NCBI GenBank assembly: GCA_944392975.1
Contig: CALXYN010000013.1
Location: 1-45,351 of the forward strand
Length of the DNA: 45,351 nucleotides
Origin: an uncultured Spirochaetaceae bacterium
Lineage (GTDB): Bacteria > Spirochaetota > Spirochaetia > Sphaerochaetales > Sphaerochaetaceae
Reading direction: 5' to 3'
In this document: positions 1-45,351 of the stretch, in pieces
How positions within the stretch are numbered: the stretch's first letter is position 1
Layout of the letters: each line of letters opens with the position of its first letter
Made by a program: the position numbers and the translations under genes
Notes under the pieces: model-generated
Databases searched by the model: none
What the model was told of the DNA's origin: nothing
The model's input: only the letters and a program-made list of their open reading frames with translations

Positions 1-1163
1 TCAACATGGGCACAGTAAAGGGCCTCCAGTTCAAGCAGCCACTCTTCGAGTTCTCCGGAGCTTGTGCAGGCTGTGGTGAAACACCTTATGTAAAGATGCT
101 TTCCCAGATCTGTGGTGAGAGAGCAGTCATTGCTAACGCAACAGGTTGTTCTTCAATTTACTCCGGTACATTCCCGACAATCCCTTATACAAAGAGGGCT
201 GATGGTCGTGGACCAGCATGGGGTAACTCACTCTTCGAGGATAACGCAGAGTACGGTCTTGGTATGCGCCTCGCTGTTGACTCCAACAGAAACCTTCTGA
301 GAATGAAGTGTGACGAGTTGATGGCAGCTGGATGCTCAGCAGAGCTCAAGGCAGCTATTGAGAAGTGCTACTCACTCTGGGAGGATACAACAGAAGCTTC
401 CATCACAGCACAGAAGGAAGTCCAGAAAGTTCTTGCTTCCGAGAAGGCAGCAAATGCTGAGGCACAGGTTCTTCTCGACAAGATTGTTGAGCTCCAGGAT
501 TACTTCTCAGAGAAGGATGTCATCATCATCGGTGGCGACGGCTGGGCTTATGATATCGGATTCGGTGGTGTAGACCACGTTGTTGCTTCTGGTAAGAACG
601 TCACAATTCTTGTTCTCGATACAGAGGTTTACTCCAACACAGGTGGACAGGCTTCCAAGTCAACTCCAATGGCAGCAGTTGCTAAGTTTGCTAATGCTGG
701 TAAGAAGGTTGGCAAGAAGAACATGGGCTTCATGATGATGAGCTATGGCCACGCATATGTTGCTTCCATCGCACTTGGATACAACAGACTTCAGGCTCAG
801 AAGGCTCTCCAGGAAGCTGTAGCTTACCAGGGACCATCAATTGTCTTCTGCTATGCACCATGTATTAACCATGGTATCAACATGAGATATTCTCAGGTTG
901 AGGCAAAGAAGGCTGTTGAGGCTGGTTATTGGCCACTCTATCGCTTCGATCCACGCCTTGAGGCTGGAAAGAGGTTTGTATGGGAGACAAAGCCTGCTAC
1001 AGGTGATTATCAGGAGTTCATCAAGGGTGAGACAAGATATGCTTCACTCTACAAGACGAACCCAGAGCACGCAGATGAGCTCTTTGCTGCAGCTGCTGAG
1101 GATGCAAAGGAAAGACTTGCATTCTATCAGAGATGTGGTGAAGTCCTCGGCGAGACAATCTAA
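1..1163 (+). CDS. nifJ: Pyruvate:ferredoxin (flavodoxin) oxidoreductase, C-terminal part
   Basis: This is the 3' end of a much longer gene; the frame is already open at the window edge, and the family is usually near 1,180 residues. The product converts pyruvate and CoA to acetyl-CoA and CO2, passing electrons to ferredoxin or flavodoxin in the cytoplasm. What is visible is the thiamine-diphosphate domain: a CAGCGETPY cysteine motif and a later Cys in PCINHGI (ligands of the proximal 4Fe-4S cluster), and the ThDP/Mg motif GGDGWAYDIG followed by VYSNTGGQ. The first ATG in frame (position 6) is internal, not a start. Codon choice is strongly biased, as expected for a highly expressed fermentation enzyme. 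A terminator follows at once. The identification is secure. Confidence 0.95.
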   Translation, partial: NMGTVKGLQFKQPLFEFSGACAGCGETPYVKMLSQICGERAVIANATGCSSIYSGTFPTIPYTKRADGRGPAWGNSLFEDNAEYGLGMRLAVDSNRNLLRMKCDELMAAGCSAELKAAIEKCYSLWEDTTEASITAQKEVQKVLASEKAANAEAQVLLDKIVELQDYFSEKDVIIIGGDGWAYDIGFGGVDHVVASGKNVTILVLDTEVYSNTGGQASKSTPMAAVAKFANAGKKVGKKNMGFMMMSYGHAYVASIALGYNRLQAQKALQEAVAYQGPSIVFCYAPCINHGINMRYSQVEAKKAVEAGYWPLYRFDPRLEAGKRFVWETKPATGDYQEFIKGETRYASLYKTNPEHADELFAAAAEDAKERLAFYQRCGEVLGETI

Positions 1164-1181
1164 GCGTCGACCAATAAGAGG

Positions 1182-1211
1182 GAAGGCAGTCTTCGGACTG
1201 CCTTTCTTTTT
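1182..1211 (+). terminator. Rho-independent terminator of nifJ
   Basis: A 9-10 bp stem (GAAGGCAGTC pairing with GACTGCCTT) closed by a TTCG tetraloop is followed by a T-rich run. It starts 18 bases after the nifJ stop codon. Confidence 0.9.
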
Positions 1212-1242
1212 GTGTGGATTTCATCAATTGTATGTAATTGTT

Positions 1243-1271
1243 TTGCAGTTGGGAATCTTTGACATTATATT
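1243..1271 (+). promoter_or_regulatory. Candidate sigma70-type promoter giving a leaderless transcript
   Basis: TTGCAG and TATATT are separated by 17 bp. The -10 box ends six bases before the ATG at 1278, so transcription would start at or next to the start codon. There is no Shine-Dalgarno sequence before that ATG, which fits a leaderless message. This is a by-eye promoter call only. Confidence 0.4.
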
Positions 1272-1277
1272 ATCAAT

Positions 1278-1577
1278 ATGAGCAGGATACATGCTAATAT
1301 AAATACCTTCTATGGAGACTTCCCAGCAGGATTTGAATTCACCATAAACGGTACAGACATAAATGGTAATTATTCGTTCATAGGTTATGAAGGCTCGTTT
1401 CATGGAAACATGACAGGAGAGGATACTTTCTCAGTGGAAGGTGTTGTCGATTCATATGTTGGGCCTATCAGGTTCACGATAACAGGAATGTATGATGGCT
1501 CTATCGTGACAGGTGAAGGCATTACAGAAAACAAGGGCCATTTCACAGTAAGAGGAATCCCTATTGGAGAACTTTGA
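1278..1577 (+). CDS. Small beta-rich hypothetical protein, tandem paralogue 1
   Basis: The 99-residue product is not recognised. It has no signal peptide or membrane segment and is dominated by alternating Gly/Thr/Ser/aromatic residues typical of beta strands. It resembles the next gene product: the stretch around FSVEG...GPIRFTITG...GHFTVRG aligns with ISFTG...GTIDYDARA...GVMTFSS, so the pair probably arose by duplication. The ATG lacks a ribosome binding site but lies directly behind a promoter-like sequence. The gene overlaps the next one by 14 bases. The function is unknown; a small beta-barrel or sandwich protein is a guess. Confidence 0.6.
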   Translation: MSRIHANINTFYGDFPAGFEFTINGTDINGNYSFIGYEGSFHGNMTGEDTFSVEGVVDSYVGPIRFTITGMYDGSIVTGEGITENKGHFTVRGIPIGEL

Positions 1578-1851
1578 GATTTTTGTACGGTCTCCTTTCG
1601 GAAAATACAGAGGGACCCTGAGCTTTTCCAGAAATAATGGAAGAATAACAGGAACAATAAGCTTCATGTTCTTCTCCTCTGACTTCTCCGGAGCGGAGAA
1701 TGGAAAAGATATCTCATTCACCGGATCTCTGGAAACACCTATCGGTACAATAGATTACGATGCCCGTGCAACTGTCTCAGAAAACGCTATTTCTGGTTCT
1801 GCAAAGACAAGACTTGGTGTCATGACATTCTCCTCAAAAGAGGGAAGATAG
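1564..1851 (+). CDS. Small beta-rich hypothetical protein, tandem paralogue 2 (TTG start)
   Basis: The 95-residue product is related to the preceding one and is likewise rich in Gly, Ser, Thr and aromatic residues with no export signal. The start is called as TTG because an AGAGGA ribosome binding site sits seven bases upstream, and no in-frame ATG occurs early enough to keep the conserved part. The 14-base overlap with the upstream gene suggests translational coupling. The function is unknown. Confidence 0.6.
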   Translation: MENFEIFVRSPFGKYRGTLSFSRNNGRITGTISFMFFSSDFSGAENGKDISFTGSLETPIGTIDYDARATVSENAISGSAKTRLGVMTFSSKEGR

Positions 1852-1967
1852 CGAAAAAAAGTACCCTTTCTCAAAAAAATCTTATATTTACGGCCATCCT
1901 TAGTGGGTTGAAACTCTTAATAAGAGGTAAATCTACGCGCAGGTGATACCTGCATTAGGAGGTTTAG
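1852..1967. promoter_or_regulatory. Leader of the mgl operon with two inverted repeats
   Basis: The gap before mglB holds a 13-bp palindrome (CTCTT-AAT-AAGAG, 1914-1926) directly after a TTGAAA, and a second inverted repeat (GCAGGT-GAT-ACCTGC, 1939-1953) just before the ribosome binding site TAGGAGG (1956-1962). Either could be a repressor site or an mRNA hairpin controlling translation. I could not pick a convincing -10 box. Confidence 0.45.
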
Positions 1968-3170
<1,203 letters not shown>

Positions 3171-3182
3171 GTTAATTGGTCT

Positions 3183-3211
3183 ATGATGGCGGGCTTTCTG
3201 TCCGCCATCAT
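3183..3211 (+). other. Intercistronic hairpin between mglB and mglA
   Basis: A perfect 10-bp stem (ATGATGGCGG with CCGCCATCAT, 9-base loop) follows the mglB stop. There is no T-tract behind it, so it looks like an RNA-stabilising or differential-expression hairpin rather than a full terminator. It would favour a high binding-protein to transporter ratio. Confidence 0.7.
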
Positions 3212-3241
3212 CGTATTTGATGCACAGTTTGGAAGGATAAA

Positions 3242-4738
3242 ATGAGTGGGAAAACTGTACTTGAGATAAAGAATCTATCCAAATCCTTCGCAAAGAACAG
3301 AGTTCTAGACGGCATTAATCTCACAGTGGAAGAAGGAACTGTATGTGGTCTCATGGGAGAAAACGGAGCAGGAAAATCCACTATGATGAAATGCCTTTTT
3401 GGTATTTATGCAAAGGATGAAGGACAGATTTCCCTTTTCGGGCATCCTATAGATTTCAAGAATCCTAAGGATGCACTGGAGAATGGTGTGGCTATGGTGC
3501 ACCAGGAACTTCAGCAGTGCCTGGATCGCACGGTTGTGGATAATCTGTTTCTCGGCCGATATCCAACAAAAGGTGGGATAGTTGATGAGGCGAGAATGCT
3601 GCGCGAAAGCAACAATCTTTTCGCGAAGCTGAAGATGAACGTCAACCCTAAAACGGTGATGAGGACAATGTCTGTCTCTCAGCGACAGATGGTTGAGATT
3701 GCAAAGGCTGTCAGTTACGATGCCAAGCTTATCGTTCTTGATGAGCCGACAAGCTCTCTTACGGAAAGAGAGGTAAAAAAACTTTTTTCTATAGTAGATG
3801 ATTTAAGGAAACAGGGAGTTTCCTTTGTTTATATTTCTCATAAGATGGATGAGATATTCGAGATCTGTGATGATGTTGCTGTCCTCCGCGATGGTAAGAT
3901 GATTTTCAAGAAACATGTCTCGGATACAAATATGAATGAACTGATTGCTGCTATGGTCGGACGCTCTCTCGACAAGCGCTTCCCTGATGTGGATAACACG
4001 CCAGGAGAAGAATATCTTATCGTGAAAAACCTTAAGACAAAGTTCAATCCGGTTCTTCATGACATCTCATTCTCTGTCAGACGTGGTGAGATTTTCGGTC
4101 TCTATGGACTTGTAGGTGCCGGTCGAAGCGAGCTGCTGGAGACGCTATTTGGAATCAGGACAATTGCAAGTGGCGAAGTTGCTGTTAATGGCAGGAAGCT
4201 CCGCTTCCATTCCTCTAAGGATGCTATGGATCACTCCTTTGCACTTGTTACTGAAGAGCGAAAGCTCAATGGCATGTTCGGAAAGGATACAATCAAGTTC
4301 AATACTACCATCACGAACCTAGAGGCTTATAAGACAATGCACCTTCTTGATAACAAGAAGATGTATGAGGCTACAAACAGGGAAATTTCCGTGATGAACA
4401 CGAAGTGTGTGTCTCCGGATGAACTCATCACGGCACTTTCCGGAGGAAATCAGCAGAAGGTTATCATTGGAAAGTGGATGGAAAGAGCTCCTGATGTATT
4501 TCTGATGGATGAGCCGACACGCGGTATTGATGTTGGTGCAAAGTATGAGATCTATCAGTTGATTATCCGCATGGCGAAGGAAGGTAAGACAATCATAGTC
4601 GTATCTTCTGAGATGCCAGAGATCCTGGGAATCACAAACAGAATTGCAGTTATGAGTAATCATAGACTCGCAGGAATTGTTAATACCAGGGAGACAAATC
4701 AGGAAGAGCTTCTCAGGCTCTCTGCTAAGTATCTGTAA
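3242..4738 (+). CDS. mglA: Sugar ABC transporter ATP-binding protein, double NBD
   Basis: The 498-residue cytoplasmic protein has two fused ATPase domains, the arrangement of MglA/RbsA/XylG carbohydrate importers, and powers uptake of the sugar delivered by MglB. The first domain has the Walker A GENGAGKST, a signature of the form MSVSQRQMVEIAKAV and Walker B LIVLDEPTSSL. The second has the family's degenerate Walker A GLVGAGRSE and the signature LSGGNQQK followed by VFLMDEPTRGID. Length is normal. The ATG is preceded by GGAAGG. The gene lies 71 bases after mglB, beyond the intercistronic hairpin, and 11 bases before mglC. Confidence 0.93.
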   Translation: MSGKTVLEIKNLSKSFAKNRVLDGINLTVEEGTVCGLMGENGAGKSTMMKCLFGIYAKDEGQISLFGHPIDFKNPKDALENGVAMVHQELQQCLDRTVVDNLFLGRYPTKGGIVDEARMLRESNNLFAKLKMNVNPKTVMRTMSVSQRQMVEIAKAVSYDAKLIVLDEPTSSLTEREVKKLFSIVDDLRKQGVSFVYISHKMDEIFEICDDVAVLRDGKMIFKKHVSDTNMNELIAAMVGRSLDKRFPDVDNTPGEEYLIVKNLKTKFNPVLHDISFSVRRGEIFGLYGLVGAGRSELLETLFGIRTIASGEVAVNGRKLRFHSSKDAMDHSFALVTEERKLNGMFGKDTIKFNTTITNLEAYKTMHLLDNKKMYEATNREISVMNTKCVSPDELITALSGGNQQKVIIGKWMERAPDVFLMDEPTRGIDVGAKYEIYQLIIRMAKEGKTIIVVSSEMPEILGITNRIAVMSNHRLAGIVNTRETNQEELLRLSAKYL

Positions 4739-4749
4739 GGAGAGGAGTT

Positions 4750-6429
4750 ATGGCAGAAAACAAGGAAATAATCACCCTTGAGGAGAATAAGAAAGTCCAG
4801 GAATACTCTGAGAAGCTACGTGCGCTCAGAGAGGATGGTGTAACAAAGATAAATGACTGCAGGATTGAACTGGCTTCACTGAAAAAGAACAAGCTTATTG
4901 ATGAAGCAGAGAAATCCAAGCGGATTCAGGCCCTTAATGCAGAAATTGCCAAAGCAAAGGAAGTCGAGGCAAGAAACAGGGCAGAGATAGCCTCCCTTTC
5001 CAAGGAAGCCGTGAAGTATGTGAATACTGTTTCCAAGGATATTGAGGCTTCAGTAAATGCCAGACAGAACAAGAGAATGGAGGGTGCCAAGTCCTTCTAT
5101 GAGAAGGAAGTTGCCCAGATCAAGCAGGAAGCTGCTGCAAGAGAGGCAGAGGTCAGAGCCCGCCTTTCCGGAGGGGATCCTCAGGTCCTGAAGAGCGAGA
5201 TTGAAATCTGCAGATATGAGCTGAAAAGTGCTCTTTATGATTCAAAATCCAGATTCAAGGATCAGATGGATAGAGCAAAGGCTGCAAAGCATCAGGCTTT
5301 TGTCGATCACATCCAGAAAAACAGGGAGTTGAGAAACGGTAAGTCCGCGTTCGGAGAGGATGTGAAGATGAAATGGAAGAATTTTGTCAGGAACTTCACT
5401 CCGTCATCATTCTTCCTAGCCAATGGTCTTTACATAGCCATCATCATATTCTTCATAGTCTGTATCATTGCTGCTCCTCTTATGGGATCTGGTAATCTTC
5501 TTTCACTTCCGAATATTCTTACAATCCTTGAACAGGCTTCGACGAGAATGTTCTATGCACTCGGTGTTGCTGGTCTGATTCTTCTTGCAGGTACGGACCT
5601 CTCAATCGGAAGAATGGTTGCTCTTGGTTCTGTGACCACGGGTCTGATCCTTCATCCGGGAATGAACATCGTATCGCTTTTCGGTATGCCTACGTGGGAT
5701 TTCTCTGCAATTCCGATGGGAGTAAGAGTTCTGATGGCTCTTGTCCTTGCCATCATCCTCTGTGTTTTCTTCAGTGCAGTTGCAGGTTTCTTTACGGCAA
5801 GGTTTAAGATGCATCCGTTCATTTCAACAATGGCCAACCAGCTCATCATTTACGGTATGCTCTTCTATGGAACATCCGGAACACCAGTTGGCTCAATTGA
5901 CAGCAGTATCAGAAGCCTGATAGGTGGACGCTGGACATTGGGAGTCCTTAACGGACAGCTTATTACATTCCCGAAACTGATTATTCCTGCTGTTATTGCC
6001 ATTATCGTGGCGTGGCTTATCTGGAATAAGACGACATTCGGAAAGAATATGTATGCTGTTGGTGGTAATTCAGAAGCTGCTGCAGTTTCCGGTATCTCCG
6101 TATTCTGGGTCACTGTAGGAGTCTTCATCATGGCCGGTGTATTCTATGGATGTGGTTCATTCCTTGAGGCGTTCAGAGCAAATGCTTCAGCTGGTACTGG
6201 TCAGGGATATGAAATGGATGCAATCGCAGCTTGTGTTGTTGGTGGTATCTCATTCAATGGCGGTATTGGAAAGATAGGTGGAGCGGCGATAGGTGTTGTC
6301 ATATTCACATCCCTTACATACTGTCTCACCTTCCTTGGTATCGACACGAACCTCCAGTTTGTTTTCAAGGGTTTCATCATTCTTGCAGCTGTCTCCCTTG
6401 ATAGCATCAAGTACCTGAAGAAGAAATGA
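4750..6429 (+). CDS. mglC: Sugar ABC transporter permease with long N-terminal coiled-coil extension
   Basis: Residues from about 220 to 559 are a normal MglC/RbsC-type permease (BPD_transp_2) with about eight to ten membrane segments and the motif LAGTDLSIGRMVALG near the start, forming the channel for the sugar. Residues 1 to about 200 are an extra soluble, highly charged segment rich in Glu, Lys, Ala and Arg, with heptad-like spacing and no membrane helix, predicted to be a long cytoplasmic coiled coil. A usual MglC is about 330-350 residues, so this is an extension of some 200 residues. The whole is one open frame with a GGAGAGGAG ribosome binding site. An internal start would leave the coiled-coil region untranslated, but its codon pattern is clearly coding. 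Confidence 0.9.
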   Translation: MAENKEIITLEENKKVQEYSEKLRALREDGVTKINDCRIELASLKKNKLIDEAEKSKRIQALNAEIAKAKEVEARNRAEIASLSKEAVKYVNTVSKDIEASVNARQNKRMEGAKSFYEKEVAQIKQEAAAREAEVRARLSGGDPQVLKSEIEICRYELKSALYDSKSRFKDQMDRAKAAKHQAFVDHIQKNRELRNGKSAFGEDVKMKWKNFVRNFTPSSFFLANGLYIAIIIFFIVCIIAAPLMGSGNLLSLPNILTILEQASTRMFYALGVAGLILLAGTDLSIGRMVALGSVTTGLILHPGMNIVSLFGMPTWDFSAIPMGVRVLMALVLAIILCVFFSAVAGFFTARFKMHPFISTMANQLIIYGMLFYGTSGTPVGSIDSSIRSLIGGRWTLGVLNGQLITFPKLIIPAVIAIIVAWLIWNKTTFGKNMYAVGGNSEAAAVSGISVFWVTVGVFIMAGVFYGCGSFLEAFRANASAGTGQGYEMDAIAACVVGGISFNGGIGKIGGAAIGVVIFTSLTYCLTFLGIDTNLQFVFKGFIILAAVSLDSIKYLKKK

Positions 6430-6446
6430 TATCTTCTTCAAAAAGG

Positions 6447-6474
6447 AAAAGCTGGGCATATGCTCAGCTTTTTC
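6447..6474 (+). terminator. Terminator-like hairpin after mglC
   Basis: An 11-bp stem (AAAAGCTGGGC with GCTCAGCTTTT, one G-U pair, ATAT loop) is followed by a short T run. It ends 13 bases before the next gene start, so it may only attenuate transcription into the second binding-protein gene. Confidence 0.75.
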
Positions 6475-6486
6475 TTAAATGAGAGA

Positions 6487-7476
6487 ATGAAAAGACTTTT
6501 TGTTTTACTGTTGCTTGTCCTTTCCCTTTTCCCTTCCTGTAATAAGCAGGAAGAATTGAAAATAGGTGTTGCAGTCTATGATTTCAATGATTCTTTCATC
6601 TCGGAAGTCCGCAAGGCCATTATTGCCTGCAGTGAGAATGATATCCCAGTCACAATCGTGGATGCTGGAGGCAGGCAGCAGAAACAGAATGAGCAGATTG
6701 AACAGCTGATAAAAGAAGGATATTCAGTAATCATCATCAATTCGGTGGACAGAACTGCATCCGGCGTCCTTATTGATAAATGCATGCAGAATGATGTTCC
6801 GCTTGTGTTTATCAACAGGGAACCTGTTAAAGATGATATGGCTAAATGGGACGAAGTTTATTATGTGGGAGCCCGTGCTGAGGATTCTGGCCGTATGGCA
6901 GGTGAGTTGATGGCTTCCTATTGGCTGACTCATCCGGAAGCAGATAAAAACAATGATGGCGTAATGCAGTATGTCGTCATAAAGGGAGAAACCGGACATC
7001 AGGATACGGAACTCCGGACAGAGTATTTTATCGAGACACTTCTTGAGAAGAATATCATGCTGGAAAAGCTCCATGAAGATACAGGAGACTGGTCCAGAAG
7101 TGGCGGTTATGATGCGATGTCATCATTCATCCTGCACTCCGGTGATCGGATAGAAGCTGTCTTTGCAAACAATGATGATATGGCGCTTGGTGCTTTGGAA
7201 GCGCTTCAGGAAAATGGTTATTTCAGCAGTAAAGGTTTTGTCCCTGTAATTGGGATTGACGGAACTCCAGCAGGCAAGGCTGCACTGGAAAACGGTATGC
7301 TTCTTGGAACAGTTTTCAATGATGCAGAGAACCAGGGAAGGGCTGCCTATAACATAGCAAAAATGCTTGCAGAAGGGAAAAAACCGACATCTGAGAATAT
7401 AGGTTACGATATTATTGATAATCGTTATGTCTGGATTCCTTATCGCCCGCTACCAGGTATTATCCTTTCCAGATAG
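6487..7476 (+). CDS. MglB-type sugar-binding lipoprotein, canonical domain order
   Basis: The 329-residue protein has a lipoprotein signal ending at FPSC (Cys18) and is predicted to be membrane-anchored and to bind a sugar on the outer face. Domain order is canonical for periplasmic binding protein family 4: residues 24-93 (KIGVAVYDFNDSFI ... VTIVDAGG ... IIINSVD), then VPLVFINREP, YYVGARAEDSGR, the KGETGHQDTELR segment, VFANNDDMALG and VPVIGIDGTPAG. It resembles the upstream MglB throughout, but that protein is permuted. An in-frame ATG at 6460 lies in the loop of the preceding hairpin, so the ATG at 6487 followed by the signal peptide was preferred. The ribosome binding site is weak. It may feed MglAC with another sugar, or act as a sensor partner for the convergent kinase; the latter is inference. 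Confidence 0.85.
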   Translation: MKRLFVLLLLVLSLFPSCNKQEELKIGVAVYDFNDSFISEVRKAIIACSENDIPVTIVDAGGRQQKQNEQIEQLIKEGYSVIIINSVDRTASGVLIDKCMQNDVPLVFINREPVKDDMAKWDEVYYVGARAEDSGRMAGELMASYWLTHPEADKNNDGVMQYVVIKGETGHQDTELRTEYFIETLLEKNIMLEKLHEDTGDWSRSGGYDAMSSFILHSGDRIEAVFANNDDMALGALEALQENGYFSSKGFVPVIGIDGTPAGKAALENGMLLGTVFNDAENQGRAAYNIAKMLAEGKKPTSENIGYDIIDNRYVWIPYRPLPGIILSR

Positions 7477-7478
7477 AT

Positions 7479-9242
7479 TCACGATTTGATTACAACAGGG
7501 GAAATCGGAGGAAGATTTGGAATTGTTATTGTTACTGTCGTTCCTTCATCGAGTTCTGATTCAATACTAAGCCCATATTCATCTCCATATGAAAGTTTGA
7601 TACGTTCATCGATATTGATGAGTCCAATACCGTTTCCGTCGGAAATGTGATTACGTTCGCTCTCTTTGTCCAGAATTGTAGAAAGAACATCAGGCGGCAT
7701 GCCTACGCCATTATCTTTTACCTTTATTTCGATTTTATCCTTCTCCACAGCTTTTGCTGAAATTTCTATAAGACCTTCTTCTTGCAGATACTTTATTCCG
7801 TGGTAAATTGAATTCTCTACAATCGGCTGGATTATAAGCTTTATTGTCGGAACATTCTCAAGTTCTTCAGGAAGGAAAATGCTGAAGCGGAACTTGTCCT
7901 TGTAACGCATTGCCTGAATATCAAGATAACTCTCAACATGAGCCAGCTCCTCTTTCAGCGTTATCGTGTCATGTCCTTTTGCTATTGAGATTCTGAAAAG
8001 GCTTGCAAGGGCTGTTACCATCTTCACAACACCTTGATTGTTTCCCGTTTCTGCCATCCAGACGACACTGTCCAGCGTATTGTAAAGAAAATGTGGATTG
8101 ATTTTTGCCTGCAGAGCATCCAGTTCTCTTTGTCTCTTGACTGCCTCAGTGGCCCTCACTTCCTCCATCAGTTCCTCAATACGCTGTACCATCAGCAGGA
8201 AAGAGTGGGATAGTGATTCGACTTCTTTTGACTCTCCTTGGGTCTCTGAAATGCTGAAATCGCCATCCTGTACCTTTCGCATGTCGAGCTCTAGCATTCG
8301 TAGCGGTCTCGTTATATGCAGAGCAATAGCCCTTGATAGGAGAATTGCGATGAGAATAAAGATAACCATCAGTACGTACAGAGATATCCTGAATGGTTTC
8401 AGCGGCTCCAGAAGCTCATCCATGAATGCGATTCCCACAATTCTCCATCTTGTTTTCTCTACAGTTTGTATGATTGTCAGCCTCTCTCTGCCGTCAAATG
8501 TTGATGTATAGGATCCGAAGACATTTCTTCGGATGCTCTCTAGATCCTCTTCAACCGTTCCTTCCTCGAGAAGCCTTTCTTTTGGATGGTAAACGATATC
8601 TCCATCATTTGAGATTATATAGAGATAACCAGTTGCCGAGAGATGCGCGCTTTCAAGAAGCTCTTCCACAGAGTTGAAATTGAGATCAATCAGAAGAACG
8701 GATGGAGTTGCCTCCCTGTTTATATCTCCATAGCTGATAACAGTTGAATAGGAGATGACAAGATCTGCATTCCTTGTGCTGCTCCGATGAGGGCCTGTAA
8801 AGAAGAAATCTCCTTCACCACCCGCCGCTCTTCTGAACCACAGCTCTGAGAATATCTCATTTCCGGCCATCCTGATTGTCGGCTCTGTGGATATTATGGC
8901 ATTACCATCCATGTCAAACACTGTGATACTTACGACATCATCTCTGGAACTGATGAGAGCTTCCAGCCTTGTCTGTATCTGACTGGCGGAGAGGTTTGAA
9001 GTAGTGCGTGAAAGCTCTCTTACATAATCAGAGACTCCGATGATGTCATTGATGTAGGTGCTGAGGTTGTTGTTTACCTGAGTGACGATTTCGGATGCTG
9101 AATCCATCGCATTGTCTTTGATGGCATTTGAAACAAATCCATCAACAAGGGAACCAGTGAGAAGAACAAAGACAGAAATCATCAAAGCCATTGATATCGA
9201 CATCAGCGTTTTTATTGATAACGTCTTCTTTTTTATTCTCAT
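7479..9242 (-). CDS. LytS/YesM-type sensor histidine kinase
   Basis: A 587-residue membrane sensor. One membrane helix (about 11-33) and a second (about 283-303) enclose an extracellular Cache-like domain, followed by HAMP (about 305-357), the His_kinase box INPHFLYN with phospho-acceptor His384, and the HATPase with N box VENSIYHG (Asn477), DNGVGM and GNGIGL. This architecture phosphorylates AraC-type regulators and often senses sugars or sugar-bound proteins. It overlaps the upstream response regulator by ATGA (9239-9242), so the pair is translationally coupled. Its stop codon is two bases from that of the convergent binding-protein gene. A link to sugar uptake by the mgl genes or the right-hand importer is plausible but not shown. 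Confidence 0.93.
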   Translation of the reverse strand: MRIKKKTLSIKTLMSISMALMISVFVLLTGSLVDGFVSNAIKDNAMDSASEIVTQVNNNLSTYINDIIGVSDYVRELSRTTSNLSASQIQTRLEALISSRDDVVSITVFDMDGNAIISTEPTIRMAGNEIFSELWFRRAAGGEGDFFFTGPHRSSTRNADLVISYSTVISYGDINREATPSVLLIDLNFNSVEELLESAHLSATGYLYIISNDGDIVYHPKERLLEEGTVEEDLESIRRNVFGSYTSTFDGRERLTIIQTVEKTRWRIVGIAFMDELLEPLKPFRISLYVLMVIFILIAILLSRAIALHITRPLRMLELDMRKVQDGDFSISETQGESKEVESLSHSFLLMVQRIEELMEEVRATEAVKRQRELDALQAKINPHFLYNTLDSVVWMAETGNNQGVVKMVTALASLFRISIAKGHDTITLKEELAHVESYLDIQAMRYKDKFRFSIFLPEELENVPTIKLIIQPIVENSIYHGIKYLQEEGLIEISAKAVEKDKIEIKVKDNGVGMPPDVLSTILDKESERNHISDGNGIGLINIDERIKLSYGDEYGLSIESELDEGTTVTITIPNLPPISPVVIKS

Positions 9243-10816
9243 CGGTTTTTTGCCCTGTACTGTGATGGTGATAACCCAATATTCTTTTTGAATATGAAGG
9301 AGAAGTAATTAGGTTCCGAAAACCCTACTTTCTCTGCTATCTCATATGTCTTTGCATCTGTATTTTTCAATAGTTCTTTCGCTTTTTCCAGCCTGACATT
9401 TGTCAGATACTGCACAAATGACTTTCCTGTCTCTTTTTTGAATGTTGTAGAGAAGTATGCAGGAGAGACTGAGATTTCATCGGTTACCTGATCAAGTCCG
9501 AAAACTGGATTCTTGTAGTTTTCCTTGATGATTTTCTTCGCATTCTCCACGAATTTTATATGGGAGTTCTCTCTGGCACCTTCTGCACTCTCATTTGCTT
9601 TCATCGCCAGTTTTGTCATCAGCGTTTCAGAGCGGGAAAGACTGTTTGCGTGCGAAAGCGCCAGAAATAAATCCTCGTCCTCCAGAAGCGTTGCCACATT
9701 CTTTCCATATGATGAGCATATTTCGGAAATGATGGAGAGTATGTTTATGACGGTATTCTGTACATTCGGTGTTTCCGTGATTCCCTGGAAAAATGAATGA
9801 ACAGCATTTCTTGTATCTTCCTGATTGCCAAATTTGATAGCCATGACAAGTTCAGTTTTCTGATCTCCGAATTTGTCAGCATGAGCATTATCAATAGTCT
9901 CGACATCGCTGATGCTGATGATGTGCTGCTCTGGATAAATCTGTGTGTAGTTCAAAGCCTCCAGTGCGCTTCTGTAGGATTCAGGAAGACTCTTCCTTTC
10001 TGTGACAATCTCCCCGATTCCCATATTAAAGGACTTTGAGAAATAGTGCTGAAGCCGTGCCTGCAATAGTGTCAGAGAGTGGTTTATCTGCTTTGCGAAA
10101 AGAGAATAGGACTCTGCCTGCATATCTGATGTGAAAATCAATACAAGCTGATTCTCATAGAGAAATGGAATAATGCTCCTGTCATTCTCCGTGGCCTCAT
10201 CAATGAGTTCTGCAGCAGCAAGAGAGGAGAGAGTCTCTGTTGGAAGGTCTATGATAGCAACGGTATATAAAGATGCAGAGAGCGGAACACCATATTCCTT
10301 TGCCTTTTCTCTGATGACTGTTTCATCCTGTTTTCGTGTCGGAGTGATAAGAGATACAAGGAATTTTTCCTTGTAGACCTCAATAGCATCTCTGTAAAAG
10401 CTCTCAAGCTTTCTGCTGTCTGAAACCTTTGCCCTATCCTCATCAAGGCGTACTTTTGTTCTTCTGAGAACTTCCCTCATTGAATCTACGCTTACAGGTT
10501 TCAATACATATTCAGAGACATTAAGTCTCATCGCAGTCTGTGCGAATGTGAATTCATCATATCCTGAGAGAATGATGACATCGACTGAAGTGGATCTGTT
10601 TCTTCTTACTTCTTCGATGAATGAAATTCCATCAAGGTAGGGCATCTTTATGTCTGTGATGATTACATCAGGTATGGTCTCTTCGAGAGCATCCAGCGCT
10701 TCCATCCCGTTCGAGGCTTCTCCGATTACAGAAAAACCATATTCCTCCCATGGTGTGAGCTCTTTTATGGAGCGCCTTACTTCATCCTCATCATCAACAA
10801 GCAATATCGTATACAT
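9239..10816 (-). CDS. YesN-type response regulator, receiver plus AraC HTH
   Basis: A 525-residue cytoplasmic regulator. The N-terminal receiver domain has the acidic pair DDE (8-10), phospho-acceptor Asp55 in VIITDIKMP and the conserved Lys in LKPVS. A long middle region without clear motifs is followed by two AraC-type helix-turn-helix units at the C-terminus (ISVSPAYFSTTFKKETGKSF and AEKVGFSEPNYFSFIFKKN). It is the partner of the kinase encoded immediately downstream, and its start overlaps the stop of the WYL gene (TGATG), so the three genes form a coupled operon. The usual targets of this class are carbohydrate uptake and utilisation genes. Confidence 0.93.
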   Translation of the reverse strand: MYTILLVDDEDEVRRSIKELTPWEEYGFSVIGEASNGMEALDALEETIPDVIITDIKMPYLDGISFIEEVRRNRSTSVDVIILSGYDEFTFAQTAMRLNVSEYVLKPVSVDSMREVLRRTKVRLDEDRAKVSDSRKLESFYRDAIEVYKEKFLVSLITPTRKQDETVIREKAKEYGVPLSASLYTVAIIDLPTETLSSLAAAELIDEATENDRSIIPFLYENQLVLIFTSDMQAESYSLFAKQINHSLTLLQARLQHYFSKSFNMGIGEIVTERKSLPESYRSALEALNYTQIYPEQHIISISDVETIDNAHADKFGDQKTELVMAIKFGNQEDTRNAVHSFFQGITETPNVQNTVINILSIISEICSSYGKNVATLLEDEDLFLALSHANSLSRSETLMTKLAMKANESAEGARENSHIKFVENAKKIIKENYKNPVFGLDQVTDEISVSPAYFSTTFKKETGKSFVQYLTNVRLEKAKELLKNTDAKTYEIAEKVGFSEPNYFSFIFKKNIGLSPSQYRAKNR

Positions 10817-11778
10817 CAGCGGTACATCCTGAGTATGCTTTCAAGCATTGTCACGAGCTTCTTTCTGAAATTTTCCGGCTCTATTACTTTGACAGCTGTA
10901 CCGCTCTGGATGATACGGAGCATCAGTTCGATTGAATTCTCTGCTTTCATTGTGCAGATCCAGTCTCCATCGGGGCATCTCTCAAGCACTGGTTTATCAT
11001 GAACGATTGTAGAAAAGGAATTGAGCGCGCTTTTTTCCCTGATCTTCAGGCGGAGAGGAATCATATCGATAGCGTCATATTTCTCTTTCTCTGTATGCGA
11101 GAACGGTTTGAGGTTGTCCGGTATCGTGTATGTCTCGTCAAGCATTCTTGCTTCGATAATCGATGCAATATCCAGTGTGATGATATCTTTTGTATGTCTC
11201 AGTCGTCCTGTGACAGTAATTGGCTTTCTGCCTTCTCCCTCATCCTTGTAACCAATGAAATAAGGAGCTATTTCAATCTCTTCCTTGTCGGGGACTGATG
11301 TTGAGATTCTGGCAATGCGCCCGGAGATCCAGCAATCTATGAGGACTTCAAGAACCTCGTTGTAATGACCTGTGACATTTCTGTTATTCTGTATTGTCTG
11401 ATCAATTCTCTCTGCCAGACTTAAAGCGTTTTCGCTGATTTTAGGAGCATATGAACGCATGTTCATAGCAAGTTTTCTCAATCCGGAGGCGAGGTGAGGA
11501 TTGGCAAATTCTGCAGTAGAGGCAAGCACTTCTGCACCCATGTTGAAAGCGAGGCTTTCATATACCGAGAGTTCCATAGGGGAGGAGTCATCATCATTTT
11601 CTCTGAGTTTTATCAGATTGTTCTCTTCATAAATACCTATATGCTGTGACAGGTTGTCTACATATCTTGATATCGTTGACCGATGGACACCCATGCGCCT
11701 GGCTATTTCTGCTCTGCGTATCCCTTCTGGATGAGAGCGGAGAAGAAGCTCCAGCTGTGCAATCCTTTCTCCTTTCAT
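10816..11778 (-). CDS. WYL-domain transcriptional regulator with N-terminal HTH
   Basis: The 320-residue protein starts with a DeoR/HTH_11-like winged helix (residues 1-60: LLLRSHPEGIRRAEIARRMG, then HRSTISRYVDNLS) and continues into a C-terminal ligand-sensing region of the WYL type (ISGRIARIS...IAPYFIGYKDEG..., and a WCX-like C-terminal part). The start has a good ribosome binding site, GGGAGG, seven bases upstream. It is the first gene of the operon with the response regulator and kinase, and is divergent from the slyX-like gene. It probably controls its own operon, but no operator was identified. Confidence 0.8.
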   Translation of the reverse strand: MKGERIAQLELLLRSHPEGIRRAEIARRMGVHRSTISRYVDNLSQHIGIYEENNLIKLRENDDDSSPMELSVYESLAFNMGAEVLASTAEFANPHLASGLRKLAMNMRSYAPKISENALSLAERIDQTIQNNRNVTGHYNEVLEVLIDCWISGRIARISTSVPDKEEIEIAPYFIGYKDEGEGRKPITVTGRLRHTKDIITLDIASIIEARMLDETYTIPDNLKPFSHTEKEKYDAIDMIPLRLKIREKSALNSFSTIVHDKPVLERCPDGDWICTMKAENSIELMLRIIQSGTAVKVIEPENFRKKLVTMLESILRMYR

Positions 11779-11855
11779 TTCAGCCTCCCGTATTCATATT
11801 CTAGCATGTGTTGCGTATCTGTTTAATTCCCTCTTCGCATGTTAGTATTCACTCT

Positions 11856-12053
11856 ATGGAAGAACTTGAACGTCTTGAAATAAAAGTCAGCTATCTGGAA
11901 AACCTTGTCGATGAACTCAACAAGGCAGTTATTGAGCAGGATAAAACCATCATGGTTATGCAGAAGCAGATTGAAAGCCTTGAGAAGAAGGTTGAAGATC
12001 TGATTGAAGTCTCTGGAGAAGCAAGGCCAAACAGAAGGCCTCCTCACTATTGA
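11856..12053 (+). CDS. slyX: SlyX-like small coiled-coil protein
   Basis: The 65-residue protein is almost entirely a predicted coiled coil (LEIKVSYLENLVDELNKAVI, then MQKQIESLEKKVEDL) ending in RRPPHY, the proline-rich PHY tail typical of SlyX. The start was placed at the ATG of MEELERLE rather than an in-frame codon 48 bases upstream, because SlyX proteins begin directly with the coiled coil. No good ribosome binding site is visible. SlyX function is poorly understood; the identification rests on length, coiled coil and tail. Confidence 0.8.
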   Translation: MEELERLEIKVSYLENLVDELNKAVIEQDKTIMVMQKQIESLEKKVEDLIEVSGEARPNRRPPHY

Positions 12054-12428
12054 TAAAACTGTCACCATGACATCGTAGAAGTCAACAGTTCGATCCTGCC
12101 ATCGACCACTAAGGCTTGTTCTATTCCAGATAAGGAAGAGGATAACCCTTTTCTTTGCCAGATTCCCTCAAAAACATAGAAATCCTGAAATTTCTTTTTT
12201 TCGAAATGCATTGGAGGTCATTTTCCGTTACGGTATTTTTTTTGGAGGGAGAAGAGAAAACTGGATAGAATGTGACAATTTCAGACGTAATAATCATCAA
12301 AAGAAGCAGAAAAAGGTATGGACAATTCAACTTGTCTCCTGCAACCGGACATGTCCGGTGAACCAAGCTTAATTTTATGAACTGATCTGTATAATCCGGT
12401 TCAAGTTCTAAATTAATTCAGTAACGAT
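12054..12428. other. Intergenic region with palindrome and tRNA-like remnant
   Basis: No convincing gene was found in these 375 bases. A degenerate tRNA-like 3' end (T-arm with TTCGATC loop and an ATCGACC acceptor-like strand) lies at 12084-12110. A perfect 16-bp palindrome ACCGGACATGTCCGGT lies at 12346-12361. An 81-codon minus-strand frame here has no family resemblance and was not called. Confidence 0.5.
12346..12361. repeat. Perfect 16-bp palindrome
   Basis: ACCGGACATGTCCGGT reads the same on both strands. It sits 68 bases beyond the 3' end of the antitoxin fragment, without a T-tract on either side, so it looks more like a protein-binding site than a terminator. Confidence 0.6.
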
Positions 12429-12701
12429 TCAGATGAACCTAGAAGCCGGAACGTTGTAGATCTCGGAGAGCTTCTTCGCCATCATTCTGCTGATAGGCTT
12501 TCTATCATTCTCAAGATTTGAAATGAACTGCTTTGTAGTTCCAAGCATCGTGGCAAGCTCTGGCTGAGTCATTCCTTTTAATTTGCGATAGAAACGAAGA
12601 GTTCTGCCGGGAGTATCCTTTGCAGCTTCTTCCTTATACCATTCCATATCCTCAACATTCATCATATCGTCTTCTTCGATTTTCACGTTATAAAATCTAT
12701 C
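12429..12701 (-). pseudogene. HigA-type antitoxin, 3' fragment with XRE HTH
   Basis: This fragment encodes an acidic linker (VKIEEDDMMNVEDMEWYKEE), then TPGRTLRFYRKLKG and a full XRE helix-turn-helix (MTQPELATMLGTTKQFISNLENDRKP), ending IYNVPASRFI. The linker followed by TPG and HTH is the layout of antitoxins that follow RelE/HigB-like toxins. Its N-terminal part is found 1.55 kb away (14253-14348) beyond a TnpB element. Codon phase on both sides fits a single interrupted gene: the right-hand break falls on a codon boundary. The longer open frame into the element (to 13064) is read-through of element DNA and is not considered real. An internal start at the Met-Met near 12663 could still give a DNA-binding C-terminal half. 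Confidence 0.75.
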
Positions 12702-12740
12702 GTAAAACCCATAGTCTTGGCTATGGATGGAAGGCTGATT

Positions 12741-12749
12741 TGCTATAAT
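12741..12749 (+). promoter_or_regulatory. Extended -10 promoter of tnpB
   Basis: TG-C-TATAAT is a consensus extended -10 element inside the left end of the element, just after its hairpin, and needs little -35 contact. It would give tnpB a leader of about 190 bases. Confidence 0.5.
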
Positions 12750-12948
12750 ATTGATGATGGTGAACGAAGCCTCTTCAAAGGAACAAAACAGCATTGTAGA
12801 TACAGCATGTAAAGACACAGGAGATTGTACTGTGCATATGCCCTGCCATCCTGTTCCGGAACCATCAGCGGGAACAGCCAAACCGTGCTGGGATCCGCAG
12901 GATATACCCTTCAGGCAGAAGCTCGGTGTATGCAGCAGGGAGTACCTG

Positions 12949-14124
12949 ATGGAGCGCAAACAGCATACCCTGTGCGTGAAGCTCCGGAAGGATGATGATT
13001 TCTCCTTCCTCAATGTCCGCATCAATATCTGCGGAGCGATATGGAATGCAGGCTGCACCATCATGCGGGAATACTACAAGAATACAGGAAAGACCATGAC
13101 GAAAGGCATGCTGTACGCACAGCTTGGCGAGATGCGCAAGCATATACCGTCCTGGAGCCTTGTATACTCTCAGGTTCTCCAGCAGGTAGCTGACAGGATA
13201 CTGGCCGCATACGAGCTGTTCTTCACGAACATAAAGAAGAAAAAGAACGGTGCGAAGCTGAAATGCTCTCCTCCGAAGTGCCATAAGATAAGGAAGCAGA
13301 AGTCGATGACGTTCAAGCAGTACGGCAAGGGCTTCTTGTTCACAGGGCCTGGAGAGGTGACGATACAGGGGAAGAAATTCAGATACTACGATTCATATGA
13401 CGGGCTTCTGGAGCAGGCTGCGGTCCACACGATGACAGTCAAGAGGAACAGTCTCGGCGAGATATTCCTATACATTACATGCTCTGCTGACACCAAGGGT
13501 GAAAGCTGGGAAGGCAGAAGTGCGGTGGGGATGGATTTCGGGCTGAAGCGGTTTCTGACACTGTCGGATGGGACAGTCATCGAGCATCCGGAGTTCTTCA
13601 AGCAGTATACGAAGGAAATAAAAGGGCTTAACAGAGCGCTATCGAGAAAACAGGGAGGCAAAAAGGGAGAAGCGTGGTCATCAGGCTATAAGAAATCCCT
13701 TGAGGACCTTGCCCGGCTGCATCTGAAGATAGCGAACCAGAGGCGCGACTGGTTCTACAAGCTCTCGCGCGAGCTCTGCAAGAGGTACTCCATAATATGC
13801 ATCGAAGACCTTAATATGAAGGCAATGCAGATGCATAAGCACTGGGGGCGGAAGGTCAGCGACTATGCGTATTCCGAATTCGTTCTGATACTCAAGGGCA
13901 TAGCAGAGAAGTTCGGGACGGCTGTGGTGGAGGTGGGAACCTTCTTCCCTAGTACCCGCACATGCAATGAATGCGGTCACGTCAATGATAAGATGGCACC
14001 AGATATAAGGACCTTCGTCTGCGAGGAATGCGGGTATACGATAGACCGCGATCTTGGGGCAGCGATAAACATTCTCAGTGAAGGACTGAGGATACTGAGA
14101 GAAACGAAGGCAGACTCTGCCTGA
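12949..14124 (+). CDS. tnpB: TnpB RNA-guided nuclease
   Basis: The 391-residue protein is an OrfB/TnpB nuclease, ancestral to Cas12, that uses an RNA from the element's right end to cut matching DNA. The RuvC-like residues appear intact: Asp196 in GMDFGL, Glu286 in IICIEDLNM and Asp368 in IDRDLGAAINI. The zinc finger is complete (Cys339/342 in CNECG and Cys358/361 in CEECG). The start was placed at ATG 12949, with an AGGGA site before it; the frame stays open another 66 codons upstream, but that part (MPCHPVPEPSAG...) has no family resemblance. The C-terminus is normal, so the protein may be active. Confidence 0.9.
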   Translation: MERKQHTLCVKLRKDDDFSFLNVRINICGAIWNAGCTIMREYYKNTGKTMTKGMLYAQLGEMRKHIPSWSLVYSQVLQQVADRILAAYELFFTNIKKKKNGAKLKCSPPKCHKIRKQKSMTFKQYGKGFLFTGPGEVTIQGKKFRYYDSYDGLLEQAAVHTMTVKRNSLGEIFLYITCSADTKGESWEGRSAVGMDFGLKRFLTLSDGTVIEHPEFFKQYTKEIKGLNRALSRKQGGKKGEAWSSGYKKSLEDLARLHLKIANQRRDWFYKLSRELCKRYSIICIEDLNMKAMQMHKHWGRKVSDYAYSEFVLILKGIAEKFGTAVVEVGTFFPSTRTCNECGHVNDKMAPDIRTFVCEECGYTIDRDLGAAINILSEGLRILRETKADSA

Positions 14125-14252
14125 GAATAAAGAGGGTGGGCATACCCTCATGCCCGCTAAGCCTCGTAAGACCGCATAAAGGGTGCGAAACGCGCTCTGC
14201 GGCAGGGGTTTGGGCAGGAATCCCCTCGGGCTTGCCCAGGGAGAATGTCAAC
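14125..14252 (+). ncRNA. Candidate omega RNA (reRNA) scaffold at the TnpB right end
   Basis: TnpB guide RNAs are made from the right end and overlap the tnpB 3' end. Here the 128 bases after the stop contain a 6-bp hairpin (GGGCAT/ATGCCC, 14138-14155), a G-rich/C-rich pairing around AGGGGTT...AATCCCCT, and a final hairpin, ending GTCAAC at 14252. The bases that follow (14253-14272, beginning AGCACCATATTC) would be the guide and are antitoxin coding sequence read on the opposite strand. Placement is by analogy; no folding was run. Confidence 0.55.
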
Positions 14253-14348
14253 AGCACCATATTCAGAGACAAGGCTCTGAATAAGTTTTCTAGGTACATC
14301 CCCATTCAGAGAGAACTCAGTATGGGGCCTTCTCACGACTACCAACAT
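14253..14348 (-). pseudogene. HigA-type antitoxin, 5' fragment
   Basis: The frame reads ...TEFSLNGDVPRKLIQSLVSE then YGA before running into the TnpB element at a codon boundary. This resembles the N-terminus of antitoxins found after RelE/HigB-like toxins, and the missing remainder is the fragment at 12429-12701. Its start overlaps the 3' end of the toxin gene in another frame; ATG 14348 or a GTG at 14336 are possible starts. Frames running into the element are not considered functional. Confidence 0.6.
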
Positions 14349-14586
14349 ACTCCACCTCCACAATCAGTTTTCCTTTCTCACTTCTCCAGCAGACAACCCA
14401 TCGATATGCAATGTGGCAATGATAGGTATTCTCGCCAAGTTTGCTATAGTTATGGTATCCGGGTTGTACCGGACCAGAAGCCTTGATGTCATTGATAAGA
14501 CGATAAAGCGTTTCCCTCGCATTGGATGGCATCTGCCTTATGATTTTATTATTAAAAGAACTTTTACGTCCGTCTCCCACGTCCAT
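14317..14586 (-). CDS. RelE/HigB-like toxin of a type II toxin-antitoxin pair
   Basis: An 89-residue basic protein ending with the family pattern: ARETLYRLINDIKASGP, NYSKLGENTYHCHI, WVVCWRSEKGKLIVEVEYVG and the terminal REKAPY. Proteins of this type cleave ribosome-bound mRNA when freed from their antitoxin. The ATG at 14586 gives the usual length; a GTG at 14631 would add 15 residues. A TATAAT on the minus strand (14600-14605) lies 14 bases before this ATG. The toxin gene looks intact although the antitoxin gene directly downstream is broken by the TnpB element. Activity therefore cannot be assumed. Confidence 0.75.
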   Translation of the reverse strand: MDVGDGRKSSFNNKIIRQMPSNARETLYRLINDIKASGPVQPGYHNYSKLGENTYHCHIAYRWVVCWRSEKGKLIVEVEYVGSREKAPY

Positions 14587-14658
14587 TCTGGAAGTTGTAA
14601 TTATAATTATTGATATGGAATTTAATGGCACTTAAAACGGGTACTAAGATAGCAAGGA

Positions 14659-14701
14659 AAATATAGGAATTTCCATGGAATCCTAGTAAATTCCTATATT
14701 T
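14659..14701. repeat. 14-bp inverted repeat upstream of the toxin gene
   Basis: AAATATAGGAATTT (14659-14672) is repeated exactly in inverted orientation at 14688-14701, around a 15-base centre. A second palindrome, TTCCATGGAA (14671-14680), overlaps it. The position is upstream of the toxin on its strand, where autoregulated toxin-antitoxin operons carry operators. It could also be an RNA hairpin. Confidence 0.6.
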
Positions 14702-14798
14702 GAAATAAGGTAGTAACTTGTTGGCATACGGTAAATTATGTGAACTCTCTGAAAAAATGGTAAAGTATCCTCTTCCGTTGTTTAAATGGCAGTTTCTG

Positions 14799-15602
14799 TC
14801 ATCTCAAAATCCACTCAGTCTCTGCTTCAAAGACAGGTGTCAAAGAACCATCTTCCTCTTTCTTCACGATGCGTGTGAAGAATGTCGGGTTGTCTTCAGA
14901 GAGAGGATTCTCATCTTCAGAATAGGTTTCCACCGCAATCTCATCCCCATCGAATGTCTGCTTTATCCAGTGGCAGTCGATAGTATGCAGTCTGTGTGAA
15001 TCCTGGAACGAGAACGGGAAGGCATCAACGAGCCAGTTTATGTAGCTTATATTGTTGATGTGCCCATTTGTATCCGTATCGTAATAATTTGTTTTCGGAA
15101 TAAGGTCAGGAAGACTGAAGCCTTTGAAATCCTCTGCGATTCTCAGCCTTCCGATATCCGGATCAATGAACCTGAGGCTTTTGTCTGGGAGCGTGAAGTA
15201 TTTAAGAGCTTCATCAGGTCTTACGGGTCTTTTTCTGTTAAGATCGAGTACAACCCAGTGGCTGATAGCTGTGAAAACAGTTTCCCCTGAATCATCCTTT
15301 CCCTCAACCAGACGCGGGGCGAAGAGGCGGAATGGCATCTCTGCCCATGTCTCCAGGTTTACATTCTCCCTCCAGTCTGCAAGACGGTCTATTGTTATCT
15401 TTGCTCTCACGATGACCCAGGTCTTGTTCTCTGTTTCTACCATTTCGGGAATGCCACAATGAAGGTCTGTCGAGTGTTTTGCAGCTACTTCCTGAAGCAT
15501 TGAGAAATAGAAGGGTATTCTTGCTTTGAAGAATCTGTCTGTATCCGCGCTGCGGACTTCCATGACATCATATCCGATACCATTTTCATCAATTCTGAAC
15601 AT
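14799..15602 (-). CDS. Acyl-ACP thioesterase (FatA/FatB-like)
   Basis: The 267-residue product has two hot-dog domains and belongs to the bacterial acyl-acyl-carrier-protein thioesterases, which release free fatty acids from ACP in the cytoplasm. The first half has the typical RADTDRFFKARI-like opening, WVIVRAKITIDR and FTAISHWVVLDLNRKRPVRP; the second half carries the catalytic-type motif TNGHINNISYINW with Asn and His. The start at 15602 was chosen over 15659: it has AAAGG at suitable distance and reduces the overlap with rsmD to 14 bases. It is the last gene of the minus-strand cluster. Confidence 0.85.
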   Translation of the reverse strand: MFRIDENGIGYDVMEVRSADTDRFFKARIPFYFSMLQEVAAKHSTDLHCGIPEMVETENKTWVIVRAKITIDRLADWRENVNLETWAEMPFRLFAPRLVEGKDDSGETVFTAISHWVVLDLNRKRPVRPDEALKYFTLPDKSLRFIDPDIGRLRIAEDFKGFSLPDLIPKTNYYDTDTNGHINNISYINWLVDAFPFSFQDSHRLHTIDCHWIKQTFDGDEIAVETYSEDENPLSEDNPTFFTRIVKKEEDGSLTPVFEAETEWILR

Positions 15603-16143
15603 CGTCTTCTGCCTTTCTGTAGAATAAAAGGATTGATCTGCCGTATTTTCTTTCATCAATCAGTGAGAAACTGCCGTCCTTTTCTGGCCACAGTTTTCTT
15701 TCCTCTGTTGGAATATGGATTATGAAAAGGCCGTTATCCTTGACGCTTTTTCCCTTTTCCGCGGCGTGCAGAATCTGAATCTTATCCTGCATTGGGAACG
15801 GAGGATCCGCGTAGACAATCGAATATCTGTACGAACCGGATGAAAGAAAGCGCAACGCATCAATCATGAAAAGCCTGTGGCTCTCTTCTACAAATGAGAG
15901 ATTCTTTTCAATTGTTGCTTTCTTGCCTTTGTCTGCTTCTACAAGGTGCACAGGATCTGCACCTCTGGATGCTGCTTCGATAGCAACACATCCAGAGCCG
16001 GAGAAGAGGTCAAGAAACGAGAGCCCTGATAAATCTCCAAGGATGGAGAAAAGGGACTCCCTCATTCTGTCCATTGCAGGCCTGATGACACCTGGTGGGC
16101 ACTGGACCTGCCGTCTGACGTATTTTCCTCCCGTTATTCTCAT
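15589..16143 (-). CDS. rsmD: 16S rRNA (guanine(966)-N2)-methyltransferase
   Basis: The 184-residue protein is a class I SAM-dependent methyltransferase that modifies G966 of 16S rRNA during small-subunit assembly. It begins MRITGGKYVRRQVQCPPG, followed by IRPAMDRMRESLFSIL, the SAM motif LDLFSGSGCVAIEAASRGA and the catalytic-type motif YADPPF. Length is usual. Its 3' end overlaps the thioesterase gene by 14 bases. Confidence 0.93.
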   Translation of the reverse strand: MRITGGKYVRRQVQCPPGVIRPAMDRMRESLFSILGDLSGLSFLDLFSGSGCVAIEAASRGADPVHLVEADKGKKATIEKNLSFVEESHRLFMIDALRFLSSGSYRYSIVYADPPFPMQDKIQILHAAEKGKSVKDNGLFIIHIPTEERKLWPEKDGSFSLIDERKYGRSILLFYRKAEDDVQN

Positions 16144-16175
16144 GTTTCGAGATTAGCTAAATAGTGGTATTTTGT

Positions 16176-16745
16176 TCAAGCTTCCTCTGGCCAGAGTCCG
16201 ATTTCCGGAGCTATCTTTGTCATTCCATCGATAGCAAGCTGGATCACATCCTGTGTCTCCATGCCAAGCATCTCAGTGCCCTTTGTGATTACTTCCCTGT
16301 TTACCCCGGCAGCAAATGACTTGTCCTTCCATTTCTTCTTTATTGACTTAACGGAGATTCCTTTCATCTTCTCCGGTCTCATCAGAGCTGTTGCAGTTAT
16401 GAGGCCTGTAAGCTCATCTACGGTGAATAGCATCTTTTCCATCATTTTCTCTGGTTTTACATCCGTCACCATGCCATATCCATGTGAGCAGACTGCATGT
16501 ACAAGCTCTTCCGGAGCATTTATTTCAGCAAGCAGCTCTGGAGCTTTCCTGCAATGCTCTTCTGGGAATTTCTCCCAGTCTATATCGTGCAGAAAACCTA
16601 CGATTCCCCAGAAATCCGGATCCTCTCCGTATCTTTCTGCTGCTTCCCTCATTACAGCTTCTACAGAAAGTGCATGATGATAAAGGCTTTCCGATTCATT
16701 ATATTTTCTGAAAAGCTTTTCAGCTTCTTCTCTTGTCACTGCCAT
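16176..16745 (-). CDS. HD-superfamily hydrolase
   Basis: The 189-residue cytoplasmic protein carries HD-domain metal ligands: YHHALSVEAVM near the start, VGFLHDIDWEKFPEEHC and later AVCSHGYG, plus TVDELTGLI. This subgroup is common in anaerobes and is annotated only as HD-domain hydrolase; the substrate, probably a phosphate ester or nucleotide, is unknown. A good ribosome binding site (GGAGG) precedes the ATG. It lies between rsmD and recG on the same strand. Confidence 0.85.
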   Translation of the reverse strand: MAVTREEAEKLFRKYNESESLYHHALSVEAVMREAAERYGEDPDFWGIVGFLHDIDWEKFPEEHCRKAPELLAEINAPEELVHAVCSHGYGMVTDVKPEKMMEKMLFTVDELTGLITATALMRPEKMKGISVKSIKKKWKDKSFAAGVNREVITKGTEMLGMETQDVIQLAIDGMTKIAPEIGLWPEEA

Positions 16746-16828
16746 GATTTCCTCCTGATGTAAGCGATATTCATTGTATTAAGATAGGTGCAAAGACCTA
16801 AAGTATCCAGAGTCATTTCCTCTTTTTT

Positions 16829-18865
16829 TCAGATCTGTCTTGGCTGAATGAGGCTTCTGTGTTCCAACATCTGGTTTCGTAGTACTGCATTTTCAGCCTT
16901 CAGCAGTCCTTTGTCTTCTCTGATGATTCTCTCAGCTTCCGCTCTTGCTCTTTCGACGATATCGAGATCGCTTGTAAGGGAGGCAAATCTGAGATGCAGA
17001 AAACCGGATTGTCTTTCCCCTGTCATCTCCCCTGGTCCTCTTATCTCCAGGTCCTTTTCCGCTATTCTGAAACCATCGTTTGTTTCTCTCATCACAGTAA
17101 GTCTGGATTTTGCCTCTTCTGTAAGTCCTTTTCCGTAGACAAGGAAGCAGTAGGAGGCGAGGGTGCTTCTTCCGACTCTTCCTCTGAGCTGATGCAGAGC
17201 AGCAAGTCCGAATCTTTCAGCATGCTCGATGATGATGCAGGTTGCTTCAGGGATATCTATTCCGACTTCTATGACAGAAGTTGCAACAAGGTACTGAAGT
17301 TTCTTTTCCCTGAAATCGCGGAGAATCCTCATCTTTTCATCATCCGGCAGTCTTGAATGGATGAGAGCCGATGGAACATCTGGATACTTTTCCTTCAGGA
17401 AGTCGAACATGGTTGTCACATCCCTCAAATCACCTTCACCCTCATCGTCGATACGAGGGTATACGAAATATGCCTGATGACCACGCTGGAATTCGACAGC
17501 GACAGCTTTATACATCTCATCACGCCTTGTTTCATTTACAAGATAGGTCTTTACAGGAATTCTTCCCTTTGGCATGGAGTGAAGGACGGAGACACTGTAA
17601 TCGGCAAACAATGTTAGTGCCAGAGACCGTGGAATGGGGGTGGCTGTCATTGAGAGAATATCTGCATTCTTTCCTTTGTTCATCAGTGCTTCTCTCTGCT
17701 GGACGCCAAACCGATGCTGCTCGTCGATGATTGCGTATCCGAGATTCTTAAAGCTCACATCCTCGGAAAAGAGTGCATGTGTTCCTATTACAAGGTCAGT
17801 AGTTCCTTCTTTCAATGATTTTAAAAGAAGCCGTCTGCTTTCTCCTTTGACGCTACCTGTGATGAAGGCAACCCGTACTCCCAGAGGCATGAGAAGCTCT
17901 GCCGCTCCGTCTGCATGCTGTCTTGCAAGAAGCTCCGTCGGAGCCATGAAGGCAACCTGTTTTCCCTTGTCTATTGCATGAAGTGCGGTAAGCCAGGCAA
18001 CTAGGGTTTTTCCTGATCCGACATCTCCCTGCAAAAGCCTGTTCATCGGGATTGGACTGTCCATGTCCTCCCGGATTTCCTCAGCAGCTTTCAGCTGGTC
18101 TTCTGTCAATGAGAATGGCAGTTTTTTCAAAAGCTCCTCTTCGCGTTTTGTTGGATGACTTTTCTTTCTCTCTGTATTTGGTTTTTCCCTAAGCACGGAG
18201 AGTTCCATCAGAAAGAGCTCGGTGAATGCAAGCGTATCCAAAGCTTTTCTGGCATCTTCCATTGAAAGCGGGAAATGAAGGCGTTTATAAGCTTCATCGT
18301 GGTGCATCAGACCTTCTTTCTCATACATCGATAAAGGAAGCTCATCAGGAATTGGGGAAAGCGCGAGTAGGGAATATTCTGCAGCGCGCCGCATCGTCTT
18401 TTCGGTAAGGCTTCCTGTGAGAGGGTAAACGGGGAGAATTCTGCCAATACCAGCTTCTTCCCGTGTTCTTTTTATTTCAAATGATGATATCTGATAGACA
18501 CCGCGGTTTTTCATGGCTTTGCCATATATGTACCAGCTTGTGCCTGTCATCAGCTGCTGCTTGAGAAAGTATCTGTTGAAACAGAGAATCTCAATTCTTG
18601 TCCCATCATCATCCATTGCCAGGACTTTCAGTGTCCGGCCTGCTTTCGAGCTGAACTCCGCGTGTGAGAGCACTGTTATCCTGCAGGATATCGAAGGGTC
18701 ATCGATACTTGCTTCTCTGATTCGCCTTTCTTCCCTCCTGTCGTCATATGCGCGGGGGCGCAGGGAAATCATGTCGCGGAGGGTTGTGACACCAAGGGAT
18801 GAAAGGTCATCGCTGGCCTTTTTCCCAATTCCCGGTGCCTCTGTGATCCTCCGTCTGTCTGTCAT
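16829..18865 (-). CDS. recG: ATP-dependent DNA helicase RecG
   Basis: The 678-residue helicase regresses stalled replication forks and acts on Holliday junctions and D-loops. It has an N-terminal helix-hairpin region (EAPGIGKKASDDLSSLGV), an OB-fold wedge domain, then helicase motifs: LLQGDVGSGKT (Walker A), IIDEQHRFG (DEQH), MTATPIPRSLAL and the C-terminal QLRGRVGRS motif. Length is close to the E. coli enzyme. One base separates its start from the yggT stop, so the two are coupled. Confidence 0.96.
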   Translation of the reverse strand: MTDRRRITEAPGIGKKASDDLSSLGVTTLRDMISLRPRAYDDRREERRIREASIDDPSISCRITVLSHAEFSSKAGRTLKVLAMDDDGTRIEILCFNRYFLKQQLMTGTSWYIYGKAMKNRGVYQISSFEIKRTREEAGIGRILPVYPLTGSLTEKTMRRAAEYSLLALSPIPDELPLSMYEKEGLMHHDEAYKRLHFPLSMEDARKALDTLAFTELFLMELSVLREKPNTERKKSHPTKREEELLKKLPFSLTEDQLKAAEEIREDMDSPIPMNRLLQGDVGSGKTLVAWLTALHAIDKGKQVAFMAPTELLARQHADGAAELLMPLGVRVAFITGSVKGESRRLLLKSLKEGTTDLVIGTHALFSEDVSFKNLGYAIIDEQHRFGVQQREALMNKGKNADILSMTATPIPRSLALTLFADYSVSVLHSMPKGRIPVKTYLVNETRRDEMYKAVAVEFQRGHQAYFVYPRIDDEGEGDLRDVTTMFDFLKEKYPDVPSALIHSRLPDDEKMRILRDFREKKLQYLVATSVIEVGIDIPEATCIIIEHAERFGLAALHQLRGRVGRSTLASYCFLVYGKGLTEEAKSRLTVMRETNDGFRIAEKDLEIRGPGEMTGERQSGFLHLRFASLTSDLDIVERARAEAERIIREDKGLLKAENAVLRNQMLEHRSLIQPRQI

Positions 18866-18866
18866 C

Positions 18867-19457
18867 TCAGAGCGGTATCCTCATTGCAAGATCTGCAAGT
18901 ATTATGAAAGCTCTCTTCAATACGAAATAGAGTGCGATATTTATCAGAAGGGAGATGAGTGCGACTGTGCTTTCTTTTGGGATTCTTGTTCCAAAACTCT
19001 TTCTCACGAGATTTGAAATCGGGTCAGAGAACTGACCAGACATGTTATACATCATAGGATTACGCGAGAATGCGGCAACCGTCCTGAAGATGAGCATGAT
19101 GATTGAAAAAAAGAGAAAGATTGAGATGCCATATGCCCAGAATGCATAGATGATGTTTGCGAGAATTATTCCCAGCGTCAGGAATCCGTAATTTCCGAAC
19201 ACTGAAAGCAGAGTCTGTACGACGGCAATCACTCCGACTGCAAATACCGGGGAGAAATCAAGCATGCCCATTCTTGCTGTTGAGGAGCGGAATAGGGACA
19301 GGTAAGGGTCCACGATTTTTGCCATGTAGTATGTGAATGAACCCGGTCTCGGATAAGGACGAACCCATGAAAGGATGATCCTTATCCAGATCAGAAACGA
19401 GTATATTTCAAGTAGTCTTGCCGCAAAAAGCGAAATAGACATCAGTGTGTGATGCAT
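18867..19457 (-). CDS. YggT family membrane protein
   Basis: A 196-residue integral membrane protein made of two YggT repeats with about four to five membrane segments; each repeat has the family pattern (LLEIYSFLIWIRIILSW...PYPRPGS...VDPYLSLFRS and SGQFSDPISNLVRKSFG...RIP). The role of YggT proteins is not well defined; envelope or osmotic functions have been suggested. The start is the second of two adjacent ATGs, because GGAGG sits five bases before it; the longer frame begins with a TTG inside that site. It lies between dnaE (19 bases) and recG (1 base). Confidence 0.85.
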   Translation of the reverse strand: MHHTLMSISLFAARLLEIYSFLIWIRIILSWVRPYPRPGSFTYYMAKIVDPYLSLFRSSTARMGMLDFSPVFAVGVIAVVQTLLSVFGNYGFLTLGIILANIIYAFWAYGISIFLFFSIIMLIFRTVAAFSRNPMMYNMSGQFSDPISNLVRKSFGTRIPKESTVALISLLINIALYFVLKRAFIILADLAMRIPL

Positions 19458-19476
19458 CATGTCCTCCAATTAGAAG

Positions 19477-22400
19477 TTAAGAAATCCAGACCTTCTTGAC
19501 CAGTGGTTTCGACTCAAGTTCTTCAAGAAGCGTACGGGAATAGTCTACATGGTACATTCCTCCGGCTCTCAATTCCTCAGAACGGTTTCCATCAATGGTG
19601 AATGATACTGGAATAAAACCCTCATGATCCTGCAATGATTTTCCAATCTCTCTCAGTTCCTCCGTTCTGTATGTCTCGCTCTTTCTAAGCTGAATGTGAA
19701 CCATTGTCACAGCTTCTGGTTTGAGTTCCTTTGGAGAAACGACAGAGGAGAGTGTGAATGATAGCCTCGTGTCTCCTTCTTTTTTATGGAATACTCCTCT
19801 GAATCCATAAATCTGATCATCCTCGATTTTGTCCCTTATGAGCTCGTATGTTGAAGGGAATGCGACAGCATCCACATCGCCTTCCTTTGTCTGCAATGTG
19901 AAGATTCCCATCTTCTCCTTTTTGGCTTTTGTAATTACCTGCCTTGTTGCAGTGACAAGAGCTATAAGGGATGTTTCCTGCTCAAACGGAATTGTATCTG
20001 GATCTGAGAGGTTTACCCGCACAGAGGCAGCTATCTCTCGTTCGTATTCATCGAGAGGATGGCCCGAGATGTAGAAGCCAAGGTATTCCTTTTCCATCTG
20101 CAGTTTCTCTGCAAGCGGAATCGGCTCTGCTCCTCTCATCTTGAAGTCGCCAACAACCGGATCATCTGTTCCAAAGAGTGAGAGCTGGCCATATGCTGTC
20201 GATTCCTTTGCTTCCCTGTCGAATCTGAGAGCATCTTCGAGATTCTCAAGAAGTGTTGCCGTATCCGTTCCTGTCTCATCAAAAGCCCCTGCCTTGATCA
20301 GGGATTCGATGGTCTTCGAGCTTATGGCTTCACCTTGTCTGGATAGGAAATCCATGAAATCCTTGTATGGACCATGAGCTTCACGTTCCTTGATGATTTC
20401 CCCGACGACGTTCTCTCCCACATTCTTGATACCTGCAAGGCCGTAGATGATATTGCCATCAACGACGTTGAAATGCTTTTCTGATTTATTTATGGAAGGC
20501 GGAAGTATCTTCAGGCCATACTTTGGAGCAAGGTTGAGATACTCTGTGAATTTCGCAGGATTGTTCATTTCGTTGGTGAGGTTCGCTGCGAGAAATTCTG
20601 CAGGGTAGTTTGCCTTCAGGAATGCAGTCTGGTATGCGACGATTGAATATGCAACAGCATGCGATTTGTTGAAACCATATCCTGCAAAAGGTTCCAGGAT
20701 GTGGAAAATCTCCTCGGCATGCTCTTCTGTGAATCCGTTCTTTACAGCACCAGCCTTGAATTTGATAAGCTCTTCGGCAAGCTTTTCCTTCTTTTTCTTA
20801 CCCATGATACGTCTGAGGTTGTCAGCTTGTCCCAGTGTGTAACCCGCTATGATCTGGGCAACCTTCATTACCTGTTCCTGATAGACAATGACTCCATAGG
20901 TTTCCTTGAGCTCATCCTCAAGACATGGATCGGGGTATTTGATAGGTATTCTGCCAAACTTTGCATCGATGAACTGGTCGATGAACTGCATCGGGCCCGG
21001 TCTGTAAAGTGCGTTCAAAGCAACAAGCTCTTCTATCGTCTGTGGATGTTCTCGTCTGAGGATATCAGCCATGCCGTCTGATTCAAACTGGAACACGCAT
21101 TTGGAATCTCCCCTGCACAGCATGTCGAAGGTCTTCTGGTCTCTTTCATCGATTTTGTTGATATCGAAATCTGGTTCTTTCTTATGTATGAGCTCTACTG
21201 TGTGCTTGATGAGTGTGAGAGTCTTCAGTCCCAGAAAGTCCATCTTTACGAGTCCACAGTTCTCAATCTGTGTCATCGGATACTGGGTGGATATTGATCC
21301 TGTTTTAGGATCTGCGTAAAGCGGTACGTACTGATCAAGGTTTTCCCGCCCGATAACAACACCTGCCGCATGGAGTGACGAATGCCTGTTAAGACCTTCA
21401 AGACGTCTTGCTGTATCAAAGAGTTCTGCATACAGCGGTCCTCTGTTCTCAATCTCTTTCAGCCTTGGCTCCAGCGCGAAGGCTTTGTCGAGAGTCATCT
21501 TCAATTCATCGGAGATGAGGGCACAGATTTTGTTGGACTCCTCATATGGGATATCAAGGACACGGCAGACATCCTTCACGACCTGTTTCGGCTTCAGTGT
21601 TCCGAATGTGATAATCTGGCCAACCCGGTCTTTCCCATAATGTTCAGTAACATAGTCTATGACCTGGCTTCTTCCCTCGAAGCAGAAGTCAACGTCGAAA
21701 TCCGGAAGGGATACTCGCTCAGGATTCAGAAAGCGTTCGAAGATGAGATTGTACTTCATCGGATCGACGTCGGTGATGGTCGTTGCATATGCAACGAGTG
21801 AGCCCGCGCCGCTTCCTCGTCCAGGACCTACCGGTATATTGTGTGTTTTTGCCCAGTGAATGTAGTCGCGGACGATAAGGAAGTATGCAGGGAAGTCCAT
21901 CTGAATGATGATTCCAAGTTCGTAATCCAATCTCTGCTGCAGTTCGGGAGTGACTACCGGATATCTTGCCTTCAGACCTTCATTGGCAAGATATGTAAGG
22001 TACTCCGCATCGCTTTTGAACTCTGGTGGAATAGTGCACTTTGGAAGAATAGGGCCAGGAAATGCGATTTCAAGGTGGCAGCGCTCTGCAATCTTGCCGC
22101 TGTTCTCCACGGCTTCCGGACACCATGAAAAGAGCTCAGCCATCTCTTCCGGAGTGCGGAAATAAAATTCTCCTTCTTTATAGCGGAGTCTGTTTTTGTC
22201 TGTTTTCTTAGATGCTGTTCCGATACAGAGAAGTGTGTCATGTGCATTCCAGTCATCCTTTTCGATGTAGTGGATGTCATTAGTGCATACAGGAGGAATG
22301 TCGCATTCGCGGGCAAGACGGAGAATCAGGGGCAGAATCTTCTTGTCTTCAGGTAGTCCGTGATCCTGCATCTCCAGATAGTATCTGTCTCCGAAGACGC

Positions 22401-22887
22401 TCTTGTACCAGAGTGCTGTTTCCTTCGCTTTCTCGTAATTATCATGAAGAAGGTTCTGGGCTATCTCTCCAGCAAGACAGGCAGAGAGACAGATGATGTC
22501 CTCGCTATGAGCTTCCAGTACTTCATGGTCAATTCTCGGTTTGTAGTAAAACCCTTCTTTATAGGAGATTGAATTGAGCTCCATCAGATTGTGGTAGCCT
22601 TTATCGCTCATCGCCAGACAGATAAGGTGGTAGTATCTGTTTCCCTCTGAAGAGGGTGATCTGTCCCGTCTGTTATGGGAGATGTAGAATTCGCAGCCGA
22701 CAATTGGATTGATGCCCTCTTTCTTGCATGCTTCATAGAAAGTAACGGCACCGAACATGTTTCCGTGGTCAGTTATGGCAAGGCTTGTCATTCCGCATTC
22801 TTTTGCCTTTGCCATGTATTTCGGTATGGATGCAGCTCCGTCAAGGAGCGAATAATCCGTATGATTGTGTAGGTGTACAAAGCTCAT
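19477..22887 (-). CDS. dnaE: DNA polymerase III subunit alpha
   Basis: The 1,136-residue replicative polymerase catalytic subunit. The N-terminal PHP domain starts HLHNHTDYSLLDG. The polymerase core has GPGRGSGAGSLVAYA and the catalytic aspartates in LPDFDVDFCFEGR (Asp398 and Asp400), with MDFLGLKTL further on. The C-terminal part includes helix-hairpin-helix motifs and an OB fold. Length is usual for DnaE1. It heads a minus-strand run with yggT and recG; the upstream ATG is 38 bases from the end of the molybdenum-hydroxylase set. Confidence 0.97.
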   Translation of the reverse strand: MSFVHLHNHTDYSLLDGAASIPKYMAKAKECGMTSLAITDHGNMFGAVTFYEACKKEGINPIVGCEFYISHNRRDRSPSSEGNRYYHLICLAMSDKGYHNLMELNSISYKEGFYYKPRIDHEVLEAHSEDIICLSACLAGEIAQNLLHDNYEKAKETALWYKSVFGDRYYLEMQDHGLPEDKKILPLILRLARECDIPPVCTNDIHYIEKDDWNAHDTLLCIGTASKKTDKNRLRYKEGEFYFRTPEEMAELFSWCPEAVENSGKIAERCHLEIAFPGPILPKCTIPPEFKSDAEYLTYLANEGLKARYPVVTPELQQRLDYELGIIIQMDFPAYFLIVRDYIHWAKTHNIPVGPGRGSGAGSLVAYATTITDVDPMKYNLIFERFLNPERVSLPDFDVDFCFEGRSQVIDYVTEHYGKDRVGQIITFGTLKPKQVVKDVCRVLDIPYEESNKICALISDELKMTLDKAFALEPRLKEIENRGPLYAELFDTARRLEGLNRHSSLHAAGVVIGRENLDQYVPLYADPKTGSISTQYPMTQIENCGLVKMDFLGLKTLTLIKHTVELIHKKEPDFDINKIDERDQKTFDMLCRGDSKCVFQFESDGMADILRREHPQTIEELVALNALYRPGPMQFIDQFIDAKFGRIPIKYPDPCLEDELKETYGVIVYQEQVMKVAQIIAGYTLGQADNLRRIMGKKKKEKLAEELIKFKAGAVKNGFTEEHAEEIFHILEPFAGYGFNKSHAVAYSIVAYQTAFLKANYPAEFLAANLTNEMNNPAKFTEYLNLAPKYGLKILPPSINKSEKHFNVVDGNIIYGLAGIKNVGENVVGEIIKEREAHGPYKDFMDFLSRQGEAISSKTIESLIKAGAFDETGTDTATLLENLEDALRFDREAKESTAYGQLSLFGTDDPVVGDFKMRGAEPIPLAEKLQMEKEYLGFYISGHPLDEYEREIAASVRVNLSDPDTIPFEQETSLIALVTATRQVITKAKKEKMGIFTLQTKEGDVDAVAFPSTYELIRDKIEDDQIYGFRGVFHKKEGDTRLSFTLSSVVSPKELKPEAVTMVHIQLRKSETYRTEELREIGKSLQDHEGFIPVSFTIDGNRSEELRAGGMYHVDYSRTLLEELESKPLVKKVWIS

Positions 22888-22925
22888 TGCATCGGATTAT
22901 AAGCGATGGAGATGTTTTTGTCCTC

Positions 22926-23828
22926 TCATCTTTCCTCAGTAGGTATGGTGAGTGTCTCTTCATTCAATGCATCTATGATTTCATACAAGAGTACTCTTGT
23001 CCTTGTCTTCTGCAGCGGAGAAATATTCTGGAAAGAAGATTCTATGAAAGTGAATATCATGGATTCCAGTGTATTCAGCTCCTCATCGTAGACAGGGAAA
23101 CGGAGGGAGGAGAAGATGTTGTCTATATCCCTTGAGTAACAGACGCCGTGGGTAGGGTATGTGAATGCGATTTTAGGGTTGATGAGAATGTCCTGGTCAA
23201 GCATTGCGGTGAAAGCTACCGCAACGGAATTCTCGGGATCCAGCATGAAAGAACCGACTTCCTTGAAGTACTGGCAGTTCTTTTCTATGAATGCAATCCT
23301 CACACGGGAAATCATGCCCTGTGGTGGCAGTACTATCCTTCCGCTTTTGTCCAGAAGTCTTGTAATCTGAAGCCATCTTGAATGGAGTCTCTTCTTCTTT
23401 ATGAATCTGACTTCTGCTGTCGCATCGAGTGCGATGAGGGTTCCAGGGAAAGAAGTCGTGAAATCTTTTGTTGCTATTGTTCCTCCGATTGTCGCCCTTC
23501 TTGTGATGAGCCTGCTGCCGATTTTCTGTATGTTTTCAATGAGGGCTCCTGGCAGAACTGCCTTTCCGGTACTGAGTATCTCGTCGAGCGTAACCATTGC
23601 CCCGAACTCTGCAAATCTGTCATTTCTCTGGAATCTATGCAGTTCCTCGATATCTCCGAGATAGATGATTTCGGCATTCATCTTTCTTGAAGGGTAGGAA
23701 TCTGGTCTGGACATGATGAAAGTTCCGCCTGCCCACAGGGAGGAGGTAGGATAGTGCAGAATGACAGTTGCATATTCGCTGAGGTTCTTCGGCGTGTGGA
23801 TATTAGGCGAACTGAGACCTTCGTACAT
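22926..23828 (-). CDS. FAD-binding subunit of a xanthine dehydrogenase-family complex
   Basis: The 300-residue protein matches the FAD domain of CO dehydrogenase/xanthine dehydrogenase medium subunits: the pyrophosphate-binding loop LWAGGTFIM near residue 32, GAMVTLDEI, ATIGGTIATKDF and SRVRI, and a C-terminal CO_deh_flav_C-like part. It would pass electrons from the 2Fe-2S subunit to an acceptor. The ATG has an AAGGAGA site and overlaps the upstream iron-sulfur gene by 26 bases, implying co-translation. The second FAD-loop residues are somewhat divergent from the usual PSAD pattern. Confidence 0.85.
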   Translation of the reverse strand: MYEGLSSPNIHTPKNLSEYATVILHYPTSSLWAGGTFIMSRPDSYPSRKMNAEIIYLGDIEELHRFQRNDRFAEFGAMVTLDEILSTGKAVLPGALIENIQKIGSRLITRRATIGGTIATKDFTTSFPGTLIALDATAEVRFIKKKRLHSRWLQITRLLDKSGRIVLPPQGMISRVRIAFIEKNCQYFKEVGSFMLDPENSVAVAFTAMLDQDILINPKIAFTYPTHGVCYSRDIDNIFSSLRFPVYDEELNTLESMIFTFIESSFQNISPLQKTRTRVLLYEIIDALNEETLTIPTEER

Positions 23829-24291
23829 TTCTCTTTCTCCTTATTTCGATGCCGCGGCGGACTATCATGATCTCGTCTTCCGGATCCATGCATGGACACT
23901 TTACGATGGAAAGCTCCTTCAGGATCTCTTCAGGATTTGTGATTCCCTCGTCTATCAGGGATTCAAAAATCAGCGAGCGCGATGCATAGCACTCCGGACA
24001 AGGATAGCTGCCAACGCTCTCATATGCTTTTTCTATATCCTTCATGTTCTTTGATTTTCTGAAGGACTCAAAGGTGGTCACATTCTTTCCTCTGATCTCA
24101 AAAGCCGGAACCATACATGAAAGCATGACCTTGCCATCAACAAGCACGGTACAGAGTCCGCACATTGCGCCATTGCAATGGTTGACAGTGTCATTGTCAC
24201 CGGTATTGTCGCGGAGAATCAGGGAGAGGGGTTTGTCTGAGTTGAGTGAGAGGGTGAGTGTCTTTCCATCAATTGTACAGTCAATCTTCAT
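23803..24291 (-). CDS. 2Fe-2S subunit of a xanthine dehydrogenase-family complex
   Basis: The 162-residue protein has the two-domain layout of the small subunit. The plant-ferredoxin-like domain has HCNGAMCGLCTVLVDGKV followed by MLSC, and the helical domain has YPCPECYAS and KCPCMDPEDEI in place of the common CGFC and CRCTGY. All cluster cysteines seem present. It overlaps the large-subunit gene by 11 bases and the FAD gene by 26, so the three are a tight operon in the order large, 2Fe-2S, FAD. Confidence 0.88.
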   Translation of the reverse strand: MKIDCTIDGKTLTLSLNSDKPLSLILRDNTGDNDTVNHCNGAMCGLCTVLVDGKVMLSCMVPAFEIRGKNVTTFESFRKSKNMKDIEKAYESVGSYPCPECYASRSLIFESLIDEGITNPEEILKELSIVKCPCMDPEDEIMIVRRGIEIRRKRNVRRSQFA

Positions 24292-26221
24292 GTTTTTCCT
24301 CCCGGAATGCCTGATTTATCTCCTCCGCTGTTATCGGAAGGGAAGAGGCGTGTCTTCCGGCGGCCTGTTTCATTGCATTTGACAGAGCACCAAGAGTAAG
24401 CCCCCTTGCAAGCTGTTGCACAGAAGATATCGTGTCGTCTGTTCCATCTTCTGATATATCGAGATGAATTCTGAAGGAAAGCGGTATATTCATTCCGTTC
24501 TCCCGCAGCGTCATCATGATTGTTCGTCTGAGCGAGTTCTCTAGCGAAGAGCGGTCCATGATGGTCGGGAAAGTGAAAGCTCCCCAGATATTATAAACTG
24601 AAGGAATCATCGACAGCTTGTCGATTCTCACCTCACAGGCTATCGCGCCATAGCCTGAATTCTCGAACTCGCATGGATAGTATGTATTTTCCGCATCGAA
24701 TTTAAGCGATACAGGAAGCTTTTCTGTATCCTTGATGACATTGAGTCTCTTTGCAGCATTGTCGAGCTGCAACGTGAATGATGATACAAGGCGTGAAAGC
24801 ACGTCAGGACCCGTGTCCAGAGTATCAGGCCCCTGATCAAGGAAGAGTACACCTTCAGGGCGGCCGGGAATGATTTTATCTGAAATCCTCTTTTTCCAGA
24901 GCTTCATCGTTTTCTGGTGCGTCATTGCTGATGTGTTTATCGTGATGTTCTGCTTCTGGGTGAATGTCATCATTGCATAAAATCCGGTCTCTTTGGACAG
25001 TGTTGTGGAGAATCCTGAAATGCCCGCTCCAGATGCGATGCCGATTCCCTTAAGGTATCCAAGGAGCCCGAATTCTTCTTTCTGGAAAGTATTGGCAGAC
25101 CACTTCCTGTCAAATGATGATGCCCTGACTACGGATTCCAGACACTTTTTCTGTTCATCCATGTCAAAACCAGGTATGTAATCCGTGAACTTCCGTTTCT
25201 CTTTTTCAATCATCATTCTGTAGAGATACGGTGTTGTGCCGGCAATCTCAGCAAGCCGAGATATATGATACTCTGTTGAGGCAAGCGCTTCACTGTAACC
25301 AAGGGAACCACAGAACGAGGCCGTTGGTTTTGGAGATGATGTTATCTTCACGCTTCCTCTGAATCCCTTGAGAGGATATGGCGGAATAAGGCCTGTCATT
25401 GCCTGTCTCTGATACTCTTCAGGAAGGAATGCGAATGCACCCTGGTCAACAGTCATCTCAGCCGTCTCGAATACCGGTTTTGAATCTTCATCAAGAAGCA
25501 CTCTCCTCTTTACATTCACTGCAGGACGGGAGAAGAATCCTTCATCTCTTATTTCTGATGGAAGCCCTGTTTTGATGGTTGCAGTAGCTGCAATAGCAGC
25601 AAAGACTGCCGGTGCAATCAGAAACTCATCGTGTTTCGAAGTGTATGGAAGAACATGGACAATGATGTTCCTTTTCGGATAACCTGTGGCCCTTTCAACT
25701 GTATCCCTGATTAAATCTGTCCATTGGGTAGGTGCTTCAATATGCATATTCGCACCATCCATCCAGGCTGTGACCGTAAAAAGCTTGTTGTTTCTTCTGG
25801 CAATTCTAGTAAGAGAGAAATCAGTTTCTGTTTCTCTGTATTTACCGTCTGTATTCTCATCCATTTCTCCCCAGCCATATTCAAGAGTGTCTGGGAGGTC
25901 CTGTTCTTCTGCCTCTTCTCCTAAAGCTTCTGTAGTAAGCCCGATTTCCCTCATCATCAGCTCAGCAGATTCGTAGTCAGGAGCAAAAAGGGCAAGAATG
26001 ACCTGCTCGGGAAATGATATTGTTTCCTTTGCAATCAGGGGCATGGAACGGCCAAAGAACTGTATGGTATTGTTTCCGGGGAGGTCTCTTCCCGTAATGA
26101 CAAGATACCTGGAATCCAGGTTTGGAAGCTTCAGCTCAGAGATGCGCTCATTGCCTTTCTTCGCATGAAGAAGGATGCCGCAGCGCATATTGTAACGTGA
26201 GAAGTTCTTACGGTCAGCCAT
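24281..26221 (-). CDS. Molybdopterin-binding-type large subunit, divergent xanthine dehydrogenase family
   Basis: The 646-residue product has an N-terminal a/b hammerhead-like part (LDSRYLVITGRDLPG...PLIAKE...) and the molybdenum-binding domains, but is shorter than the usual 750-780 residues. Several cofactor or active-site motifs are changed: the GGGFGGK loop position reads LPYTSKHDE, the FRGFG position reads FCGSLG, and near the C-terminus the GxGEPP motif with the catalytic Glu is replaced by LARGLTLGA. It may be a specialised or inactive branch. The start at 26221 (MADRKNF) was chosen over 26257 because the upstream codons have no family character. It is divergent from ligA with 66 bases between starts. 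Confidence 0.75.
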   Translation of the reverse strand: MADRKNFSRYNMRCGILLHAKKGNERISELKLPNLDSRYLVITGRDLPGNNTIQFFGRSMPLIAKETISFPEQVILALFAPDYESAELMMREIGLTTEALGEEAEEQDLPDTLEYGWGEMDENTDGKYRETETDFSLTRIARRNNKLFTVTAWMDGANMHIEAPTQWTDLIRDTVERATGYPKRNIIVHVLPYTSKHDEFLIAPAVFAAIAATATIKTGLPSEIRDEGFFSRPAVNVKRRVLLDEDSKPVFETAEMTVDQGAFAFLPEEYQRQAMTGLIPPYPLKGFRGSVKITSSPKPTASFCGSLGYSEALASTEYHISRLAEIAGTTPYLYRMMIEKEKRKFTDYIPGFDMDEQKKCLESVVRASSFDRKWSANTFQKEEFGLLGYLKGIGIASGAGISGFSTTLSKETGFYAMMTFTQKQNITINTSAMTHQKTMKLWKKRISDKIIPGRPEGVLFLDQGPDTLDTGPDVLSRLVSSFTLQLDNAAKRLNVIKDTEKLPVSLKFDAENTYYPCEFENSGYGAIACEVRIDKLSMIPSVYNIWGAFTFPTIMDRSSLENSLRRTIMMTLRENGMNIPLSFRIHLDISEDGTDDTISSVQQLARGLTLGALSNAMKQAAGRHASSLPITAEEINQAFREEKHED

Positions 26222-26227
26222 GAATAG

Positions 26228-28393
<2,166 letters not shown>

Positions 28394-28438
28394 TGTACCA
28401 ACCGGCTTAAATAATGTATAAGGAGGCTGGAGGCATTA

Positions 28439-29740
28439 ATGAATATTCTTGCAGAAGAACTGAATAACACGCTTTCCGATTCGGTAGCATATGGCTTTCT
28501 GTCACCTGTTGGCAGAAGAATGTACTTCCCGAAGGGAATAGTAGCGCAGAGCGATGAAGCTAAGGAAAAGGCTAAGAAATTCAACGCCACTGTCGGTCTG
28601 GCTACAGAGAAAGGACAGCCTTTCTATCTTCAGGATATCTACTCCCAGTTCAAGGAAGGAGCATTGAAGCCTGCTGAGGTCTTCTCTTACGCACCGGGTG
28701 GTGGAGACAAAACTCTCAGAGGCCTCTGGCGCGACAGCATGCTTGAAAAGAACCCGACACTCAAGGGCAAGAAGATTTCCCTTCCTCTTGTTACTGGTGG
28801 TCTGACACATGCAATAAGCATGGTTGCCCAGATGTTTGCAAGTGAGGATGACTGCATTGTCTGCCCCGATCTCTTCTGGGATAACTATGATCTCATCTTC
28901 CGCGACCTTGTTGGTGCTCAGCCAGTGCTTTTCCCGTTCTACGGAAAAGATGGTGGCTTCAATGTCGAAGGAATGAAGAATGCGCTTCTTTCCGTACCAG
29001 GGAATTATGCAAGAATCATTCTCAACTTCCCGAATAATCCGACTGGCTATACTCCGTCAAAGGAAGAGGCGAGGAAGATTGTCGATGCCGTTGTCTCCGT
29101 TGCTGATACAGGTAAGCACGTAATGGTTATTTCCGATGATGCTTATTTCGGACTTTTCTTTGAGGAAGATACGGAAAAGGAGTCTCTTTTCTCCTTCTTT
29201 GCAGATGCTCATGAGAACATCTTTGCCGTCAAAGGCGATGCTGCAACTAAAGAGGAAATGGTCTGGGGCTTCCGTGTTGGCTTCCTGACATATGCATCAA
29301 AGGGTTTTACAGATGCACACCTCGATGCTCTTACGAAGAAAACTCTTGGCATGATCCGTTGCTCTGTTTCTAACTGCGACAGACCTGGCCAGAGCCTGAT
29401 TGTAAAGGCAATCCAGAATGGAGAGCATTATGATGAGGACAAGGCAAGGATCTTCAGTGAGATGAAGAAGCGCTATGAGATTGTCCACAAGGCTGTTTCG
29501 AAACATAAGGATGAGAGTGTTCTTACTCCTTATCGTTTCAACTCCGGTTACTTCATGGCTTTTGATACTCATGGAAAGAATGCCGAAGAGCTCAGGACCT
29601 ATCTTCTTGATAAATACCAGATTGGTGTTATCAACATCATGGGTGGCACTCTCCGTCTGGCTTTCTGTTCAGTTGAGCCGGAAGGTCTTGAAGAGCTTAT
29701 CGACACTGTTTATAAGGCGGCTGCAGAGATATGGAGCTGA
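28439..29740 (+). CDS. PLP-dependent class I/II aminotransferase
   Basis: The 433-residue fold-type I aminotransferase includes YAPGGGDKTLRGLW, VTGGLTHAISMVAQ, FPNNPTGYTPS, VISDDAYFGLFF, the likely PLP-lysine segment KGDAATKEEMVWGFRVGF and a C-terminal LRLAFCSVEP. Substrates cannot be told from sequence; aromatic or branched-chain amino acids are typical. A double GGAGG-type ribosome site precedes the ATG. Its end overlaps the next gene by 10 bases, so it is in an operon with the ModE-like regulator and phosphofructokinase. Confidence 0.85.
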   Translation: MNILAEELNNTLSDSVAYGFLSPVGRRMYFPKGIVAQSDEAKEKAKKFNATVGLATEKGQPFYLQDIYSQFKEGALKPAEVFSYAPGGGDKTLRGLWRDSMLEKNPTLKGKKISLPLVTGGLTHAISMVAQMFASEDDCIVCPDLFWDNYDLIFRDLVGAQPVLFPFYGKDGGFNVEGMKNALLSVPGNYARIILNFPNNPTGYTPSKEEARKIVDAVVSVADTGKHVMVISDDAYFGLFFEEDTEKESLFSFFADAHENIFAVKGDAATKEEMVWGFRVGFLTYASKGFTDAHLDALTKKTLGMIRCSVSNCDRPGQSLIVKAIQNGEHYDEDKARIFSEMKKRYEIVHKAVSKHKDESVLTPYRFNSGYFMAFDTHGKNAEELRTYLLDKYQIGVINIMGGTLRLAFCSVEPEGLEELIDTVYKAAAEIWS

Positions 29741-30093
29741 GTACGAAGCTGTACATCCTCAATGATGATGGAAAGAAGTTCATGGGAGCAGGTGTCCTGT
29801 GGCTTCTGGAGCGCATTGAGGAAACAGGTTCGCTTCTTGCAGCAAGCAAGAGTATGGGACTGTCGTATACTAAAGCAAGATTGATGCTTGAGATGCTGGA
29901 AACAGCAGTAGGGCGTCCTGTACTGGATAGAAAAAAGGGAGGGGCGGAGCGCATTGGTGCGACGCTTACACCTTTTGCAAAGGAATATATTTCCCTTTAC
30001 AGGGAATTCCAGGCAGAAGCCAAGGCGGATGCGGAAAAGAGATTCAAAGATTTTTCGGCATCTGTCCAGAAGCTTATGGAGGAATATAAATGA
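29731..30093 (+). CDS. ModE-like winged-helix DNA-binding protein without TOBE domain
   Basis: The 120-residue protein matches the N-terminal LysR/ModE-type winged helix: GKKFMGAGVLWLLERIEETG, LLAASKSMGLSYTKARLMLE, LDRKKGGAERIGATLTPFAKEYISLY. The C-terminal molybdate-binding (TOBE) domains of full ModE are absent, and the last 25 residues look like a helical tail. It overlaps the aminotransferase gene by 10 bases and the phosphofructokinase gene by 4 (ATGA). Stand-alone ModE-N proteins are known; a molybdenum link to the hydroxylase-like genes 4 kb away is speculative. Confidence 0.8.
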   Translation: MELSTKLYILNDDGKKFMGAGVLWLLERIEETGSLLAASKSMGLSYTKARLMLEMLETAVGRPVLDRKKGGAERIGATLTPFAKEYISLYREFQAEAKADAEKRFKDFSASVQKLMEEYK

Positions 30094-31430
30094 ATACTAA
30101 TAGCAAGTCACAGTATGATTTTACGATTGAGACTCTTGGGCCAGCAAAGCTCAGTTCTCCAATCAGAATGTCAAAGCGTGGTGGAGACGGACTTGCAGAC
30201 TATGTCCGTGACACAGACCGCATCCTCTTCTCCATCGAGGCTGAGGAGAGTGAGGGAAAGTCCCAGCTTCTTCATTCAGATACTCTTGAGATCGCGGGGC
30301 CTAGAGAGAAAATCTATTTCAATCCGGCACATGTCCATGCAGCTATCTGTACATGTGGTGGCCTCTGTCCGGGACTTAACAACGTCATCAGATCCGTTGT
30401 CCGCTGTTTCTGGTATCGCTATGGAGTGAGAAGAATCTCCGGTATCCAGTATGGCTATCTTGGACTTCTCGAGAATTCTCCATGGCCGGTTATTCCACTT
30501 GATCCGGATGTTGTCGATGACATTCTTGAAAAAGGTGGTACAATCCTCGGTTCAGCCCGTGGTGGCGGAAAGCAGGTTGAGGAGATTGTTGATTCTCTCG
30601 AAAGAATGAATATCAACATCCTTATCGCTATCGGCGGTGATGGCACTCTTCGTGGTGCTCAGGATATTGGAGAGGAAATCAAGAGAAGAGGTCTCAAAAT
30701 CGCTGTTGTCGGTGTTCCTAAGACTATTGATAACGACCTTTCCTTCATCGATGCCTCATTCGGTTTTGATACAGCTGTTGCCCAGGTTGTACCTGTCATC
30801 AGAGGTGCACATGCAGAAGCTACAGGTGCTATTAACGGAATCGGTCTTGTAAAGGTAATGGGAAGAGAGTCCGGATTCATTGCAGCAAACGCATCTCTTG
30901 CACAGTCAGATGTCAATTTCTGTCTCATTCCTGAATCTCCATTTGATCTGGAGGGACCTAATGGTCTTCTTGAGAATGTGAAGAGAAGGCTTCTTGAAAG
31001 AGGTCATGCTGTTATTCTCATTGCAGAAGGTGCCGGTCAGGAATTCCTGCCTAAGACAAACGAGACAGATGCTTCTGGAAACCTGAAGTTCCATGATATC
31101 GGAATATTCCTTAAAGATGAGATGAAGAAGTATTTTGCAGAGCAGGGTATTTCCACAACCATCAAATACATCGATCCTTCATACATCATTCGTTCAGCCC
31201 CGGCAGACAGCTATGACTCGATTTACTGTGCAAGAATCGGTGCACATGCAGTTCATGCTGCAATGGCAGGAAAGACACAGTGTATCGCATCCCGCGTGAA
31301 CAATCAGTTTGTCTATGTTCCTATCAAGGTTGCAGTATCAAAGCGCAGCCATGTTGATATCGAGGGATCTCTCTGGAGAGATGTTCTTGAAAATACAAGG
31401 CAGCCGTTCTCAATGAAGAACAACGAATGA
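30090..31430 (+). CDS. pfkA: 6-phosphofructokinase, group II/long type
   Basis: The 446-residue enzyme phosphorylates fructose 6-phosphate in glycolysis. It has ICTCGGLCPGLNNVIR, IGGDGTLRGA (Asp184, Gly185) and VPKTIDNDLSFID (Lys211). Gly at the position equal to E. coli 104 suggests ATP as donor, while Lys at the 124-equivalent is usual for PPi enzymes; the Gly/Lys mix occurs in ATP-dependent long PFKs such as those of trypanosomes. The size matches the Borrelia/Treponema non-PPi-type paralogue. ATGA overlap with the regulator gene indicates coupling. A terminator follows. Confidence 0.9.
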   Translation: MNTNSKSQYDFTIETLGPAKLSSPIRMSKRGGDGLADYVRDTDRILFSIEAEESEGKSQLLHSDTLEIAGPREKIYFNPAHVHAAICTCGGLCPGLNNVIRSVVRCFWYRYGVRRISGIQYGYLGLLENSPWPVIPLDPDVVDDILEKGGTILGSARGGGKQVEEIVDSLERMNINILIAIGGDGTLRGAQDIGEEIKRRGLKIAVVGVPKTIDNDLSFIDASFGFDTAVAQVVPVIRGAHAEATGAINGIGLVKVMGRESGFIAANASLAQSDVNFCLIPESPFDLEGPNGLLENVKRRLLERGHAVILIAEGAGQEFLPKTNETDASGNLKFHDIGIFLKDEMKKYFAEQGISTTIKYIDPSYIIRSAPADSYDSIYCARIGAHAVHAAMAGKTQCIASRVNNQFVYVPIKVAVSKRSHVDIEGSLWRDVLENTRQPFSMKNNE

Positions 31431-31447
31431 AACATAATGCCTGATGA

Positions 31448-31484
31448 GGGTGCTCTCTTCTTCAAGAAAAGGGCACCTTTTTTA
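31448..31484 (+). terminator. Rho-independent terminator of pfkA
   Basis: GGTGC pairs with GCACC, with an inner TCTT/AAGA helix, followed by a run of six T. It begins 18 bases after the pfkA stop. Confidence 0.85.
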
Positions 31485-31683
31485 TTTTCACTTTATCCGT
31501 TGTTTTCCATGTATACATTCGGCGATGATATTTTAGTGATAATTTTCGTTCCAATTATATTACAGAGAAAAATAATTGATGTTTTTATTTCATTCTGTAT
31601 ATGGATATAAGTGTGATAAAAACCGTAAATTCAAAAATGCATGAAAAAAAATTAAAAAAATCAAAAAATTTTTCAAAAACCTC

Positions 31684-31712
31684 TTTTCATACTCCGATGA
31701 AGTCGCTATATT
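31684..31712 (+). promoter_or_regulatory. Promoter of the predicted small RNA, with upstream A-tracts
   Basis: TTTTCA and TATATT are separated by 17 bp. The 45 bases upstream (from about 31637) consist of repeated A-tracts, resembling an UP element or curved DNA. Transcription would begin near 31719. Confidence 0.5.
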
Positions 31713-31718
31713 ATGGCC

Positions 31719-31806
31719 AGAAAGTGGAAGCAGAACTTCCATTCTAACCTCCTTTTGTTCCCCATAGCGGTTTACCTCCTTTTGTCCGCATGGGGTTTTT
31801 TATTTT
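31719..31806 (+). ncRNA. Candidate small RNA with two anti-Shine-Dalgarno motifs
   Basis: A short transcription unit lies between a promoter-like sequence and a strong terminator, with no open frame. It contains a first hairpin (TGGAAG-CAGAA-CTTCCA, 31725-31741), a linker with ACCTCCTTTTGT (31747-31758), and a terminator hairpin (CCCCAT plus GCGG pairing with CCGC plus ATGGGG, 31760-31795) whose 15-base loop carries a second perfect ACCTCCTTTTGT (31774-31785), then TTTTTT. ACCTCCTTT is the 3'-terminal anti-SD sequence of 16S rRNA. Exposed C-rich or anti-SD loops are the hallmark of several known bacterial trans-acting small RNAs. Expression is not demonstrated. Confidence 0.6.
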
Positions 31807-31828
31807 CCTTTGCAATTGAGAATACAGG
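31791..31828. repeat. Direct repeat, candidate attL
   Basis: This 38-bp sequence (TGGGG, T6, A, T4, then CCTTTGCAATTGAGAATACA and GG) recurs at 38222-38258 with one T fewer and no other difference. It begins within the 3' side of the small-RNA terminator stem. The truncated integrase gene starts 140 bases to its right. Confidence 0.75.
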
Positions 31829-31968
31829 CTTGCATATCTGTATATACAGCTAGGGGTTAATAAATCTGCCATGCATGGTGTGCTCTTTATTGCGGTGTAA
31901 TTTAGCCTGATATTTAGCCCAAAATCAAATTCTGACTATTTCCCATAAGCCCTCGGAGGTGGGCAATT

Positions 31969-32451
31969 ATGGGCAGGTACAAAGAGCCTTATAGGTTAAA
32001 ACAGGTAGGTAAGTACTGGTACTACAAAACACCAGATATGGCTTCTTTCAAAACAACAGGTGAAACAACCAAAGCAATGGCAAAGCATATTGTAACCCAG
32101 CTTATGCAAAGGGCTGTAGCTGGCAATCCAAATCCATTGTTCAAGGATTATGCAGAACCATTCTTTGACTGGGATAGATGTCCGCATGCAACAAGGCTTA
32201 GGGCTGAAGGAAAGCACATTAGTGAGCGTTATTGTAAGAATGAACGCAAATGGCTTGTCAAATATGTACTGAACTCAAAGCTTAGTAAAATGCGTATAGC
32301 TGATATAAGGCGGGGGAATCTTCTTGATTTCCGTTCCGGCTTACAGGCAAAGGGCATATCAGGTAATAACATTAACAGCATAATTAAGGCTATCAAGGTT
32401 GTATTTAGTGAAGCTGTATACCGTGAGAATATACCATACTATAGAGGGTAA
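31969..32451 (+). pseudogene. Tyrosine recombinase/phage-type integrase, N-terminal fragment
   Basis: The 160-residue product has the N-terminal arm-binding part (YRLKQVGKYWYYKTPDMASF) and a SAM-like core-binding domain (KWLVKYVLNSKLSKMRIADI, LQAKGISGNNINSIIKAIKV, FSEAVYRENIP), but ends where the catalytic domain with the R-H-R-Y residues should begin. Full integrases of this kind have about 350-400 residues. The break coincides with a diverged copy of the operator region of the nearby XRE gene, suggesting a rearrangement. The ribosome site GGAGG lies nine bases before the ATG. Two ATTTAGCC repeats (31900-31907 and 31912-31919) in front might be arm-type sites. Confidence 0.8.
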
Positions 32452-32511
32452 CTAGACTATAGTATGATAATTTTTCATTAGTCGGATACGTTCAATTGCA
32501 TGAGACTGTAA
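32438..32511 (+). repeat. Diverged copy of the XRE promoter/operator and start codon
   Basis: ACTATAG, an 11-base spacer, CTATAGTAT, then TTAGTCGGATACG and ATGAGACTG align with 33344-33417 in the same order and spacing (62 versus 65 bases to the ATG). Here the ATG is followed by AGA CTG TAA, a three-codon frame. Within it, ATACTATAG (32436-32444) and CTATAGTAT (32457-32465) form a perfect 9-bp inverted repeat. It looks like a fossil or decoy operator. Confidence 0.65.
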
Positions 32512-32592
32512 AGTACTTCGAATCAGTATAGGCATTGATTGTAAGTAAGAAGGTTATTAGCTTGAATCACAACGAAGTTTCGTTTTCATGGT

Positions 32593-33336
32593 TCATGAAG
32601 GAAATGCTAGACTGATACCATCAAGTGTTTGCGATTGTTCTATAGTTGTTTCATTGATTTGTACCGCAGAGGCTTTACAATTGTGACTATCTCCTTTATC
32701 GTCGTTTGCTTTTACATCAATGGAAATAATTTCAGGGCCTTTAATACTTCCTTTTACAGTTCCTTCTGTTATCAAAGCGCCATACCATCCATTAGTATTG
32801 GCTCCTGTATAATTAACTATGTTGATTTCACAATTTATAAAAGGAAGAAGAAATAAGCTTGACTGGTAATCAGAGTTAATTTTTGCATTTCCATAAATTT
32901 TGTAATCAATATTATTGTTTGTTCCAGTAATGCTGAATGATGTTATTGTAGCTTCCCATGTTTCAGGAGAGTTGTATCTATTTATGGTTATGTAGCCAAT
33001 AACTGAAGTTCCATTATTTGAATAATTGATATTGTAGGGTTGTCCTGAAATTAAGTTGTTGCTTTTTTCAAGTATTGTATCTATTGCTGCGACAATAGAT
33101 GAAAGAGTCTGCTCACAGGCGGTGGTTATTGAATAACCAATAGACGATAGTAAATCTGATTCTTCTGGAGTTGGTTCTCTTGGTGGATCTATTGGATTCA
33201 CAGGTTCTTCATCAGGCGATTCTGGTTTTTCTTCTGGATTTTCTTGTGGGTTGTCATTAGTATTGTTGGTTGGCATTTGGCAGCTAACAATCCATAAACA
33301 ACATAAAATAAGTAATAAAGAGACAATCTTTTTCAT
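32593..33336 (-). CDS. Accessory lipoprotein with proline/glutamate-rich linker
   Basis: The 247-residue protein has a lipoprotein signal peptide ending IVSC (Cys19), a Pro/Glu/Asn-rich low-complexity linker at about 21-58, then a beta-rich domain of roughly 190 residues (IGYITINRYNSPETWEATIT, GWYGALITEGTVKGSIKG). I do not recognise the family. The product is predicted to be surface or periplasmic. The gene is AT-rich compared with the housekeeping genes, as expected for acquired DNA, and is divergent from the XRE regulator, sharing the operator-bearing gap between them. Confidence 0.7.
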   Translation of the reverse strand: MKKIVSLLLILCCLWIVSCQMPTNNTNDNPQENPEEKPESPDEEPVNPIDPPREPTPEESDLLSSIGYSITTACEQTLSSIVAAIDTILEKSNNLISGQPYNINYSNNGTSVIGYITINRYNSPETWEATITSFSITGTNNNIDYKIYGNAKINSDYQSSLFLLPFINCEINIVNYTGANTNGWYGALITEGTVKGSIKGPEIISIDVKANDDKGDSHNCKASAVQINETTIEQSQTLDGISLAFPS

Positions 33337-33343
33337 GTCTCCA

Positions 33344-33408
33344 ACTATAGCCTATGCATAGTCTATAGTATAGTATTGCTTTCTTCTTAGTTGGGTACGC
33401 TCATTTAT
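33344..33408. promoter_or_regulatory. Operator region between the lipoprotein and XRE genes
   Basis: It contains ACTATAG (33344-33350), the palindrome CTATGCATAG (33352-33361) and CTATAGTATAG (33363 onward). Paired ACTATAG-type boxes in front of a small XRE gene resemble the autoregulatory C-boxes of controller proteins. The same array is present at 32438. Confidence 0.55.
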
Positions 33409-33711
33409 ATGAGACTGGCAAAGGAGATATTCATAGAGAACTTGAAAGCTATAAGAACAGCGAGGGGCCTTACTCAAGCAGGTTTGTCTGAACTTGCAGA
33501 TTTATCTCCAAGTATCATAGGAGATATAGAAACAGGTAGGCGTAATCCAACTCTTACTACAATAGAAAAAATTGCTTTAGCTCTTAAGGTTCCAGTGCAT
33601 CAGCTTTTCTATGATACACATGAGGAATTGCCACCTAATGCATTAGATTCTAAAGAAGAACTTAGAATGCTGATTCATCAGCTAATTGATAAAGCTATGA
33701 ACATGGAATAA
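33409..33711 (+). CDS. XRE-family transcriptional regulator
   Basis: The 100-residue protein is a Cro/CI-type helix-turn-helix regulator (NLKAIRTARGLTQAGLSELA, LSPSIIGDIETGRRNPTLTT, IALALKVPVHQLF), closest in style to controller proteins and small phage-type repressors, with a short acidic helical tail. The start was set at ATG 33409 (MRLAKE) rather than a TTG 18 bases earlier, because the duplicated copy at 32438 aligns up to this ATG. It probably represses or activates its own promoter and that of the divergent lipoprotein. No restriction-modification genes accompany it. Confidence 0.8.
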   Translation: MRLAKEIFIENLKAIRTARGLTQAGLSELADLSPSIIGDIETGRRNPTLTTIEKIALALKVPVHQLFYDTHEELPPNALDSKEELRMLIHQLIDKAMNME

Positions 33712-33858
33712 TTAAAAAAGAAATTGCCAGCTTTGTTTTTTTATGAGACTTTGTCCTGAGTTTTGAGGCTTGGAACATGAATATAAGGCGGCACAAAGGT
33801 CGCTCGAAACATTTTGGCAGCAGGTACATTCGCGGAAATATGCCTGCTGTTTCTTTAT

Positions 33859-34355
33859 TCAGCCAACAGCTGGAACTGGAGTTATACTTACGGACACACC
33901 AAGGTTTTCAAGTTTCTTGATGTACATGTTTATCTTGCTCTCGGTATTGAACCTGTTGTAGTAATCTTCTCCTAGATCCTTGAATGGAACGCGGTCTCTT
34001 ATGATGTAATAGATGGCAATCAGCAGTGAGTGCGCAACAGCCATCTTCGCTCTGTTCTTTCCTCTTCTTATCATAAGCCTTGAATACTGCGCAGCGAAAA
34101 AAGAACCCTTAGCTCTTGAAGCACCCTGTGCACAGAGGACAAGTGTAGTCCTCAGCAGGGCATTTCCCATGCGCGTCTTGCCGCTTCTCCTTTTCCCTGC
34201 ACTCTCATTGTTTCCAGGACATACGCCAGCCCAGGAGGCAAGATGAGCTGCAGATGGAAATCTGGACATGTCTGTACCTATTACAGAAAGAATATTCTTC
34301 GCGGAGCTTTCTCCAATGCCCGGAATCTCCGTAAGAAGGTCAACAAGCTCCTGCA
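33859..34355 (-). pseudogene. IS110-family transposase, C-terminal half
   Basis: This piece carries the Transposase_20 domain: LTEIPGIGESSAKNIL, FPSAAHLASWAGVCPG, then the SAGKRRSGKTRMGNALLR segment that holds the conserved serine. The rest of the gene is at 37003-37761. The break is precisely at the IS21 target duplication, and frame is preserved when one copy is removed. Alone it lacks the DEDD catalytic domain and cannot be a recombinase. Confidence 0.88.
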
Positions 34356-34510
34356 TGCAATGTACGGCTTAATGGAGTGAACTTTTCGCTAGCGGCGGAG
34401 TGTCGCTTTCGGAAGCCACGGAGTATCCTTTTCGCTTAATCTGGAGCATTCGCATTAGCCGGAGTATGTTTTCGGTAGCACGGAGTGCTCTTTCTTTTAC
34501 CAATCACAAT
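34356..34510 (+). repeat. Left-end repeat array of the IS21 element
   Basis: The sequence contains about six variants of a GGAGTR...TTTTCGCT-like unit of roughly 20-25 bases (for example GGCGGAGTGTCGCTTTCGG and CACGGAGTATCCTTTTCGCT). IS21-family ends carry multiple such repeats as transposase-binding sites. Three shorter copies (GGAGCGGCC, GGAGTGAGC, GGAGTGGCT) occur at the right end, about 36932-36986, on the minus strand. Confidence 0.7.
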
Positions 34511-34593
34511 CGTTCAATTCATCATGTATCATGCCTTCAGCTTCAGTTCATGGGTGCCTGGCATCCAGGAGCATTTCAGTTATGGAGGCGTGT

Positions 34594-36162
34594 ATGCAGA
34601 AATACACAACCATCATCGGTGTCCTCAAGATGAAGGGGGATGGCTTCACCTATGAAGACATCCAGAGCAGGTTCGGCATCGGATCAAGCACGGTTAACCG
34701 TACTTTGTCGACGATGAGAAAACTCGGCCTGACCTATGAGGAATTATCCAAGAAGAGTCCAGATGAAGTAGAGCAGTTGTTCTACCCGTCTGAGAAGGCA
34801 AGACGAAAGGACGTTCCATTGCCAGACTTCGAGACAATCTATCGGAAGATCATTGATCCGAAAAACAAGACAACATTGACCTTGGCGTGGAGTGAGTACA
34901 AGAAGACTAGCCCTGACGGGTATCAGTACACACAGTTTGTTGAACACTACAACCGTTATGTAGATGACCATTATGGCCACAGAAATGCAAGGATGCCAGT
35001 TGAAAGGATTCCAGGAGAGAAGACGTACTTCGACTGGGCAGGAGACAAACCGGCAATCCTGCTTGATCAGGAGACGGGAGAGCTCAAGCCGGTCAGTCTT
35101 TTTGTCTCGACAGTCGGCTTCAGCAGCCTGTGTTTTGCTGAGGCATTCGCTGATGAGAAACTTCCTTCGTTCATCGAAGGCGTAGCAGATGCGGTCGCGT
35201 TCTACGGCGCTGTATCACGCTACTTTGTACCAGACAATCTTAAAACAGCAGTAACAAAACATACGAAAGACGAGCTCCTCCTGAACGTTGTGCTCAGCGA
35301 CCTGGAATCTTTCTACGACACAGTTGTGCTTCCTCCTCCGTCTCGCAAACCAAGGGGAAAGGCAACGGTTGAGAAGGCAGTCCAGACCTGTGAAACCTAT
35401 GTCCTGGAGAAGCTCAGGAATTGCGGATGCTTTTCTTCTCTGGCACAGGTTAACGCAAGAATAAAGGAATTCACAGAGACTCTGAACGAAACTGTTATGA
35501 GAGGTGCGAAACATTCAGCCAGAGAACTCTATGAAAAGTTTGACAGGCCGAATATGAAGCCGCTCACTATGGGACGCTTCATGCGCGTAGAATATCGCTT
35601 CTTTACAAAGGTTCCTGACAATTATCATCTGGCCTTCGATGACCATTACTATTCAGTACCGTGCAGAATGCTCGGCAAGCCTGCAATACTCAAAGCAGAC
35701 TTCAGAACCGTCACGATTACCGATGCGGATAACATCCTGATCTGTACCCACGAGCGTTCTTACTCCCGCTTCCCCATCTACATTACACAAGATGATCACA
35801 TGCCTTCTGAGCACCGCTATTACAAGGAGCTCAACGCTCCATTGCACGACGGGAATTATTATCGTACCTGGGCGTTGAACAAGTATGGAGAGACGATGCA
35901 GCGCCTTATCGATGCCATCCTCAGATCTCAAAAGCACGAAGCAACTATGTACAACTCATGTAAAGGCATTCTTCACATGTGCTCGGATGTCCCGAGAACA
36001 ATTGTAGAAGATGTCGCCAGACAGTGTCTGGAATTGAACTGCACAAACTACACGTCGTTTAAAAGGCTGCTCAGGCTGGCATCTTCCACCATTGCACAGG
36101 CAACTGGTGATGGAGCAGGCATTGTCCATCAGAACATCAGGAGCAAGGAGGAGTACAGATGA
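34594..36162 (+). CDS. istA: IS21-family transposase IstA
   Basis: The 522-residue DDE transposase cuts and joins the IS21 ends with the help of IstB. It has an N-terminal helix-turn-helix (GDGFTYEDIQSRFGIGSSTV), a catalytic core with Asp147 (YFDWAGD), Asp214 (YFVPDNLKTAV) and Glu270 (ATVEKAVQTCE), and a beta-rich C-terminal part. The start is ATG 34594, five bases after a GGAGG; the frame is open further upstream into the terminal repeats. It overlaps istB by ATGA. Confidence 0.92.
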   Translation: MQKYTTIIGVLKMKGDGFTYEDIQSRFGIGSSTVNRTLSTMRKLGLTYEELSKKSPDEVEQLFYPSEKARRKDVPLPDFETIYRKIIDPKNKTTLTLAWSEYKKTSPDGYQYTQFVEHYNRYVDDHYGHRNARMPVERIPGEKTYFDWAGDKPAILLDQETGELKPVSLFVSTVGFSSLCFAEAFADEKLPSFIEGVADAVAFYGAVSRYFVPDNLKTAVTKHTKDELLLNVVLSDLESFYDTVVLPPPSRKPRGKATVEKAVQTCETYVLEKLRNCGCFSSLAQVNARIKEFTETLNETVMRGAKHSARELYEKFDRPNMKPLTMGRFMRVEYRFFTKVPDNYHLAFDDHYYSVPCRMLGKPAILKADFRTVTITDADNILICTHERSYSRFPIYITQDDHMPSEHRYYKELNAPLHDGNYYRTWALNKYGETMQRLIDAILRSQKHEATMYNSCKGILHMCSDVPRTIVEDVARQCLELNCTNYTSFKRLLRLASSTIAQATGDGAGIVHQNIRSKEEYR

Positions 36163-36932
36163 ACAGTGAAAATAGCATCGTAAACTCCATGCAGGAGAAG
36201 CGCGATGAGATCAAAGCCCTGCTTACACGTCTCAGGCTGCCATCATTCAAGGAAACATTCATCGCTCAGACAGAGGATCCAAACTCACCACTTGAGCCTT
36301 TCGAGGACAGACTCCTTAATTGCCTCAGAAATGAAGTTGATGTCAGACAGTCAAAGAAGATCTCAAGATCAATCGCAGCGGCCCATCTCAGGTTTCCGGG
36401 AGCGTCAATCGATCAGAAAATCTATGATCCCGAGCGACTGCTCAACACAGCGCTGATCGAAAAGCTTGCCCAGGCTGAATGGCTGAACGGGGAGTACTCC
36501 CTGATCATTACCGGCAAGACAGGATGCGGGAAGTCTTATCTTGCGTGTGCCCTTGCCGTCTCGGCCATCAGGAAAGGCTACTCTGCCTACTACACAAGAT
36601 GCAACGATTTTCAGCGGGAGTGTGATCGCATCATCGGTACAGAAGAAGCCTCGACGCTTTTCCGCACAATGACGAAATGCGATCTTCTTGTTCTTGATGA
36701 TTTCGGCTTGATGAGACTTTGTATGGATGCATGCAAGACGCTTCTGGACATCATCGACTGCAGGTATGAGCACAAGGCTACAATTATCACTTCACAGTTC
36801 CCTGTCTCAGCATGGTCGGAACTGTTTCCTGATCAGACTCTGGCTAATGCCTGTCTGGACAGGCTGTCAAGGAAGTCCTACAGAATTCCCATGGATGGGC
36901 CTTCTTTAAGACCTAACGACATTATTCAGTAG
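36159..36932 (+). CDS. istB: IS21-family helper ATPase IstB
   Basis: The 257-residue AAA+ ATPase, related to DnaC, selects the target and activates IstA. Walker A is ITGKTGCGKSYLACAL (residues about 117-132), Walker B is LLVLDDFGLM, with a sensor-type segment ATIITSQFPVSAW. The ATGA overlap with istA indicates coupled translation. The product ends about 70 bases inside the right end of the element. Confidence 0.93.
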   Translation: MNSENSIVNSMQEKRDEIKALLTRLRLPSFKETFIAQTEDPNSPLEPFEDRLLNCLRNEVDVRQSKKISRSIAAAHLRFPGASIDQKIYDPERLLNTALIEKLAQAEWLNGEYSLIITGKTGCGKSYLACALAVSAIRKGYSAYYTRCNDFQRECDRIIGTEEASTLFRTMTKCDLLVLDDFGLMRLCMDACKTLLDIIDCRYEHKATIITSQFPVSAWSELFPDQTLANACLDRLSRKSYRIPMDGPSLRPNDIIQ

Positions 36933-37002
36933 CCACTCCGTTTTAAGCGGCCAGCTCACTCCGTTCGGGCGAATTGGCCGCTCCATTTTTCCGAACATAG
37001 CA

Positions 37003-37761
37003 CTCCTGCATATCAGCAGATAGATTCTCATCTATTATCGTGTCTATCTCATCAATCCGCTTGTTGAGATAGGCAATGTGTTCAAGACAGATGCTTATCA
37101 TCTTCCGCTGGACAGGGGTAAGGACTCCATTCAGATCATCTGCAAGCTCCTCAGGCTCAGCCTTGAGCCGCGATGAGATAAGGCCGTCATTGATCATTCC
37201 CCTTATGTCATCCGCTGTTATTGCTTCTCCGTTTATGAGGCAGGAAAGAAGATGCTGGCCGGACTTGCCGATGATTGATGATATGGTTCCCGAGATCTTT
37301 ATGTTCCCGCCTTCGAGCATCTTCTGTATCCTGTTCTGCTCGCTCGTGGCATCCACTGTAAGGCTCTTGCGGTATGTAAGAAGCTCTCTCAGCTCCCTCT
37401 GGGGCTTTGGGGGAATGTAGCTGGCTCTCAGAAGCCCATGCCTCAGAAGTTCCGCTATCCATTCGGCATCAAGGGTGTCTGTCTTCCTCCCGGGCAGCGC
37501 CTTGATGTGCTGCGCATTCACGACCATGGCCTTCACATCCTGCGCTTCGAGGATATTGTAAAGAGGTTTCCAGTATGATGCAGTGCTTTCCATTGCCACC
37601 ATCTCACACTTGTTTTCCTTAAGCCATGATGAAAGTTCTATCAGTTCTCTTGTCGAAGCACCGAATTCCCTTATCTCCTTCTTACGTCCGCGCATCAAGC
37701 AGCAGACAAGGATCTTCTTGTGCACATCCACGCCACAGCATACGCCATACATCACTTCCAT
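37003..37761 (-). pseudogene. IS110-family transposase, N-terminal half
   Basis: This piece carries the DEDD RuvC-like domain of IS110 recombinases: CCGVDVHKKILVCC (first Asp), MVAMESTASYWKPLY (Glu) and KALPGRKTDTLDAEWIAELL (Asp, Asp), then a coiled-coil region ending NLSADMQE at the IS21 target site. The ATG at 37761 lies five bases after GGAGG. 253 codons are followed exactly by the insertion; the remaining 162 codons are at 33859-34347. The C-terminal serine domain is separated by IS21, so the gene is inactive. Confidence 0.88.
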
Positions 37762-37769
37762 CACGGCCT

Positions 37770-37927
37770 CCTTGATAGAATCTACGGCAGACCTTCCTTT
37801 GCTTGCTCAATTTTTTATTCGTCCTCTTTCCCGAAGGATTGTGACAATGCGTGGTCCGGAAGGAAGGCTGATGTCAGTTTTTTTTACGGACTCATACCGT
37901 TCCAAAAAACGCACGACCTTGTGCCGC
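37770..37927 (-). ncRNA. Candidate bridge RNA of the IS110 element
   Basis: IS110-family recombinases use a structured RNA from a non-coding end that specifies target and donor. Upstream of this transposase, on its strand, a consensus TATAAT (37934-37939) is followed by about 160 bases with several self-complementary segments: GCAC...GTGC near the start, ACGG-TATGAGT-CCGT, and CCTTCCTT pairing at distance with AAGGAAGG just before the gene. The -35 is weak here, as expected if it is completed only in the circular junction. This is inference from position and hairpins; no folding was done. Confidence 0.4.
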
Positions 37928-37933
37928 TATTCA

Positions 37934-37939
37934 ATTATA
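37934..37939 (-). promoter_or_regulatory. Consensus -10 box upstream of the IS110 transposase
   Basis: TATAAT on the minus strand, about 170 bases upstream of the transposase start. No good -35 is present at 17 bp. A palindrome CCTCA-TGG-TGAGG lies at 37968-37980. Confidence 0.45.
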
Positions 37940-38221
37940 ACTGATAAACTCAGGTCCAAGTCTCATTCCTCATGGTGAGGCCGGGGATTCATATATGTTT
38001 TTTTTTGTTTTAAGCAGATAGTAAAACGACAGAGGCTGCTGTTATAAAGCTTGCTGATTCTGATTATTACGGGAATTGAATATTTTACTGAGTATAAGAA
38101 ATCGTATATAGAATCTAGGGAATAATGGGGAATATAGGGTTATAAGTTCCAGAGAAAAAGTTATAATTCCTTATAGGAATGAATATTAGTGAACCTTAAG
38201 TATTTTTAGTTTAAAGCGCAG

Positions 38222-38258
38222 TGGGGTTTTTTATTTCCTTTGCAATTGAGAATACAGG
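38222..38258. repeat. Direct repeat, candidate attR
   Basis: The second copy of the 37/38-bp repeat at the right border of the accessory island. It differs from the left copy only by one T in a T-run. The small-RNA body found beside the left copy is absent here. The 230 bases to its left (37990-38220) are AT-rich with a small ATTCC-TTATA-GGAAT palindrome at 38166-38180 and no gene. Confidence 0.75.
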
Positions 38259-38402
38259 TGATAATCCAAACTCATTTCTGAAAGATTTTCAGAGCCTTGT
38301 TTTGTCCGGAGAATGTGTCCATAGTAAAGAAAGATACGGAGATTATGTATTTGATGTATAAATCTCCGTAAATGTGCTATTATCATGATGTGGTCAACGA
38401 CC

Positions 38403-38755
38403 TCAGAACAAGCCTGAAGGCTTGGACGTGAGCGGTTTGCCCACAGGCTCCGTTGCCGGTTTTCCTGTGGCACTCCATCCATACGGCTGATTGACTGCAG
38501 CCTGCCCGGATTGCTGGACCCGGGTGATGTGGTTGTCGTGGATGTTGATATCGGCATTCTCATCTGTATACATCGCATTGCTACAATGCCTGCATACGTA
38601 TCTGTTCCTCTTCCTTGAAGCCTTGTCTATCGTTTTACATACACAGCACTTCTGCCGTTCCTCTGGTACTTGTAGATGAGCTTTTCTTCAAGATCAGAGT
38701 ATGACCAGTTTGAAAGTCACTTTCTCATGGTCCTGTTGCTCTCCCCTTTGGACCG
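38403..38755 (-). pseudogene. TnpB/OrfB relic, C-terminal part with frameshift
   Basis: On the minus strand one frame reads LSNWSYSDLEEKLIYKYQRN, as in the TnpB segment before the zinc finger, then stops. A second frame continues with QKCCVCKTIDKASRKRNRYV, CRHCSNAMY and TDENADINIHDN, the four-cysteine zinc finger and RuvC-III Asp motif of TnpB, ending SKPSGLF. A frameshift near 38655 and stops upstream show that it is dead. It is not similar in detail to the intact TnpB at 12949. A different-frame 115-codon ORF over the same region is a shadow. Confidence 0.75.
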
Positions 38756-38874
38756 CTGCCTTTGCTCACTGCAGATGTCACTACTTATTGTTGTATTGAG
38801 TCTTTAAAATTAAGTTTATTTTTTAGAACCGAAATGTATTTATCTCATATTTATTTTTAATTAGACTTCCCGAT

Positions 38875-41214
38875 ATGAGAGTCTGTTTGCTGTTTCTGTC
38901 TGTTTTTCTTTCCCTTTTTATGAGCTGTTCTTTTTCTCCAGTTGAAAGCGTGGAAGAAGATTCAGGGATTATAAATGTAGAATCCTTTCTCCAGGATGTT
39001 TTTTCAAGCGATGATGTAGATGGTCTATCTGTTGACTGGAGAGAGGCAAAGAGTGGATTGACCAGGAGGACTATCTCTTCCAATCTTGTGGCAGAGGTCA
39101 TTTTTGACGGCTATCATGGTAGTTCCTTGTCTGATGGAATATCCAAAATTGAATCAGGAACGATAGAAATTGACTTCACCGTTAATGGTACCGCAGATCT
39201 TGATACAGCTACATTTGATGACTTTTCAATCTCGACAATCGAGGATCTTAAAGTAGTCCATGAGACGGGAAACAGAATTGAAAATGCTGTTTTCACTGGC
39301 AGGGGAAATGCTGCCGGAACAGAGATTTCTGTATCTTATTCCAATGGCATAGAAGTCACGGTCTCTGGAGATATTCATATAGATGTAGATGTGAATATAA
39401 CAATCAATACAGGCACAGGAGAATCAGAATCTGGAACAAAACTATTAGCATCAGATGTGGAGCCAATTGATGGACTGGAGATAGAATCTGGAAGTATTTT
39501 TACTCCGTCGGATTATATTATCACTCTATATTTCAGTGATGGTTCATCGAAAGAATTAATTGGAAGCGATGATGTTCTGATTCCTTACAGCCCTGTTATT
39601 GATAAAGAGAATTTCAAGGTTCTGGTTTCCTATGAAAATCAAACTGTTGTTTCTGAAATAGAATATGACTTTCCTGTAATATTACCAAAAGCTCCGGTAA
39701 GCGGAACGATAAGGCAGACTGCGGATTTTCTTACTGGACAGTTCGATCTATCAGAATTTGAAGTGAAAATCACTTATAATGATGGCTCTGTCTTGGTTCA
39801 GAACCTCTCTTCATTGGGAATTACAGTCTCTGCTTCAGATGATTTCTCCCGCATTTCTGCCACTGTTGGTGTAAATGAAAAAGGAGAATTGATTGAAGCT
39901 AAAACTTCAGTTGTGTATTACAACATCAGTCATCTTGCAGTCTCTGGCCCTGCAGTGTTTGAAGTTGATGATCCTGCTTCTTTCGATATCCCGGAATCAG
40001 CTGTATCGGTTACAGCATACTATTACGATTCCACCGACGCATTGTGTTCAATGTCGTTGAAAACAGACGAATACCGCATTGAAGATATTGAATTAGCAGG
40101 GGAGAGCTCGAAAGCTACAGTCGTCGCTTTAGTAGGTGGAAGTGGTGTTTCTGCAGATTTTACATTCAATGCAAGGCCGTCAAAATATATTGTTGGTGGA
40201 TTTATCATTCAAACTGGTGATTTCCTTGTCGGGCAGACCTTTGATTCAAGTAAATTCACTGTGAATCTTGTATATAATGATGGCCAGGTTGTTTCAGATA
40301 ATGGGACAATCGAGGTGAGCCTTGATGAAGGCAATACTGTAAGAGCTGGATCTACTGTTTCCGCTTTTATCGGCAAGACACCAAATGGATCAGATATAAT
40401 CAGCCGAGTTGCGATAGTAGTGTATGATATTGCCAGAATCACATGCTCTGCTCCTTCCTCGTTTATAGTCGATGATCCTGCTTCTTTCGATATCCCGGAA
40501 TCAGCTGTAACGGTCACAGCATACTATTACAATTCCGACTGGACATTGTGCTCAATGTCGTTGAAAACAGACGAATACCGCATTGAGGATATTGAATTAG
40601 CAGGGGAGAGCTCGAAAGCTACAGTCGTCGCTTTAGTAGGTGGGAGTGGTGTTTATGCAGATTTTACATTCAATGCAAGACCGTCAAAATATATTGTTGG
40701 TGGATTAATCATTCAGACTGGTGATTTCCTTGTCGGCCAGACTTTCGATCCGTCGAAATTCGAAGTATTAATTACATATGATGATGGAAGTGCTCGCACG
40801 ATCAGTGGAGATGGGATTGTAGTGCTTGATGAAGGGAGTGTTGTGAAAAATGGATCAAAAGTCATAGCTGAAATCGGCCAGGATTTCATGGGTAATGATA
40901 TTAATGTACAAGCTGCTATGATGGCATTTGATATCATAGCAATTGATGTGACCGGTCCATCATCTTATCCAAAGGGTGCAGATATTCCTGAAGCTGATCT
41001 CACAGTAACAGCACACTATATTGGCAACGAGTCAGAAGAAAAGCTGATGCTGCTTGATCCCTCTGAATTCTTGATCGTTCCAGATTCTACGATTTATGAG
41101 AATGGAGAAGGTGCAAGCTCTTCGGAGCCAGAAGTTGCCGCAATGATAACTGTAAGGTCTACTCTTGAGAACAATGTCATTGAAAGTCAGTTCTCATATA
41201 TTGAGACATATTAA
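38875..41214 (+). CDS. Large lipoprotein with repeated Ig-like domains
   Basis: The 779-residue protein has a lipoprotein signal ending FMSC (Cys18). The remainder is beta-rich and contains four copies of a unit of the form G-x-I-x-Q-T-x-DFLxGQxFDxSxFxV-x-x-xYNDG (near residues 200, 278, 443 and 611), alternating with segments like DDPASFDIPESAVTVTAYYY. Two successive blocks of 98 residues are nearly identical (at 39964-40257 and 40468-40761 in DNA). This resembles bacterial Ig-like or adhesin stalk domains; a surface role is inferred. There is no strong ribosome binding site. It lies alone, outside the att-bounded island. Confidence 0.8.
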   Translation: MRVCLLFLSVFLSLFMSCSFSPVESVEEDSGIINVESFLQDVFSSDDVDGLSVDWREAKSGLTRRTISSNLVAEVIFDGYHGSSLSDGISKIESGTIEIDFTVNGTADLDTATFDDFSISTIEDLKVVHETGNRIENAVFTGRGNAAGTEISVSYSNGIEVTVSGDIHIDVDVNITINTGTGESESGTKLLASDVEPIDGLEIESGSIFTPSDYIITLYFSDGSSKELIGSDDVLIPYSPVIDKENFKVLVSYENQTVVSEIEYDFPVILPKAPVSGTIRQTADFLTGQFDLSEFEVKITYNDGSVLVQNLSSLGITVSASDDFSRISATVGVNEKGELIEAKTSVVYYNISHLAVSGPAVFEVDDPASFDIPESAVSVTAYYYDSTDALCSMSLKTDEYRIEDIELAGESSKATVVALVGGSGVSADFTFNARPSKYIVGGFIIQTGDFLVGQTFDSSKFTVNLVYNDGQVVSDNGTIEVSLDEGNTVRAGSTVSAFIGKTPNGSDIISRVAIVVYDIARITCSAPSSFIVDDPASFDIPESAVTVTAYYYNSDWTLCSMSLKTDEYRIEDIELAGESSKATVVALVGGSGVYADFTFNARPSKYIVGGLIIQTGDFLVGQTFDPSKFEVLITYDDGSARTISGDGIVVLDEGSVVKNGSKVIAEIGQDFMGNDINVQAAMMAFDIIAIDVTGPSSYPKGADIPEADLTVTAHYIGNESEEKLMLLDPSEFLIVPDSTIYENGEGASSSEPEVAAMITVRSTLENNVIESQFSYIETY
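39964..40257 (+). repeat. Intragenic 294-bp direct repeat, copy 1
   Basis: This segment is about 90% identical by eye to 40468-40761, offset by exactly 504 bp (168 codons), so the reading frame is kept. The longest exact runs are in the part encoding SLKTDEYRIEDIELAGESSK. Confidence 0.85.
40468..40761 (+). repeat. Intragenic 294-bp direct repeat, copy 2
   Basis: Second copy of the in-frame duplication in the lipoprotein gene. Differences are scattered substitutions without indels. Confidence 0.85.
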
Positions 41215-41349
41215 AATCTGAATATTGGGGTAATGCCGTATCCCATTTTGTCTTTTGGTAGTATTCCAAAATACTTTTGATTTTCGGAGTATGTTATGAC
41301 TGTGGGATACCTTGGAAATAAGAATTGATGGAAGATGGAGAGAACCTTT

Positions 41350-42966
41350 TCAGTTATTCTCTGCCTTCCATTCCACTATTCTTCTTGTCTCTGAAGAAAA
41401 GCTGATGCCTATCTTGTGTATTTTCATTCTAGGCTTCATGAGATAGGCGTATTTTTCTGCATATCCTTTATTCTCAATTTGCTTCAGAGCTTCATCCGCG
41501 CTCTTGTCAATTTTCAGTTCAAAGATCCAGATATGTTCATCCGTGATGATGACTTCATCTGCTCTTCCTCTTGGCCCTCTGTCTTCGCTCACTGCATATG
41601 TTCCAGCCATCACGAATATTGCATGGAATATTCCATGATAAAATCTTTCCTTCTCTTTCTGATTTGTCATCTCATATGAAAACGCATCGAAGTAATCAGT
41701 AAGTTTTTCTTTTACAGTTTCTTCATTTCCTTCTCTGGCTGCGCTTCTAAACTGCATAATCCAGAAATCAACCTGACTCAGTCCTGTTTCCATATATCTG
41801 GAAACCAGATTCTTCGTGAAAGATCCTGCAACTTCACGATTGGGGAAATCAAGGAAGAGAATCGAATCGGTGTAATTTTTTATTGTCAGATAACCCGCAT
41901 AGTATAATAGTACAAGTGCCTCATCTTGCTTAAGATTGTTCTGTATTGATGAAACATCAAATGCATAGAAAGAGGATAAGCTCACGTAACAGTCTGCACT
42001 GAGAAGTCCAGTAAGGTCTTTTTGCAATGCAAGATTAACTGCCATTGTTGAGGCTCCTGTTTTATCCCAATAATTCTCAAAGCGACAGCCACTGTTGAAG
42101 AACATGCCGATGGATACAGGATTGTATACAGTCTTTTCAGACCAAGGGGAAAATCTGTAACCATCATAATAATTTCTGATTCTCCCTATGAACGCGTCCT
42201 TTGTTTCTTCTTTGTGCTTGCTCAGATATTCGTCTATTCCATCTCTGAAGTACTCTGAAAGTTCTTCTTCTGTATATCCAAAAGCATCTGCAGTTTTCGG
42301 TTCCATAGAAATGTCTATGATGTTGTTCATAGCAGAGAAGATTGATAGATTCGAGAATCTTGTTACTCCAGTGATGAACAGGAATTTAATCTTATCGCTA
42401 TGCTTCTTCATCGTTGCATAGAATGGATTCAGACTTGCTCTGATTTCTTCTGCAGTATCGTTATTCCTGAGTACAGAGGTAAGAGGAGAGTCATATTCAT
42501 CGACTATGATTGCGATCTTTCCTTTCTTTTCAGCGAGGGTGAGTATCAGATTCTCAAGCATTTCAGCAGGATCAGAATCTTTGAGTGATATCCCATTTCT
42601 CCTGCTTTCTTCTCTTATTATTGACCGGAATCTATAAATGAAGACTTCATAGGAAGAAACATCCATTCCACTGAAATCGAAATGGAGGACAGGATAACTT
42701 CTGAAATCATAATCAGTGTTTTCCGCAATATAGAGACCATTAAAGAGCTCTTTCTCTCCTTCAAACAAAGAATGAAGCATCGAGCAGAAAAGAGATTTCC
42801 CATATCTTCTGGGGCGGGCAATGAAAAAGAAATTATCTGCTCTATTTACAAGGTTGTATGCAAACCTTGTCTTATCGACATAGAACAAGTTTCTGGTTAT
42901 AAATTCCCTGAAAGAGAAAATGCTCGTCGAGATAGGTTTCACGAATTCATTATAGCAGTTACTCAT
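41350..42966 (-). CDS. AAA-ATPase-like protein with C-terminal PD-(D/E)XK nuclease domain
   Basis: The 538-residue protein belongs to a family expanded in spirochaetes, Bacteroidetes and clostridia (AAA-ATPase_like plus PDDEXK_9). The N-terminal ATPase part has FIARPRRYGKSLF (Walker A-like, Lys57) and IAIIVDEYDSPL (Walker B); the C-terminal part has RGRADEVIITDEHIWIFELK with the Asp and Glu-x-Lys of the nuclease fold. The biological role is not established; mobile-element or defence-related roles have been suggested for relatives. It stands alone between two plus-strand genes; 134 bases to its left contain only a weak long-range repeat of GTATCCCA. Confidence 0.85.
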   Translation of the reverse strand: MSNCYNEFVKPISTSIFSFREFITRNLFYVDKTRFAYNLVNRADNFFFIARPRRYGKSLFCSMLHSLFEGEKELFNGLYIAENTDYDFRSYPVLHFDFSGMDVSSYEVFIYRFRSIIREESRRNGISLKDSDPAEMLENLILTLAEKKGKIAIIVDEYDSPLTSVLRNNDTAEEIRASLNPFYATMKKHSDKIKFLFITGVTRFSNLSIFSAMNNIIDISMEPKTADAFGYTEEELSEYFRDGIDEYLSKHKEETKDAFIGRIRNYYDGYRFSPWSEKTVYNPVSIGMFFNSGCRFENYWDKTGASTMAVNLALQKDLTGLLSADCYVSLSSFYAFDVSSIQNNLKQDEALVLLYYAGYLTIKNYTDSILFLDFPNREVAGSFTKNLVSRYMETGLSQVDFWIMQFRSAAREGNEETVKEKLTDYFDAFSYEMTNQKEKERFYHGIFHAIFVMAGTYAVSEDRGPRGRADEVIITDEHIWIFELKIDKSADEALKQIENKGYAEKYAYLMKPRMKIHKIGISFSSETRRIVEWKAENN

Positions 42967-43161
42967 ATTCTTGATACGCTATAAATACGAAGAACGGTCA
43001 AAAAGTACCATCTTAATTAGAATATGTGTTTTGTAATTCCTAAATGATAACTCCTTGAATCCAATTGTATTTTGATGTAAATCCCAACAAATTTTAGTGA
43101 TTGTATTTTCTTTTGAGTGAAAAATGTCCGTTGAACTTACAATTAGAGTGGATTTTATACA

Positions 43162-43239
43162 AGTTAATATTTCATGAAATTTTTGTTGACAGCTTGCAAA
43201 GTGTCGGTTTTACTGTGGTTAGTTAATATTTCATGAAAT
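43162..43239 (+). promoter_or_regulatory. Promoter flanked by two identical palindromic operators
   Basis: AGTTAATATTTCATGAAAT occurs at 43162-43180 and again at 43221-43239, each containing the perfect palindrome ATTTCATGAAAT. Between them lies TTGACA (43185-43190) with a weak TTTACT at 17 bp. Centre-to-centre spacing is 59 bp. The ribosome site AAGGAGG (43249-43255) follows. The rest of the gap (42967-43161) is AT-rich without a visible gene. The arrangement suggests repression by a dimer pair. Confidence 0.7.
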
Positions 43240-43261
43240 ATAAAATATAAGGAGGAAATCG

Positions 43262-44185
43262 ATGAAGTACCTTAGCTCTGGGTATGGCAAGAGATTCATT
43301 GGCAAGAAAGAATGGCAGCTATGGGTTTTCATTATTCCTGCGATTATATATTTCCTGATATTTAACTATGGCCCTATGTATGGAATTCTGATTGCCTTCA
43401 AGAATTATTCAATAACGCGAGGAATCATGGATTCTCCATGGGTTGGCCTCCAGTATTTTGAAAGATTTGTCAAATCACCAATGTTCTGGAAACTGATTAG
43501 AAATACACTGGTCCTTAGTTTCTACCAGCTTATCGTAACATTTCCATTTCCTGTGATGCTTGCACTGTTTTTGAATCATATGAGGAATCAGAGTGCTGTC
43601 AAAGCTGTTCAGACAATAACATATGCTCCTCATTTTATTTCATTAGTTGTAATGACAGGTATGTTATTTCTGTTTCTTTCTCCTTCAACCGGTATCATTA
43701 ATGTGATTCTGAATAAATTTGGGTTTGACAGCATTTATTTCATGGGAGAAGCTTCTTGGTATCGCCATATATTTGTATTTACGCATGTGTGGCAGCATAC
43801 AGGGTATAATGCGATTATTTTCCTTGCAGCACTAACAGCTGTGGATCCTTCTCACTATGAAGCCGCAACACTGGATGGTGCAACTGTCTGGCAGAAGATA
43901 CGGTATATAGATCTTCCTGCAATTAATCCGACACTTGTAACGATGCTTTTATTACAGGTCGGAAAGATGATGAATGTCGATACACAGAAAGCCCTGCTTA
44001 TGCAAACACCAACCAATCTTGAGGTCTCAGAAATCATTGGTACTTATGTTTATAAGATAGGATTGATAAATGCTCAATTTAGTTATTCAACAGCAATTAA
44101 TCTTTTCCAGACCGTAATCAATCTGATCATCCTCTTAATTGTAAATCGTGTCAGCAGGAGACTCACCGGAGAGAGTCTCTGGTAA
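43262..44185 (+). CDS. CUT1-type sugar ABC transporter permease, LplB family
   Basis: The 307-residue inner-membrane protein has six predicted membrane helices and starts with WQLWVFIIPAIIYFLIFNYG and PMYGILIAFKNYS, the hallmark of LplB-type permeases for oligosaccharides. The EAA loop is HYEAATLDGATVWQKIRYID, which contacts the ATPase. The gene for the ATPase is not in the operon, as is usual for this class that shares a common MsmK-like ATPase. It is first in the operon, behind the double operator, 12 bases before the second permease. Confidence 0.9.
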   Translation: MKYLSSGYGKRFIGKKEWQLWVFIIPAIIYFLIFNYGPMYGILIAFKNYSITRGIMDSPWVGLQYFERFVKSPMFWKLIRNTLVLSFYQLIVTFPFPVMLALFLNHMRNQSAVKAVQTITYAPHFISLVVMTGMLFLFLSPSTGIINVILNKFGFDSIYFMGEASWYRHIFVFTHVWQHTGYNAIIFLAALTAVDPSHYEAATLDGATVWQKIRYIDLPAINPTLVTMLLLQVGKMMNVDTQKALLMQTPTNLEVSEIIGTYVYKIGLINAQFSYSTAINLFQTVINLIILLIVNRVSRRLTGESLW

Positions 44186-44197
44186 AGGAGGAATATC

Positions 44198-45097
44198 ATG
44201 TCAAAAGCAATGAATAATCAGGAGAAGGGTTTTAATATTCTTGCATACATTATTACTGGTATTGCCTGTCTTCTTGTCTTGTATCCTATGTATTTCATTG
44301 TTATTGCTTCCTTCAGTGATCCTGAAAAAGTTATGGCAGGTGAAGTGTTCCTCATACCAAAGGGATTGAATCTTTCCGGATATGAAAGAATATTTTCATA
44401 TGACCCTTTGTGGACCGGATATAGGAATTCTCTTTTCTATACAGTAGCCGGTGGTATTCTGAGTACTGTATTCACGTTATTTGCCGCATATCCACTTTCA
44501 AGGAAAGATTTTGCTGCTCGGCGTCCTCTTACAATTTTCTTTCTAATTGCAATGTTTTTCCAAGGTGGGCTGATTCCACAATATATATTAATTAATTCAA
44601 TGCATCTTCGGAATACATATGCTGTATTGCTTCTTGTATCCGGGATACAGGTTATGAATCTGTTGATGGCGAGTTCTTATTTTAGATCAACTTATGTCCC
44701 TTCTCTATATGAGGCAGCGGAAATGGATGGTTGCAATCATTTTGGTTATTTTTTCCGTATTCTACTTCCGCTTTCAATGCCAATTGTGATTGTAATGTTA
44801 CTTCTTTATGGAGTTTATCAATGGAATGATTACTTCAGGGCAATGATTTATCTGGATAAAGAACAGTATTACCCGATACAGCTGGTACTAAAAGATCTTC
44901 TTGCTTCTAATCAGGTTACAGGTTCTCTTTTTGAAATGCTTTCTGAGGACCAGGATGCTTTTTCGGAAATGCTTAAAGCCGCTGAATCAATGAAATATGG
45001 AATCATCTTGATGGCGACATTGCCGATGATGGTGGTTTATGTATTCCTGCAGAAATATTTCATCAAAGGAATCACCATCGGATCAGTCAAGGAATAA
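44198..45097 (+). CDS. CUT1-type sugar ABC transporter permease, YtcP family
   Basis: The 299-residue membrane protein is the second permease, with about six membrane helices, the N-terminal ITGIACLLVLYPMYFIVIAS and SFSDPEKVMAGEV motif and an EAA loop LYEAAEMDGCNHFGYFFRIL. It ends with FIKGITIGSVKE, the usual C-terminus of the YtcP/YteP-type permeases. The ATG is preceded by AAAGGAGG. It pairs with the LplB-type protein to form the channel. Confidence 0.9.
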   Translation: MSKAMNNQEKGFNILAYIITGIACLLVLYPMYFIVIASFSDPEKVMAGEVFLIPKGLNLSGYERIFSYDPLWTGYRNSLFYTVAGGILSTVFTLFAAYPLSRKDFAARRPLTIFFLIAMFFQGGLIPQYILINSMHLRNTYAVLLLVSGIQVMNLLMASSYFRSTYVPSLYEAAEMDGCNHFGYFFRILLPLSMPIVIVMLLLYGVYQWNDYFRAMIYLDKEQYYPIQLVLKDLLASNQVTGSLFEMLSEDQDAFSEMLKAAESMKYGIILMATLPMMVVYVFLQKYFIKGITIGSVKE

Positions 45098-45115
45098 TAA
45101 AAGGAGGAATCTGGT

Positions 45116-45351
45116 ATGAGGACCGTAAGGTATTGCAGAGTTGCATTTACTGTTGTTGCATTGCTTATTTTTACAATAACAGCTGTATTTGCTGGAGGAA
45201 ACTCAGAGGTAGAAGCTGTCGCAGAGCCTGTCGGCTTCCATTCTGAAGGTTTGCCGATTGTCGACGAGACATATACGCTCAACTTCATTGGTATGAATAT
45301 GAATACAACTCGTGTTGGTCGTTATGATGAGACCGACATGATGAAGAAGCT
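45116..45351 (+). CDS. Extracellular sugar-binding protein of the LplA type, 5' end
   Basis: The frame is open to the end of the window (78 codons visible). It starts with a signal peptide (MRTVRYCRVAFTVVALLIFT, then ITAVFA|GGNSE) and continues with YTLNFIGMNMNTTRVGRYDE, similar to the start of solute-binding proteins that accompany LplB/YtcP permeases. No lipobox is visible. AAGGAGG lies eight bases before the ATG. It is the third gene of the importer operon. Confidence 0.8.
   Translation, partial: MRTVRYCRVAFTVVALLIFTITAVFAGGNSEVEAVAEPVGFHSEGLPIVDETYTLNFIGMNMNTTRVGRYDETDMMKK

Follow-up and report, generated by a model that had tools for sequence, protein, structure and literature searches.

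A Class-Wide Spirochaete Small RNA Candidate That Carries Two Anti-Shine-Dalgarno Motifs

What is the function of a stretch of about 85 bases in a spirochaete genome in which one C-rich sequence, resembling the tail of 16S rRNA, is present twice? The window that we analyzed is a 45,351-nucleotide stretch of DNA from an uncultured Spirochaetaceae bacterium. An earlier note, made from its letters alone, had described a promoter-like sequence, a hairpin, and a terminator around some 85 bases without an ORF, and had proposed that these elements define a small RNA. The arrangement is borne out by the predicted fold (z = -2.96), while the promoter is not significant alone. Given the conservation described below, we conclude that the short stretch very probably encodes a small regulatory RNA that has been kept across a whole class of spirochaetes.

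Results and Discussion

Layout and Predicted Fold of the RNA Gene

The gene (31719-31801, + strand, as are all features of the window given below) is about 83-85 nt long and has a simple layout. After the promoter come the 5' hairpin, the linker, and a terminator whose G+C-rich stem encloses a loop of 15 nt and runs into TTTTTT; the stretch contains no ORF of note. The 5' hairpin (31719-31745; core 31724-31742) pairs GTGGAAG with CTTCCAT around the loop CAGAA and has weaker closing pairs. The terminator (31760-31801) is predicted to form a stem from CCCCAT-GCGG (31760-31770) and CCGC-ATGGGG (31786-31795), with one bulge, and its T-run occupies positions 31796-31801. A terminator scan missed this hairpin because its loop limit was 8. 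The predicted folding energy of -24.5 kcal/mol was equaled by none of 200 dinucleotide shuffles.

The putative promoter (31684-31712) consists of a -35 box, TTTTCA (31684-31689), a 17-nt spacer, and a -10 box, TATATT (31707-31712). These boxes match the consensus at 9 of 12 positions, a score that is not significant alone, as 3 such matches were found and 3.0 were expected in shuffles. Similar boxes are present at the same position in members of the genus. Members of the family carry either TTGA-type or TTTTCA/TTTACA sequences at -35 and TATATT/TACTGT-like sequences at -10.

Two further elements were observed upstream of relatives of this RNA. Outside Sphaerochaetaceae, a TGTAAC-N13-18-TGTTTA-like sequence lies about 35-75 bp before the first motif of many class members (loci L194-L205 and L330-L349). 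It was present at 10 of 29 loci compared with 1 of 587 control stretches, a count that is descriptive because the pattern was picked after inspection of the same loci. Its resemblance to an alternative-sigma promoter offers only a lead. In the Bullifex group (L138, L139, L167, L168, L170, and L173), the palindrome TTTGTATACAAA lies directly upstream of the RNA promoter and is a possible regulator site.

Two Unpaired Copies of the 16S rRNA Tail

The earlier note had also reported that the C-rich motif occurs twice, 27 bases apart, and this proves accurate when distances are taken from start to start. Exact copies of ACCTCCTTTTGT occupy the single-stranded linker (31747-31758) and the terminator loop (31774-31785), and neither strand of the 2.07-Mb assembly has any other exact copy. 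Among 42 members of the genus, the mean predicted probability of being unpaired is 0.93 for the linker motif and 0.97 for the loop motif.

The proposed match to the 3' tail of 16S rRNA was likewise found in related genomes. There, ACCUCCUUU is the 3' end of 16S rRNA, and ACCTCCTTT from the motif is identical to this end (GGATCACCTCCTTTCT). The identity applies to relatives because the window's own assembly is without that 16S end. Since the motif equals the 16S 3' end in these relatives, each copy can pair with AAAGGAGGU.

The cores of both copies are nearly invariant. The linker sequence ACCTCCTTTT is kept in 40 of 40 copies from the genus and 57 of 58 family-wide, and the terminator loop carries CTCCTTT in all 58 family-wide copies and ACCTCCTTTT in 51 of them. 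Across the class, the linker core CCTCCTTT is present in 29 of 34 sequences and the loop core CTCCTTT in 33 of 34.

Stems That Covary around Fixed Cores

The earlier note named absence of the two motifs and hairpins from related genomes as a ground for refutation, and the opposite was observed: both motif cores persist over the class and the stems covary. In the family alignment, each of the 11 pairs of the terminator stem has at least one sequence in which both partners are changed; the covariation score is 0.418 compared with 0.136 (sd 0.013) for shuffles and 0.06-0.10 when the pairing partner is slid. The class alignment yields 0.596 compared with 0.134 for shuffles; both alignments were fitted to the structure, which biases their scores in its favor. 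A genus alignment made with MAFFT, and thus not fitted to structure, has a covariation score of 0.224 compared with 0.096, and none of 500 shuffles reached it. The 5' hairpin varies among species in sequence and length, and in each of the 41 genus members analyzed the 5' segment folds better than its own shuffles (mean z -3.0, every z below -1).

Because the stems covary and the motif cores are almost fixed, selection preserves the stems as stems and the two C-rich segments as letters. As read from these alignments, the combination is the signature of a structured RNA with two selected, unpaired C-rich segments.

Distribution among Spirochaetes

Of the 48 genomes in the genus (Ca. Ornithospirochaeta), 45 were found by blastn to carry the RNA. 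A covariance search of spirochaete genomes, a check that the earlier note had suggested, extends this range considerably. With a model of the linker and terminator, 121 of 139 family genomes were positive (68 of the 75 high-quality ones, and 18 of 22 genera), and just two genomes had a second match. A second genus includes Bullifex porci. When the covariance models were broadened stepwise, matches were recovered in 198 of 395 sampled class genomes, representing 78 of 133 genera, with the weakest matches lying close to the threshold. The same design is evident beyond the family, for example as TTTTTCCATCGACCTCCTTTTGATGTTCCCCTCAGGGTTTTAACCTCCTTTTCCCTGAGGGGTTTTTTT in class locus L334, whereas matches beyond the class are scattered and weak. 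In a pattern scan of genome contigs, the tight form of the motif was present in spirochaetes and in two Pontibacter stretches and one Patescibacteria stretch; these three were set aside, being without the RNA's hairpin. Chance origin of the design is ruled out by its conservation.

Several individual loci and genomes have unusual features. The class-wide search returned two to four matches per genome in G503 and G515 (both of family f67), G500, G524, and G562, and thus some lineages may have gained extra copies of the RNA. In loci L212 and L213, both from one class family, two successive hairpins each carry the motif in the loop (about 1430-1560 on the strand of the RNA), a layout like that of alpha-r14. 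In locus L198, two TD-2 RNAs (RF03162, over the cut-off) lie near the RNA gene at 370-468 (- strand) and 493-585 (+ strand). TD-2 is an RNA family known from Treponema denticola, and the class family f3 is probably Treponemataceae on the basis of these two RNAs. No match to the RNA was found in G194, a 1.1-Mb genome of family f3.

The catalogue of spirochaete small RNAs is short; a 2022 review counts six distinct annotated ones in the phylum (PMC9029176). With its frozen double anti-Shine-Dalgarno motif and fixed neighbor, an RNA family found in about half of the Spirochaetia genomes sampled would make post-transcriptional control in these bacteria directly testable in cultivable, non-pathogenic species such as Sphaerochaeta.

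Neighboring Genes and the Possibility of a cis-Acting Element

The gene upstream of the RNA in the window encodes 6-phosphofructokinase (30090-31430; NF005301, 662 bits). A related phosphofructokinase gene lies directly upstream on the same strand at 22 of 42 genus loci, 29 of 40 family loci, and 10 of 29 other class loci, where the denominators include loci too short to reveal the gene. At these 10 further class loci, the identity is 62-72%. Because the neighbor is shared, common descent of the RNA is much likelier than convergence.

A conserved neighbor, together with the fact that the RNA ends in a terminator, might lead one to propose a cis-acting element, either a leader or attenuator of the downstream gene or an element at the 3' end of the phosphofructokinase mRNA. 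We regard this as improbable. The phosphofructokinase gene has a terminator-like hairpin of its own, read from the sequence as GGTGCTCT ... AGGGCACC followed by a T-run (31449-31484), and both this hairpin and the separate RNA promoter stand between it and the small RNA gene. On the downstream side, nine genus loci have an integrase gene and others have different DNA, and even the closest relative differs there for kilobases. Thus, an attenuator is rejected because no downstream gene is fixed in place. Moreover, a cis-acting role leaves the two exact anti-Shine-Dalgarno motifs unexplained.

Integration at the 3' End of the Gene

On the variable downstream side, 42-bp direct repeats flank an integrated element of about 6.4 kb (31787-38258) that is degraded. 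The left copy (31787-31828) resembles an attachment site and overlaps the 3' half of the RNA terminator, and the right copy (38217-38258) is 88% identical to it. Between the repeats are the remnant of a tyrosine integrase gene (31969-32451; truncated, 160 aa) and IS110-type and IS21-type transposase genes. The remnant is 59-91% identical to the integrases of eight relatives (L006, L008, L009, L012, L016, L028, L031, and L032), one of which is full-length and matches PF00589. Counting the window, 9 of 45 genus loci have a related integrase gene whose start lies 168-184 bp past the RNA, which makes the 3' end of the small RNA gene a recurrent integration site, or hotspot. The RNA remains intact in the window despite this integration, and a small-RNA gene thus joins the list of integration sites. 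In locus L125 (genome G013), a 120-bp direct repeat follows the RNA (6150-6269 and 7810-7929; 98% identical, 1660 bp apart) and resembles a small insertion into this site.

The overlapping repeats and the nearby integrases raise the question of whether the stretch is a DNA attachment site only, kept because integrating elements use it. This is very improbable. Both CCTCC motifs, where conservation is highest, lie before the start of the repeat, and a search for related integrases next to the family and class copies found none. A pure attachment site is also disfavored because the terminator stem covaries, varying by paired changes.

A Proposed Anti-Shine-Dalgarno Mechanism

We consider it likely that the stretch produces a stand-alone RNA of about 85 nt that acts in trans and represses translation by occluding Shine-Dalgarno sequences independently of Hfq. 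The RNA would expose two copies of ACCUCCUUUU, one in the linker and one in the terminator loop. By base pairing with an mRNA's Shine-Dalgarno sequence (AAAAGGAGGU), each copy would deny the ribosome access, such that chosen messages would be repressed in translation, apparently without Hfq. This mechanism is supported by the wide conservation of the RNA, with its nearly fixed motif cores, covarying stems, and predicted unpaired motifs, by the fixed upstream neighbor, by the identity of the motif with the 16S tail of relatives, by the RNA's own promoter, by the phosphofructokinase terminator that precedes the RNA, and by the parallels with LhrC and alpha-r14. At the sequence level, the RNA has the makings of an independent gene with its own promoter and intrinsic terminator, and its anti-Shine-Dalgarno motif is both conserved and predicted to be exposed. 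We infer that the RNA is transcribed, that it pairs with mRNAs, and that it represses their translation, with its targets perhaps being nutrient-uptake lipoproteins.

A search for Hfq (PF17209) was positive in 5 of 14 control genomes and in none of 12 spirochaete genomes, the window's own among them, although a very divergent Hfq could have been missed.

Candidate targets were listed from 48 genomes as sites where the 11-nt sequence CAAAAGGAGGT is followed by ATG within 2-11 nt. Of these sites, 24 have an ORF of 60 aa or longer; 8 of the 24 are solute-binding proteins, and others are transporter parts and enzymes. In a control set based on AGAAAGGAGGT, which matches the 16S tail and not the RNA's extension, solute-binding proteins account for 1 of 17 ORFs. 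The candidates therefore seem to lean toward solute-binding proteins, in a comparison of sets that are small, partly related, and inclusive of orthologues. The best candidate is found in three species (L250, L262, and L264). Its orthologues (L300-L323) retain an ordinary Shine-Dalgarno sequence only, and because the extended match is not conserved in them we claim no target. The genome of the window has no start codon with the 11-nt match outside the RNA locus, and its sole 11-nt sites are antisense to the RNA itself.

The absence of a conserved extended match for the tested candidate would also fit a different reading, in which the RNA is a global effector of translation, mimicking the 16S tail and competing for Shine-Dalgarno sites generally, or being bound by a ribosomal factor, and tunes initiation overall. 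The identity of the motif with the 16S tail over 9 nt fits this explanation, and a motif frozen over the class would be expected with a constant partner. If true, the RNA would be a general brake on translation initiation in bacteria without a recognized Hfq rather than a repressor of few targets. However, known anti-Shine-Dalgarno RNAs also choose their targets by short seeds, and so a missing long match says little. The mimicry is also inexact, in that the genus motif runs on as UUGU where the 16S tail runs on as CU, and a general competitor would require very high abundance. We therefore judge a global role unlikely and favor the repression of chosen messages.

Relation to Known Small RNAs

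No Rfam model matches the window at gathering thresholds. The best-scoring model is that of LhrC from Listeria monocytogenes (RF00616, clan CL00114), which gives 39.2 bits against a cut-off of 110, and other members of the spirochaete RNA family score 19.7-32.4 bits. Thus, LhrC is rejected as a true relative on its covariance-model score. The alpha-r14 model gave no match in the window at its gathering score, nor around the RNA at E values up to 10, and a literature search that covered sources other than subscription journals returned no paper on a spirochaete anti-Shine-Dalgarno RNA. Given these results, the RNA is best filed as a new family with an already known kind of action. The earlier suggestion that this type of RNA is undescribed thus stands for the family, which has no Rfam entry and no paper that we found, but not for the mechanism, for which LhrC and alpha-r14 are precedents.

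In layout, LhrC nonetheless comes closest. Both RNAs carry a C-rich motif that runs into U's in the linker and in the terminator loop, and Infernal aligns the two motifs and terminator of the spirochaete RNA to the two 3' motifs and terminator of LhrC. The sites of LhrC are distributed over loop A, linker, and terminator loop, and its linker and loop motifs were shown to bind the ribosome-binding region of lapB, which is G-rich and lies upstream of the start codon; Hfq is dispensable for the effect on lapB (PMC4132741). The LhrC motif is CUCCC rather than ACCUCCUUUU, and a third motif resides in its loop A, whereas the 5' hairpin loop of the spirochaete RNA is CAGAA and has no motif. LhrC is also present in five copies, compared with nearly always one for the spirochaete RNA and one in the window's assembly.

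Alpha-r14 (NfeR1) comes from alphaproteobacteria, a different phylum, and carries ultraconserved, functionally redundant anti-Shine-Dalgarno motifs on variable stems (PMC10746234). It pairs at the translation initiation region of ntrB and thereby silences this gene (PMC10746234). In both RNAs, identical anti-Shine-Dalgarno motifs are unpaired and fixed while the stems differ in sequence. However, alpha-r14 has three hairpins, each with CCUCCUCCC, and the spirochaete RNA has two hairpins and two copies of ACCUCCUUUU.

The streptococcal csRNAs offer a third parallel, as CCUCCU is the likely anti-Shine-Dalgarno sequence in most pneumococcal copies and streptococci are without Hfq (PMC4438229). 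No sequence relation was detected between these RNAs and the spirochaete RNA. They share with it two stem-loops and an unpaired stretch, but they carry CCUCCU in the first loop, are present in several copies per genome, and are expressed from CiaR-controlled promoters.
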